Positions 1-52,807 of a DNA stretch of 52,807 bases are shown piece after piece. Within the stretch, counting starts at the first letter, position 1, and each line of letters starts with the position of its first letter. Location of the stretch: positions 1-52,807 of the forward strand of contig NZTP01000069.1 of NCBI GenBank assembly GCA_002696485.1, read 5' to 3'. Source of the DNA: Altibacter sp. Lineage in GTDB: Bacteria > Bacteroidota > Bacteroidia > Flavobacteriales > Flavobacteriaceae. The position numbers were made by a program, and so were the translations under genes. The notes under the pieces are model-generated. The model made no database searches, had not been told where the DNA came from, and saw nothing but the letters and a program-made list of their open reading frames with translations.

Positions 1-1809
1 ACTGGCGGGGTTGGTACCATGCGCCGAAGAAGGGATCAAACAAATATTGCGATGTGCCTCCCCGCGAGATTCGTGATACGCACGAATGACCATGAGTCCG
101 GCATATTCGCCTTGAGCCCCTGAGTTGGGTTGTAACGAGGTGCCGGCAAACCCTGTGATCTCGGTAAGTTGGTTCTCTAACTTCTTCAACATTTGCTGGT
201 ATCCTTCCGCTTGTTCCACCGGAACAAAAGGATGCATGTTTCCCCACTGAGGGTCACTTAGCGGAAGCATTTCGGCGGCAGCATTAAGCTTCATGGTACA
301 AGAGCCAAGAGAGATCATGCTATGGTTCAGTGATAGATCCTTTCGCTCTAGTTTTTTTATGTAGCGCATCAATTCGGTTTCACTGTGATACGTGTTGAAG
401 ACCTCATTCTGAAGAAAGAGGGTTTTTCGGTTTACTTCCTTCGGAATCTTATTCCCTGTCAACAACTCGGTTACTTTAAGGGTCTCTTTGTTGAACGCTT
501 CAGCAAATACCTGAATAATTCTATTTAGATCCTTAAGGGTCGTGGTCTCATTCACAGATATCGAGACAGTTTCGTTATCCGGATAATAGAAGTTCACTTC
601 TTTCCCTTCTGAAAGATATTCGATCTTAGTGGCATCTGTTTTAATAGCGATGGTGTCGAAATAGGTGTCGTTGGCCTGATAGAAGCCTAAACGCTCCAAT
701 GCATCGGCAAGCGTTGCAGCAGTATTGTGAACTTTACTTGCAATGTGTTCCAATCCCTTTGGTCCGTGATAAACAGCATACATTCCGGCCATAACTGCCA
801 ATAATACTTGAGCAGTACAAATATTGGACGTAGCCTTATCGCGTTTTATATGTTGTTCTCTTGTTTGAAGGGCCATACGTAACGCACGGTTGCCGTCTGT
901 ATCTTTGGTCACACCAATAATACGACCCGGAATACTGCGCTTGTATTCTTCTTTTGTAGCAAAATAAGCGGCATGAGGCCCTCCATAGCCCAATGGAATA
1001 CCAAAGCGTTGTGTGGTTCCTACTACTACATCGGCTCCAAAATGCCCCGGAGATTCCAGTTTCACTAAACTCAAGATATCTGCGGCAACAGCAACCTTAA
1101 TCTGCGCTTCTTTAGCTTTTGCTATAAAGTCTTTAAAATTATGTACACGGCCGGTTCTGCCCGGATATTGCAGGATGACACCGAAAAATTCTGAAGAAAA
1201 ATCGAAGTCTTCATGATTGCCCACAACAAGTTCTACACCTATAGGCGTTGCGCGTGTTTTCAACAGATCCAGGGTTTGCGGAAGAATCTCTTCTGAAACA
1301 AAGAACTTTGAGGCATTATTCTTCTTTTGCTCGCGTTCACGTACCGCAAACAACAAGGTCATTGCTTCGGCTGCAGCAGTAGCTTCGTCCAAAAGGGATG
1401 CATTGGCGAGTTCCATTCCTGTAAGGTCTGTGACCATGGTTTGAAAGTTTAGTAAAGCTTCCAATCGTCCCTGAGCGATCTCTGCCTGATAGGGCGTGTA
1501 CGCCGTATACCAACCCGGATTTTCAAGTATGTTCCTTTGAATGACGGGGGGGGTAATGGATTGATGATACCCTAATCCAATGTAGGTTTTGAATACTTTA
1601 TTCTTTGCCGCCAATTCGGTAATGTGCTCCAAATACTCATTTTCACTCATGGCAGTATCAAGCGTAAGCTCTTTTTGAAGCAATATCTCATTAGGAATGG
1701 TTTCCAAAATAAGTTGCTCGAGGCTTTCTGCACCAACGGTTTTTAGCATTTCAGGGAGGTCACTTCTTCTAGGACCAATATGTCTAAGGGCAAAAGAATC
1801 TGTATTCAT
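1..1809 (-). CDS. gcvP: Glycine dehydrogenase (decarboxylating), P-protein, partial
   Basis: P-protein of the glycine cleavage system: a PLP enzyme that decarboxylates glycine and passes the aminomethyl group to the lipoyl arm of H-protein in the cytoplasm. The product begins MNTDSFALRHIGPRRSDLPE, a typical P-protein start, and the reading frame stays open for 603 codons to the window edge. Family motifs are visible: TPPVIQRNILENPGWYTAYT near residue 90, and IPSSAHGTNPAS at the very end. Full-length enzymes have about 950 residues, so the PLP lysine lies outside the window. The N- and C-terminal halves are one polypeptide here, unlike the split gcvPA/gcvPB type. An in-frame run of eight G (1546-1553 on the plus strand) encodes the Thr-Pro-Pro stretch. 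A TAATTTTG -7 box lies 23 bp before the ATG. Confidence 0.95.
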   Translation of the reverse strand, partial: MNTDSFALRHIGPRRSDLPEMLKTVGAESLEQLILETIPNEILLQKELTLDTAMSENEYLEHITELAAKNKVFKTYIGLGYHQSITPPVIQRNILENPGWYTAYTPYQAEIAQGRLEALLNFQTMVTDLTGMELANASLLDEATAAAEAMTLLFAVREREQKKNNASKFFVSEEILPQTLDLLKTRATPIGVELVVGNHEDFDFSSEFFGVILQYPGRTGRVHNFKDFIAKAKEAQIKVAVAADILSLVKLESPGHFGADVVVGTTQRFGIPLGYGGPHAAYFATKEEYKRSIPGRIIGVTKDTDGNRALRMALQTREQHIKRDKATSNICTAQVLLAVMAGMYAVYHGPKGLEHIASKVHNTAATLADALERLGFYQANDTYFDTIAIKTDATKIEYLSEGKEVNFYYPDNETVSISVNETTTLKDLNRIIQVFAEAFNKETLKVTELLTGNKIPKEVNRKTLFLQNEVFNTYHSETELMRYIKKLERKDLSLNHSMISLGSCTMKLNAAAEMLPLSDPQWGNMHPFVPVEQAEGYQQMLKKLENQLTEITGFAGTSLQPNSGAQGEYAGLMVIRAYHESRGEAHRNICLIPSSAHGTNPAS

Positions 1810-1832
1810 TTGTTGCTATTAAATTTAAGGTG

Positions 1833-1840
1833 CAAAATTA
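1833..1840 (-). promoter_or_regulatory. Candidate -7 box of gcvP
   Basis: On the minus strand the sequence reads TAATTTTG, a full match to the Bacteroidota -7 consensus TAnnTTTG, 23 bp before the gcvP start. No clear TTG -33 element stands at the usual distance, so only the -7 half is supported. Confidence 0.45.
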
Positions 1841-1925
1841 CATATTTTAACGGATAAAAAAGGCTATTTTAACGTTGCGCACACATAACTTTTCAACCGT
1901 AAGGACAGGTTGCTAACACTTTGTC

Positions 1926-1933
1926 TATTTTTG
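1926..1933 (+). promoter_or_regulatory. Candidate -7 box of the UbiA-like gene
   Basis: TATTTTTG matches TAnnTTTG and ends only 4 bp before the ATG at 1938. If used, the transcript would start at or next to the start codon, making it leaderless or nearly so. The nearest upstream TTG (1910-1912) is only 13 bp away, too close for a standard -33 element. Confidence 0.4.
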
Positions 1934-1937
1934 TAGT

Positions 1938-2762
1938 ATGAAGGGTCTTCAGCGTGTTCTCGATTTCTATGTCCAAAGCAGTATTCACGTGGCTTTGGCC
2001 GTGCTCTCACTTGTATTGATCACACAGTTTGAGTTCAACCTAAATCTGCAATCTTCATTGTTGGGCTATGTTTTTTTTGGAACGATAACCGCTTATAATT
2101 TTGTAAAGTATGCCGCTATCGCCGGATTACATCATCGTCGGCTCACAGATTCATTAAAATCCATACAGATCTTCTCGCTGGGATGCTTCGTATTTTTACT
2201 GTATTTCGCATTTCAGCAGTCGTTTCAAGTGCTGGCAGTTTCTACTGTATTTGGTATCCTTACGCTCTTCTATGCCATTCCGTTGGTCAAGAAGAGAAAT
2301 TTGCGGAATTTTAGCGGACTTAAAATTTTTATCGTTGCCATTGTTTGGGCAGGTGTTACCATGGTCGTACCCGTGATTGCTTCCGAAGAAACGTTCAATC
2401 AAAATATAGGGATTAGTACACTACAACGTATCATCATTGTTATAGCACTTACGATTCCCTTTGAAATACGAGATCTTCCGTTTGATAAAAAAACGCTGGG
2501 AACCCTGCCGCAGCGATTGGGGGTGTTTGCAACAAAGACCTTGGGCAGTGTGCTTTTGGGAATCTCCTTTTTAATTGAATATTTTAAAGAAGAGATGTTC
2601 TTGCCTTATGCCATTTCCCTTATGGTTATTTGTATACTCATAGCTGTTTCCATCCTTTTTTCTGAAAAAAAACAATCCCCCTATTATGCTTCATTTTGGG
2701 TAGAAAGTATTCCTATCCTGTGGTATCTGCTACTATTACTAATCGCCCTAATCTTTTCTTAG
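1938..2762 (+). CDS. UbiA-like integral membrane protein
   Basis: A 274-residue, strongly hydrophobic protein with about eight predicted membrane segments. It resembles the UbiA prenyltransferase family, whose members attach isoprenoid chains to quinone, chlorophyll or other acceptors in the inner membrane. The second Asp-rich motif of that family is recognisable as EIRDLPFDKKTLGTLPQRLG (residues 176-195). The first motif (NDxxD-like) is not seen: the expected place reads TAYNFVKYAAIAGLHHRR. The protein may therefore be a divergent or inactive member. It stands alone, without menaquinone or carotenoid genes beside it. Its last 15 bp overlap the end of the converging anti-sigma-like gene. The family call is moderate; the substrate is unknown. 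Confidence 0.65.
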   Translation: MKGLQRVLDFYVQSSIHVALAVLSLVLITQFEFNLNLQSSLLGYVFFGTITAYNFVKYAAIAGLHHRRLTDSLKSIQIFSLGCFVFLLYFAFQQSFQVLAVSTVFGILTLFYAIPLVKKRNLRNFSGLKIFIVAIVWAGVTMVVPVIASEETFNQNIGISTLQRIIIVIALTIPFEIRDLPFDKKTLGTLPQRLGVFATKTLGSVLLGISFLIEYFKEEMFLPYAISLMVICILIAVSILFSEKKQSPYYASFWVESIPILWYLLLLLIALIFS

Positions 2763-2981
2763 GCGTTGTCGAATAGCTTCTTTTTCGGAAGCACTGAGCG
2801 TCTTAAGATTGGCCCGCTGAAAAAGTTGGGTGAGTTTTGTGTTTCTTATGGAATGTTCTCTGCAAATGCGACAATAGATATGGTGTACCTTCATTGAAAT
2901 CCGTTCCCAAAATCCTGCTTCTTTATATTGAGCTTTATCGCATATATGCGCAGCTTCGTTACATTTCATGTTTATTTTCAT
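2748..2981 (-). CDS. Small zinc-finger anti-sigma-like protein
   Basis: A 77-residue soluble protein encoded 4 bp after the ECF sigma gene. The segment HHIYCRIC (about residues 33-40) fits the H-x3-C-x2-C core of zinc-binding anti-sigma domains, and an upstream CNEAAHIC adds further possible ligands. There is no membrane segment, unlike most anti-sigma factors, so it may act as a free cytoplasmic partner of the sigma factor. The C-terminal half is charged and helical (QRANLKTLSASEKEAIRQRL). The ATG at 2981 follows directly from the sigma stop. An ATG at 2969 would give a 73-residue form beginning MKCNEAAH and is equally plausible. Function is inferred from the motif and the pairing. Confidence 0.65.
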   Translation of the reverse strand: MKINMKCNEAAHICDKAQYKEAGFWERISMKVHHIYCRICREHSIRNTKLTQLFQRANLKTLSASEKEAIRQRLRKD

Positions 2982-2985
2982 ACTA

Positions 2986-3537
2986 CTAAAACCAGTTTTT
3001 TTGCAGGCAATCGGCCATGGCAGTTCGTGCTCTGTGAATAATCACCCAAAGGTTAGACGGTGTGATCTCAAATTCATTACAAATTGCCTCTGTGTCGAAG
3101 CCGTCCATAGTCTTCCTCTTGAAGATGGTCGCTTGCCTGTCGTTGAGTCCTTCCAAACAATTTAAGATGGCAAGCCCGAGCTCTTCGTTCTCCATTCTGT
3201 CTTCGGCAGTCTTATAAGAAGGATCCTGTACGCGTTCTTCAAGCCAATCGCCCTCCGCATCCTCGTCGGTATAGGTCATGCGTACCTCTGCTTTGCCTTT
3301 TCGGCTATTGGACTTACGGTAGTGATCTATAATTTTTCGCTTTAAGATGGAGATGAGCCACGTGCGTTCGCTGGCCTCCCCTTTAAAGTTCTTTTTAGAT
3401 TTTAGACCGGCGAGAAACGTTTCAGAAATAAGATCTTGAGCCATTTCATGATCATTCACACGAACTATAGTGTAATTATAGAGATAATCCGAATAACGGT
3501 CAACCCATAGGTTTGGATCTAATTCGACTGAAGACAT
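2986..3537 (-). CDS. ECF-type RNA polymerase sigma factor
   Basis: A 183-residue sigma-70 family protein with only regions 2 and 4, the extracytoplasmic-function layout. Region 2 covers about residues 15-75 (YLYNYTIVRVNDHEMAQDLI and TWLISILKRKIIDHYRK). Region 4 covers about 128-178 (LNDRQATIFKRKTMDGFDTE and a helix-turn-helix ending WVIIHRARTAMADCL). Between them is an acidic linker, TDEDAEGDW. The next gene, 4 bp downstream, encodes a zinc-finger anti-sigma-like protein, so the two form a probable regulator pair. The SusC proteins of this window lack the N-terminal STN signalling domain, so this sigma factor is unlikely to be their trans-envelope partner. Its regulon and inducing signal cannot be read here. 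Confidence 0.9.
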   Translation of the reverse strand: MSSVELDPNLWVDRYSDYLYNYTIVRVNDHEMAQDLISETFLAGLKSKKNFKGEASERTWLISILKRKIIDHYRKSNSRKGKAEVRMTYTDEDAEGDWLEERVQDPSYKTAEDRMENEELGLAILNCLEGLNDRQATIFKRKTMDGFDTEAICNEFEITPSNLWVIIHRARTAMADCLQKNWF

Positions 3538-3557
3538 ATCGTAGGCAACTGTTTTCC

Positions 3558-3565
3558 CAAAAATA
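3558..3565 (-). promoter_or_regulatory. Candidate -7 box of the ECF sigma gene
   Basis: The minus strand reads TATTTTTG, a match to TAnnTTTG, 20 bp before the sigma ATG at 3537. No TTG is found at the standard -33 distance, where the terminator-like hairpin of the upstream gene sits. Confidence 0.4.
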
Positions 3566-3569
3566 GAAA

Positions 3570-3592
3570 AGTTTCAGTAAGTAATTGAAACT
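3570..3592 (-). terminator. Possible weak terminator after the M3 peptidase gene
   Basis: AGTTTCA and TGAAACT form a 7-bp stem with a 9-nt loop, beginning 2 bp after the peptidase stop codon. On the minus strand it is followed by TTTTCTATTTTT. The stem is short and AT-rich, so termination would be partial. It sits against the -7 box of the sigma gene. Confidence 0.4.
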
Positions 3593-3593
3593 A

Positions 3594-5615
3594 TTAACGT
3601 TCTATTAATCCGGCACGCTTTAATAGGGCTTCAGGATCGGGTTTTTGTCCTCTGAATTTAACATATAAATCCATGGGGTCTTGCGTGCCTCCTTGGGAAA
3701 GGATGAATTTTTTAAATTTATTTGCAATCGTTTTGCTGAAAATTCCTTCTTGCTGAAAATAAGCGAAGGCATCGGCATCCAATACTTCGGCCCACTTATA
3801 ACTATAATATCCGGCAGCATACCCACCCTGAAAAATATGAGAAAAGGAGGTGCTCATACAATTCTCGGGAACGTCGGGATATAATTTTGTAAGGGCGAAA
3901 GCACCTTTTTCAAATGCTTTCACATCTTTAATGTGAGAAGGATCACTGCCATGCCAAGCCATATCCAGCATGCCAAAGCTCAATTGACGAAGCGTCTGCA
4001 TTCCTTCGTGAAACGTAGCCGATTCTTTTATCTTTTCCACGTATTTCATTGGGATCACTTCTCCGGTTTCGTAATGGGTAGCGAACAGCTCCAGCGTTTC
4101 TTTTTCGTAGCACCAGTTCTCTAGAATCTGACTAGGTAATTCTACAAAATCCCAGTATACACTCGTACCGGACAATCCCCTATATTTAGTGTTTGCCAGC
4201 ATGCCATGAAGCGCGTGGCCAAACTCATGAAAGAGGGTTGTTACCTCGTTGAACGTTAGAATGGAAGGCTTGGTGGAAGTAGGTTTTGTGAAATTACAAA
4301 CGATCGAAACATGGGGTCGCTCGTTTACCCCATCACGTATTTCTTGCGATTTGTAAGAAGTCATCCAGGCGCCTCCTCGTTTTCCCGGTCTGGGATGGAA
4401 ATCGGCGTAGAAGATAGCAACCAACTCATTGTCTGCGTCTGTAACGCGATAGGTCTTCACGTCCGGATGGTACGTGTCGATATCAGCTACAGGATTAAAT
4501 TGTAGATCGTATAAACGTTCTGCCACAGTAAACACGCCGGTAATAACATTCTTTAATTCAAAATAGGGCTTTAACTTTTCATCGTCGAGATCGAAGCGTT
4601 CTTGTTTCAGTTTTTCGGCATAATAGGCGCCATCCCATTTTTGTAATTTTTCAATTCCGTCTCGTTTTTTTGCAAATGCTTCCAATTCATGAAACTCTTT
4701 TAAAGCGGCCGGTTTCGCTTTTTCTAACAGTTCTATAAGGAAAGAGTGTACCTTTTTGGGTGTCTCTGCCATACGTTCTTCCAAAACAAAATGGGCATGT
4801 GACCTGTATCCCAGAAGTTGTGCACGTCGATGACGTAAATTTACAATACGCAACACGTTCTCTTGGTTGTCCAAGGCATCGTGATGAAAACCTTTGGCGC
4901 CAAAGGCAATAGCCAGTTCTTTTCGAAGTTCTCGCTTATCAGCATACATCATGAACGGAATATAACTGGGGTAATCCAATGTAAAGATCCAGCCGTCAAC
5001 ACCTTTTTCGGAAGCCTCTTGCGCTGCTGCCTCCTTAGCTCCTTCCGGCAGTCCGGCAAGGTCCTCTTCATTCGTGATTACCAGTTGAAATTTATTGGTC
5101 TCGGCCAAGACGTTCTCTCCAAAGGTAAGTTTCAGCTTCGAAAGATCGGCATCAATCTTTCGAAGTGTTTCTTTATCTTTTTCTGAAAGGTTGGCGCCAT
5201 TTCGGGAAAAACTTTTGTACTGTTTATCCAAAAGCATGTGTTGTTCTGTATTCAGCCCTAGCGAATCTTTCACTTCATATACGGCCTTCACCCTCTCAAA
5301 TAAAGGTTTATTCAGTAAGAGATCGTTATTAAAGTTAGAAAGAAGGGGTGACACTTCTTGCGCGATCTTTTGAATGTGGTCGTTGGTTTCTGCGCTATTC
5401 AGATTAAAAAAAATACTGGTTACCCTGTCCAACTGTAACCCTGTATTCTCAAGTGCTTCCACCGTATTCTTGAAAGTAGGCGGAAGCGTACTTGTTGCGA
5501 TAGCGTCAATCTCAGATTTGGTTTTGTTGATCAGCTCTTGAATGGCAGGAAGGAAATGTTCATTCTTGATCTTTGAAAAAGGCGCTGTATCGAAAGGGTG
5601 TAGCAGGGGATTCAT
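3594..5615 (-). CDS. M3 family zinc metallopeptidase (oligopeptidase / dipeptidyl carboxypeptidase)
   Basis: A 673-residue thimet-oligopeptidase-like enzyme that degrades short peptides. The zinc-binding signature HEFGH lies at residues 463-467 within TLFHEFGHALHGMLA. The start MNPLLHPFDTAPFSKIKNEHF and the end DPMDLYVKFRGQKPDPEALL are typical of the Dcp/oligopeptidase A group. Length fits the cytoplasmic type, and no signal peptide is present. M3 enzymes recycle signal peptides and proteasome-like breakdown products. Oligopeptidase A and Dcp cannot be told apart from this sequence alone. The gene lies 56 bp downstream of purE but has no functional link to purine synthesis. Confidence 0.9.
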   Translation of the reverse strand: MNPLLHPFDTAPFSKIKNEHFLPAIQELINKTKSEIDAIATSTLPPTFKNTVEALENTGLQLDRVTSIFFNLNSAETNDHIQKIAQEVSPLLSNFNNDLLLNKPLFERVKAVYEVKDSLGLNTEQHMLLDKQYKSFSRNGANLSEKDKETLRKIDADLSKLKLTFGENVLAETNKFQLVITNEEDLAGLPEGAKEAAAQEASEKGVDGWIFTLDYPSYIPFMMYADKRELRKELAIAFGAKGFHHDALDNQENVLRIVNLRHRRAQLLGYRSHAHFVLEERMAETPKKVHSFLIELLEKAKPAALKEFHELEAFAKKRDGIEKLQKWDGAYYAEKLKQERFDLDDEKLKPYFELKNVITGVFTVAERLYDLQFNPVADIDTYHPDVKTYRVTDADNELVAIFYADFHPRPGKRGGAWMTSYKSQEIRDGVNERPHVSIVCNFTKPTSTKPSILTFNEVTTLFHEFGHALHGMLANTKYRGLSGTSVYWDFVELPSQILENWCYEKETLELFATHYETGEVIPMKYVEKIKESATFHEGMQTLRQLSFGMLDMAWHGSDPSHIKDVKAFEKGAFALTKLYPDVPENCMSTSFSHIFQGGYAAGYYSYKWAEVLDADAFAYFQQEGIFSKTIANKFKKFILSQGGTQDPMDLYVKFRGQKPDPEALLKRAGLIER

Positions 5616-5671
5616 GTAAAATGGGATGCGTTAAATTAATTTTTAAAAAATAGGCTTTCTAATAAGGAACT

Positions 5672-6157
5672 TTAAGGGTTTATCTTTTTTGCACCTTCCT
5701 CTACTTTTATCTTTAAACCTTCTTTGTAGGCAAGGACCTTGTCGAGCATACAGCTATCACCTGCTGCTAGGATCTGTGCAGCAAGTATACCGGCATTCTT
5801 TGCGCCGTTTAGGGCAACTGTCGCAACCGGAACCCCTCCCGGCATTTGAAGGATGGACAAAATAGAGTCCCAGCCATCTATGGAATTGCTCGATTTAACC
5901 GGAACACCAATAACAGGTAATGGTGAAAGGGATGCGATCATCCCCGGAAGATGGGCTGCGCCCCCTGCGCCTGCAATAATCACGGCGATATCACGAGTAT
6001 GGGCATTTTTACCATAATCGAAGAGTTTGTCTGGAGTGCGGTGTGCCGAAACGATGTCGACCTCCACTTCCACATCGAATCCTTTAAGAATATCGATCGC
6101 TTCTTGCATGACCGGCAAGTCACTGGTACTTCCCATGATAATAGCTACTTTTTTCAT
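5672..6157 (-). CDS. purE: N5-carboxyaminoimidazole ribonucleotide mutase
   Basis: Cytoplasmic enzyme of de novo purine synthesis that converts N5-CAIR to CAIR. The 161-residue product begins KKVAIIMGSTSDLPVMQEA with the phosphate-binding GSTSDLP, and carries the class I signature SAHRTPD (residues 37-43). The downstream AGAGGAAHLPGM and GVPV motifs are intact. It follows purK by 7 bp on the same strand, so the two successive enzymes are translated from one transcript. The order purK-purE is the reverse of the common purEK arrangement. Class I PurE works with PurK, which is consistent with the neighbour. Confidence 0.96.
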   Translation of the reverse strand: MKKVAIIMGSTSDLPVMQEAIDILKGFDVEVEVDIVSAHRTPDKLFDYGKNAHTRDIAVIIAGAGGAAHLPGMIASLSPLPVIGVPVKSSNSIDGWDSILSILQMPGGVPVATVALNGAKNAGILAAQILAAGDSCMLDKVLAYKEGLKIKVEEGAKKINP

Positions 6158-6164
6158 AACTCTA

Positions 6165-7322
6165 TTATTTACTAATTACCTGTATGGTTTTCTTAACTTC
6201 CTCTGCGATCTGTCTCGCTTTATTAAGGTCTTCATCAACGATGGTGACATGACCCATCTTTCGAAACGGACGCGTTTCTTTTTTACCATAGATATGCGGT
6301 GTTACCCCTTCCATAGCCAAAATGGAATCAATATGTTGGTAGTGTACCTCACCGGTATGGCCTTCTGCGCCTACCAGATTCACCATCACGCCTCCAACCT
6401 TACTGTCCGTTCTCCCCAACGGAAGGTCCAAAATAGCGCGAAGATGCTGTTCAAACTGATTGGTATAACCGGATTCTATAGTATGATGTCCGCTGTTGTG
6501 AGGTCGAGGCGCGACCTCATTGACCAAGATATCGTCATCTTCAGTTTGGAACAATTCTACGGCTAACAATCCCACATGTTTGAAAGCTTCGGAAACACGG
6601 GTAGCGACCTCTCTTGCTTTGGCTGCTACAGCGGCATCGATACGGGCCGGACAGATCACATACTCTACCTGATTCGCTTCCGGATGGAATTCCATTTCGA
6701 CTACAGGATAGGTAGTTACCGCACCGGAAACATTGCGAGCCACGATCACGGCAAGTTCGTTCTTGAACGGCACTAATTTTTCAGCGATACACGCTGTATC
6801 GGGCAAGGGAATAATAGCTTCAGCGTTCCTAATGATACTTACGCCTTTTCCGTCATAGCCACCTGTGCAGCTTTTCCAAACGAATGGAAAATGTAGTTCC
6901 TTGCGAACGATGGCTTCGTTGAGACGATTCTTGCTGTCATAGACCACAAAAGGGGCAGTGGGGATGTTGTGACTTTTGTAAAATTGCTTCTGAATCCCTT
7001 TGTCCTGAATATTTTTGAGCGTTTCAGAAGAGGGAAATACTTTTTTTCCTTCTTTTTCCAACGCAGCTAAGGCATCAACATTCACATTTTCGATCTCAAA
7101 AGTGAGTACATCGGTCTTTTTTCCGAAGCGGTACACGGTATCATAGTCCATGAGATCGCCCTGTTCAAAATGATCGCAGGCTATACGGCAAGGGGCTTGC
7201 GCACTGGGATCAAGGACATGGGTTTTAATATCGAACTTGCGTGTTTCATAGAGCATCATTTTGCCCAATTGGCCGCCGCCAAGAATTCCTAAAGTGAAGT
7301 CTGAAGAAAAAAGGTCTGTCAT
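6165..7322 (-). CDS. purK: N5-carboxyaminoimidazole ribonucleotide synthase
   Basis: ATP-grasp enzyme that carboxylates AIR with bicarbonate to N5-CAIR, the substrate of PurE. The 385-residue product starts at the ATG at 7322 (MTDLFSSDFTLGILGGGQLG), where the GGGQLGKMM loop is typical of the PurK N-terminus. An open frame extends further upstream to 7637 but runs antisense through adk and has no family similarity, so it is rejected. ATP-grasp features include GGYDGKGVS and the metal-binding EVAPRPHNSGHHTIE. A TACCTTTG -7 box at 7338-7345 (minus) precedes it. The gene diverges from adk over a short shared control region. Confidence 0.95.
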   Translation of the reverse strand: MTDLFSSDFTLGILGGGQLGKMMLYETRKFDIKTHVLDPSAQAPCRIACDHFEQGDLMDYDTVYRFGKKTDVLTFEIENVNVDALAALEKEGKKVFPSSETLKNIQDKGIQKQFYKSHNIPTAPFVVYDSKNRLNEAIVRKELHFPFVWKSCTGGYDGKGVSIIRNAEAIIPLPDTACIAEKLVPFKNELAVIVARNVSGAVTTYPVVEMEFHPEANQVEYVICPARIDAAVAAKAREVATRVSEAFKHVGLLAVELFQTEDDDILVNEVAPRPHNSGHHTIESGYTNQFEQHLRAILDLPLGRTDSKVGGVMVNLVGAEGHTGEVHYQHIDSILAMEGVTPHIYGKKETRPFRKMGHVTIVDEDLNKARQIAEEVKKTIQVISK

Positions 7323-7337
7323 AAAGGTTTCTTTGCA

Positions 7338-7345
7338 CAAAGGTA
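7338..7345 (-). promoter_or_regulatory. Candidate -7 box of purK
   Basis: The minus strand reads TACCTTTG, a full TAnnTTTG match 15 bp before the purK ATG. The divergent adk box lies only 19 bp away, so the two promoters must overlap. No well-spaced TTG is visible. Confidence 0.5.
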
Positions 7346-7364
7346 CAATCTTCTTTGCAATTGT

Positions 7365-7372
7365 TATCTTTG
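7365..7372 (+). promoter_or_regulatory. Candidate -7 box of adk
   Basis: TATCTTTG matches TAnnTTTG. Initiation about 6 bp downstream, near 7378, would give a roughly 108-nt leader to the adk ATG at 7486 and would leave the in-frame ATG at 7384 almost without leader. The nearest upstream TTTG (7332-7335) is 29 bp away, longer than standard. Confidence 0.5.
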
Positions 7373-7485
7373 CACTTTTAATTATGTGGCGATTTTTATC
7401 ATCATTATTCAATAGGAAACCGAACCCTTCGGAAGAAATGCAAAAAATAAACTTTTCAGAAGGAAACGAAAGATCAAAATCAAAT

Positions 7486-8058
7486 ATGAAGAATATAGTA
7501 TTGTTTGGCCCACCGGGTGCCGGAAAAGGAACACAAGCCGAAATTTTAAAGGAGAAATACCAACTCGTACATATTTCTACGGGCGATGTGTTTCGATACA
7601 ATATTAAGAATGCCACCGAGCTGGGTACGTTGGCCAAATCTTATATGGACAAGGGGCATTTGGTGCCGGATACGGTCACCATCGATATGTTAAAGGCGGA
7701 AGTAGAAAAGAATCCACAAGCCAATGGTTTTATCTTTGACGGATTCCCGCGAACTGCGGCGCAGGCTGAAGCATTATCAAATTTGATGGATGCAATGGAC
7801 TCACAGATCAACGCCATGGTAGCTCTGGAGGTTGACGACGAGATCTTGGTGGGACGCCTGCTAGAAAGAGGAAAGGTAAGCGGAAGGGCAGACGATGCCA
7901 ATGAGGCCGTGATTCGCGAACGCATTGCAGAATACTATCGCAAGACCGATATTTTGAAAGAGTACTATCAAAACCAAAACAAATACCACGGTGTGGACGG
8001 TGTGGGTAGTATTGAAGATATTACCAATCGCTTAAGCGCGGTAATTGACAAGCTATAA
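7486..8058 (+). CDS. adk: Adenylate kinase
   Basis: Phosphotransferase that interconverts ATP + AMP and two ADP in the cytoplasm. From the ATG at 7486 the product has 190 residues and starts directly with the P-loop (MKNIVLFGPPGAGKGTQAEI). AMP-site motifs STGDVFR and DGFPRTAAQA are present. The LID is the short kind without zinc cysteines (GKVSGRADDANE). The frame is open further upstream, with in-frame ATGs at 7384 and 7438 that would add 34 or 16 residues (MWRFLSSLFNRKPNP...), unlike any adenylate kinase domain. I chose 7486 because family length and P-loop position fit. The gene diverges from purK and is probably co-transcribed with obg, 74 bp downstream. Confidence 0.92.
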   Translation: MKNIVLFGPPGAGKGTQAEILKEKYQLVHISTGDVFRYNIKNATELGTLAKSYMDKGHLVPDTVTIDMLKAEVEKNPQANGFIFDGFPRTAAQAEALSNLMDAMDSQINAMVALEVDDEILVGRLLERGKVSGRADDANEAVIRERIAEYYRKTDILKEYYQNQNKYHGVDGVGSIEDITNRLSAVIDKL

Positions 8059-8132
8059 ACCGAAAAAGTGTAAGAAGTAAAAGTTGAAAACTTAGAACTT
8101 TATATTCATACCATTTTTATTGTACCAAAAAT

Positions 8133-9134
8133 ATGACCGAAGGCAATTTTGTAGACTACGTAAAGATCCACGTTTCTTCCGGAAAAGGAGGAAAGGGCAG
8201 TGCGCACATGCGTAGAGAGAAATATCTGCCCAAGGGAGGCCCCGATGGTGGAGACGGTGGACGAGGAGGTCATGTGATCATTCGCGCCGATAAGAATCTG
8301 TGGACCCTATACCATTTAAAGTTCAAGCGTCACTTTAGAGCGGGGCATGGCGAATCCGGAGGCAAGCAAACGAGTACCGGAGCCGATGGGGAAGATGTAT
8401 ATGTGGATGTGCCCTTAGGGACCGTGATTCGCGATACCGCCACGCAGGATATACTTTTTGAACTTACCGAAGACGGCGAGGAGCGCATTATTGCCAAAGG
8501 CGGTAAAGGAGGTCTGGGTAATGACCATTTTAAAAGTGCGACACGCCAAACGCCGCGCTATGCACAACCGGGGCTGGAAGGCGAAGAAGTAGATATCACC
8601 TTAGAAATGAAAGTTTTGGCCGATGTCGGACTCGTAGGATTTCCAAATGCAGGAAAATCTACCTTGCTGTCGGTCGTCACGGCAGCAAAACCTAAGATCG
8701 CCAACTACGAATTCACCACACTCAAACCAAACCTAGGTATTGTAAAATATCGTGACTTTCAAACATTTGTCATGGCCGATATTCCCGGTATTATTGAAGG
8801 CGCTGCCGAAGGAAAAGGTTTGGGACATTACTTCCTGCGCCACATTGAACGCAACTCTACCTTGCTTTTTCTAATTCCGGCAGATGCGAAAGACATCAAA
8901 GAACAGTACGAGATCCTCTTGGATGAGTTGCGGCGCTACAATCCCGAATTACTCGACAAGCAACGTTTGGTAGCTATTTCAAAAAGCGATACGTTGGATG
9001 AAGAACTGAAGGCCGAGATGAAAACCGAACTGGATGTAGCCTTTAAAGGTATTCCGTATCTTTTTATCTCTTCGGTAGCACAGCAGGGCTTAACAGAACT
9101 CAAGGACAAGTTGTGGGCCATGCTTAACGCCTAA
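8133..9134 (+). CDS. obg: GTPase Obg/CgtA
   Basis: Essential GTPase linked to late 50S ribosome assembly and stress signalling. The 333-residue product has the glycine-rich Obg fold (residues 1-158: [29 protein letters not shown]), then the G domain: G1 GFPNAGKST (169-177), G3 DIPG (216-219), and a G4 that reads SKSD (283-286) instead of NKxD. The C-terminal OCT domain of some Obg proteins is absent, which is normal for this length class. It follows adk by 74 bp in the same direction without a clear -7 box between, so co-transcription is likely. Confidence 0.95.
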
Positions 9135-9206
9135 AGCAGCAGAATTTTAACCCTTTGTTAAAAACTCTTGGCTTGTTTTTTGCGTACTTTTATCGAAAGA
9201 TTCGCC

Positions 9207-9731
9207 ATGAGAAACCTATTTCTTTGTTTTCTTGTTCCATTACTACTGTCCTGTGGTGCCACAGTGGCGATAGATTATGATAAGAAAGCAGATTTTACTT
9301 CCTATACAACCTACGATTTTTATCCAACGATAGATTCAGGACTAAACGAGCTGGACGATAGGCGGATTATGAAAGCTATCGATAGCGTGCTATTACAGCG
9401 TCCAACCTTTCAGAAGACAGAAGATCCACAGCTGCTGATCAATTTTTTTGCCAAGGAGTATCTTTCCAACTCCCGAAATTCGATTGGGATTGGCGTAGGC
9501 GGTGGTGGCGGAAATGTAGGCGTGGGAGTAAGCGGTGGCATTCCTATTGGCGGCAAAGAGGTAAATCAAACACTCACTATTGATTTTATTGACGCCGCAA
9601 CAGACCAACTCGTGTGGCAGGCGGTTGTGGATGGTTCCTACAAAGAAAGGGCGACACCTGTACAAAAAGAAGCCTATTATTACACGGTGATCGCTAAAGC
9701 ACTTAAAAAATTTCCTCCTAAAGAGAAGTAA
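9207..9731 (+). CDS. DUF4136 family lipoprotein
   Basis: A 174-residue envelope lipoprotein of unknown role. The ATG at 9207 gives MRNLFLCFLVPLLLSCGA, a clear type II signal peptide with lipobox LLSC. A TTG at 9168 in the same frame would add 13 residues before the signal and is unlikely. The body fits the DUF4136 layout: DYDKKADFTSYTTYDFYP near the start, a glycine-rich central stretch (GIGVGGGGGNVGVGVSGG), and a C-terminal TIDFIDAATDQLVWQAVVDG. DUF4136 proteins are common in Bacteroidota and probably sit in the outer membrane. It lies 35 bp upstream of the TPR gene. Confidence 0.8.
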   Translation: MRNLFLCFLVPLLLSCGATVAIDYDKKADFTSYTTYDFYPTIDSGLNELDDRRIMKAIDSVLLQRPTFQKTEDPQLLINFFAKEYLSNSRNSIGIGVGGGGGNVGVGVSGGIPIGGKEVNQTLTIDFIDAATDQLVWQAVVDGSYKERATPVQKEAYYYTVIAKALKKFPPKEK

Positions 9732-9766
9732 TTCCCATATATAATTAATTCCTTACCAAACAATCC

Positions 9767-10732
9767 ATGAAAAATTTCATATCGTTATTGTTACTTTGTT
9801 GTCTTCTTACACCGGCAGTACATGCCCAAGATACCTACGCACAGGCCGAAAACTATTTTAAGCAGGAAAAGTTTAGCAAGGCACAGCCTGTTTTCGAGCG
9901 ATATCTTAAAGAACATCCAAACCATCGTAAAACACAAGAATATCTCGGGGATATCGCAGGGTACAAAAAAGATTGGGATACGGCCATGGAGTACTATAAA
10001 GTCTTGGTGGATGCAGACAACAAGAGTGCAAATTACCATTTTAAGTACGGTGGGGCTATGGGGATGAAGGCTTTGGAGATAAGCAGGATTCGGGCAGTGA
10101 CCTATATTGGTGATATCAAATACCACTTCGAGGAAGCGGCAAAGTTGGACCCCAACCATATTGAAGTACGCTGGGCGCTGGTGGAATTCTACATTCAGTT
10201 ACCCGGCATTATTGGAGGAAGTGAACGAAAGGCCATCAAATACGCAAATGAGCTTGGCCGCATTTCGCCCGTGGATGGTTTCTTAGCCAATGGCTATATA
10301 GCCGAATACAGCGATCGTCCTAAAGACGCAGAGCGTTTTTATAAAAAGGCCATTGAAGTGGGTGGGTCTGAACATACCTATGAGAAGCTCGCTAACTACT
10401 ACGAAAAGAACAACCAGCCAAAGGAGGCCTTAGAAACCACCTCCCGCTCCTTAAAGGTCCACAAGCGGAATCAGTTGAATTACCAAATAGGTAAGATTGC
10501 GGCACAGTATAATCTCGATGCAGAGCTTGGCATTAATAGCTTGCAGGCCTATATCAAGAACCATTCTGCCAAGGACGGTGTCCCTAAAGATTGGGCCTAT
10601 TACCGATTGGCGCAGATTTACAAGAATTTGGGAAAAAAAGCAACAGCCTTGCAATGGATCGACAAAGCGTTGGCAGAGCGACCCAATTTTGAAGAAGCCA
10701 AGAAGGAGAAAGAGCGTATTTTAGCGCTGTAA
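9767..10732 (+). CDS. Exported tetratricopeptide-repeat protein
   Basis: A 321-residue protein with a signal peptide (FISLLLLCCLLTPAVHAQ) cleaved by signal peptidase I after Ala-Gln-type context, so it is likely periplasmic. The rest is a series of TPR-like helical pairs: AENYFKQEKFSKAQPVFERY, TAMEYYKVLVDADNKSANYH, AERFYKKAIEVGG, KEALETTSRSLKVH and ATALQWIDKALAERPNFEEA. Such repeats are protein-binding scaffolds; the partner is unknown. The gene follows the DUF4136 lipoprotein by 35 bp and is followed by a strong hairpin, so the two form a probable short operon. Confidence 0.85.
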   Translation: MKNFISLLLLCCLLTPAVHAQDTYAQAENYFKQEKFSKAQPVFERYLKEHPNHRKTQEYLGDIAGYKKDWDTAMEYYKVLVDADNKSANYHFKYGGAMGMKALEISRIRAVTYIGDIKYHFEEAAKLDPNHIEVRWALVEFYIQLPGIIGGSERKAIKYANELGRISPVDGFLANGYIAEYSDRPKDAERFYKKAIEVGGSEHTYEKLANYYEKNNQPKEALETTSRSLKVHKRNQLNYQIGKIAAQYNLDAELGINSLQAYIKNHSAKDGVPKDWAYYRLAQIYKNLGKKATALQWIDKALAERPNFEEAKKEKERILAL

Positions 10733-10745
10733 TTTTTTGGGCAAT

Positions 10746-10771
10746 CCCTTACTTTTTACTAAAAGTAAGGG
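10746..10771 (+). terminator. Hairpin after the TPR gene, probable terminator
   Basis: CCCTTACTTTT (10746-10756) and AAAAGTAAGGG (10761-10771) form a perfect 11-bp stem with the 4-nt loop TACT, 14 bp after the TPR stop. It is followed by GCGCTTTTGG instead of a long T run, so termination strength is uncertain. The arms themselves carry A and T runs in both directions. Confidence 0.55.
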
Positions 10772-10840
10772 CGCGCTTTTGGCTGTAGTTTTGCGTTGCA
10801 AAAGCTACTTGCCGCAATCGCTATTGCGACTTATAATATT

Positions 10841-10848
10841 TATCTTTG
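10841..10848 (+). promoter_or_regulatory. Candidate -7 box of mpl
   Basis: TATCTTTG, a full TAnnTTTG match, lies 16 bp before the ATG at 10865. It supports that ATG as the start and argues against an in-frame TTG at 10796 upstream of the box. The TTG at 10824-10826 is only 14 bp upstream, too close for a standard -33. Confidence 0.5.
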
Positions 10849-10864
10849 CATAAAAACAGAGCGA

Positions 10865-12217
10865 ATGCGCGTACATTTTATAGCCATAGGCGGGAGCGCC
10901 ATGCATAATTTAGCAATGGCCTTGCACGATAAAGGAGACATAGTAACGGGAAGCGATGATGAGATCTTCGAACCCTCCAAGAGTCGCTTAGCAAAACGAG
11001 GGCTTCTTCCTCAAGACTATGGATGGTTTCCGGAAAAAATCACAAAGGAACTTGACGCCGTTATCCTTGGAATGCATGCCAAAAGCGATAATCCCGAGTT
11101 GCTTCGCGCCAAAGAATTGGGCATAAAGATCTACAGTTATCCTGAGTTTCTCTATGCGCAGTCAAAGAACAAAACGCGTGTTGTTATAGGCGGTTCTCAT
11201 GGTAAAACAACCATTACTTCTATGATCCTTCACGTCCTTCAATATCATAATAAAGATGTTGATTATATGGTAGGCGCTCAGTTGGAAGGCTTTGACGTTA
11301 TGGTAAAACTTACCGATGCTAATGACTTTATTGTTTTGGAAGGAGATGAGTATCTATCCTCTCCTATCGACCGGCGCCCAAAGTTTCATTTGTACAAACC
11401 CAACATCGCCTTACTCAGTGGGATTGCGTGGGACCATATCAATGTCTTTCCAACCTTTGAGAACTATGTGGAACAGTTCGATGTCTTCTTAGAACAGATT
11501 ACAGCCGGTGGCGCAATTATTTACAACGAAGAAGATCCTGAAGTAAAAAAGGTAGTGGAACGCACCGCCAGTCTTATAAAAAAGTATCCCTATCGCACGC
11601 CTGAGTATACCATTGAAAACGGACAAACGCTCTTAGAAACTCCCGAAGGACCAATGCCTATAGAGATCTTTGGAAAGCATAATTTAAACAATTTAGAAGG
11701 TGCTCGATGGATCTGTCAGCTTATGGGGGTGGATGCCAACGATTTTTATGAAGCGATCGCCACCTTTAGTGGAGCCAGTAAGCGTCTTGAAAAGATAACC
11801 GAAAGTGGGACGGCAGTAGCGTATAAGGACTTTGCGCATTCTCCCAGTAAGGTCAAGGCAACTACGCAGGCCGTAAAAGATCAATACCCCGATCGAAAAC
11901 TTATTGCGTGTTTGGAGTTACATACCTACAGTAGTTTGAACCCGGAATTTTTAAAGGAATATCAAGGCGCTTTGGATGCGGCAGATAGTGCCGTGGTCTT
12001 TTATTCTCCGCATGCCGTGATGATCAAGAAGCTGGAGGAGATCAAAGGGGAACAGATCGATGAGGCTTTTGGGAGGGAGGATCTTATTGTGTTTACAAAC
12101 CCGGCCGACTTCAAGACCTATTTATATTCACAGAATTTTGAAAATACCGCGCTTCTCCTTATGAGTAGTGGTAATTACGGAGGGTTGGATTTTAATGAAG
12201 TAAAGACATATTTATAA
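10865..12217 (+). CDS. mpl: UDP-N-acetylmuramate:L-alanyl-gamma-D-glutamyl-meso-diaminopimelate ligase
   Basis: Peptidoglycan-recycling Mur ligase that joins a recovered tripeptide to UDP-MurNAc. The 450-residue product from the ATG at 10865 begins MRVHFIAIGGSAMHNLAMAL, the glycine loop typical of Mpl/MurC. The central ATP-binding loop is GGSHGKTT (residues 109-116), followed by VLEGDEY and SGIAWDHINVFPTFENY. The C-terminal part has YKDFAHSPSKV. The motif set and the missing N-terminal MurC extension favour Mpl over MurC. No other murein genes lie nearby. The start is supported by a -7 box 16 bp upstream. Confidence 0.9.
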   Translation: MRVHFIAIGGSAMHNLAMALHDKGDIVTGSDDEIFEPSKSRLAKRGLLPQDYGWFPEKITKELDAVILGMHAKSDNPELLRAKELGIKIYSYPEFLYAQSKNKTRVVIGGSHGKTTITSMILHVLQYHNKDVDYMVGAQLEGFDVMVKLTDANDFIVLEGDEYLSSPIDRRPKFHLYKPNIALLSGIAWDHINVFPTFENYVEQFDVFLEQITAGGAIIYNEEDPEVKKVVERTASLIKKYPYRTPEYTIENGQTLLETPEGPMPIEIFGKHNLNNLEGARWICQLMGVDANDFYEAIATFSGASKRLEKITESGTAVAYKDFAHSPSKVKATTQAVKDQYPDRKLIACLELHTYSSLNPEFLKEYQGALDAADSAVVFYSPHAVMIKKLEEIKGEQIDEAFGREDLIVFTNPADFKTYLYSQNFENTALLLMSSGNYGGLDFNEVKTYL

Positions 12218-12308
12218 AATATATAATAAATTGTTGCTTGCTTCCGTTAAGAAAGTACTAACCATACCGCCTATATAAAGCTCTACTTAACCATTAATTT
12301 TAATACAT

Positions 12309-12953
12309 ATGTTGAGAATTTCGTGTTTTTTAGTAGTGCTACTGTGTATGTTTACATCTTGTAAGGATGATGATGCTACAGACGACCAATCGGGTTCGGA
12401 AAATTTCTACGCTTTAAAGATTGGGAATACTTGGACCTATAATTATTTTTACAGGATTGGTGACTCCGATGATTTTGAAAATCTAAATGTCACCGAAAAA
12501 GTAGAGATTACCGGAACAACAACTGAAAATACAGAAACATATTTTGTTTTTACGACCACAACAACCGGAGATACTACCCACTGTCCCTTATGTCCTGACG
12601 AAGGTGTTACCAATCGAAAATTGAGAGACTCTCTTGGGTTTCTCGTGGATGAAATAGGTGCAATCTATTTTTCTAGAGAAAGTGTAAGCGATTATTTAAT
12701 AAGTGAAAATGAATGGGGAAATGTCTACGGTGTATTACAACCTGAGAACTTTTCGATAGAAGTCCCGGCAGGTCAATTTTCTTGTTTGAATAATGAGGTG
12801 TATGCCATATTAGATGATGGAACTTCTTCTCAAGGACGCGATGAGATTTACTATTCAGATGGTATCGGTTATATCTTTAGAAAATCGTCAACTGTTAACA
12901 ACCCGCAACATATGTGGGAAAAGCGATTAATGAGTTATGAACTCGTAGAATAG
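12309..12953 (+). CDS. Putative surface lipoprotein, function unknown
   Basis: A 214-residue protein with a type II signal peptide (MLRISCFLVVLLCMFTSC). The lipidated cysteine is followed by KDDD, which resembles the lipoprotein export signal that sends Bacteroidota lipoproteins to the cell surface. The mature part begins with a segment like other flavobacterial lipoproteins of this kind (FYALKIGNTWTYNYFYRIGD). A CPLCPDEG motif near residue 95 carries two extra cysteines that could form a disulfide. I recognise no enzyme motif. It stands alone and is ended by a strong intrinsic terminator placed inside the converging PaiB-like gene. Confidence 0.75.
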   Translation: MLRISCFLVVLLCMFTSCKDDDATDDQSGSENFYALKIGNTWTYNYFYRIGDSDDFENLNVTEKVEITGTTTENTETYFVFTTTTTGDTTHCPLCPDEGVTNRKLRDSLGFLVDEIGAIYFSRESVSDYLISENEWGNVYGVLQPENFSIEVPAGQFSCLNNEVYAILDDGTSSQGRDEIYYSDGIGYIFRKSSTVNNPQHMWEKRLMSYELVE

Positions 12954-12955
12954 CT

Positions 12956-13552
12956 TCAGCTATAGATACTATTAATAAATCCGGCTTTACTTTCGCCGGA
13001 TTTTTTTATGAGTGCATGCTTGGCATTCAACTGATCGGCCTCTATCTTATCTTGAGACAGTTTAAATTTACCCTCCCAATGAGTAATGGTCATTGCGAAG
13101 GCTTGAATGTAATTTACGGCACGATCCATTCGTTCATTATCTCGATGTAAAACAAAACGTTGTTCTTCCCCTTCTAAAAATGTAGTCATTGCGATCATGG
13201 TCTCCTTAGCGGCTTCAGGATCGTTGATCAAACGCACCGTGCCGGTGACATGGACGATGATATAATTCCAAGTGGGTAATTGTTCTGTTGTATAGACACT
13301 CGGCGATATATAAGCATCAGGACCACGAAAGACAACCGTAACCTCGGCACCTTCCTTAAGTGTTTCAATCTGCGGATTGTTTTTGTCGATATGTGCGATC
13401 AATGCACCGGTGGTCTCATTGTAGATAATAGGAATATGAGTTAGCAGAGGTTTGCCATCTAAGACAGATACGAGCATACCTAAGGGATACTCCCGAATAA
13501 GGGCGATCATTTTTTGTATGTCTTGGGATTGGTGATAGGGCGGTGGATACAT
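12956..13552 (-). CDS. PaiB family FMN-binding protein
   Basis: A 198-residue protein of the PaiB (FMN-binding negative transcriptional regulator) family, which has a split-barrel flavin fold. Recognisable parts are the N-terminal MYPPPYHQ, a LVSVLDGKPLLTHIPIIYN strand pair, and the core TWNYIIVHVTGTVRLINDPE. In Bacillus, PaiB affects sporulation and protease genes; in Bacteroidota the role is unknown, and a redox function is possible. The last codons (KKSGESKAGF) form the inverted repeat that serves as terminator of the converging lipoprotein gene, so the coding end is doubly constrained. The two converging genes end 2 bp apart. Confidence 0.88.
   Translation of the reverse strand: MYPPPYHQSQDIQKMIALIREYPLGMLVSVLDGKPLLTHIPIIYNETTGALIAHIDKNNPQIETLKEGAEVTVVFRGPDAYISPSVYTTEQLPTWNYIIVHVTGTVRLINDPEAAKETMIAMTTFLEGEEQRFVLHRDNERMDRAVNYIQAFAMTITHWEGKFKLSQDKIEADQLNAKHALIKKSGESKAGFINSIYS
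12977..13007 (+). terminator. Intrinsic terminator of the lipoprotein gene, inside paiB-like coding sequence
   Basis: AAATCCGGC (12977-12985) and GCCGGATTT (12995-13003) form a 9-bp stem with a 9-nt loop, followed by seven T in a row (13001-13007). It begins 23 bp after the lipoprotein stop codon. The whole structure lies within the last 18 codons of the converging PaiB-like gene. Read on the minus strand it lacks a T tract. Confidence 0.85.
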
Positions 13553-13703
13553 GATGCTAAAAGATTTTCAAACTAAAGTTAAAAATACAATTACCCTTTT
13601 GCTTTTTTCACTTTTTTGTATAATAATTAGACGGTATTGATATTTATGAGATTTGATACTTCGATACAACTTCAACGAACTACGTTTTGCTCTTGATTAC
13701 AAA
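13553..13703. other. AT-rich spacer without a gene
   Basis: This 151-bp stretch upstream of the PaiB-like gene holds no open frame with coding character. It contains the likely promoter of that gene (minus strand TAACTTTA about 20 bp before the start, one mismatch to the -7 consensus) and ends at the first copy of the tandem repeat. Confidence 0.4.
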
Positions 13704-13905
13704 TCAAACTCCAAACTGTCGTAAATGGTGGTCCAAATCTTTCAATAGAATCTTGACGCCAAACTCCTAAAATTTGTTCCGAAAGCTACAAATTTTAGGG
13801 AGTTTGCCACCCCGCACGTGGGTCATCGAAGTTTTCAGAAGGATTACAAAATAATACCATCTATATTTTTTCAGCGTTACGATCCTTATTCATTACACCA
13901 AAAGA
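13704..13905 (-). repeat. DUF1569-tail tandem repeat, unit 1 (202 bp)
   Basis: First of three head-to-tail units. On the minus strand it ends with a copy of the DUF1569 gene terminus, encoding DLDHHLRQFGV and the stop. It carries a long inverted repeat: left arm 13761-13777 (AAACTCCTAAAATTTGT) and right arm 13788-13805, pairing over 17 bp with one bulged base around a 10-nt loop. Then follows CCACCCCGCACGTGGGT, which contains the palindrome CACGTG, and a conserved AT-rich tail ending at ATTACACCAAAAGA. It has no coding potential of its own. Confidence 0.9.
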
Positions 13906-14105
13906 TCAAACTCCAAACTGTCGTAAATGATGGTCTTGATGTTTCAGAAAGGCTTTTACGCCAAACTCCTAAAATTCGTGCCGCAAGCTACAAATTTTAG
14001 GGAGTTTGCCACCCCGCACGTGGGTCATCGAGATTTTCAGAAGGAATACAAACAATACCATCTCTATTTTTCAGCGTTACGATCCTTATTCATTACACCA
14101 AAAGA
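13906..14105 (-). repeat. DUF1569-tail tandem repeat, unit 2 (200 bp)
   Basis: Second unit, same layout. The minus strand encodes HQDHHLRQFGV plus stop at the terminus-like end. The inverted repeat arms lie at 13963-13979 and 13990-14007, with one C-A mismatch; the loop sequence differs from unit 1. Two short open frames that cross units 1-2 and 2-3 are by-products of the repeat and not genes. Confidence 0.9.
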
Positions 14106-14305
14106 TCAAACTCCAAACTGTCGTAAATGGTGGTCTTAATGTTTCAATAGGATCTTGACGCCAAACTCCTAAAATTCGTGCCATAAGCTACAAATTTTAG
14201 GTAGTTTGCCACCCCGCACGTGGGTCCTCGTGGTTTTCAGAAGGAATACAAATAATACCATATCTATTTTTCAGCGTTACAATCCTTATTCATTACACCA
14301 AAAGA
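14106..14305 (-). repeat. DUF1569-tail tandem repeat, unit 3 (200 bp)
   Basis: Third unit, directly abutting the stop codon of the DUF1569 gene. The gene-terminus copy has an in-frame stop (reads H-stop-DHHLRQFGV), so it is not translated as a tail. Inverted repeat arms lie at 14163-14179 and 14190-14207; the right arm has a G-to-T change. A fourth copy of the shared segment (14306-14344) is the real end of the DUF1569 gene. Confidence 0.9.
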
Positions 14306-14755
14306 TCAAACTCCAAACTGTCGTAAATGGTGGTCTAAATGTTTATACTGCATTTGCCCCCACTGGGCGTTGGTGAAATAACCGAATCCGGGATGCGGTT
14401 TCCATGAATCTCGGTCGCGTTCTGCATAGTATTCGGCCATGAGGTCTAACAAATACTGCTTTTCCTTGTCAAAATCTTTGGGTTCTGTCACCACAAATTC
14501 TTTGGCGGAACGCAAGTTCTTTTTCCACGGTTTGTCATTGTAGAGCAAGGGTTTAAACCCTTTGATTAAAATTTTCATCAGGAGATTGGGTTTCTTGATA
14601 GTCGTTCTCTCCAAAGGGATCTCAAAAGGTTTCTGACAATGATGCAGCATCTGTGCCACATCCATGGATCCCCATGTTCGTTGCGTGTTGGATGTGAGTT
14701 TGTCCAGACGGTTTACAAGTTCTTGATAGGCGTCTGCTTCGAAAATTGATTTCAT
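14306..14755 (-). CDS. DUF1569 family protein
   Basis: A 149-residue cytoplasmic protein of the DUF1569 family, whose members have a DinB-like four-helix fold. Visible features are LTSNTQRTWGSMDVAQMLHH near residue 30, with the histidine pair of the DinB-like metal site, and the C-terminal HPGFGYFTNAQWGQMQYKHL followed by DHHLRQFGV, which supplies more histidines. The function is unknown; DinB-like enzymes often act in thiol or metal chemistry. The ATG at 14755 was chosen because an upstream TTG at 14791 adds residues outside the family. The last 39 bp are repeated at the start of each of three downstream ~200-bp units. The gene diverges from radC. Confidence 0.85.
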   Translation of the reverse strand: MKSIFEADAYQELVNRLDKLTSNTQRTWGSMDVAQMLHHCQKPFEIPLERTTIKKPNLLMKILIKGFKPLLYNDKPWKKNLRSAKEFVVTEPKDFDKEKQYLLDLMAEYYAERDRDSWKPHPGFGYFTNAQWGQMQYKHLDHHLRQFGV

Positions 14756-14803
14756 CGCGTAGCATTTTGTGAATAGGAAAGGTACGAACAAAATTTAGTT
14801 TTA

Positions 14804-14811
14804 TATCTTTG
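14804..14811 (+). promoter_or_regulatory. Candidate -7 box of radC
   Basis: TATCTTTG is a full match to TAnnTTTG, 89 bp before the radC ATG at 14901, giving an 80-nt or so leader. No TTG at standard spacing is present. Confidence 0.4.
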
Positions 14812-14900
14812 AGATACTCCTGCCACATAAAGAACACCGGTAGCAACTCCCAAACAATATTCTTATTGAAATCGTATTCATTTTCAGAAGCGAATAAAAT

Positions 14901-15599
14901 ATGGGAGAAATAACTACACCATTCTCGATAAAACATTGGAGTGAAAAGGATCGCCCGCGAGAGAAATTACTTCAAAGAGGCCACGCTGTTCTAAGTGATG
15001 CCGAATTACTGGCCATTCTTATTGGTTCGGGGAGTCGTAACGAAAGTGCGGTGGCCCTGTGCAAGCGTATTTTGGCTTCGGTAGATAACAACCTGAACCA
15101 ATTAGGAAAAATGGAACTGGGTGACCTTCTACAGTTCAAAGGGATTGGAGAAGCAAAGGCCGTTACCATCTTGGCAGCACTAGAATTAGGCAGGCGACGG
15201 CGTATGGGAGAAGCACTTCAGAAAAAAAAGATCAATTCCAGTGCATCGGTCTTTGAGCTTATGCAACCCATTATTTCTGAACTGCCCCACGAGGAGTTTT
15301 GGATCATCTATTTGAACAATGCCAACAAGGTCTTACAAACCGCACAATTAAGTAAAGGAGGGATTACAGGGACCTTGGTAGATGTTAGACTGGCCTTTAA
15401 AAATGCATTACAGCTGGGAGCGGTGGCACTTATAGTCGCGCACAATCATCCATCAGGAACACTGCACCCTAGTCAGGCCGATAAGGATTTAACCCAAAAA
15501 TTAAAAAAAGCGGGAGAAAGTTTGGACATTAAGGTATTGGATCACCTAATAATTACTGAAAAAGCGTACTTTAGCTTTGCAGACGAAAACCTTCTATAA
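14901..15599 (+). CDS. radC: RadC family JAB-domain protein
   Basis: A 232-residue protein with an N-terminal helix-hairpin-helix-like part (LSDAELLAILIGSGSRNESA, LLQFKGIGEAKAVTILAALE) and a C-terminal JAB/MPN metalloprotease-like domain. The metal-site motif is HNHPSG at residues 181-186, followed by the acidic ligand in SQAD. RadC was once linked to DNA repair, but its biochemical role is unsettled; some members take part in DNA uptake or defence. The gene is full length. The next gene begins with the base after its stop codon, so the two are likely co-translated. Confidence 0.93.
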   Translation: MGEITTPFSIKHWSEKDRPREKLLQRGHAVLSDAELLAILIGSGSRNESAVALCKRILASVDNNLNQLGKMELGDLLQFKGIGEAKAVTILAALELGRRRRMGEALQKKKINSSASVFELMQPIISELPHEEFWIIYLNNANKVLQTAQLSKGGITGTLVDVRLAFKNALQLGAVALIVAHNHPSGTLHPSQADKDLTQKLKKAGESLDIKVLDHLIITEKAYFSFADENLL

Positions 15600-16898
15600 G
15601 TGTCCACAGTATTAGTTTACACCCAAAAGGTCACACCCAGGATCACCTATATCTTTAAGCATATTTGTACCAGGATCCTAGGCTTGGAGGTGAATTTTAC
15701 ATCACAAATTGAAGACTTCATTGCCTATGATGGTCCAAAACTGTCCTATGGAAAACAACCCATGGGAAATGAGTTGTTTATTCAAAGTCACGGGTTGCTT
15801 ACGCAGCAAGGTATCGACAGCGAAGATATTGCGGTAAAGGATTGGGAGGCGACCAAATGTTTCTTTGCAATGGGCGAAAAGAGCGATCTGCCCTTTGATA
15901 TCTTTTCGGCAGGATTCTACCTGTTAAGCCGTTTTGAAGAATACCTGCCGCATGTAAAAGATGAGATGGGTCGTTTTCCTGCCAACGAAAGTTTGGCCTT
16001 CAATAACGGGTTTCTCTCTCAGCCGGTAGTAGATATTTGGGCTTATAAGTTTAAGGCTGTTCTTTTACAGCACTTTCCAAGTCTTGTGTTTTTGCCCAAA
16101 AGCATGACTGTTCACAATTTGGTGAAAGCGCGACAGCCCTATGCCTACAATCAACGAGGCGCGTTTCGCTCTTTGGTGGGCTACGGAAAGGACTTGCTGC
16201 AATTTAAAATGTCGCGTATACTTGAAAGGTCACGGGTTATCATGGGCCTAAGGCAGGATCCTTTCGATACCTTCGAATGGCTTATTTCTGAAGCTCGAAG
16301 AAGCACCAACAAATTAACCGTATTTTTCCTGTTGGGTGAAGCAACCGTATTTGAAGAAAGCATCAATACCTATCGTCAAAAATTCAAGATGTTGCTCAAG
16401 TACGTTTCAGACTATAAGGAGGTGGGTCTTATCTTTTCCTTTGATGCATTACAGGATTATGAGATGTTGCGTATTGAAAAGAAACGAATTGAAAGTATCA
16501 CTAACCGAAGCCTGCAAAGCTCCATGAATGCGCAGTATTTGGTACATCTACCTGAACTGTACCGCAATCTGGTAGAATTAGAAGTGCAAAAGGATTTTAC
16601 CATGGGCTATGAGAACGAACCGGGGTTTCGGGCAGGTACCTGCACACCATTCCTGTTCTATGATCTGGATTACGAGATCAAGACTCCTTTGATTATACAT
16701 CCAATTACAGCTTCCACGCGCTCGTTCAAGAATAAGTATGCCTCAGACATTACAAAGAAAATAGATCAACTGTGGACTTCCGTGGCCGAAGTGCACGGCA
16801 CATTTTCAATTGTTTTCACTAACAGAGATTTCACACCTACGATCGGTAATACGATTTGGCGTGAGCTTTTCTCCAAAAAATTAAATCCAGATGCCTAG
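15600..16898 (+). CDS. Polysaccharide-deacetylase-like protein (DUF7033 type), probably catalytically degenerate
   Basis: A 432-residue cytoplasmic protein related to the flavobacterial deacetylase-like family that has an N-terminal DUF7033 region (DLPFDIFSAGFYLLSRFEEY, residues about 96-115) and a NodB-type barrel. Late family signatures remain: LPELYRNLVELEVQKDFTMG and EPGFRAGTCTPFLFYDL. The positions where relatives, as I recall them, carry the metal-binding Asp pair, an HPSY and an R-x-H read instead VKARQPYAY (175-183), IFSF (278-281) and MNAQYL (309-314). This points to a non-catalytic relative. The start is GTG at 15600, directly after the radC stop; no better start is visible. It overlaps the next gene by 8 bp. 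Confidence 0.75.
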   Translation: MSTVLVYTQKVTPRITYIFKHICTRILGLEVNFTSQIEDFIAYDGPKLSYGKQPMGNELFIQSHGLLTQQGIDSEDIAVKDWEATKCFFAMGEKSDLPFDIFSAGFYLLSRFEEYLPHVKDEMGRFPANESLAFNNGFLSQPVVDIWAYKFKAVLLQHFPSLVFLPKSMTVHNLVKARQPYAYNQRGAFRSLVGYGKDLLQFKMSRILERSRVIMGLRQDPFDTFEWLISEARRSTNKLTVFFLLGEATVFEESINTYRQKFKMLLKYVSDYKEVGLIFSFDALQDYEMLRIEKKRIESITNRSLQSSMNAQYLVHLPELYRNLVELEVQKDFTMGYENEPGFRAGTCTPFLFYDLDYEIKTPLIIHPITASTRSFKNKYASDITKKIDQLWTSVAEVHGTFSIVFTNRDFTPTIGNTIWRELFSKKLNPDA

Positions 16899-17580
16899 TC
16901 CTTCCGTTACCGATATTTTCTTTGATCTTGACCATACCTTATGGGATTTCGACCGTAATTCGATGCTGGCATTTCAGCGGGTATTCAAAAAGCACAATAT
17001 CGATATGGATGTAGGGCAGTTTATAAAGGTATACGAGCCTATTAATTTTGAATACTGGAAACGTTTTCGGGAAGACCGGGTTACCAAGGAGGAATTGCGC
17101 CGCGGAAGGCTAACAGATGCCTTTAACTCGTTTAAGATGCGCCTGCCTTTGGAATTAATCGATCTTATGGCTGAAAGCTATATCGTAGAACTGCCCGTAG
17201 ATAACCACCTGTTCGATGGAACTGAAGAGATCTTAACTTATTTAGCCGAAAGATATGTGCTACACATCATCACCAACGGGTTTCATCAAGTACAGCATTT
17301 AAAGCTTAAGAATAGTGGTATTTCTCCCTTTTTTAACACCGTAACCACTTCCGAAGAGGTAGGGTTAAAGAAGCCCAATCCTGTTATATTTCAAAGAGCT
17401 CTTGAAAAAGCATCTGTTCAGCCCTCGGTGAGTCTCATGATAGGCGATACGTTTGAAGCAGATATTTTGGGTGCCGAAGCCATTGGGATGCATACATTGT
17501 ATTATAATTACCGAAATGAAACCGTGCCTCAAGGCTACAGGGCGATCCGGCGTCTCTCAGAAATTAAAAAACATCTGTAA
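16891..17580 (+). CDS. YjjG-type HAD family nucleotidase
   Basis: A 229-residue HAD-superfamily phosphatase of the YjjG group, which removes phosphate from non-canonical pyrimidine nucleotides. Motif I is DLDHTLWDFD with the nucleophile at Asp12 and Asp14, motif II is HIITNGF, motif III includes the Lys of GLKKPNPVIF, and motif IV is MIGDTFEADILGAEAIG. The alpha-helical cap lies between motifs I and II. The start overlaps the deacetylase-like gene by 8 bp, so translation is likely coupled. No pathway is implied by the neighbours. Confidence 0.9.
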   Translation: MPSPSVTDIFFDLDHTLWDFDRNSMLAFQRVFKKHNIDMDVGQFIKVYEPINFEYWKRFREDRVTKEELRRGRLTDAFNSFKMRLPLELIDLMAESYIVELPVDNHLFDGTEEILTYLAERYVLHIITNGFHQVQHLKLKNSGISPFFNTVTTSEEVGLKKPNPVIFQRALEKASVQPSVSLMIGDTFEADILGAEAIGMHTLYYNYRNETVPQGYRAIRRLSEIKKHL

Positions 17581-17631
17581 TCATAATATTTACGCACCTA
17601 TTACCGTTAGTTACACGAACAATCCCCAGTC

Positions 17632-18177
17632 ATGAAAAAGAACCTATTATTGCCGGTAGCGGCTGTATTTGTAAGTTTGCTGTTTTTTGCATGCGTAAAA
17701 GACACCGATTTCGATCAGGCAGAAGATATTGCCCTAACACCGGTTATTGAATTAGATCTTATCTATTTTAACCTAACAGCATCTAACTTTTTCGATTCTA
17801 TCAACAATACACCTATTCTCACCGTAACGGATACTACGGATATCCGCTTTTTGGACGATGCTCAAATTCAAGAAAGTTTGCGAAGGGCCGATTTCTATTT
17901 CAAATTCTCAAATGGAATTCCTAGAAGCTTTCAAGTGGATTTCCAATTTTTAAGTGAAACCAACGACACTACATATACCACACAAACCAATGTGACGCAA
18001 GGAACACCCCAAGATCCTGTTATCACAGAATTTGAAGAAGTGGTCGAAGGGGATGATATCACCCGGTTGACAGCAGCTTCAAAAGTGGTGGTTTCGGTAA
18101 CAATACCGTCTTCCAACGAAACCTTGGAAGGAACCCTGAACCTACAATCTAAAACAACCTACTACCTGGAATTTTAA
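17632..18177 (+). CDS. Lipoprotein of unknown function
   Basis: A 181-residue lipoprotein with a type II signal peptide (LLLPVAAVFVSLLFFAC) and an acidic mature N-terminus, CVKDTDFDQAED. The rest looks like an all-beta domain with many Thr/Asn residues (TALTVTDTTDIRFLDD-like strands, FSNGIPRSFQVDFQFLSETN). I recognise no family. It lies 4 bp before a DUF5723 outer-membrane gene, which in turn overlaps a third gene, so the three form an envelope operon. A role as partner of the DUF5723 barrel is inferred from position only. Confidence 0.75.
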   Translation: MKKNLLLPVAAVFVSLLFFACVKDTDFDQAEDIALTPVIELDLIYFNLTASNFFDSINNTPILTVTDTTDIRFLDDAQIQESLRRADFYFKFSNGIPRSFQVDFQFLSETNDTTYTTQTNVTQGTPQDPVITEFEEVVEGDDITRLTAASKVVVSVTIPSSNETLEGTLNLQSKTTYYLEF

Positions 18178-18181
18178 TACA

Positions 18182-19597
18182 ATGCGAGATCTAGTAACAT
18201 GTATCATCGCCCTATGGGCGTTCACGTCTATTGCACAAAACAAGCAGCTTATCTACGGGGTTGAGGAAATTCCTCAATCGCTGTTGCTTAATCCGGGAGG
18301 GAAAGCACCCCAACGGATGCATTTTGGGATCCCATTCTTGTCGCATCTGCATGTTAACGGTGGTGCTTCCGGTGTTTCGGTCTATGATATTTTTGGTAAG
18401 TCGAACGTAGATATCAACACACGTATACGAAACAAGATATTTGAAATGGAGAACACAGATTTCTTTACGGCAACTGAACAGTTAGAACTCATAAATTTTG
18501 GTTGGCGCGCTAAGAATGACATTTTCTTTTCCGGCGGAATCTACCAAGAGTTCGACTTTGTGTTTTACTTTCCAAAAGACTTGGCGATCTTGGCCTGGGA
18601 GGGAAATAGAGATTATTTAGATTATGAGTTCGATCTTGGCGAGGTGAGTACAACAGGCGACTTCATGACCGTTTTTCATTTCGGTACCAACAAGCAAATC
18701 ACAGATAAACTCACTGTAGGTGCCAGGGCAAAGCTATACTCCAGTATGATAAGCTATCGCAGTACAAACAATACCGGAACATTTGTTACTCGATTGGGCG
18801 ATGGAAGTGTTAATATTTATGAGCATACGGTTCAAAATGCCAATGTCACGGTAGAAACTTCCGGATTTGCCTCCTTACGGGACTTAGACGGAGCCTCCCA
18901 AGTAACCAATGAGATCTTAGGGAGAGCTTTCTTTGGCGGGAACATTGGGTTGGGACTCGATTTGGGGGCAACCTACGACATCACGAATAATCTTACAGCC
19001 AGTGCCAGTGTCTTGGATCTAGGAACCATTTTTCATTCCAATGATGTAGAAAGCTATCAGGCAAGCGGGACTTATACACTCGATGGCATTGAGCTAATTT
19101 TTCCGCCGCTCGTAGACGGACAAGGTACTTTGCCATACTATGATGATCTAGAGGATGAGATCGAGCGTGAAATTCCCATTGATACACTCACCAATTCATA
19201 CACACAAATGCGTCCGTTAAAAATAAATGGAGGTCTTACGTATAAATTTGGTCGTATTGTAGGGAAGGGAGGAGAGTGCGATTGCAGAAATCCCGGCGGT
19301 AGTATTGACAGGAATCAGTCGGTTGGGATACAACTCTACAGTATCTTCAGACCAAAGGCGCCACAAACAGCAGCAACAGCTTTTTATTACAGACGTTTTA
19401 CCGACTATCTTTCGGCCAAGGCAACGTATACGGTAGATCCCTATTCCTCATCAAATGTGGGTTTAGGACTGGTTGCAGACATTGGTAAATTCAACTTTTA
19501 TATAGCGGCGGACAATTTACTTCGGTATGGAAACCTTGCAAAGGCAAAAAGCCTATCTTTACAATTAGGATTTAATATAAAATTTGACGAAGAATGA
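18182..19597 (+). CDS. DUF5723 family outer-membrane protein
   Basis: A 471-residue exported protein with a short signal peptide (LVTCIIALWAFTSIAQ) and a pattern of alternating amphipathic strands ending in an aromatic-rich C-terminus (SLSLQLGFNIKF), as expected for an outer-membrane beta-barrel. The start of the mature protein (QLIYGVEEIPQSLLLNPGGK) and GGNIGLGLDLGATYDITNNL fit the DUF5723 family of Bacteroidota. A cluster CDCRNPGG at about residues 361-368 adds an unusual cysteine pair. The function is unknown. Its stop overlaps the next gene's start by 4 bp (ATGA). Confidence 0.8.
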   Translation: MRDLVTCIIALWAFTSIAQNKQLIYGVEEIPQSLLLNPGGKAPQRMHFGIPFLSHLHVNGGASGVSVYDIFGKSNVDINTRIRNKIFEMENTDFFTATEQLELINFGWRAKNDIFFSGGIYQEFDFVFYFPKDLAILAWEGNRDYLDYEFDLGEVSTTGDFMTVFHFGTNKQITDKLTVGARAKLYSSMISYRSTNNTGTFVTRLGDGSVNIYEHTVQNANVTVETSGFASLRDLDGASQVTNEILGRAFFGGNIGLGLDLGATYDITNNLTASASVLDLGTIFHSNDVESYQASGTYTLDGIELIFPPLVDGQGTLPYYDDLEDEIEREIPIDTLTNSYTQMRPLKINGGLTYKFGRIVGKGGECDCRNPGGSIDRNQSVGIQLYSIFRPKAPQTAATAFYYRRFTDYLSAKATYTVDPYSSSNVGLGLVADIGKFNFYIAADNLLRYGNLAKAKSLSLQLGFNIKFDEE

Positions 19598-20370
19598 AAC
19601 GATTTGGTCTTGTTGTATTTGTAACATTATTATTTTGTGTTACTGGGAATGCGCAAAAGAAAATAACTGATTACTCTTATGTAGTCGTTCCGTCCGCCTT
19701 CGATTTTTTGAAAGAACCCGATCAATATCAAATGAACTCTCTTACAAAGTTCTTGTTGAACAAAAAAGGGCTAACAGCCGTATTCGAAACAGAACTGCCT
19801 AACATCCCCCGTTGTGATGTCTTGTGGGCAGATGTAGAAATGGCACCGGGCTTTATTTGGACACGTGCAGCTGTAGTTTTAAAAGATTGCAAAGGGAATG
19901 AGGTATATAGAAGTGAGAAAGGGCGAAGCAAGTTCAAAGAATACAAGAAAGCGTTCCAACATTCACTTCGAAATGCATTTAAAACATTCGATCCTAATGC
20001 GGTTTTGACCGTTGCTGCTTCAGCTTCGGAAGGAAGCGAAACTTCCAATACCTTATCTGTTTCAGAAAAAGAAGTACCAAATGATGTTAGCGTAGTTCTT
20101 TCCGAAGCCAAACCAATAAGCATCAACAGGAATGTTATGTATGTCTATGGCGACTACACCTTACAAACATTGGAAGCCGGCTATTCCATTCTATATAAGA
20201 ATGAGAAGATAGGTGAATTGGTTCCTACCTCACGTCCTAATAATTTTTTAGCCAAGACTACGATGTTCAATGGAATTGGATATATCGTGGACCAAGGCAT
20301 TGTAATTGAACGCGAAGTGGAAGGCATGGTAGAACTTGTTCCCATGCCATTCGAAATGGTTAACAACTAA
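19594..20370 (+). CDS. Exported protein of unknown function
   Basis: A 258-residue protein with an N-terminal signal peptide (FGLVVFVTLLFCVTGNAQ). The first half (KKITDYSYVVVPSAFDFLKE, LPNIPRCDVLWADVEMAPGF, TRAAVVLKDCKGNEVYRSEK) resembles a small alpha/beta domain seen in other flavobacterial envelope proteins. A Ser/Thr/Glu-rich linker (SASEGSETSNTLSVSEKE) follows, then a beta-rich C-terminus. I cannot assign a family. The ATGA overlap with the DUF5723 gene indicates coupled translation. It ends 9 bp from the converging rarA gene. Confidence 0.75.
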   Translation: MKRFGLVVFVTLLFCVTGNAQKKITDYSYVVVPSAFDFLKEPDQYQMNSLTKFLLNKKGLTAVFETELPNIPRCDVLWADVEMAPGFIWTRAAVVLKDCKGNEVYRSEKGRSKFKEYKKAFQHSLRNAFKTFDPNAVLTVAASASEGSETSNTLSVSEKEVPNDVSVVLSEAKPISINRNVMYVYGDYTLQTLEAGYSILYKNEKIGELVPTSRPNNFLAKTTMFNGIGYIVDQGIVIEREVEGMVELVPMPFEMVNN

Positions 20371-20379
20371 GGTAAGAAT

Positions 20380-21657
20380 TCAATATCCGTATTTGTCTTT
20401 CCAAAGTGACCTAAGGTAGTTTCGCAGTACATTTTCTTTTGAATTCGCACCCGGATCATAGAGTGTAGTACCCTTTATCTCGTCAGGCAAAAATTCATGT
20501 GGCACGAAATTCCCTTCATAATTGTGCGCATATTCATAATTCTTACCGTAACCCAGATCCTTCATAAGTTTGGTTGGTGCATTTCGAATAGAAAGAGGCA
20601 CCGAAAGATCGCCGGTTTGCTTCACCAATTGCTGCGCTTTGTTTATAGCCGCATAAGATGCATTGCTCTTTGGGGAAGTCGCCAAATAAATAGTGCACTG
20701 GCTCAATATAATTCGAGCTTCGGGGTAGCCTATGATATTGACCGACTGGAACGTAGTATTTGCTAAGACAAGCGCCGTAGGATTCGCATTTCCAATATCT
20801 TCCGAAGCCAAGATCACGAGTCTACGTGCAATAAATTTCACATCTTCACCACCTTCAATCATTCGGGCTAACCAATACACAGCAGCATTTGGGTCGCTGC
20901 CACGAATGGATTTAATAAAGGCCGAAATGATATCGTAATGTTGCTCTCCCGTTTTGTCATATAGCACCGTATTCTTCTGTACTTTTTGCTGCACCATCTC
21001 ATTGGTGACAACGATGGGTTCTTGCGCTTCTGAAAGCACCACCAGTTCAAGAATGTTCAATAGTTTGCGAGCATCTCCCCCCGATAAGCGTATGATAGCC
21101 TCTGTCTCTTGCAATTTGATCTTCTTTTGGGCGAGCAGGGTATCTTTTTTAATAGCGCGCTTTAAAAGTGCTTCCAGGTCGGTTTTACTGAAAGCTTCCA
21201 GCACATAGACTTGACATCGCGATAACAATGCAGGTATGACCTCGAAACTGGGGTTTTCGGTAGTAGCACCAATAAGTGTGATCCACCCCTTTTCTACTGC
21301 TCCTAACAACGAGTCCTGTTGCGACTTGCTAAACCTGTGAATCTCATCTATAAATAGAATAGGGTTTTTGGTTGAGAACAAGGTGTCACTCTTCTTTGCT
21401 CTTTCAATAACTTCGCGAACGGCCGCTACACCACTGTCTACGGCACTTAATGTGTAGAAGGGTCTGTCGGTTTGTTGGGCGATGATCGAAGCAAGCGTCG
21501 TCTTGCCTGTTCCCGGAGGACCCCAAAAAATGATGGAAGATAGCATCCCGGAAGCCAATTGAGCACGCAAGGCTCCTTTTGGACCAATTAAATGCTGTTG
21601 GCTCAAATAGTCTTCTAAAGATTTCGGTCGGATGCGTTCTGCCAGTGGTGCACTCAT
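20380..21657 (-). CDS. rarA: Replication-associated recombination protein A
   Basis: A 425-residue AAA+ ATPase (RarA/MgsA, related to eukaryotic WRNIP1) that acts at stalled replication forks. Walker A is GPPGTGKTT (residues 46-54) and Walker B is FIDEIHRF (about 102-109). Sensor 1 is [10 protein letters not shown], and the SRC finger is [11 protein letters not shown]. The C-terminal tetramerisation region includes [20 protein letters not shown] and [16 protein letters not shown], which is characteristic of the family. Length is normal. The gene diverges from the rhomboid gene. Confidence 0.95.
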
Positions 21658-21708
21658 AAGGGAGTAAAATTACAATTTTTATCCCTTCGCGAACCTGACA
21701 ATTTATCA

Positions 21709-21716
21709 TACATTTG
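21709..21716 (+). promoter_or_regulatory. Candidate -7 box of the rhomboid gene
   Basis: TACATTTG is a full TAnnTTTG match, 32 bp before the ATG at 21749, in the short divergent region shared with rarA. The -33 position has no clear TTG. Confidence 0.45.
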
Positions 21717-21748
21717 AGGAAGGGAGCATTTTTTGAATAAGGAAGAAT

Positions 21749-22501
21749 ATGGCGACAAAGAATCAATTGTACTTTTCGAACGAAGTGATTGGATACCCCA
21801 TTCTCTTCGTAGCGATTCTTTGGATCGTATTCTGGGCGGAGATGCGCTTTGGGTGGAATTTTAATTTCTTGGGCATCTTTCCGCAACGTTGGGAAGGACT
21901 GCGAGGCATTATTTTTGGCCCCATGATCCACAGCAGTCTGAAACATCTTTTTAATAATTCGGTACCATTATTAGTGCTTTCTACAGCGCTGTTCTATTTT
22001 TACCGAAGCATCCGCTGGAAAGTCCTCATAATTGGGTTGTTAATTACGGGAATACTCACATGGCTTATTGGCAGACCGGCCTTGCACATAGGAGCAAGTG
22101 GTGTCGTTTATATGCTGGCGGCGTTCCTTTTCTTTAAAGGCGTATTTTCAAAACAATATCAGCTTACAGCCTTAGCATTTATTGTAGTTTTTCTCTACGG
22201 AAGTTTGCTTTGGTATGTTTTTCCCATAGATCCGAAGATATCATGGGAAGGACATCTTTCGGGTTTTGCGGTAGGGATCGCTTTTGCTTTTTTGTTTAAG
22301 GAACACCCTATTACCAATAAAAAATACGAATGGGAAGACAAAGATTATAACGAAGAAGACGATCCTTTTTTAAAGCATTTTGACGAGAACGGTAATTTTA
22401 TAGAGCGACTCGCCGAAGATGAAAATCCTATGGAGTCATCACCGCGCATTACGGTGCGTTATACGCTTCGGAAGGATGCTTCCAAAGATACCGACGTCTA
22501 A
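21749..22501 (+). CDS. Rhomboid family intramembrane serine protease
   Basis: A 250-residue inner-membrane protein with about six membrane helices followed by a charged cytoplasmic tail (residues about 190-250). The catalytic serine is in GASG (Ser117) and the partner histidine is His169 in EGHLSGFAVG. The early loop has HSSLKHLFNNSVPLLVL, the usual HxxxxHxxxN-type helix of rhomboids. The family cleaves membrane proteins within the bilayer; the substrate is unknown. The acidic C-terminal tail (EWEDKDYNEEDDPF) is typical of Bacteroidota relatives. Its last 4 bp overlap the converging rlmB. Confidence 0.92.
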   Translation: MATKNQLYFSNEVIGYPILFVAILWIVFWAEMRFGWNFNFLGIFPQRWEGLRGIIFGPMIHSSLKHLFNNSVPLLVLSTALFYFYRSIRWKVLIIGLLITGILTWLIGRPALHIGASGVVYMLAAFLFFKGVFSKQYQLTALAFIVVFLYGSLLWYVFPIDPKISWEGHLSGFAVGIAFAFLFKEHPITNKKYEWEDKDYNEEDDPFLKHFDENGNFIERLAEDENPMESSPRITVRYTLRKDASKDTDV

Positions 22502-23244
22502 TCATTGCCCATTCGTTGGCGAACTACTTCATACAAGAAAGCACCGCAAGCCACCGAAACATTCAACGAATTGATCTCTCCCAACACTGGTAGGGAAGCA
22601 TTCTCATCCACCAAATGCAATACAGATTTTGAAACTCCTTTTCCTTCAGATCCCATGATAAGTGCCAGAGGCTTGTTGAGTTCCAAGTCATACAAACTTT
22701 TTTGTGTCTTCTCTGTGGCAGCCACTGTGGTAATACCGGAACCTTGAAGGTAAAAGATGGCATCTTTAATATGGTCTACCTTACAAATAGGGATGTTGAA
22801 AATAGCACCTGCCGATGTCTTTACGGTATCGCCACTCACGGGCGCACCACCTTTTTTCTGAATAATTACAGCATCCACACCGGTACATTCTGCGGTTCTT
22901 AGGATCGCTCCAAAATTTCGCACGTCACTTATTTGGTCCAAGACCAAGAACAACGGGATCTTTTTAGAAGAGAGCACTGTTTCCACGATTGTTTCTAGAT
23001 CGTGAAAGGCAATAGGGGAGGTTACGGCCACAACACCTTGATGGTTTCCCCGAGTAAGTCTGTTAAGTTTTTCAACCGGAACGTGATTAATGGTTACACC
23101 CTCTTTTTCGAGTGTATTCACAATCTCTTCTAGTTTCGTGTTGGGACTGTCTTTTTGAATGTAGACCTTGTCGAGAACAATATCGGACTTGATTGCTTCT
23201 AAAACAGGGTAGATCCCAAATATGGTGCTTTCTTTTTTATTCAT
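22498..23244 (-). CDS. rlmB: 23S rRNA (guanosine-2'-O)-methyltransferase RlmB
   Basis: A 248-residue SpoU/TrmH-type methyltransferase. The N-terminal substrate-binding part begins with STIFGIYPVLEAIKSDIVLD. The SPOUT knot domain has motif 1 (LDQISDVRNFGAILRTAECT), motif 2 (LALIMGSEGKGVS) and motif 3 (SLNVSVACGAFLYEV). These methylate the ribose of G2251 in the 23S P-loop; the exact target is inferred from family. Length is normal. The gene lies at the end of the SusC/SusD region but is separated from it by a terminator. Confidence 0.92.
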   Translation of the reverse strand: MNKKESTIFGIYPVLEAIKSDIVLDKVYIQKDSPNTKLEEIVNTLEKEGVTINHVPVEKLNRLTRGNHQGVVAVTSPIAFHDLETIVETVLSSKKIPLFLVLDQISDVRNFGAILRTAECTGVDAVIIQKKGGAPVSGDTVKTSAGAIFNIPICKVDHIKDAIFYLQGSGITTVAATEKTQKSLYDLELNKPLALIMGSEGKGVSKSVLHLVDENASLPVLGEINSLNVSVACGAFLYEVVRQRMGND

Positions 23245-23248
23245 ATTG

Positions 23249-23289
23249 AAAAAAATACCGCTGCTTGCTAAAGTGCAAAACAGCGGTAT
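23249..23289 (-). terminator. Intrinsic terminator of the third SusC/SusD operon
   Basis: ATACCGCTG (23255-23263) and CAGCGGTAT (23281-23289) form a 9-bp stem. Inside it TTGC and GCAA pair again, giving a long hairpin. On the minus strand it is followed by a run of T (A run 23249-23255 on plus). It begins 23 bp after the stop codon of the 23313-23855 gene. Confidence 0.8.
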
Positions 23290-23312
23290 AAAATTAAGTA
23301 AATTTTATGGGC

Positions 23313-23855
23313 TTATTGGTTCAAAGGCCACTCATAAAAATATGCGTGACGCTCAAAGACCAAAAAGTCTTCAAAATTGGAAGGGTCATCCACAACATGG
23401 CCATCTGCATCGACACTGCGACCTCTAAAATAAACGCTTCCCGTTTCCAAATTCGATACAGGAACACCTAAGGCGGTAGCCACATCTTGTTTGGTAAAGA
23501 TCAATTCGGTAGGGAAGGTCGTTATGGTTGCCAGCAAGGCATCAGTCTCCAAAGGTGCAGTAGAATCATTGCTGTCAAAACCTACGTATACCTCATGGGA
23601 AAGAATATTAGGGTCTTGAGACCGGTATTCGATTCGCACTTGATTTCCGTTGTTTTCTGCAACAAGTCTAAAATTCCAAAAATTATTCCCAATGATCCCT
23701 TCCAAATCCTCGTTTCGGTCTTGGATAGCGACATACGGATAGTTGGAAAGATCGTTAAAGATCGTATCTCCAAAAGGGGTTTCGTCGTTGTTGCAAGAGG
23801 AAAAGGATACTCCTGCAAGAAGCGCACACATGATTATAAAACTAATTTTTTTCAT
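23313..23855 (-). CDS. Lipoprotein of a SusC/SusD operon
   Basis: A 180-residue lipoprotein with signal peptide ISFIIMCALLAGVSFSSC and acidic mature start CNNDETPFGD. It lies 11 bp after the SusD-like gene and ends before a terminator, so it is the third gene of that operon. Such extra surface lipoproteins often assist substrate capture beside SusC/SusD, and this role is inferred from place only. The sequence (YVAIQDRNEDLEGI, GSVYFRGRSVDADGHVVDDP) suggests a beta-sandwich but I recognise no carbohydrate-binding family. Confidence 0.8.
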   Translation of the reverse strand: MKKISFIIMCALLAGVSFSSCNNDETPFGDTIFNDLSNYPYVAIQDRNEDLEGIIGNNFWNFRLVAENNGNQVRIEYRSQDPNILSHEVYVGFDSNDSTAPLETDALLATITTFPTELIFTKQDVATALGVPVSNLETGSVYFRGRSVDADGHVVDDPSNFEDFLVFERHAYFYEWPLNQ

Positions 23856-23866
23856 ATCGATAGATT

Positions 23867-25420
23867 TTAAAAGTCAAGGTTAAATGTTGTGCCTTCTGCC
23901 CACCACACTTTTTCACCTACTGAGGCTTTTTGCACTGCATCCGGATTGTTGTTGTTATTCACGTAAATTGCAGGATACAACATGCTATTTGTAAATGTCC
24001 CGGGATTAGGAACTACCGAAGGAGCGAGATCTGAGGGATAGCTCGTTCTGCGGAAGTTATTATAGATCTCTATCCCATTGCCCCAGGCAGATTTGTAATA
24101 TTCGGTAATGATCACATCCAATTTAGCTTCATTTCCTGAAGCAGCATTGAAACGAGCAATAGCATCACTTACATAAGCGTCAACATCAGCCTGTGTAGGT
24201 TCAGGTGCTCCCGATGGAATCGCAAAAGATTGAAAATTCATTACTTTACTAATAGAGGCGCGAATACCATTTTCCATTGCAGTTAAAGCCGCTCCGCTAT
24301 TGTTGTTGAGCATTAATTGTGCTTCGGCAATAAGGAATTGGGTAAAGGCATTGGTCATGATAATAGAGGAGCCTGCGCCTGCCGCACCTTGACCGGCATT
24401 TGTTGCACCTGTTGACCCATCATTATACTTACCCCCAACCGGATACAGACCGTGAACTGTGATAAGCGGAAAGTCTGCAGCAACATTGGGTCCGGCATCG
24501 CCGTGTTCCCGAGCAAATATTTCACCATTTTGCAGGTAGAAATAATAATTGAAGCGTGGATCACCTTGCATTCTTCGAATAAATGGCGCAGCCATATAGA
24601 TTCCGGCGCCACCTACATATTGACTTTGGAACAATGGATGTCGACTCTCGGGTTCATCAGCCGTGTCGGAATAATTGAACTGAAAGTCTTGGTTGTTCTG
24701 AGAAATAAAATTTCCTCCTCCAATCACTTGATTGGCTTGACTTGCTGCATTTGAATTGTTAAGCCTAGATGATACTGCCAATTTAAGTAAGAGTGAATTT
24801 GCAAGACGTTTCCAATTGTCCATATTTCCGCCATAGAATATATCGGAAGGCAAATCTACACTTCCCCCTGCATCTATACGTTGGATAGAATTTAAAAGGA
24901 GCTCTCTGGCATCGGCATAAATAGCACTACCTTCGTCCCGTCCCGGATTAAAGTTGTCACTTCCTTGTAAGGCTTCAGAATAGGGGACATCTCCAAAAGT
25001 GTCTACCAATGTAACAATTACATAGGCTTCCATGATCTGGGTGGCGGCTATGATATTATTTCCGTTGATATCTTCAGTTTCCAGTGCAAACGCCAATTCT
25101 TTTAATTGTTTCGTTTCAATTAGACAGTTGGCATATGCATTGATCCAAACACCATTAAAAGAATCAGAGTCAAATTGACTTGCATAGAAGGGAGAGTTTC
25201 GCATCAATTCCATTCGGGTCACCGTAGCAACGTTAAACTGCAGTCCTTGAAAGAAACTGTTAAATCCTAGCTGACTGGCATTGAATAAAAACTCAATATT
25301 TGCTTCATCTGCTCCAAGGTTACTTGGGTCTTCGGTAAGATTCGTATCAATGGTTTCGCATGATACTGTGAGAAACATCAGCAGTAATGCGATAAATTTT
25401 ATGTGAATATATTTTTTCAT
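23867..25420 (-). CDS. SusD/RagB-like outer-membrane lipoprotein (SusD-like_2 type)
   Basis: A 517-residue surface lipoprotein that forms the lid of a SusC transporter and captures nutrients. The signal peptide ends LLMFLTVSC and the mature protein starts CETIDTNLTEDPSNLGADEA. The early helices (FFQGLQFNVATVTRMELMRN, IETKQLKELAFALETEDING) and VTLVDTFGDVPYSEALQGSD fit the SusD-like_2 group, which differs from classical SusD. It starts 10 bp after the SusC gene. The substrate is unknown; no degradative enzyme is encoded nearby. Confidence 0.92.
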   Translation of the reverse strand: MKKYIHIKFIALLLMFLTVSCETIDTNLTEDPSNLGADEANIEFLFNASQLGFNSFFQGLQFNVATVTRMELMRNSPFYASQFDSDSFNGVWINAYANCLIETKQLKELAFALETEDINGNNIIAATQIMEAYVIVTLVDTFGDVPYSEALQGSDNFNPGRDEGSAIYADARELLLNSIQRIDAGGSVDLPSDIFYGGNMDNWKRLANSLLLKLAVSSRLNNSNAASQANQVIGGGNFISQNNQDFQFNYSDTADEPESRHPLFQSQYVGGAGIYMAAPFIRRMQGDPRFNYYFYLQNGEIFAREHGDAGPNVAADFPLITVHGLYPVGGKYNDGSTGATNAGQGAAGAGSSIIMTNAFTQFLIAEAQLMLNNNSGAALTAMENGIRASISKVMNFQSFAIPSGAPEPTQADVDAYVSDAIARFNAASGNEAKLDVIITEYYKSAWGNGIEIYNNFRRTSYPSDLAPSVVPNPGTFTNSMLYPAIYVNNNNNPDAVQKASVGEKVWWAEGTTFNLDF

Positions 25421-25430
25421 AATATGTTTT

Positions 25431-28400
25431 TTAGAATGATGCTTTTATACTAAGACCAATTCTTCGCGATGAAGGGCTGGTTCCACCTTCGATACCGGCG
25501 CCGTTGCTATTCACTCCTGTACCAATAGAGTTGGTGTCTAAATTAATGCCGTCCGGTGCGTTTAATGCTTTGTAATATAAGTTCTCACCTACTACTGCAA
25601 TGGAAAAATAGCCGAAAGGTGTTTGATCTAAGACCTTATCCGTAAAACGATAAGTGAGGGCTACTTCTTGAATTCTAATAGTGGTACCATCGAAAATCCC
25701 AAATTGATCCGGCCCGTTGTTGTATTCGTTGAAAAGTGCATCTCCAGCACTTATCACTACCTCGTTCGGTTCTCCGGTTGTTGTATTAATTCCCGGGAGG
25801 ACATATCCTACATTTTGAAGTCCGTCGCCGTCTGTTGTTAGCCCTCGTCCCAATAGAGATCGAGCAGTAGAGGAGTAGATATCACCTCCCTGTCTGTATT
25901 GTACGTTTGCAGTAAGCGAAAGGTTTTTATACCGCACTGCAGTAAACATAGAGGCAATCCAATCTGGGTTCGGGTCACCAATAATGGCGATATCATCAGC
26001 AATCTCGTACTGACGACCGTTTGTAAGATAGTTACCATTTTCATCGGTAGCAATAACCTCTCCTAAGATAATGTTTACAGGCTGTCCTTCTACTAAATAG
26101 TTTCCTAGTGTTCCGAAAACTGCGACAGGAAAACGATCCTCTTCCAGTTTCGTCACTTCTGAATCGTTCTTTGTAAAGTTACCACCAATGTCGAATGAAA
26201 AATCATTTGTTTTAATGGCAGTTATATTTAACTCAAGTTCTATTCCATCCACTTGAAATTCATTCACATTTTGGGGAGAAGAAATAAATCCGGTAGAAGG
26301 ATCCAGATTTCTAGTGAAAATAAGGTCACTTGTCACTCTCTTGAAATAGCTGGCATCGAAGGAGATACGATTCTTCCAGAATTTTGATTCAAACCCGAAC
26401 TCGTACTCTTCGATTAAGGCAGGCCCTAATTCTTTATTAGCCAATGTATTACTAATTGCATCTGTGTTGATAATATCTCCATTAGCGGTTACAAAAGAGC
26501 TAGAATTAGAATCGATTGTTTGAATGGTTGGATAGGGTATGAATAACCCAAATAAACTGGTCCCCGGTACGTTGAAATCGGCAGACGTTCCATAATTGGC
26601 GCGTATTTTGAAATAATTAAGCGCATCGCCTTTTAGTCCTTTAAAGGCTTGTGTGGGAATAAACGAAAGTCCTACGCCCGGATAGAACTGTGAATTGTTC
26701 TCAAAATTGGAGGTCCAATCGTTTCGGGCACTGGCGGTCAAGAACAAGTAATTATTATAATCAAATGTTGCTTGTGCCAAAATTCCCGGCCTATTTAGTG
26801 CGTATCTGCCCGATATTGCAGATTGCTCTTCAAAAAAATCATGCTCTAAAGCATCAAATACAGTTTGTCCCGTACTATTTGTAGCCTCGAATGTTTCTTC
26901 GGTTCTGCTGATATCCACACCGACATTTGCACTAATTCCGAATTGATCTTTGGCAAATCGATCTTCCATATTTAATAAGAAAGCATGTGTAAAAAGTGTT
27001 TGTCGACGCGCACTGGTTGTTAGAGCACCTGTAGTGTTTGCGGCATCTGTACTTCCTCTATTAATATAGATCTTTCGTTGTTCAATGCCAACATCTGTTC
27101 CAAAACGATAGGTGGCCGACAGCCATTCTGTTAAGTTAACACTGGCTGATACTTGACCGTAAATACGATTTACATCTTCTTCCACACCGGAGTTGTTAAC
27201 GTACCAATACGGGTTGGAAGCACCAGAGTCGTTTTGAAAATTAATTTCTTGTCCGGTAAGCGGGTGTTGTGAAGGCCATCCCGCAAGATCTATACTTCTT
27301 GGAGTATTTAATAAACCGGTAAAAATCGGCCCGGTAAAGGGGGAAGTAAAATCAACACGTGAGTAATTTAGGGTTGACGAAACATTTATTTTATTTGCCA
27401 AGTTCCCGTTACCGCCAACAGATAATGTGTTTCTGCGCAAGGTATTGCCGGGCAAGAATCCTTGATCGTCTAAGTTACCAACAGATAGATTATAGCCAAA
27501 ATTTTCGGAACCTCCGTTTACACTAGCGTTTATATTTTTAACAATTCCTGTTCTAAAGAAATTCTCTTGAGATTTATAGTTCTTGTAATCTACTCTGGAA
27601 TCCACTTGGTCCGGAAACCCATCGTTAAAAATAGGACTATTAAGAGAATAGGGGTGTGAGATTTGTCCTTGGGCATCCACGTTTCCGTAGTCCCATCTAC
27701 CAAAGGTAGCGCCCCAGTTTCCGAAGAAATTGTAATAGGCGTCATAATATCCTTGTCCGCGCTCGTCGGTAAAATCGGGTAGGGAGGCGATCTCATTATA
27801 AAATGTAGAGACGGTAAGGGTAACTTCGGTTTGTTTATTTCTATTACCCCCTGAACTACCGGCTTTTGTTGTAATAACGATCACACCATTTTTACCATCC
27901 GCACCATAAAGCGTAGTTGCACTTAAGCCTTTTAAAACGTTTACGGTCTCAATACTATTTGGATCAATATCCAAAGAACGACTCGTTCCGGAGAACCCGG
28001 TTCCGTTTGTGTTTGAATTGAAGCGAACACCATCTACCACATAAAGCGGTTGATTATTACCGGTTGAGGTAAGTCCGCGAATGGTGATGCTAGAACCTGC
28101 ACCCGAGAGACCACTGGCATTAATGATATTAACACCTGCAGCTTTTCCTTGAAGAATTTTGGTGATATCACCAGTAGCACGTTGTTCTATGTCTTCTGAT
28201 GAAATAGATGTAACGGCGTAACCAAGTGCCTTTTTCTCTTTTTTAATTCCCAAAGCTGTTACAACCACTTCGTCCAATTCTGAAGCACTTTCATTCAAAG
28301 TTACGTTGATAGTGCTTCTAGCCGGCGTGATCTCAATCTCTTGAGCGGTAAAACCGACGTAGGAGAACACCAATACATCACCGTTGTCGGCAACAATCGA

Positions 28401-28583
28401 ATAATTTCCGTCAAAATCGGTTTGTGCTCCGGTAGTGGTACCTTTTAATATAATGTTTACTCCGGGTAAAGGTAGCCCCGAATTGTCGCTGACAGTACCT
28501 GTAATTGTTCTTTCTTGTGCAAGAGAAGTGAACGAAATACTAAGAAACGTCAAACAAAAGATCCAGAATAGTTTTGTTTTCAT
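25431..28583 (-). CDS. SusC/RagA family TonB-dependent transporter (third pair)
   Basis: A 1050-residue outer-membrane transporter. Order of parts: signal peptide (LFWIFCLTFLSISFTSLAQ), a carboxypeptidase-regulatory-like domain (TITGTVSDNSGLPLPGVNII, DGNYSIVADNGDVLVFSYVG), the SusC signature (LDEVVVTALGIKKEKKALGY), the plug (ILQGKAAGVNIINASG and PLYVVDGVRF), and a large beta-barrel ending GLSIKASF with terminal Phe. There is no STN domain, so it does not signal to an anti-sigma factor directly. It works with the SusD-like protein encoded 10 bp downstream. It has its own promoter 24-55 bp upstream. Confidence 0.95.
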   Translation of the reverse strand: MKTKLFWIFCLTFLSISFTSLAQERTITGTVSDNSGLPLPGVNIILKGTTTGAQTDFDGNYSIVADNGDVLVFSYVGFTAQEIEITPARSTINVTLNESASELDEVVVTALGIKKEKKALGYAVTSISSEDIEQRATGDITKILQGKAAGVNIINASGLSGAGSSITIRGLTSTGNNQPLYVVDGVRFNSNTNGTGFSGTSRSLDIDPNSIETVNVLKGLSATTLYGADGKNGVIVITTKAGSSGGNRNKQTEVTLTVSTFYNEIASLPDFTDERGQGYYDAYYNFFGNWGATFGRWDYGNVDAQGQISHPYSLNSPIFNDGFPDQVDSRVDYKNYKSQENFFRTGIVKNINASVNGGSENFGYNLSVGNLDDQGFLPGNTLRRNTLSVGGNGNLANKINVSSTLNYSRVDFTSPFTGPIFTGLLNTPRSIDLAGWPSQHPLTGQEINFQNDSGASNPYWYVNNSGVEEDVNRIYGQVSASVNLTEWLSATYRFGTDVGIEQRKIYINRGSTDAANTTGALTTSARRQTLFTHAFLLNMEDRFAKDQFGISANVGVDISRTEETFEATNSTGQTVFDALEHDFFEEQSAISGRYALNRPGILAQATFDYNNYLFLTASARNDWTSNFENNSQFYPGVGLSFIPTQAFKGLKGDALNYFKIRANYGTSADFNVPGTSLFGLFIPYPTIQTIDSNSSSFVTANGDIINTDAISNTLANKELGPALIEEYEFGFESKFWKNRISFDASYFKRVTSDLIFTRNLDPSTGFISSPQNVNEFQVDGIELELNITAIKTNDFSFDIGGNFTKNDSEVTKLEEDRFPVAVFGTLGNYLVEGQPVNIILGEVIATDENGNYLTNGRQYEIADDIAIIGDPNPDWIASMFTAVRYKNLSLTANVQYRQGGDIYSSTARSLLGRGLTTDGDGLQNVGYVLPGINTTTGEPNEVVISAGDALFNEYNNGPDQFGIFDGTTIRIQEVALTYRFTDKVLDQTPFGYFSIAVVGENLYYKALNAPDGINLDTNSIGTGVNSNGAGIEGGTSPSSRRIGLSIKASF

Positions 28584-28606
28584 ATTCGCTGTTTTAGAAT
28601 GTAGTA

Positions 28607-28638
28607 CAAATGTGGCGATTCTATGAATCTAATACAAA
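28607..28638 (-). promoter_or_regulatory. Promoter of the third SusC/SusD operon
   Basis: On the minus strand TTTG (28635-28638) is followed after 20 bp by CACATTTG (28607-28614). This fits the Bacteroidota TTTG / TAnnTTTG pattern with one mismatch in the -7 box (C for T). Spacing equals that of the other two SusC promoters in the window. Confidence 0.65.
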
Positions 28639-28760
28639 AAAAATGTTAAGAAAATTAACAAGATATATAATATTAACACAAAAACATATAGCTTTGATAA
28701 AATGAAAAACTGGGTTTTCGATTTATAATCTAAGTAGGTAAGAAAAAATCGAAACGTTTA

Positions 28761-28794
28761 AAAACAAAAAAGCCACTACATCGTAGTGGCTTTT
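28761..28794 (-). terminator. Intrinsic terminator of the second SusC/SusD operon
   Basis: GCCACTAC and GTAGTGGC pair with flanking A/T to a 12-bp stem (28768-28779 with 28783-28794) and a 3-nt loop. On the minus strand it is followed by TTTTTTGTTTT. It begins 17 bp after the stop of the SusD-like gene. Confidence 0.85.
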
Positions 28795-28811
28795 CTTTTT
28801 TTTCCAATTTT

Positions 28812-30134
28812 CTATTGATTTACTGGTGTTGGTGTAAACAAAGTAGGAATTGGTTGTGGCGTATTTGGGTTCACATCCAATTCGGTTTGTGAATACAGAA
28901 AACGTTCAGGTAATTGACTACCTGTCTTTAATGGTACACCTAAAATATTATCTGTTCTCGTTAGGTCATGCCATGTTTGAGGAGAAGGGTAAAGTGTAAT
29001 GTACTTCTCTTCTAAGATATGTAGTAACAACGTACCTCCGGTTGCAGCCGAGGGAGGAAATCCACCACCATACTGAGCATCTAATGCAGCTCTTACGGAA
29101 TTTAGGGTGTTTTGTGCTAAAGTGTTGTTTCCACCTCTTTGAGCAGCTTCAGCAAGAATTAATTGTGTTTCATACCAAGAAATAATAGGTAAAGACGCAT
29201 CTTGAGCCATTAACTGACCTTCAGTAGTTCCAAAGTTACCATTGTCTCTGTAATAGAATGCATATCTCGCAGCTTCTCCCGGAGTAGCTAATAACCTATT
29301 AGCCGAACCACTAGGATCGATAAGCTCTTGTAAATAACTACCTACCGGAGTAGTGTTAGCGGGTCTAGCAAGAACTGTAAAATTATACCAAAAATTTTGA
29401 GCTCCAGTAGCACTTGTATGTAATGAGAAGAAATCTCCACCTACATTAGAAATACCGGCTTGGGCTTCTGAAAGGGCCATGGGATAATTTTTGGAAATCA
29501 TATAATATCGGGCCTTAAAGGAGTGTGCGATTTGTCCTAAGGTAGAAGTACTTCTAGTAGAGCCATTTTCGTCACTAATATACAAAGTAGAACCCCCGGC
29601 AGCCGCGATAGCATCATCCAATAAAGTTTGAACATGAGCCAATACACTCGCTTGAGCATCATATACAGGAAAATCAATCCCTGCTACTGAAGCTTCAGAA
29701 TCCGGTACAGCACCAAAAGAAGTAGCCATTTCCCCTAAGAAATAAGCTTCAAGCATAGCGGCCGTTGCGAACGCATCATTGTCTTCTTCTTCTAATGCCT
29801 GCTCTTTAGCTAATCGTACTGTTTTTATACCTTCTACATAAATGTTGCTCCATAAAGCATCAAAGTCGGTAGGGGTAAAACGATATTGTTCATATCCAAT
29901 CCATTGTGCATCGGCACCGGTAATTGAATTAGACATGATTCCCGCGTATCGAGAAGCATCACTTTCTGCAAGATAGGTAGCAACCAGTTCTGCTTGCGAG
30001 ATTAGGTTTACGGTAGGTACAGAACCTACGGTATTTGGATCATCTTGATAATTTGTTTCTGTAACCAATTTCTCGCAAGAAAAAAGGAGCACCGAAATGG
30101 TTGTTAGAAGCAAAATTGATTTTATATTTTTCAT
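28812..30134 (-). CDS. SusD/RagB-like outer-membrane lipoprotein (second pair)
   Basis: A 440-residue surface lipoprotein. The signal peptide is SILLLTTISVLLFSC and the mature start is CEKLVTETNYQDDPNTVGSV. Helical segments LISQAELVATYLAESDASRY, IYVEGIKTVRLAKEQALEEE and AMLEAYFLGEMATSFGAVPD fit the SusD fold, with SWYETQLILAEAAQRGGNNT as the typical late TPR-like part. The C-terminal YITLYPSPQTWHDLTRTDNI is usual. It follows its SusC by 17 bp and is the last gene of the operon. The substrate is unknown. Confidence 0.92.
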   Translation of the reverse strand: MKNIKSILLLTTISVLLFSCEKLVTETNYQDDPNTVGSVPTVNLISQAELVATYLAESDASRYAGIMSNSITGADAQWIGYEQYRFTPTDFDALWSNIYVEGIKTVRLAKEQALEEEDNDAFATAAMLEAYFLGEMATSFGAVPDSEASVAGIDFPVYDAQASVLAHVQTLLDDAIAAAGGSTLYISDENGSTRSTSTLGQIAHSFKARYYMISKNYPMALSEAQAGISNVGGDFFSLHTSATGAQNFWYNFTVLARPANTTPVGSYLQELIDPSGSANRLLATPGEAARYAFYYRDNGNFGTTEGQLMAQDASLPIISWYETQLILAEAAQRGGNNTLAQNTLNSVRAALDAQYGGGFPPSAATGGTLLLHILEEKYITLYPSPQTWHDLTRTDNILGVPLKTGSQLPERFLYSQTELDVNPNTPQPIPTLFTPTPVNQ

Positions 30135-30151
30135 CTTTCTATTTTTTTAAA

Positions 30152-33100
30152 TTATAGTCCTAAACGTAGGGTGAATTGATAACTAGCCGTAGATGGGTTG
30201 GTGAAGTATTCCAAACCTCTTCCTTTAGAAGCACCAGTCAAGTTGTTATCAGGATCGAAACCTTCAACGTCAGACCAAGTTACTAAATTTCTTCCGGAAA
30301 TCGCTAAGCTAAGAGACTCTAAGCCTACGTGCTCGATCAAGCGGGTAGGGAACGAATAGGTAAGCGATACTTGACGTAATTTCACATAAGAAGCGTCTTC
30401 AACATAAAGTTCAGAAGAACCATTGAATCCACTTGCTGTTCCACCGTTATACCATGCTTGGTCTAATAGTACAGTTCCTGCTCCAAAATCATCCAAATTA
30501 CCACGTACCGTAAAACTACCGTCAGCATTTTGTTGGGCGTTTGGAAGATCGGCAATAGCGATCCCTTGGAAGTTAACAATGTTCGCCGCATCTGCCGCAG
30601 AAACTGTAACTTCGTTGGCAGTGATAGAGGTTACACCAAAGTGATTTAATACACCTAAGGTACCATTCCATACATCCATACCTTGTCTGAAATCGAATAG
30701 GGCAGCAAGTTCAAAACCTTTGTAAGCGATCTCGGTTCCAAGACCTCCAATCCAATCCGGGTTAGGATCTCCAAGAACTTCTTCACCTTCAGTAGAGATT
30801 ACAGGGAATCCAAAATCGTTCAATTCAAGATTACCGTTCTCATCTCTCAATAGAGGCTCTCCTGCAAATACCGCAAAAGGTTGACCATCATATACCGAAG
30901 AGGCAGATCCTGTGAATCCGTTCAGGGTTGTAAGCAATTCACCATTACCGTCAGGACTCATTACCAAGTTGTCATTCATACTGTAGTTGGCATTGATCTT
31001 CCATGAGAAATCTTCGGTTTGAATCAGCGTTGCACTCATGTCTAATTCAATACCCTTATTGGTAATTGTTGCCGCATTACTGTTCAAATTAGTAAAACCA
31101 GAGGATGGAGCAACTACAATGGGTAGTAACACATCTTCGGTCTTACGATCGTAATACGTACCGTTAAGTGAAAGTCTATTATTGAAGAATCGTAAATCTA
31201 CTCCTCCTTCAACCTCTTTTACTCGTTCAACTACTAAGTTCGGATTTCCTTGTGTGTTTTGCAATGAAGATACACTACCGTATTGGTCTCCCGCAATAGA
31301 GTCACCCCATGAAGATCCTACACCGCCCCCAACAAATCCACTACTCAAAGAGTAAGGTATTGGTGCAACTGCTACTTCACCGTAGGTTCCTCTCAACTTA
31401 CCAAAACTTAAGAAGTTATTCTCTCCAATGACTTCAGAGAATTTCCATCCTAATGAGACCGCAGGATAGTAAAAGTTTTGATCCGGTAACGTAGAAGATC
31501 TGTCCATACGTCCTGTTAAGTTGAAAAGCACTTGATTGAACAATTCTCCTTCGATCAATACATACGCACCAACTTGTTTAGAGTAATTAGTGTTGTTGAA
31601 AGCAGTGATATTTTCGGCAGCTGCATTTCCTACATCAATTAAGTCAGATAATGTAACGAAAGGGTTAACAAAATCTGTAGCACTTGCTGCAAATTGTTCC
31701 AATCTATTATCTTCATACGTAGTACCTAGGATCCAGTTAAAATTGAAATTATCTGAAATATCATGGTTAACACTTAAGAAAGCAGTTGCATAGTCTGAAG
31801 TAACAAAACGTTCGTCTTGAGCAAAATAACCTGCTCCGTTACCAATATTCGTAGCTGAGTTGAAAGGAAAGAATTCTCTTCTTCTGTCTCTATATGAATC
31901 TTTATTGTAACGTGCTGTTACAAATACATTGTCACTGAACTTGTATGTAAGTTCAGGCGACATAGTGATACGATCTACGCTAATAGTATTGGATTGTTCA
32001 TTTACAGTCCATAATGGGTTGTTGTATACTGGAATTGGTCCTAACGGGTTTCTATACCCTCTTTGGGCATTAATGATCGCATTACCTTGCGCATCAAAGG
32101 CAGTTCCTTTATAATCTCGGTTGTCGAAATCTGCAGGAGTTCTTAATAATCCGAGATATAGTCCATTAAGATTCGATCCGGTTTGAATTGCATCTGATTC
32201 AGTTTTAACGTACGCTGCAGAAACTCTACCGGAAAGCTTATCAGAAAAATTAGTAGTGTTATTAAAACGCATGGATCTTCTAACATAATTAGACCCATTT
32301 TTAATAATACCTTCTTGATTCCATTCGCTGGCACTAATATAGGTATTGCCGTTTTCTCCGGAATGTTGTAAGCTGAGGTCATTCTCGAACGTAAGTCCTG
32401 TACCAATTACCGCATCGAAATTAGATTCTAAAAAGGTTTCTCTAGACCTTTTTTCAATAATTGGATAATAGATAGTTCCGTCTAATGCTTCAAAACGTTG
32501 TAGGCTGCTTGTGTCTACTAAATCGGGTCCACCCGGACGACTTGCGATAAGATCACCCCATGCTCCATTGAAATTTGAAGCCATTCCATTAGTACCTTGA
32601 CCATATTTCTTTTGAAGGTCCCAACGCTCATTTACCTCATCTACATAAATACTTGATTTGTAGTTAAGATTCCATTTTCCGGCAGTTCCTCTACCAGATT
32701 TTGTTTTAATTACGATCACCCCGTTTGCTGCACCAGTACCGTAAATGGCAACTGCTGAAGCACCTTTTAGAACACTTACAGATTCGATGTCTTCTGCCGG
32801 GATATCGTTTAATCGCGATTGCTCGGATACTCCATCAACACCGGCTCCAAAATTAAAGTTGTTAATTAAAACCCCATCAATTACGTAGAGCGGTTCATCA
32901 TCACCTTGGATAGTGTTCGCTCCACGAATTTGGATAAATGCACCCGCACCCGGATCTCCACTACCTCTAACAACATTCACACCCGAAGTCTTACCGGCCA
33001 GACCAGTTGCAACCCCTATTTCACCCGATCTAGTGATAGTTTCAGATTGTACTGTTGTGGTCGATGTAAGGTCATCATCCTTTTTACGTGTTAAACCGAT

Positions 33101-33430
33101 CGCATTAATGATTACCTCGTTCAATACAGCTGCATCTTCCTGAAGGAGGACATCTATGCTATTGGAGGCGCCTGTAATTGGGCGTTCAACAGTAGTAAAA
33201 CCAACATAACTAAAAACCAATGTTTGACCTACACTCGCTTGAATCGAGTAGTTTCCGTCAAAATCGGTTTGAGTACCGCTGTTTGTACCTTTTACGACGA
33301 TGTTAACTCCAGGCAGGGGCAGACCAGTATTGTCGCTCACCGTACCGGAGATTGTTTTTTCTTGTGCGAACGTGAGTTGCACGACAAACGCCAATAATAG
33401 CGTTAAGATTCCACTAAACTTTGTTCTCAT
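30152..33430 (-). CDS. SusC/RagA family TonB-dependent transporter (second pair)
   Basis: A 1092-residue outer-membrane transporter. The ATG at 33430 gives MRTKFSGILTLLLAFVVQLT, a signal peptide almost identical to that of the first pair's SusC; an upstream in-frame start at 33487 lies within the promoter and is rejected. A regulatory-like beta domain (TISGTVSDNTGLPLPGVNIV, FSYVGFTTVERPI), the signature LNEVIINAIGLTRKKDDDLT, the plug (GLAGKTSGVNVVRGSG, PLYVIDGVLI) and the barrel ending YQFTLRLGL follow. No STN domain is seen. Beyond about residue 65 it diverges strongly from the first SusC. Confidence 0.95.
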   Translation of the reverse strand: MRTKFSGILTLLLAFVVQLTFAQEKTISGTVSDNTGLPLPGVNIVVKGTNSGTQTDFDGNYSIQASVGQTLVFSYVGFTTVERPITGASNSIDVLLQEDAAVLNEVIINAIGLTRKKDDDLTSTTTVQSETITRSGEIGVATGLAGKTSGVNVVRGSGDPGAGAFIQIRGANTIQGDDEPLYVIDGVLINNFNFGAGVDGVSEQSRLNDIPAEDIESVSVLKGASAVAIYGTGAANGVIVIKTKSGRGTAGKWNLNYKSSIYVDEVNERWDLQKKYGQGTNGMASNFNGAWGDLIASRPGGPDLVDTSSLQRFEALDGTIYYPIIEKRSRETFLESNFDAVIGTGLTFENDLSLQHSGENGNTYISASEWNQEGIIKNGSNYVRRSMRFNNTTNFSDKLSGRVSAAYVKTESDAIQTGSNLNGLYLGLLRTPADFDNRDYKGTAFDAQGNAIINAQRGYRNPLGPIPVYNNPLWTVNEQSNTISVDRITMSPELTYKFSDNVFVTARYNKDSYRDRRREFFPFNSATNIGNGAGYFAQDERFVTSDYATAFLSVNHDISDNFNFNWILGTTYEDNRLEQFAASATDFVNPFVTLSDLIDVGNAAAENITAFNNTNYSKQVGAYVLIEGELFNQVLFNLTGRMDRSSTLPDQNFYYPAVSLGWKFSEVIGENNFLSFGKLRGTYGEVAVAPIPYSLSSGFVGGGVGSSWGDSIAGDQYGSVSSLQNTQGNPNLVVERVKEVEGGVDLRFFNNRLSLNGTYYDRKTEDVLLPIVVAPSSGFTNLNSNAATITNKGIELDMSATLIQTEDFSWKINANYSMNDNLVMSPDGNGELLTTLNGFTGSASSVYDGQPFAVFAGEPLLRDENGNLELNDFGFPVISTEGEEVLGDPNPDWIGGLGTEIAYKGFELAALFDFRQGMDVWNGTLGVLNHFGVTSITANEVTVSAADAANIVNFQGIAIADLPNAQQNADGSFTVRGNLDDFGAGTVLLDQAWYNGGTASGFNGSSELYVEDASYVKLRQVSLTYSFPTRLIEHVGLESLSLAISGRNLVTWSDVEGFDPDNNLTGASKGRGLEYFTNPSTASYQFTLRLGL

Positions 33431-33458
33431 TTTATAATTTATTTGAATTAGCCAATGC

Positions 33459-33489
33459 CAAAAATCATAATAAAAAGTTAAATACACAA
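33459..33489 (-). promoter_or_regulatory. Promoter of the second SusC/SusD operon
   Basis: On the minus strand TTG (33487-33489) is followed after 20 bp by GATTTTTG (33459-33466), a one-mismatch -7 box. The same AAAAAGTTG context, spacing and leader recur before the first pair's SusC. Confidence 0.65.
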
Positions 33490-33549
33490 CTTTTTAAACC
33501 TAAATTTTAGTTTTTTAGTTTGCGTTAGGATAGAGAATTTAAGGACTCT

Positions 33550-33585
33550 AAAAGAAAAAGGCCATTACGAATAATGGCCTTTTTT
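33550..33585 (-). terminator. Intrinsic terminator of the first SusC/SusD operon
   Basis: GGCCATTA (33560-33567) and TAATGGCC (33572-33579) form an 8-bp stem closed by the tetraloop CGAA, extended by A/T pairs on both sides. On the minus strand it is followed by TTTTTCTTTT. It begins 20 bp after the SusD stop codon. Confidence 0.85.
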
Positions 33586-33605
33586 GGGATTGTTTGGACT
33601 AAGAA

Positions 33606-34967
33606 TTAATACCCGGGGTTTTGGTCTGCTTGGCTAATATTTGAATTAGTATCTATCTCATCAGATGGAATAGGCCAAAGATTCATACGTGCAGGAATAA
33701 AAACGCTTCCCGGTTTGTCTTGAATAATTTGGTCTGCTACGCCTAGTCTTTTGATGTCATACCAACGATGACCCTCAGCATAAAATTCTACTAATCTTTC
33801 TCTGGAAAGAATGTCGCGGAAATTTCCAGCCGTTACGGTAACAGGTGCAACACCTGCTCTTTGTCTAACCTGATTTACTTTAGTTGTGGCAACACCAAAT
33901 TGATTCATTCTCGCCGCAACCTCTGCTTGATACAACAATACATCTGCATATCTAATAACGTTTACTTCGTCAGATCCATTTGCAGTATCGTCATATTTGT
34001 TAATTATATTATCAAAATTCCCAACGGTAACTAATAGATCTCCTCTGGAACCACCGTCAGCTGCTATTGCATCGATAAGGGTTTGAGAAGCAAATACCTC
34101 TCTTCTTCCTCCGTCTGAAGAAGGGTAGAAAAAGAAAGCTAATCCATTTCCATCAGTGATTGAGAAATCCAATTTGAAGATAGTCTCACTTTTAATTCCA
34201 TCAGAGAAATTTTGGCTATACGAAGAAGTTAATGAAAAATTGCCTTCAATAGCATTTAAGTCTTGCATTGCTGCAGCATAGTCACCAGTTTCAGTGTTTA
34301 ACTTAGCTCTAAAAAAACGTGCAGAATATTCTCCAATAAAATATCCGTCATCAGCATTTATTGAAGAAAGCTGGTCTACTGCAAAATTTAAATCTGCTAA
34401 AGATTGCTCATAAACCTGTGCCAACGGAACTCTTGGAGAACCTTCAAAATCACCTGTAATGATAGGAGACTCTAAATATACCGGCACGGCGCCAAAAAGA
34501 CGTCCTAAGTTTAAATAAGCTACTCCACGTAATGCACGTGCTTGTCCTAAGAAACTGCTCGTCTGCGCTGCGGTTAATTGACCACTTATGGCTTCGATAC
34601 CAGCAATAAAAAAGTTAACATCGAAAATCACATCGTAGTTCGCTTGCCATATACCTAGGTTCTCGACATTATTGGTTGCAATGTCATTTCCTGCGAATTC
34701 CGCAAATGAGGGAAACGAACCTGTATGTACAAGTTCATCACTGTACAAACCATTTTGATAGATGGCATCTCCCTGAAAGAACCCGTCATTTTGAGCAGCG
34801 GCATAAATACCATTTAAGGCAGCTTGAGCCGTTTGTAGGTCAACAATCAATTCGGTAACCGGAATACTAGTAACCGGTTCTACGTTGTTTTCAACGAAAT
34901 CATCTGCACACGACACCAAGGAGAATGTCGCAAAGATGAAAATCGAAAATTTTAAAATATTTTTCAT
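33606..34967 (-). CDS. SusD/RagB family outer-membrane lipoprotein (first pair)
   Basis: A 453-residue lipoprotein of classical RagB/SusD type. The ATG at 34967 gives MKNILKFSIFIFATFSLVSC and mature start CADDFVENN; an in-frame ATG 4 codons upstream is possible. SusD features: LQTAQAALNGIYAAAQNDGF, the SSFLGQARALRGVAYLNLGR helix that is diagnostic of the family, PRVPLAQVYEQSLADLNFAV, and the C-terminal FYAEGHRWYDIKRLGVADQI with NLWPIPSDEIDTN. It pairs with the SusC 21 bp upstream. The ligand is unknown. Confidence 0.95.
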   Translation of the reverse strand: MKNILKFSIFIFATFSLVSCADDFVENNVEPVTSIPVTELIVDLQTAQAALNGIYAAAQNDGFFQGDAIYQNGLYSDELVHTGSFPSFAEFAGNDIATNNVENLGIWQANYDVIFDVNFFIAGIEAISGQLTAAQTSSFLGQARALRGVAYLNLGRLFGAVPVYLESPIITGDFEGSPRVPLAQVYEQSLADLNFAVDQLSSINADDGYFIGEYSARFFRAKLNTETGDYAAAMQDLNAIEGNFSLTSSYSQNFSDGIKSETIFKLDFSITDGNGLAFFFYPSSDGGRREVFASQTLIDAIAADGGSRGDLLVTVGNFDNIINKYDDTANGSDEVNVIRYADVLLYQAEVAARMNQFGVATTKVNQVRQRAGVAPVTVTAGNFRDILSRERLVEFYAEGHRWYDIKRLGVADQIIQDKPGSVFIPARMNLWPIPSDEIDTNSNISQADQNPGY

Positions 34968-34988
34968 AATTAGATACAATTTTTAGTG

Positions 34989-37900
34989 TTATAGAGATGC
35001 GTTAAAACCTATTTTAAAGGTGCGGTTCAAACCTTGAGTAAAGAAATCAGTAGAATAGGCTGTGTTAACAGCTCCAAACGTACTTACTTCCGGATCAAAC
35101 CCACTGTAATCAGTTATAGTGAGTAAATTATCGACAGAAACATACACTCTCACAGACTCGAACCAGTTTATATCTCTAATAGTATATCCTAAAGATATTT
35201 CTTTTAATCTGAAATAATCCCCATCCTCAATGAACCTAGACGAATCTTGGTTATTATAAGATTGTAGTGCTCCGGTACGTGGTCTAGGAAGATCCGTGTC
35301 TGTATTAGTAGGAGTCCAATAATCCAATTGACTAGCAAACTTATTGAAGGTTCTGCTTCCGGATGCACCGGCAAATGCCAAAGTATTATTATAGATGTTA
35401 TAATCTAATGCAAAGTTGGTATTCGCCGTAAAATCAAAGTTCTTATAATTCATGGTCAATCTGAAGTTACCTGTAACTCCTGGAAGACCCTTTCCGATAA
35501 ATACACGGTCATCATCACTGATATCGCCGTCACCATTGGTATCTACATAACGAACGTCTCCGGGAGAAACACCTCTGTCCAATAATGGTTGAGGAATAGC
35601 ATCACCTTCTTGCCACAGACCATTTGCCTGAAGTCCAAAGAAAGCTCCAATGGGTTGCCCAACATCAATTCTGGTAGCAAAACCGGCATCGATTGGTAAC
35701 GGTTCCCCGTCAGCATCGTTGAATAAGGCGGTTACTTCATTTTCTAAAGTAGCTACGTTCACCAATATTGACGCGTTAAAATCGTCAGATTTTATAATTT
35801 TAGCATTAAGAGATACTTCGTGACCGCTGTTGGTAATCTCGGCAACGTTGTCGTTAATACCTCCACCACCTGTTACAGAATTTGGGGTAGGACGCGTTAA
35901 TAATACATCGGTAGACTCTTTCTTGAAATAATCGTAGGTTATAAAGATTCTGTCATTAAAGAACCCTAATTCAGTTCCAACGTTTAACTGTGCCGTTTCT
36001 TCCCATGTTAATAATGGGTTTGCGATCTGGACAACTTGTGTTCCTGAAAGATCTGCGTAGTTAGCAGTTCCACCTAGAGATAAATAACCAAATGCTCCAA
36101 GAGGCTCACTGTTACCAGTAACACCATAAGAGGCTTTTAGTTTAAAGAAGTTAAATGTTTCGCTATCACCAAACCAATCTTCTTTAGATACAATATAGGC
36201 TCCGGAGATTGCGGGGAAATAACCAATACGGTCTTCCAAGCTAAAACCTGAATAAGCATCTGCTCTCATAGAAGCTTCTATGAAGTACTTCTTAGCCCAA
36301 TCTAATCCTACACGTGCAAAATATCCAAATCTTTTTTCACGAATTAAATTTTGGGATGCTGTCGTTGGTGTAGAAGCAGCTCCAAGATAAGTAATTCCAT
36401 TTGGAAAACCGGTAGCAGCTAATAGCACTGAATTGTTTTGATCATTTTGAAACTCATAGCCCGCAAGTGCATTAAGAGCTAACTGACCAAATTTTTTGTT
36501 ATAGTTGAAAGTTTGATTCATAATGAGTGTTTCTACCAGATTAATATCTAGTGACCCACTTCCGTCTGGATCTCCAGAAGGATGTTCAGCAGGGAAGAAA
36601 CTACGCTCGGTGAAATCAATTCTGCTGTAGGAAACTCTAAAGTTAGTGCTTAGATCATCATAAAATTGATATCCTGCACTTAAGCTTCCGATAAAACGCT
36701 GAGTTTCAGTTTCTCCAACAACTACTGTTGCATTTTGTAATGGATTCGAAAATGTAAAATCGCTAGTGTTAAAAGTTCCGTCTTCGTTAAACAACATATT
36801 TCCGGGAGCTTCTAAAATGGCAGTTGTTAATGGTGCGAAGATATTATTATCACTGTTGATCAGAGACTGGTTCTCATTAGTCAAAGAAGCACTTCCTGTA
36901 GCGGTAAACTTAGAATCGCTAGAATTGAATGTACCTGTAACCTGTCCATTTTTACGCTTATAATCTTGACCAAGTAAAACACCTTCTTGCTCATAGCTTC
37001 CGAAACTCGAATAGAAGGTTACATTGTCGCTTCCGCCAGTAATTGAAGCATCGGTACTGGTAAGAAATCCACCTCCCGGGCGATATACGGCACTAATATA
37101 ATCGTCTCCTTCATCTTCAAGAAATGCAGGATCATCCTCAAAATCACCGTTAGTTGCCGCTACAAAACGAGCATATTGTCCTGATGTAAATACTTCAGGT
37201 CTTTCGATTTCTCTTTGATATCCTGTGTAATGGTTAACATTTGCGCGGAATACTCCTTTTTTACCTTTTTTGGTAGTAATTAAGATAACCCCATTCGCAG
37301 ACCGAGATCCATAAATAGATGCTGCTGCAGCATCTTTAAGTATCGTTACACTCTCAATATCGTTGGCGTTGATAGAACTTAAAGGGCTCGTATCTTGGCC
37401 TCCAAAAGCACGAAGACCACTGGATAGATTATTAGCACTAATAGGCACACCATCAATAACATATAGAGGGCCGTTCGATGTTAACGAAGAAGGTCCACGA
37501 ACCAAGATATTAACCGCAGCTCCGGGAGCACCAGAAGCCTGTCCACCAAATACACCTAAAGCATTACCTTGAATGGATTTAGCGATGTTTGGTGTAGAGA
37601 CGTTTTGAATTTGCTCGGCTGTAACGGTTGTGACACTCGTTGTAAGCTCCTTAGCTTTTTGTTCTCCATAACCTGTGATCACTACTTCATCCAATTGTGC
37701 ACCTGGTGTCATGGTTACATTAATGGTGGTTTGAGCCCCTACAGGAATCTCCTTGGTCTCAAAACCTACGTAGCTATACATAAGTGTTTGATTCGCCTGC
37801 GCCTGGATAGAATAATTTCCATCAAAATCAGACTGAGTTCCTGTGTTGGTGCCTTTAATGATAATGTTGGCACCTGGCAGTGGAAGACCCAAATCGTCCG

Positions 37901-37994
37901 TCACCGTTCCTGTAATTGTTTTTTCTTGTGCAAAAGTGAGCTGCACTACTAACACTAACAAAAGTGTTAAAATTCCACTAAACTTTGTTTTCAT
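34989..37994 (-). CDS. SusC/RagA family TonB-dependent transporter (first pair)
   Basis: A 1001-residue outer-membrane transporter. Parts in order: signal peptide (MKTKFSGILTLLLVLVVQLT), regulatory-like beta domain (TITGTVTDDLGLPLPGANII, LMYSYVGFETKEIPV), signature LDEVVITGYGEQKAKELTTS, plug with SIQGNALGVFGGQASGAPGA, PLYVIDGVPISANNL and DAAAASIYGSRSANGVILIT, then barrel ending FKIGFNASL. The plug motifs are of the most common SusC class. It has no STN domain. It is translated with the SusD encoded 21 bp downstream. Confidence 0.96.
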   Translation of the reverse strand: MKTKFSGILTLLLVLVVQLTFAQEKTITGTVTDDLGLPLPGANIIIKGTNTGTQSDFDGNYSIQAQANQTLMYSYVGFETKEIPVGAQTTINVTMTPGAQLDEVVITGYGEQKAKELTTSVTTVTAEQIQNVSTPNIAKSIQGNALGVFGGQASGAPGAAVNILVRGPSSLTSNGPLYVIDGVPISANNLSSGLRAFGGQDTSPLSSINANDIESVTILKDAAAASIYGSRSANGVILITTKKGKKGVFRANVNHYTGYQREIERPEVFTSGQYARFVAATNGDFEDDPAFLEDEGDDYISAVYRPGGGFLTSTDASITGGSDNVTFYSSFGSYEQEGVLLGQDYKRKNGQVTGTFNSSDSKFTATGSASLTNENQSLINSDNNIFAPLTTAILEAPGNMLFNEDGTFNTSDFTFSNPLQNATVVVGETETQRFIGSLSAGYQFYDDLSTNFRVSYSRIDFTERSFFPAEHPSGDPDGSGSLDINLVETLIMNQTFNYNKKFGQLALNALAGYEFQNDQNNSVLLAATGFPNGITYLGAASTPTTASQNLIREKRFGYFARVGLDWAKKYFIEASMRADAYSGFSLEDRIGYFPAISGAYIVSKEDWFGDSETFNFFKLKASYGVTGNSEPLGAFGYLSLGGTANYADLSGTQVVQIANPLLTWEETAQLNVGTELGFFNDRIFITYDYFKKESTDVLLTRPTPNSVTGGGGINDNVAEITNSGHEVSLNAKIIKSDDFNASILVNVATLENEVTALFNDADGEPLPIDAGFATRIDVGQPIGAFFGLQANGLWQEGDAIPQPLLDRGVSPGDVRYVDTNGDGDISDDDRVFIGKGLPGVTGNFRLTMNYKNFDFTANTNFALDYNIYNNTLAFAGASGSRTFNKFASQLDYWTPTNTDTDLPRPRTGALQSYNNQDSSRFIEDGDYFRLKEISLGYTIRDINWFESVRVYVSVDNLLTITDYSGFDPEVSTFGAVNTAYSTDFFTQGLNRTFKIGFNASL

Positions 37995-38022
37995 TTTATG
38001 ATTTATTTGAATTAGCCAACGC

Positions 38023-38053
38023 CAAAAGTCTCAATAAAAAGTAGATTAAACAA
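38023..38053 (-). promoter_or_regulatory. Promoter of the first SusC/SusD operon
   Basis: On the minus strand TTG (38051-38053) is followed after 20 bp by GACTTTTG (38023-38030), one mismatch to TAnnTTTG. Initiation near 38017 would give a leader of about 25 nt. Confidence 0.65.
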
Positions 38054-38112
38054 CTTTTTAAACTTAAAATTTATCTTTTTTTAATGATTTCTTGACTTAG
38101 CTATGTTAAAAT

Positions 38113-39813
38113 TTAAAATCTGGAAGTCAGGCTTAGATGAATTTTGGTATTTGAGAATGCAAAATCTTGCTGGCTGCCACTTCCGTTGGCGATGTTAAAT
38201 TTAAATATTCCGGCCTTAGTCCGCATGCCTAAGCCAATTCCAAAACTGTACAACTGTTCTTTTTGCGTAAATAATTGATTCTCAAAATACCCAAGGTCAA
38301 TAATACTGTGTAGGTATATACTAGGGGAAAAAGAATAACGGTATTCGGTATTTAACACCGAAAAAAGCGAGGCGTCGATACTGTTCTCGTTGAAACCGCG
38401 AATACTGTTAATTCCTCCAAATCGAAATAATTCGTTGGTTACATAGGTGTCGGATAATAAAAAGCTTGTATTATTCTGTAAAAAGAAGGAATTCTTATTA
38501 TTCAAATTAAAGATGTGATTGGCCGTTACACTAATACGTTGCTGCGCTTCGGTAGCAGACCGCAGTTCTCGCTGCCCTATTTCGGCATCTAAAGATAAAA
38601 GAGTCTTTACGGGAAACAGAAAACTGTTTTGTGGTTTCATGAATGACAAGCCGGCAATGGCAAATCTGGAGGTGTAATCATCTATTGGCGTTCCGGCTAC
38701 GGTTGTCTCAAGTAAATTGCTGGACTCATATCCTTTATAGCCCGCGTAGGTCGACGATGATGGATTTATCTGGTATGTCACTCTAACTTGTTGTTGGGTG
38801 GTGACAAAAGTGCTATCCCGTTTAAATATTTGAAGTTCGGCGCCTAGTCCAAAAGGTGTCTTGAAAAGATATGGCATGGTGACCCTAACCCTAAAGTTCT
38901 GTTGTTCGTTGCCATCGGCCTTGTAATTTATGAGCAATTGTTCTCCAAAATTCAGGTTGTTGTTTAGCTCTAAATTCAAATACCCGTTGAATTCCAGTCG
39001 TTGGGTATCTTCATTCGTGGCAAATCCCAAAATACCGTCAAACAAATTGTTGTTCTCCTTTTTTAGATAAAAATAGACAGTGGTATTGTTTTTTCTGAAG
39101 AGCGCTTCTGGAGGTTTTATCGTTGAGACAAAGCCCAAGCCATTTAACACCTCGTTTTGTGCCACCAATTTTTTTTGACTGAAACGCTTTCCTTTCTTCA
39201 CGCCGGCAAAATAAGTGAGATATGATTTTGGAAATTTCTCATATCCTTTAACAACAATGGAATCGATGGTTCTAAGATTTCCAGTGCTAATAACCAAGTT
39301 TGCCGAAAGTGAATTATCTTCGTTCTTGACGATATTGGTAAGACTTGTTCGGGTAAATGGATCACCGTTCTCAGCTACTAAAGCATTGAGCTTTCGCAAT
39401 GACGACGATAGCTTCGGAAAGGTAAGCGAGAAATAAGTTTCGGTTACGTTCTGAGAGATCTTCTGAAGGATCTTTTCTGAAACAAGAGTGTTGTCATAGA
39501 ATATCTTGATGGTCTTGAATCTTTTTCCTAAAAAAAAACGGGCGGTATGAAGGCTGTCGTTTTCCTTCCGAAGCATTCGCAATTCACTTTCAATGTAGCC
39601 GATGTTTTGAAACTTTTGAAGCAGGGAATCCGTTTCCGCTTCAAGCGATCGATAATCGTTAAAACGCAACTGCATACCCAAGCTGTCCAAGAGCGATGCA
39701 GAGACTGTTTCTTCGGCCTCTATATTTAACTGCAATTGCTGGGCTCCTACTGCCCAAAAAATAGCGGTATATATATTAAGGTATAAAATTAAGGAGAGAC
39801 TTTTTTTCAACAA
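38113..39813 (-). CDS. Omp85/BamA-like outer-membrane protein
   Basis: A 566-residue exported protein related to the BamA/TamA superfamily that inserts proteins into the outer membrane. After a signal peptide (LSLILYLNIYTAIFWAVGAQ) come POTRA-like stretches (RFKTIKIFYDNTLVSEKILQ; LRTIDSIVVKGYEKFPKSYL) and a 16-strand-like barrel. LFRFGGINSIRGFNENSIDA is the conserved RGF loop motif of Omp85 proteins, and the C-terminal LSLTSRF ends in Phe. The start is TTG at 39813: in-frame stops lie just upstream and the next ATG would remove the signal peptide. It is smaller than BamA, and its role is unknown. It diverges from rpsL. Confidence 0.85.
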   Translation of the reverse strand: MLKKSLSLILYLNIYTAIFWAVGAQQLQLNIEAEETVSASLLDSLGMQLRFNDYRSLEAETDSLLQKFQNIGYIESELRMLRKENDSLHTARFFLGKRFKTIKIFYDNTLVSEKILQKISQNVTETYFSLTFPKLSSSLRKLNALVAENGDPFTRTSLTNIVKNEDNSLSANLVISTGNLRTIDSIVVKGYEKFPKSYLTYFAGVKKGKRFSQKKLVAQNEVLNGLGFVSTIKPPEALFRKNNTTVYFYLKKENNNLFDGILGFATNEDTQRLEFNGYLNLELNNNLNFGEQLLINYKADGNEQQNFRVRVTMPYLFKTPFGLGAELQIFKRDSTFVTTQQQVRVTYQINPSSSTYAGYKGYESSNLLETTVAGTPIDDYTSRFAIAGLSFMKPQNSFLFPVKTLLSLDAEIGQRELRSATEAQQRISVTANHIFNLNNKNSFFLQNNTSFLLSDTYVTNELFRFGGINSIRGFNENSIDASLFSVLNTEYRYSFSPSIYLHSIIDLGYFENQLFTQKEQLYSFGIGLGMRTKAGIFKFNIANGSGSQQDFAFSNTKIHLSLTSRF

Positions 39814-39908
39814 CTATCATTTTGACTTGTAAAACTAACGTTTCATCGCCGGTTTTAATATCTCTATTGTGAAATAATAGAACCGTCGGTAAAATTACTT
39901 TAGGAACG

Positions 39909-39939
39909 TTTGATTAATTCAATTTTATTTCTACCTTTG
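39909..39939 (+). promoter_or_regulatory. Promoter of the ribosomal protein supercluster
   Basis: TTTG (39909-39912) and TACCTTTG (39932-39939) are separated by 19 bp, a full match to the Bacteroidota housekeeping promoter. Initiation is expected near 39946, giving a leader of about 48 nt to the rpsL ATG. This is the best promoter in the window. Confidence 0.85.
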
Positions 39940-39993
39940 CAAGCCCTTAAAAAGAGGGATTTTATATTTAATAAAGTATAATTAAAAGTTTAT

Positions 39994-40368
39994 ATGCCAA
40001 CAATTTCACAATTAGTACGAAAAGGAAGAGCCAAAATAACCAAGAAGAGTAAATCGGCTGCTTTGGATTCGTGCCCTCAACGAAGAGGTGTGTGTACGCG
40101 TGTATATACCACTACGCCTAAGAAGCCTAACTCTGCTATGCGTAAAGTAGCAAGGGTTCGGTTAACAAATGGTAAAGAGGTAAACGCTTACATCCCTGGT
40201 GAAGGTCACAATTTGCAAGAGCACTCGATAGTATTGGTTAGAGGTGGAAGGGTAAAGGATTTACCGGGAGTTAGATACCATATCGTTCGTGGCGCTTTAG
40301 ACACCGCCGGTGTTGCAGGTAGAACACAACGTAGATCTAAGTACGGTGCAAAACGCCCTAAGAAGTAA
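39994..40368 (+). CDS. rpsL: 30S ribosomal protein S12
   Basis: A 124-residue S12, which shapes the decoding centre. The core [20 protein letters not shown] is intact, with the wild-type lysine of the PKKPNS loop at the position where streptomycin-resistance changes occur elsewhere. The second loop, [15 protein letters not shown], is also normal. It is the first gene of the cluster and is preceded by a strong promoter. rpsG follows after 23 bp. Confidence 0.98.
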
Positions 40369-40391
40369 TTAAAAAACTTTAAAGAGAAGAC

Positions 40392-40868
40392 ATGAGAAAA
40401 AGACAAGCCAAAAAGAGACCCCTTTTGCCGGATCCAAGGTTTAACGACCAGTTGGTAACACGTTTTGTAAACAACATGATGTGGGACGGAAAAAAGTCGG
40501 TGGCTTTTAAAGTGTTCTACGATGCGATTGATATTGTAGACGAGAAAAAAACAGACGATGAAAAAACGGCATTAGAGCTTTGGAAAGATGCACTTTCCAA
40601 TGTAATGCCTCACGTAGAAGTTCGCAGTCGTAGAGTTGGTGGGGCTACCTTCCAAATTCCTATGCAAATTCGTCCCGATCGTAAAATTTCAACTGCAATG
40701 AAGTGGTTGATCCTTTACGCACGTAAGAGAAACGAAAAATCTATGGCGCAAAAGTTGGCCGGCGAGATCCTTGCTGCCGCTAAAGAAGAAGGCGCTGCGG
40801 TTAAGAAGCGTACCGATACGCATAAAATGGCCGAAGCAAACAAAGCATTCTCACATTTCAGATTCTAA
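40392..40868 (+). CDS. rpsG: 30S ribosomal protein S7
   Basis: A 158-residue S7, the primary binder that organises the 16S 3' domain and head of the small subunit. The N-terminal [20 protein letters not shown] and the core [20 protein letters not shown] are typical. It sits between rpsL and fusA in the usual str order, 3 bp before fusA, so translation is probably coupled. Confidence 0.98.
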
Positions 40869-40871
40869 AAA

Positions 40872-43004
40872 ATGGCACAAAGAGATTTAAAATTTACAAG
40901 AAATATAGGTATTGCTGCGCATATTGATGCCGGTAAAACCACCACTACAGAGCGTATACTGTACTATACCGGAGTAAGTCACAAGATTGGTGAAGTACAC
41001 GATGGTGCAGCTACTATGGACTGGATGGAACAGGAGCAGGAAAGAGGTATTACAATTACTTCTGCCGCTACTACCTGTACTTGGAAGTTCCCATTGAAAA
41101 ATGGCGAGCCTGTGGACGAAACAAAAGATTACCACTTTAATATTATTGATACTCCGGGTCACGTTGACTTTACCGTGGAGGTAAACCGTTCGTTGCGTGT
41201 ATTAGACGGACTAGTATTCCTTTTTAGTGCGGTAGATGGTGTTGAGCCACAGTCTGAAACAAACTGGAGACTTGCCGATAACTATAAAGTGCCACGTATT
41301 GGTTTCGTGAACAAAATGGACCGTCAGGGATCTAACTTCTTGGCTGTTTGTCAGCAAGTAAAAGACATGTTGAAGTCTAATGCTGTGCCTATTGTATTAA
41401 ACATTGGGGACGAAGCAGACTTTAAAGGGGTGGTCGATTTGGTGAAGAACCGTGCGATCATTTGGCATGACGAAACGTTAGGAGCTACCTTCGACGTTGT
41501 TGATATCCCTGAAGACATGAAAGAAGAAGCAAGAAAGTACCGTGGTCTTCTTATTGAAGAGGTTGCTGCGTACGATGAGAACTTGCTTGAAAAATATATG
41601 GAGGATGAAGATTCTATTACCGAAGAGGAAGTGCATGCTGCACTTCGTGCTGCCGTAATGGATATGTCTATTATTCCTATGATCTGCGGATCGGCATTTA
41701 AGAACAAAGGAGTTCAATTCTTATTGGATGCTGTTTGTCGTTACTTGCCTTCTCCTGTAGATAAAGAAGGTATTATTGGGGTGAACCCTGAAACTGAGAA
41801 AGAAGAGATCCGTAAGCCGGATGTATCTGCACCTTTTGCGGCCTTGGCATTTAAGATTGCTACCGATCCTTTCGTAGGTCGTTTGGCATTCTTCCGTGCG
41901 TATTCCGGACGTTTGGATGCAGGTTCGTATATCTTGAACAACCGTTCAGGAAAGAAAGAGCGTATTTCTCGTATCTACCAAATGCACTCTAATAAACAGA
42001 ATGCTATCGATTATATCGAAGCAGGTGACATTGGAGCAGCTGTAGGTTTTAAAGATATCAAGACTGGAGACACCATGTCTGATGAGAAACATCCTATCGT
42101 GCTGGAGAGTATGAACTTCCCGGATCCGGTAATTGGTATCGCTGTAGAACCAAAGACGAAAGCAGATGTCGATAAGTTAGGTATGGCTTTAAGTAAATTG
42201 GCGGAAGAAGATCCAACATTTACCGTTCGTACCGATGAGGCTTCAGGACAAACCATTATTTCCGGTATGGGTGAGCTTCACTTAGATATTATTGTAGATC
42301 GTTTGCGTCGTGAATTTAAAGTTGAGGTAAACCAAGGTCAACCACAGGTTGAGTACAAGGAAGCCATTACAAAAGCAGCAGATCACCGTGAAGTGTATAA
42401 GAAACAATCAGGTGGTCGTGGTAAATTCGCCGATATCGTATTTACATTGGAGCCTGCGGAAGAAGGAAAAGTTGGACTTGAATTCGTGAATGAGGTAAAA
42501 GGGGGTAACGTACCTAAGGAATTTATTCCGGCTGTAGAAAAAGGATTCAAGCAAGCAATGGTCAATGGTCCATTGGCAGGATTTGAAGTAGACAGCATGA
42601 AAGTTACTTTAAAGGACGGTTCGTTCCACCCTGTGGATTCGGATGCCTTATCTTTCGAGTTGGCAGCTAAGATGGGCTTTAAAGCCGTTGCTAAGAAGGC
42701 AGGAGCTGTAATTCTTGAGCCAATCATGAAATTGGAAGTAATTACACCTGAGGAGAACATGGGTGATATCGTTGGTGACTTGAACCGTCGTCGCGGTCAA
42801 GTAAATAACATGAGCGACAGAGCCGGAGCTAAAGTTGTAAAAGCTGAAGTGCCACTTTCTGAAATGTTCGGTTATGTAACCACATTAAGAACCTTGTCAT
42901 CAGGTCGTGCCACATCAACAATGGAATTTGCGCACTATGCTGAAACTCCTTCGAATATTTCAGAAGAAGTGATCGCAGCTGCAAGAGGAACCGCTAACGT
43001 ATAA
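40872..43004 (+). CDS. fusA: Elongation factor G
   Basis: A 710-residue translocation GTPase. The G domain shows AHIDAGKTT (residues 16-24), DTPGHVDF (93-100) and NKMD (147-150). Later domains have the EF-G motifs [15 protein letters not shown] and [10 protein letters not shown], followed by the domain V signature [20 protein letters not shown]. All catalytic motifs are intact, so this is the main EF-G and not a paralogue. It is followed by rpsJ after 10 bp; no tuf gene is present in this cluster copy. Confidence 0.98.
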
Positions 43005-43014
43005 TATTTCAGCA

Positions 43015-43320
43015 ATGAGTCAAAAAATAAGAATCAAACTAAAATCTTACGATCACAATTTAGTGGACAAATCTGCTGAAAAAATCGTTAAGACCGTAAA
43101 AAGTACCGGTGCTGTTGTAACGGGTCCCATCCCATTACCAACGCACAAGAAGATCTTTACCGTATTGCGTTCACCGCACGTAAACAAGAAGAGTAGAGAG
43201 CAGTTCCAGTTGAGCTCGTATAAGAGGCTATTGGATATCTATAGCTCTTCTTCAAAAACCATTGACGCACTCATGAAGCTTGAGTTGCCAAGTGGTGTTG
43301 AGGTGGAAATCAAGGTTTAG
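43015..43320 (+). CDS. rpsJ: 30S ribosomal protein S10
   Basis: A 101-residue S10. It starts [20 protein letters not shown] and has the loop [20 protein letters not shown]. In enterobacteria S10 heads its own operon; here it follows fusA by 10 bp and is separated from rplC by 189 bp holding a terminator-like hairpin, so it is likely transcribed with the str genes. Confidence 0.97.
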
Positions 43321-43337
43321 TTATAAGCGTTGGTTTG

Positions 43338-43356
43338 TCCCGAACTCGCTTCGGGG
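43338..43356. repeat. Short dispersed-type palindrome (TCCCGA...TTCGGGG)
   Basis: CCCGAA (43339-43344) and TTCGGG (43350-43355) pair around a 5-nt loop. The sequence is similar to the palindrome found in the rpsN-rpsH gap at 49804-49821, suggesting that both belong to one family of small intergenic repeats. Confidence 0.5.
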
Positions 43357-43416
43357 TCTTGTGAAGAGAAAAATGTCCTCAACGATGGTTGGGGAAAAAC
43401 GGAACAAAATAATATT

Positions 43417-43448
43417 CAGGGTTGAATTTATTTTGACCCTGTTTTTTT
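43417..43448 (+). terminator. Terminator-like hairpin after rpsJ
   Basis: CAGGGT (43417-43422) pairs with ACCCTG (43436-43441), extended by two G-U and two A-U pairs, and is followed by seven T (43442-43448). This is an intrinsic terminator by sequence, in the middle of the ribosomal protein cluster. It could end the str transcript or act as an attenuator for the S10 genes. Confidence 0.7.
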
Positions 43449-43467
43449 CTGAAGGGATTCCTTCAGA
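43448..43467 (+). promoter_or_regulatory. Second hairpin before rplC
   Basis: TCTGAAGG (43448-43455) and CCTTCAGA (43460-43467) form a perfect 8-bp stem with the loop GATT, 42 bp before the rplC start. It overlaps the T run of the preceding hairpin by one base, so the two could compete or act together. A protein-binding leader is possible. Confidence 0.45.
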
Positions 43468-43509
43468 ATGGATAAAAAGTGAATAATTAATAACTAATAA
43501 TAAATAAAT

Positions 43510-44121
43510 ATGTCTGGGTTAATTGGAAAAAAGATAGGGATGACCAGCATCTTTGACGAGAACGGAAAGAACATTCCGTGTACCGTGATCGAAGCAGGCC
43601 CCTGTGTTGTTACCCAAGTCAGAACCAAAGAGGTTGACGGGTACGAAGCTCTTCAACTTGGTTTCGATGACAAGAAGACTGTTACAAAAGCTGCCGAAGG
43701 GCATGCTAAAAAAGCAGGAACCGTTGCAAAACGCAAAGTCGTGGAATTCCAAGGATTTGAAGAAGATTACAAATTAGGTGATACCATCACCGTAGAGCAC
43801 TTTATTGAGGGAGAGTTCGTGGATATTTCAGGAACATCTAAAGGTAAAGGATTCCAAGGGGTTGTGAAGCGTCACAACTTTGGAGGAGTTGGGCAGGCGA
43901 CGCACGGTCAACACAACCGTTTGAGAGCTCCTGGTTCCATTGGTGCAGCATCTTATCCTGCGAGAGTATTCAAAGGAATGAAGATGGCCGGCCAAATGGG
44001 TAATGAAAAAGTGAAAGTTGAAAATTTAAGGGTTTTAAAAGTAGTTCCAGAAAAGAACCTACTAGTGGTTAAAGGATGTGTTCCCGGCCATAAGAACGCT
44101 TATGTAATGATTCAGAAATAA
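43510..44121 (+). CDS. rplC: 50S ribosomal protein L3
   Basis: A 203-residue L3, an early assembly protein near the peptidyl-transferase centre. The start [20 protein letters not shown] and the central [20 protein letters not shown] with [20 protein letters not shown] are the family signature. Its stop codon shares one base with the rplD start (TAATG), so translation is coupled. Confidence 0.98.
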
Positions 44122-44750
44122 TGAAGGTAGCTGTATTAGATCGTAACGGAAAAGACACGGGAAGAAAGGTTGAACTTTCTAAGGATGTGTTCGGAATTGA
44201 GCCTAACAATCACGCCGTATACCTGGATGTGAAGCAATATCTTGCCAATCAACGGCAAGGAACTCACAAGGCGAAGGAGCGTGCAGAGATTGCAGGGTCA
44301 ACCCGAAAGATAAAGAAGCAAAAAGGAACTGGTACGGCCCGTGCGGGTAGTATCAAGTCCGGTGTATTTAAAGGGGGTGGTAGAATGTTTGGTCCAAGAC
44401 CGCGTAACTACTCTTTTAAATTGAATAAGACATTAAAGCGTTTGGCGCGTCGTTCGGCCCTGAGTATCAAGGCAAATGATAAGGCAATTGTGGTGTTGGA
44501 AGACCTTAATTTTGATGCACCTAAAACAAAGGATTTTACCTCAGTTTTAAAGACCTTAGGGCTTGAAAACAAAAAATCTTTGTTTGTGTTGGGAGAGTTA
44601 AATAATAATGTATATTTGTCGTCTCGCAATTTGAAAGGTACTGAAGTTGTAACTAGCTCAGAATTAAGTACTTATAAAATTATGAATGCAAACAGCGTTG
44701 TGTTGTTTGAAGGTTCTTTGGAAGGAATTGAAACAAACTTAAGTAAATAG
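44121..44750 (+). CDS. rplD: 50S ribosomal protein L4
   Basis: A 209-residue L4. The exit-tunnel loop reads [20 protein letters not shown] with [12 protein letters not shown], as in other bacteria. In E. coli L4 represses the S10 operon by binding its leader; the hairpins before rplC are possible sites for a similar role here, which is inference. rplW follows 7 bp later. Confidence 0.97.
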
Positions 44751-44757
44751 AAACAAG

Positions 44758-45048
44758 ATGAATATCTTAATAAAACCTATAATTACGGAAAAAGCTACAC
44801 GTGATGCAGAAGACAAGAATGTTTTCGGTTTTGTAGTAAACCCAAAGGCGAACAAGGTAGAGATCAAAAAAGCGGTGGAAGCTGCTTATGGCGTTTCTGT
44901 TGAAAAAGTTCGTACAATAAATGTCCGCCCTAACAGGAAGACCCGATATACAAAAACGGGAATCCAAACTGGTAAAACAAATGCTTACAAAAAAGCAATT
45001 GTACAGGTGGCGGAAGGTGATACAATAGATTTTTACAGTAACATCTAA
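44758..45048 (+). CDS. rplW: 50S ribosomal protein L23
   Basis: A 96-residue L23 located at the tunnel exit, where it binds trigger factor and SRP. It begins MNILIKPIITEKATRDAEDK, and shows FGFVVNPKANKVEIKKAVEA and VRTINVRPNRKTRYTKTG. Normal length and position between rplD and rplB. Confidence 0.97.
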   Translation: MNILIKPIITEKATRDAEDKNVFGFVVNPKANKVEIKKAVEAAYGVSVEKVRTINVRPNRKTRYTKTGIQTGKTNAYKKAIVQVAEGDTIDFYSNI

Positions 45049-45074
45049 GTTCGCTTAGATTTAATTAGACAAAC

Positions 45075-45899
45075 ATGTCAGTAAGAAAATTAAAACCTAT
45101 CACCCCAGGTCAGCGATTTAGAGTTGTAAATGGATTTGACGCCATTACAACTGATAAGCCGGAGAAAAGTTTATTAGCTCCGAATAAAAGATCTGGTGGT
45201 AGAAACAGTCAAGGTAAAATGACCATGCGCTATATTGGTGGCGGTCATAAGAGAAAATATCGAATTATCGATTTTAAGCGTGACAAAGCGGGAATCCCTG
45301 CGACCGTCGCGACCATTGAATACGATCCTAACCGTACGGCTTTTATCGCTTTATTGAATTACCAAGATGGTGAAAAGCGGTATGTAATTGCACAAAACGG
45401 GCTACAAGTTGGTCAAAACATAGTTTCCGGTGAGAGCGTAGCTCCAGAGATTGGAAATGCTATGACACTTGCCAACATTCCATTGGGTACAATCATTTCT
45501 TGTTTAGAATTACGTCCCGGTCAAGGAGCTGTTATGGCACGTAGTGCCGGAGCATTTGCTCAATTGATGGCACGTGACGGGAAGTACGCTACTGTTAAGT
45601 TGCCTTCCGGGGAGACCCGATTGGTATTGGTTACCTGTATGGCGACCATCGGAGCTGTGTCAAACAGTGACCACCAATTGTTGGTGTCCGGTAAAGCAGG
45701 TCGTTCAAGATGGTTAGGCAGAAGACCTAGAACCAGACCGGTAGTAATGAACCCTGTTGATCACCCAATGGGTGGTGGTGAAGGTAAATCTTCCGGAGGT
45801 CACCCGCGTTCTAGAAACGGTATTCCTGCAAAAGGATATAGAACCCGTTCTAAAACGAAATCTAGTAACAAATATATAATCGAACGTAGAAAGAAATAA
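45075..45899 (+). CDS. rplB: 50S ribosomal protein L2
   Basis: A 274-residue L2, needed for subunit joining and peptidyl transfer. Family signatures are [20 protein letters not shown] and the C-terminal [20 protein letters not shown], including the conserved histidine linked with activity. It precedes rpsS by 3 bp. Confidence 0.98.
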
Positions 45900-45902
45900 G
45901 CT

Positions 45903-46181
45903 ATGGCAAGATCATTAAAAAAAGGACCTTACGTTCACTACAAGTTAGAGAGTAAAGTACAAGAGAATGTGGAATCTAACAAGAAGACCGTTATCAAAAC
46001 TTGGTCACGTGCTTCAATGATTACACCGGATTTTGTTGGGCAAACCATCGCAGTACACAACGGACGTCAATTTGTTCCCGTATATGTAACTGAGAATATG
46101 GTAGGACATAAACTAGGAGAATTTTCACCTACTCGATCATTCCGTGGTCATGCTGGTGCAAAAAACAAAGGAAAAAAATAA
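45903..46181 (+). CDS. rpsS: 30S ribosomal protein S19
   Basis: A 92-residue S19 of the small-subunit head. It starts [20 protein letters not shown] and has the typical [20 protein letters not shown] and [19 protein letters not shown]. Separated from rplV by 6 bp. Confidence 0.98.
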
Positions 46182-46187
46182 TAGGCC

Positions 46188-46598
46188 ATGGGAGTTCGTA
46201 AAAGAGAAAGAGCAGAGCAGATCAAGGAAGCAAAGAAGACAACATACTTTGCTAAGTTGAATAATTGCCCTACATCACCAAGAAAAATGCGCTTGATGGC
46301 GGATCTTATTCGCGGGGAAAAAGTAGACAAGGCACTAAATATTTTGAAGTTTAGTTCTAAGGAATCATCACGTCGTTTGGAGAAGCTTGTATTGTCTGCA
46401 ATTGCAAACTGGCAAGCAAAGAACGAAGATGCTTCTTTAGAAGATGCAGATCTTTTCATTAAAGAGATCCGTGTGGATGGCGGAACGATGTTAAAAAGAC
46501 TTCGTCCTGCACCACAGGGTCGCGCACACAGAATTAGAAAACGTTCCAACCACGTAACATTGGTTTTAGGAGCTAACGATAACACACAAAGCAATTAA
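46188..46598 (+). CDS. rplV: 50S ribosomal protein L22
   Basis: A 136-residue L22. The N-terminus ([20 protein letters not shown]) is extended relative to E. coli L22, as in other Bacteroidota. The tunnel loop contains [20 protein letters not shown], where changes affecting macrolide response arise elsewhere; here it is normal. rpsC follows 3 bp later. Confidence 0.97.
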
Positions 46599-46601
46599 TA
46601 A

Positions 46602-47327
46602 ATGGGACAGAAGACAAATCCAATCGGGAATCGCCTTGGTATTATTAGAGGATGGGAATCCAACTGGTACGGAGGTAACGACTACGGCGATAAATTAGCC
46701 GAAGACGACAAGATTAGAAAATATGTTCACGCTCGTTTAAGTAAAGCTAGTGTGTCTAGAGTGATTATTGAGCGTACGCTTAAGCTTGTAACCGTTACTA
46801 TTACCACTGCCCGTCCCGGTATCATTATCGGTAAAGGTGGACAGGAAGTAGACAAGTTGAAAGAAGAGCTTAAAAAGATCACAGGTAAAGAAGTACAGAT
46901 CAACATCCACGAGATCAAAAGACCAGAATTGGATGCGTACTTAGTAGCGGCAAGTGTTGCAAGACAGATCGAGAATAGAATCTCATACCGTCGAGCTATT
47001 AAAATGGCTATTGCTGCTGCCATGCGTATGAACGCAGAGGGTATCAAGATCCAGATCTCTGGACGATTGAACGGTGCAGAAATGGCACGTTCAGAATCGT
47101 ACAAAGATGGTCGTATTCCTTTATCTACATTTAGAGCTGATATTGACTATGCTTTAGTTGAGGCACACACTACCTATGGTAGATTGGGTGTTAAAGTATG
47201 GATTATGAAAGGCGAAGTATACGGAAAGAGAGAGCTTTCTCCTTTAGTTGGTTTGACCAAAAAGGGCGGAAAGAGCGGAAATTCCACAGGACGAGCAGGC
47301 AATAACAAAGCCCGTCGTAGAAAGTAA
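46602..47327 (+). CDS. rpsC: 30S ribosomal protein S3
   Basis: A 241-residue S3 at the mRNA entry site. It begins [20 protein letters not shown], has the KH domain with [20 protein letters not shown], and [20 protein letters not shown]. The C-terminus is basic (KARRRK). Normal length and place between rplV and rplP. Confidence 0.98.
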
Positions 47328-47345
47328 TTTTTTAAATAGAAGAAA

Positions 47346-47765
47346 ATGTTACAACCTAAGAGAACAAAGTACCGTAAAATGCAAAAAGGCCGTATGAAAG
47401 GGAATGCTGGTCGTGGTAATCAGCTTGCCTACGGAACCTTTGGTATCAAGTCTTTAGATTCAAACTTCTTGACAGCACGTCAAATTGAAGCAGCGCGTAT
47501 CGCCGCTACCCGATATATGAAAAGAGAAGGTTCTATCTGGATCATGATTTTTCCGGATAAGCCAATTACAAAGAAACCTCTTGAAGTACGTATGGGTAAG
47601 GGTAAAGGAGCTGTAGAATATTGGGCAGCCGTTGTAAAGCCGGGTCGAATTTTGTTTGAAGTTTCCGGAGTTCCTTTGGAAACAGCAAAAGAAGCATTGC
47701 GCCTTGCAGCTCAAAAGCTTCCTGTGAAAACGAAATTTATTATGTCTAGAGATTATCAAGCTTAA
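47346..47765 (+). CDS. rplP: 50S ribosomal protein L16
   Basis: A 139-residue L16 near the A-site tRNA. It starts [20 protein letters not shown] and shows [20 protein letters not shown] with [20 protein letters not shown], all typical. rpmC starts 11 bp later. Confidence 0.98.
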
Positions 47766-47776
47766 TTTTTACAAAG

Positions 47777-47968
47777 ATGAAACAATCAGAGATAAACGAA
47801 GCGTCAACAGCGGAGCTACAAGAGAAACTTGCTGAATCTAAAAAGGCATATACAGACCTTAAAATGGCACACACCATTTCACCGTTGGAAAATCCAATTC
47901 AATTGAGAAGACATAGAAGAACTATGGCTAGAATTGCGACAGAACTAACTAAAAGAGAAGTACAATAA
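47777..47968 (+). CDS. rpmC: 50S ribosomal protein L29
   Basis: A 63-residue L29, a two-helix protein at the tunnel exit beside L23. Sequence features: EINEASTAELQEKLAESKKA and NPIQLRRHRRTMARIATEL, the usual second-helix signature. It is followed by rpsQ after 17 bp. Confidence 0.96.
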   Translation: MKQSEINEASTAELQEKLAESKKAYTDLKMAHTISPLENPIQLRRHRRTMARIATELTKREVQ

Positions 47969-47985
47969 CGGTACGAAGCTGAAAG

Positions 47986-48246
47986 ATGGAAGAAAAAAGA
48001 AACTTAAGAAAAGAACGTATAGGAGTAGTTACCAGTAACAAAATGGAAAAATCCATTGTGGTTTCTGAAGTAAAGAAAGTAAAACATCCTATGTACGGAA
48101 AGTTCGTTTTAAAAACGAAGAAATACGTAGCACACGACGAAAAGAACGACTGTAACGAAGGAGATACTGTAAAGATCATGGAAACACGACCTTTAAGTAA
48201 AACCAAATGTTGGAGGTTAGTAGAAATAATTGAAAGAGCGAAGTAA
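47986..48246 (+). CDS. rpsQ: 30S ribosomal protein S17
   Basis: An 86-residue S17, a primary 16S binder with an OB fold. Typical parts are [20 protein letters not shown] and [20 protein letters not shown] with [20 protein letters not shown]. It lies 2 bp before rplN. Confidence 0.97.
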
Positions 48247-48248
48247 TC

Positions 48249-48617
48249 ATGATACAACAAGAATCAAGACTAAAAGTAGCAGACAACACCGGCGCTAAAG
48301 AAGTGCTAACAATTAGAGTGTTGGGCGGTACAAAAAAGAGATATGCTTCTATTGGAGATAAGATTGTAGTGACTGTTAAGGAAGCTACTCCCAACGGAAA
48401 CATTAAAAAAGGTGCCGTTTCTACTGCAGTAGTGGTACGTACCGTGAAAGAAGTAAGACGTCCCGATGGATCGTACATTCGTTTCGACGATAATGCATGT
48501 GTGTTGTTGAACCCACAAGGGGAGATGCGAGGAACACGTGTCTTTGGTCCGGTGGCAAGAGAGCTTCGTGACAAACAATTTATGAAAATAGTATCATTGG
48601 CACCCGAGGTGCTTTAA
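48249..48617 (+). CDS. rplN: 50S ribosomal protein L14
   Basis: A 122-residue L14, part of the intersubunit bridge. It starts [20 protein letters not shown] and ends [12 protein letters not shown], with [20 protein letters not shown] in the middle. All are family signatures. It heads the spc-type gene set in enterobacteria, but no separate promoter is visible here. Confidence 0.98.
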
Positions 48618-48628
48618 TACGAATCAAG

Positions 48629-48943
48629 ATGGCAAAGCTTAAAATAAAATCAGGGGATACCGTAGTAGTTACGGCCGGAGAACACAAAGGTTCCGAAGGG
48701 AAAGTGCTTAAGGTACTCCTTGATAAAAACAAAGCAATAGTGGAGGGAGTAAATACTGTGAAAAAACATGAGAAGCCAAGTGCGGCAAACCCTCAAGGTG
48801 GAATCACAGAAAAAGAAGCTCCTATTCATATTTCAAACCTATCGCTGGTAGATCCTAAATCCGGAGAACCGACACGCGTAGGGTACAGAATGGAAGATGG
48901 TAAAAAAGTACGATTTTCTAAAAAATCGAATCAAGTATTATAG
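48629..48943 (+). CDS. rplX: 50S ribosomal protein L24
   Basis: A 104-residue L24, an assembly initiator with a KOW motif ([20 protein letters not shown]). The later stretch [20 protein letters not shown] fits the family. It precedes rplE by 2 bp. Confidence 0.97.
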
Positions 48944-48945
48944 TT

Positions 48946-49497
48946 ATGGGATATACACCAAGACTTAAGGAAGAGTACAAGAGCAGAGTAATTAATGCTC
49001 TTACAGACGAGTTTGGATACAAAAATGTAATGCAAGTACCAAAACTAGAGCGCATCGTTGTGTCTCGTGGTGTAGGTGCCGCAGTTGCAGATAAGAAACT
49101 TATCGACTACTCTGTAGATGAATTGACAAATATTACCGGGCAAAAAGCCGTTGCGACAATTTCCAAAAAAGACGTTGCAACCTTTAAGCTTCGTAAGGGA
49201 ATGCCTATTGGAGCGATGGTGACATTGCGAGGGGAGCGTATGTACGAGTTTTTAGATAGACTTGTTACTTCTGCTTTGCCAAGGGTACGTGATTTTAACG
49301 GGATCAAAGCCACAGGTTTTGACGGAAGAGGAAATTACTCTTTGGGAATTACCGAACAAATCATTTTTCCTGAAATCGATATCGATAAAGTAAAAAAGAT
49401 CGAAGGGATGAATATTACTTTCGTTACTTCTGCTGAAACCGATAAAGAAGCAAAAGCATTACTAACAGAACTAGGATTACCTTTTAAAAAGAACTAA
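48946..49497 (+). CDS. rplE: 50S ribosomal protein L5
   Basis: A 183-residue L5, which binds 5S rRNA in the central protuberance. It shows [40 protein letters not shown] and [20 protein letters not shown] with [17 protein letters not shown]. Normal length. rpsN follows 3 bp later. Confidence 0.98.
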
Positions 49498-49500
49498 GAG

Positions 49501-49770
49501 ATGGCTAAAGAATCAATGAAAGCCCGCGAGGTGAAAAGAGCTAAAATGGTAGCAAAGTATGCTGAAAAACGCAAAGCTTTAAAAGAAGCTGGCGATTGGG
49601 AAGGCCTACAAAAATTACCAAAGAACGCTTCTCCGGTACGTCAACACAACCGTTGTAAGTTAACCGGAAGACCAAAAGGGTATATGAGAGTTTTTGGAAT
49701 TTCACGTGTTATGTTTCGTGAAATGGCCAATCAAGGTCTTATCCCTGGTGTTAGAAAAGCAAGTTGGTAA
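49501..49770 (+). CDS. rpsN: 30S ribosomal protein S14, zinc-free form
   Basis: An 89-residue S14 of the long, zinc-independent (C-minus) type: it has a single cysteine ([10 protein letters not shown]) instead of the four that bind zinc in the short form. It ends [11 protein letters not shown], the usual terminus. After it the tight gene packing breaks: an 85-bp gap with a two-part hairpin precedes rpsH. Confidence 0.97.
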
Positions 49771-49788
49771 ATTTATAAACTGGTAGCA

Positions 49789-49835
49789 GGTTTGTCACCA
49801 TGGTCCCGATAGCTTTCGGGATATTGACGAAAACC
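49789..49835 (+). promoter_or_regulatory. Two-part hairpin between rpsN and rpsH
   Basis: An outer stem pairs GGTTTGTCA (49789-49797) with TGAC-GA-AAACC (49825-49835, two bulged bases). An inner stem pairs TCCCGA (49804-49809) with TCGGGA (49816-49821) around TAGCTT. It ends 20 bp before the rpsH start. It has no T run, so it is not a standard terminator. It is either a small dispersed palindrome or an mRNA structure that controls rpsH translation. Confidence 0.55.
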
Positions 49836-49855
49836 ATTACCGCAAACAAAAGGAA

Positions 49856-50257
49856 ATGACAACAGATCCAATCGCAGATTATCTAACACGAGTTAGAAAT
49901 GCAGTAAAAGCAGGACACCGCGTAGTTGAGGTGCCGGCTTCAAATCTAAAAAAAGAGATTACAAAGATCTTGTTCGATCAAGGTTTTATCTTAAGCTACA
50001 AATTCGAAGACGATAAAGGTCCACAAGGTGTTATCAAGATCGCTTTGAAATACGATAAGCTTACAAAAGATCCGGTGATCAAGAAGATTCAAAGAATTAG
50101 TAAACCCGGTTTACGTAAATATGCAAGTTCTAACGAGATCCCTCGTATCCTAAACGGTTTGGGTATTGCCATCGTGTCTACTTCAGCAGGAGTAATGACA
50201 GGAAAGCAAGCGAAAGCTCAAAACGTTGGTGGTGAAGTATTGTGTTACGTATACTAA
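49856..50257 (+). CDS. rpsH: 30S ribosomal protein S8
   Basis: A 133-residue S8, a central-domain assembly protein. It begins MTTDPIADYLTRVRNAVKAG and ends with TGKQAKAQNVGGEVLCYVY, both typical. In E. coli S8 represses the spc genes by binding mRNA near rplE. Here the structured gap just upstream is a candidate for a comparable function, which is inference. Confidence 0.98.
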   Translation: MTTDPIADYLTRVRNAVKAGHRVVEVPASNLKKEITKILFDQGFILSYKFEDDKGPQGVIKIALKYDKLTKDPVIKKIQRISKPGLRKYASSNEIPRILNGLGIAIVSTSAGVMTGKQAKAQNVGGEVLCYVY

Positions 50258-50275
50258 CAATAAAGACAAGAAGAA

Positions 50276-50818
50276 ATGTCAAGAATAGGTAATAACCCGG
50301 TAGCAATTCCAGAAGGAGTTACAGTTGAAATAAAAGACAATGTAATTACCGTTAAAGGAAAATTAGGTGAGTTAACTCAGGAATATTCTGATGTAACCAT
50401 CAAAGTAGAAGACGGTAATGCATACGTGGAACGTCCCAGTGATGCAAAGAATCACAAAGCCAAACACGGGCTATACAGAGCACTTATCTACAACATGATA
50501 GAAGGAGTTTCTAAAGGATGGACAAAAGAATTGGAACTTGTAGGGGTTGGATATCGTGCCTCTAATCAAGGTCAGAAATTAGATTTGGCAGTTGGTTACT
50601 CTCACAATATTGTGTTGGAAGTCGCTCCTGAAGTAAAGGTGGAAACAGTTTCTGAAAAAGGAAAGAACCCCATCGTTAAATTAACATCGCACGACAAACA
50701 ATTGGTAGGACAGATCGCGGCTAAGATCCGCGGTTTCCGTAAGCCGGAACCTTACAAAGGAAAAGGGATCAAGTTTGTTGGTGAACAATTAAGAAGAAAA
50801 GCAGGTAAATCTGCATAA
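50276..50818 (+). CDS. rplF: 50S ribosomal protein L6
   Basis: A 180-residue L6 near the factor-binding site. It shows the two repeated domains: [20 protein letters not shown] and [20 protein letters not shown], then the signature [20 protein letters not shown]. rplR follows 11 bp later. Confidence 0.98.
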
Positions 50819-50829
50819 TAAATAGAGTT

Positions 50830-51186
50830 ATGGCATTATCAAAACAAGATAGAAGAAATCGTCTACGTTTTAGAATACGTAAAACTATTTCAGGAACAGA
50901 ACAACGCCCGCGTTTGGCTGTTTTCAGAAGCAATAAAGAGATTTATGCGCAACTTATCGACGATGTGAACGGTAAAACAATTACCGCTGCATCATCAAGA
51001 GATAAAGATATTGACGCTGCAAAAGCAAACAAGACCGATGTAGCGAAATTAGTAGGAAAAGCCATCGCTGAAAAAGCGCAAAAAGCAGGTGTAGATACCG
51101 TAGCTTTTGACAGAGGAGGTTATCTATATCACGGAAGAGTAAAATCATTAGCTGAAGGAGCACGCGAAGGCGGCCTTAAATTCTAA
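50830..51186 (+). CDS. rplR: 50S ribosomal protein L18
   Basis: A 118-residue L18, a 5S rRNA binder. It has [20 protein letters not shown] and [20 protein letters not shown], and ends [20 protein letters not shown] followed by EGGLKF. All typical. rpsE follows 5 bp later. Confidence 0.98.
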
Positions 51187-51191
51187 GTAGT

Positions 51192-51716
51192 ATGTATCAA
51201 GATTATAAAAACGTAGAATTAGTAAAACCAGGAGGTCTGGAATTAAAAGACCGTTTAGTAGGCGTACAGCGTGTTACTAAAGTAACTAAAGGAGGTAGAG
51301 CCTTCGGATTTTCGGCTATTGTTGTAGTTGGTGATGAGAACGGAGTTGTAGGACACGGTCTTGGAAAATCTAAGGATGTGGCAAGTGCGATCGCAAAAGC
51401 GATTGAGGATGCCAAGAAGAACCTTGTTCGTATTCCTTTGAACAAAGCCACACTGCCTCACGAACAAAAAGGAAAGTATGGTGGAGCACGCGTAAACCTG
51501 TTGCCGGCAGCTCCCGGTACAGGGGTAATTGCTGGAGGTGCTGTACGTGCGGTATTGGAAGCAGTGGGAGTACACGATGTATTGTCGAAATCCCAAGGAT
51601 CTTCCAATCCACACAACGTGGTAAAAGCAACGTTTGATGCCTTATTGCAATTGCGTAGCGCACAAACTGTAGCCGACCAACGAGGAATCTCCATGGAGAA
51701 ATTGTTTAAAGGTTAA
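51192..51716 (+). CDS. rpsE: 30S ribosomal protein S5
   Basis: A 174-residue S5, important for decoding accuracy and mRNA unwinding. It contains [20 protein letters not shown] and [20 protein letters not shown], then [20 protein letters not shown]. These are the double-stranded-RNA-binding and S5 C-terminal signatures. rpmD starts 11 bp later. Confidence 0.98.
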
Positions 51717-51727
51717 ACCAAAGAAAA

Positions 51728-51907
51728 ATGGCAAAGATTAAAGTAACAAAGGTAAAGAGTGCTATCAATCGCACACAGACCCAAAAGAGAACGCTTGAAG
51801 CGTTAGGTCTTCGTAAAATCGGCCAAACGATCGAGCATGAGGATACGCCAGCGGTTCTTGGTATGATAAAAAAAGTTAATCACCTAGTTTCAGTAGAAAC
51901 TAAATAA
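51728..51907 (+). CDS. rpmD: 50S ribosomal protein L30
   Basis: A 59-residue L30, read directly from the sequence between rpsE and rplO. It starts MAKIKVTKVKSAINRTQTQK and contains LEALGLRKIGQTIEHEDTPA, the family signature, then VLGMIKKVNHLVSVETK. Length and place are normal. Confidence 0.96.
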   Translation: MAKIKVTKVKSAINRTQTQKRTLEALGLRKIGQTIEHEDTPAVLGMIKKVNHLVSVETK

Positions 51908-51917
51908 GATAAAAACA

Positions 51918-52370
51918 ATGGATTTAAGTAACTTAAAACCTGCAGAAGGTTCGGTTAGTAACAAAGGGAAGCGCGTTGGGCGCGGTCAAGGTTCCGGAAA
52001 AGGTGGAACAGCGACCCGTGGTCACAAAGGAGCTAAATCTCGTTCTGGATATTCCAAGAAACTTGGTTTTGAAGGTGGACAAATGCCTTTACAGCGTCGA
52101 GTGCCTAAGTTTGGTTTTACTAACATTAACCGTAAGGAGTATCAGGGAATCAATCTGGATACACTTCAGCAGTTAGTAGATGATAAAAAGATAAAAGATA
52201 CTGTAGATTTTGAAACCCTTGTTGGTTTAGGTCTTGCTGGTAAGAACGATATGGTGAAGATCTTGGGGAGAGGAGAGTTGAAAGCAAGTTTAAAAGTATC
52301 TGCTCACAAGTTTACTGCCGCTGCAGCAAAAGCTATTGAAGCTGCTGGTGGTGAAGTAGTAACATTGTAA
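51918..52370 (+). CDS. rplO: 50S ribosomal protein L15
   Basis: A 150-residue L15, a late assembly protein. The N-terminus is the glycine- and arginine-rich extension GKRVGRGQGSGKGGTATRGH, and the signature GFEGGQMPLQRRVPKFGF follows. It precedes secY by 13 bp in the order conserved across bacteria. Confidence 0.98.
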   Translation: MDLSNLKPAEGSVSNKGKRVGRGQGSGKGGTATRGHKGAKSRSGYSKKLGFEGGQMPLQRRVPKFGFTNINRKEYQGINLDTLQQLVDDKKIKDTVDFETLVGLGLAGKNDMVKILGRGELKASLKVSAHKFTAAAAKAIEAAGGEVVTL

Positions 52371-52383
52371 TCCAAGAATACCG

Positions 52384-52807
52384 ATGAAATTTATTGATAC
52401 CATAAAGAACGTATTTAAAATAGAGGAGTTGCGTAACCGCATCACGGTAACTTTAGGATTATTATTGGTGTATCGTTTTGGTGCACAAGTAGTGTTGCCG
52501 GGGATTGATGCCTCTAAGCTTTCTGAGTTTGCCGGTAAATTTGATGCCGGTGGAATTGGAGGATTGTTAAATGCGTTTACTGGAGGTGCTTTTGCAAATG
52601 CTTCAGTTTTTGCATTAGGGATTATGCCCTATATCTCGGCGTCGATTGTGGTTCAATTAATGCAGATCGCAGTTCCTTACCTTCAGAAATTACAGAAAGA
52701 AGGAGAAAGCGGTCGTAAGAAGATCAATCAAATCACGCGCTGGTTAACCATTGGTATCTGTTTGGTACAGGCACCTAGTTATTTGTTTGGGTTGCCAGCA
52801 TTAGGTG
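52384..52807 (+). CDS. secY: Protein translocase subunit SecY, partial
   Basis: First 141 codons of the SecYEG channel subunit of the inner membrane. It starts MKFIDTIKNVFKIEELRNRI; the first membrane helix is TVTLGLLLVYRFGAQVVLPG. GGLLNAFTGGAFANASVFAL and GIMPYISASIVVQLMQIAVP cover the plug region and the second helix. The gene runs off the window edge and so cannot be judged complete. Confidence 0.97.
   Translation, partial: MKFIDTIKNVFKIEELRNRITVTLGLLLVYRFGAQVVLPGIDASKLSEFAGKFDAGGIGGLLNAFTGGAFANASVFALGIMPYISASIVVQLMQIAVPYLQKLQKEGESGRKKINQITRWLTIGICLVQAPSYLFGLPALG

Follow-up and report, generated by a model that had tools for sequence, protein, structure and literature searches.

Why should the end of a protein-coding gene be found again, several times over, in the DNA behind it? 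The question is raised by a contig of 52,807 nucleotides from Altibacter sp. (Flavobacteriaceae; NZTP01000069.1), analysed at its full length and here called the window, in which a DUF1569 gene is followed by repeats that each carry its 3′ end. A tandem array at 13703-14344 (period 200, 3.2 copies, 91% matches, 1% indels by TRF) is the sole array listed in the window, and the tail copies within it start on the plus strand at 13704, 13906, 14106 and 14306, the last being the DUF1569 gene itself. The resulting spacings of 202, 200 and 200 bp, together with the TRF result, confirm the three tandem units that an earlier note, made from the sequence alone, had described. Read on the minus strand, the direction of the gene, the order is gene-T0-S1-T1-S2-T2-S3-T3, followed by the region preceding an FMN_bind_2 gene (Table 1). 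Each unit consists of a spacer, S (~161 bp), with one short and one long hairpin, and a tail, T (39 bp), which copies the tail of the DUF1569 gene and ends in a stop codon; the array holds four T and three S. A stretch behind T3 considered as a decayed S was unsupported (64/500 shuffles scored as high).

Table 1. Coordinates of the DUF1569 array and its neighbours in the window.
Feature	Positions	Strand	Evidence
DUF1569 gene, 149 aa; last 39 bp (14306-14344) = T0	14306..14755	-	Pfam PF07606 2.9e-11; ORF
Spacer S1 with hairpins	14145..14305	-	unit alignment
Short GC hairpin (hairpin 1) of S1	14211..14225	-	RNA fold
Long hairpin of S1 (R1 model span)	14157..14213	-	fold z -4.6 (70-nt core); R1 3.1e-18; R2 2.5e-07
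Tail copy T1	14106..14144	-	unit alignment
Spacer S2	13945..14105	-	unit alignment
Short GC hairpin equivalent of S2	14011..14025	-	RNA fold
Long hairpin of S2	13957..14013	-	fold z -3.5 (70-nt core); R1 1.0e-17; R2 1e-08
Tail copy T2	13906..13944	-	unit alignment
Spacer S3	13743..13905	-	unit alignment
Short GC hairpin equivalent of S3	13809..13823	-	RNA fold
Long hairpin of S3	13755..13811	-	fold z -3.8 (70-nt core); R1 1.6e-18; R2 3.1e-08
Tail copy T3, distal; no recognisable S after it	13704..13742	-	sequence and alignment
FMN_bind_2 (PaiB-like), downstream neighbour	12956..13552	-	PF04299 1.5e-43
RadC-like gene, neighbour on other side of DUF1569	14901..15599	+	PF04002 1.8e-42

It had also been claimed that each unit contains a near-copy of the last ~39 bp of the gene, stop codon included, and this is borne out, with the DHHLRQFGV codons and the stop retained in all four T copies. 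The codons preceding this stretch vary (H*DHH in one copy, HQDHH in another), and since they are not kept, one being a stop, the T copies are not maintained as coding sequence. Alignment and folding of the units, proposed in the note as a check, give spacers that are pairwise 90-92% identical (145/161, 147/160 and 144/160), each with a hairpin whose fold z-score is well below zero (Table 1). The protein family names used here (DUF1569, FMN_bind_2, RadC, dehydrogenase, TPM, DUF2867 and response regulator) were taken from Pfam.

As DNA the unit has a narrow distribution. A search of its own genome with a 241-bp unit gave 25 matches, with strong E-values only at the DUF1569 locus (three overlapping matches, best 8.2e-123); the remaining 22 are short (E >= 0.014), one of them being the same hairpin on the opposite strand. 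Among 60 genomes, its own included, 13 match the unit at E <= 0.001, the 12 others matching the gene tail only, and DNA searches of relatives with the unit or with S alone returned the conserved gene tail or short AT-rich stretches, which from their alignments were judged chance. For structure-based searches the long hairpin was represented by two covariance models: R1, trained on the window units and on G089, a genome of a different genus, and R2, built from hairpins at other loci, with G000 (the window's own genome) and G002 (A. lentus) among its training genomes. Sampling one genome per species, we found R1 matches in 15 of 397 genomes of the family (E <= 0.05) and R2 matches in 17 of 397 (E <= 0.02), part of them in both cases judged chance, terminator-like hairpins included. 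Some of the loci confirmed by the models (the window, G089, G000 and G002) also served to train them, so hairpin status there is not independent of the models, while the test for tail copies is model-free. R2 recovers the hairpins of the array within the window (1e-8, 3e-8 and 2.5e-7), which indicates that these and the hairpins at other loci belong to one family.

The clear members of this family share an architecture that runs from the gene end through, often, a short GC hairpin, then GGTGG, the long hairpin with a conserved apical motif, GGCGT or GCCGT and ~12 nt, to a copy of the end of the same gene. Across the family S measures ~70-160 bp and T ~20-50 bp, T including the stop codon or the tRNA or rRNA 3′ end and sometimes a terminator. 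Members lie behind DUF1569 in four genomes of three genera (G000, G089, G304 and G223) and behind a short-chain dehydrogenase gene in eight genomes of four genera (G000, G001, G002, G003, G139, G309, G099 and G258). Others are found behind an NAD-binding/DUF2867 gene (G219), a response regulator (G309), a TPM gene (G304), a tRNA-Leu(GAG) identified by ARAGORN (G223, with a tail copy of ~10 bases recognised by eye) and a probable 5S rRNA end with terminator (G304, the 5S end identified by eye). A weak case is common to G182 and G409 (score 24-26); in G268 the gene from which the arrays derive lies beyond the contig. RadC-like frames flank the DUF1569 arrays of G304 and G223 too, according to ORF lists. 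Searching for units elsewhere, at the ends of other genes, had been suggested in the note as support for a mobile element, and relatives in other genera were indeed recovered by R1 and R2. Copy number is variable as well, at one genome per species: arrays contain from one to eight units, and the eight of G003 are 119-120 bp each. Given these relatives, alike in architecture but placed at different genes and in different genera, the window array is not a private local duplication; the outcome under which the note would have preferred a simple local duplication, the same copy number at this locus only, did not occur.

The window's own genome holds a second family array, behind its dehydrogenase gene (C62:15546-15661 and C9:1-120; loci L289 and L288), and this array coincides with two contig ends. 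C62 breaks off within the second unit and C9 opens partway through one, so assembly probably split the array, whose true length may be greater. Several other stretches resemble the family in part. A hairpin in A. lentus (L244, G002:C1:2534376-2534432) is family-like (R1 1.5e-4), and no tail copy was found there. Near positions 51720 and 2681965 of G003:C1 (L286 and L287) lies a second dispersed hairpin repeat that is built similarly, from a short hairpin, GTGG and a long hairpin. Mosaic repeats between genes surround it, and no gene-tail copy was recognised there. On the G304 contig that carries the probable 5S-end array, a Flavo-1 RNA match falls near threshold (L270 447-546, 40.4 bits against a cut-off of 42).

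A number of matches were dropped as due to chance or as ordinary sequence: an R2 match at 28753-28808 of the window, which is a terminator-like hairpin; R2 matches in G152, G138, G383, G110 and G140, without tail copy; weak R1 matches in G234, G404, G389, G275, G146, G378 and G402, where the best direct-repeat scores were 18-24; an R1 match in L140 upstream of DUF1569 (E 0.038); and an R2 match in L314 within the dehydrogenase gene. Plasmids, phages and one viral pattern gave no match to the element, a second viral pattern gave six stretches of which R2 confirmed none, and viral contigs yielded neither DUF1569 nor dehydrogenase proteins.

Conservation of the long hairpin was assessed in a seven-sequence alignment (A7), in which 91% of cells pair, falling to 39-56% when the structure is slid along the alignment. 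Changes on both sides of a pair occur at 11 pairs and in 22 cells, compared with 6.1 and 7.6 in shuffled alignments, and none of 500 shuffles scored as high. When all 20 hairpins, of both types, are pooled, RNAalifold gives a weak consensus (-0.23 kcal/mol), suggesting the two hairpin types align poorly together. The hairpins group partly by gene and not by genome, as judged by eye.

Comparison of DUF1569 loci places the window array beside gene ends with and without the element. In 112 rows, representing 107 distinct loci (five are duplicated; L112, read to an early stop, has an uninformative score and is still counted), the best tail-copy score within 800 bp behind the gene is 73 in the window and 33 in G089, all others being <= 24. 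Hairpin and T copy occur together at two of the 107 loci, and neither is present at 105. In G089 some 85 bp containing a hairpin separate the DUF1569 stop codon from a tail copy of 21/24. Of 1000 shuffles, 0, 2 and 0 score as high as the alignment of this spacer with the three window spacers in turn, and in the window/G089 stem alignment (A4) both sides have changed in 3 cells against 0.8 in shuffles (8/500 as high); the G089 hairpin alone folds weakly (z -1.0). Among the dehydrogenase loci, hairpin and tail copy occur together at 4 of 21, those of the four Altibacter genomes, with neither at the other 17.

The empty DUF1569 terminus that the note had asked for in relatives is present within the same genus: in G001 the next gene, FMN_bind_2, begins 19 bp behind DUF1569, and in G003 the next gene lies at 109 bp. 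A. lentus, whose DUF1569 is 84% identical to that of the window, has a gap of 221 bp. Directly after its stop codon is a two-hairpin stretch (L063 3448-3545) resembling the window units, with alignment scores reached by 14, 222 and 277 per 1000 shuffles against units 1 to 3 and by 350 against G089. As neither R1 nor R2 matches it and it lacks a tail copy behind it, we regard it only as a possible remnant; one arm resembles an inverted copy of the window gene tail (0/500 shuffles, for a likeness picked after being seen). In two other genomes (L051 and L125) short tandem repeats of a 7-base unit begin at the stop codon of DUF1569, which again suggests that repeats accumulate at this gene end.

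The window array belongs to a family of gene-end elements that is dispersed among Flavobacteriaceae. We propose that these arrays were founded by insertion at the level of DNA and later expanded, a reading we consider somewhat probable. In such a founding event S would enter at a gene 3′ end by a DNA-level process that targets such ends, and the target T would be duplicated to give T-S-T. T may be duplicated as an att core common to attL and attR, in which case the gene stays whole; from the arrangement of the repeats we infer this att-like integration step, along with a recombinase that would act in trans to move S. Once founded, the T and S repeats would expand, contract and homogenise via recombination or slipped replication, and exchange between T copies would leave the gene end intact. 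The note had pictured repeated insertion of a small non-autonomous element. Its mobile-element idea fits relatives at other gene ends and in other genera; the units within an array are closely alike, however, so that duplication or recombination of whole T+S units explains array growth better than separate insertions.

Spacing and array ends argue for an insertion at the founding step. Of the 18 hairpins tested, 12 have their best direct repeat beginning 9-15 nt after the hairpin, G182 included, where it is weak (8/300 shuffles). The other six begin at 0 (G409), 3 (G223 DUF1569, where the alignment runs past the junction), 6 (G258), 22 (G003), 29 (G002 x) and 53 nt (G223 tRNA-Leu, where another repeat scored best). 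Weak tail repeats, which count against the insertion, were also seen at G002 x (57/300 shuffles as high), the first G258 hairpin (17/300) and G409 (3/300), the value for G089 being 1/300. The tail copy is identical to its own gene over the aligned stretch in G309 (49/49), G099 (52/52) and G139 (29/29); G309 and G099 are congeners, yet their gene ends differ from each other. Of 15 arrays whose ends could be read by eye, 11 finish in T without S after it: those behind DUF1569 in G000 and G089, behind the dehydrogenase in G000, G001, G002, G139, G258, G309 and G099 (decayed), in G219, and behind TPM in G304. In G223 the DUF1569 hairpin is of type II, those of the window and g83 being of type I, and T begins at the same codons. 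Together the array ends, the shared DUF1569 T start with two hairpin types and the narrow spacing at unrelated genes support the insertion.

These same observations bear on a different origin, in which the hairpin is an old structured element that provokes replication stalling or slippage, duplicating the gene tail to ~12 nt past the hairpin, so that T copies would arise without any insertion of S. Units alike over T and S together, as in the eight units of G003 or the window array with its period of 200, are in keeping with this, as are the three arrays that finish in S (G003 dehydrogenase, G223 DUF1569 and G223 tRNA-Leu) and the DUF1569 array of G304, where a decayed S comes after the final T; these four cases are as plain tandem duplication would give and count against insertion. 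Duplication of this kind is less easily reconciled with the 11 arrays ending in T, with the narrow range of distances from hairpin to T start among unrelated genes or with the G223 hairpin of the other type having the same T start, and it leaves related hairpins behind unrelated genes unexplained. We regard it as a possible but rather unlikely origin.

Further observations tell against the insertion that we favour. The partial grouping of hairpins by gene also fits old vertical inheritance with loss, and no recombinase was tied to the family in a survey of Y1 transposases: PF01797 has no match in the window's genome and matches 3 of the 14 genomes by then recognised as carriers of the element, compared with 6 of 14 others (one of the six, G001, was later found to bear it), so that there is no association between Y1 transposase and element. 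Nor was a full-size element seen at array sites, the search of viral contigs having been made with DUF1569 and dehydrogenase proteins.

The hairpin might instead act in RNA, as a 3′ UTR structure under mRNA selection for stability, processing or termination, with the tail copies as a by-product. Its orientation is that of the gene, sense, wherever the source gene is readable, and the conserved structure with compensatory changes in A7 would suit such a role. So would the excess of G-U over A-C in the stems on the sense strand, a point against the insertion reading: 19 to 3 with one row per array, and 42 to 4 in 32 sense rows of 44 (the 12 rows left out being 11 antisense and one window terminator), in rows aligned by a sense-strand model that may itself favour G-U. 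Against this, no T run directly follows the hairpins at the loci inspected, and Rfam gives no match in window 13500-14900 up to E 1 and, at related loci, only sub-threshold miRNA-family matches over the hairpins (E 0.06 and 0.37-0.38, far below cut-offs), no family reaching its cut-off over the element. At the tRNA-Leu and probable 5S loci S lies beyond a terminator-like hairpin with T run, which favours a DNA-level process, and this placement, together with the lack of the hairpin at most orthologues examined (105/107 DUF1569 and 17/21 dehydrogenase), makes an RNA role less likely; we consider it improbable. Purely local unequal recombination at DUF1569, with no element involved, agrees with the restriction of the 241-bp unit as DNA to one locus of its own genome and is contradicted by relatives built in the same way, which occur at different genes and in different genera and in one case within the same genome, leaving it very improbable indeed.

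To our knowledge, repeats that rebuild a gene 3′ end have been known as one odd case, E. coli tyrT. No description of a flavobacterial gene-end hairpin family was recognised in the literature searched, in which coverage of subscription journals was thin, and the analysis points to the array family as apparently undescribed gene-end repeats. With a hairpin and a spacing that are defined, and with clear empty sites, a family scattered in this way opens the origin of gene-end repeats to testing, and if mobile, its members would be among the smallest mobile elements that spare the host gene by design. Such arrays may break assemblies, as suggested by the G000 dehydrogenase array at two contig ends, and may therefore be under-counted.

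Several known systems share features with the family. As described in PMC3733652, REP elements are small palindromes outside genes with a GTAG tag at one end, for which a single-strand nuclease role has been proposed, and the extragenic palindromes described here are likewise small and tagged at one end, by GGTGG. They differ from REP/RAYT systems in the small number of loci found per genome under the thresholds and strict filters applied, in having adjacent gene-end copies and 100-200 bp tandem units, and in that the window's genome gives no match to a Y1 transposase. Integrative elements of tyrosine recombinases use the 3′ ends of tRNA and protein genes in a fixed orientation, rebuild the end, are flanked by direct repeats and can accrete in tandem. 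The flavobacterial S is similarly flanked by direct repeats of the gene 3′ end in a fixed orientation (weakly for G182, G409, G002 x and the first G258 hairpin), whereas at ~70-160 bp it is too short for a recombinase gene and contains a conserved folded hairpin. Folded single-strand sites are also a feature of integron attC, and a repeat-spacer-repeat layout with duplication of the target repeat that of casposons and CRISPR; the present arrays resemble both in these respects, but T varies by gene and equals the host gene tail, and the S units repeat one another within an array. Integron core sites read RYYYAAC/GTTRRRY and are used with IntI; reading by eye, we saw no such core pair in the element.

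The nearest precedent for the gene-end arrays is E. coli rtT (RtT RNA, rttR/tpr), which we take to be Rfam RF00391 and whose repeats have already been described in print. At tyrT/tyrV of E. coli K-12, in a layout read from the E. coli record, 178-bp units (3.1 copies, 95%) each carry AATCCTTCCCCCACCACC, the 3′ end of tRNA-Tyr, preceded by a strong hairpin. The stretch between tyrT and tyrV (L263 1705-2623) likewise contains a hairpin followed by a tRNA-Tyr tail copy, so that such copies are not confined to the region behind tyrV. DNA like a 111-base piece of rtT is found in 4655 of 5426 E. coli genomes, at 1-9 places each (median 2). The earlier note knew no named element of this layout; the comparable layout of tyrT/rtT means that the claim needs qualification. 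The rtT family itself had no Rfam match in window 13500-14900 up to E 1 and was not among matches to E 0.5 in eight related loci. Sequence and hairpin differ between the two, rtT having been compared here at the K-12 tRNA-Tyr alone, and the flavobacterial family, spread over several genera, follows a number of protein genes, a tRNA and probably 5S rRNA. What they have in common is tandem units each carrying the upstream gene's 3′ end, with, in E. coli, a strong hairpin ahead of the next tail copy. We tentatively suggest, as an idea that may well prove wrong, that gene-less hairpin cassettes, as a so far overlooked class of minimal mobile DNA, integrate at the 3′ ends of housekeeping genes for proteins, tRNA and rRNA, duplicate that end as their attachment site and form tandem arrays without damage to the gene, moved in trans by a putative enzyme that would recognise the folded hairpin and cut ~12 nt away, with E. 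coli rtT as another branch of the same kind.
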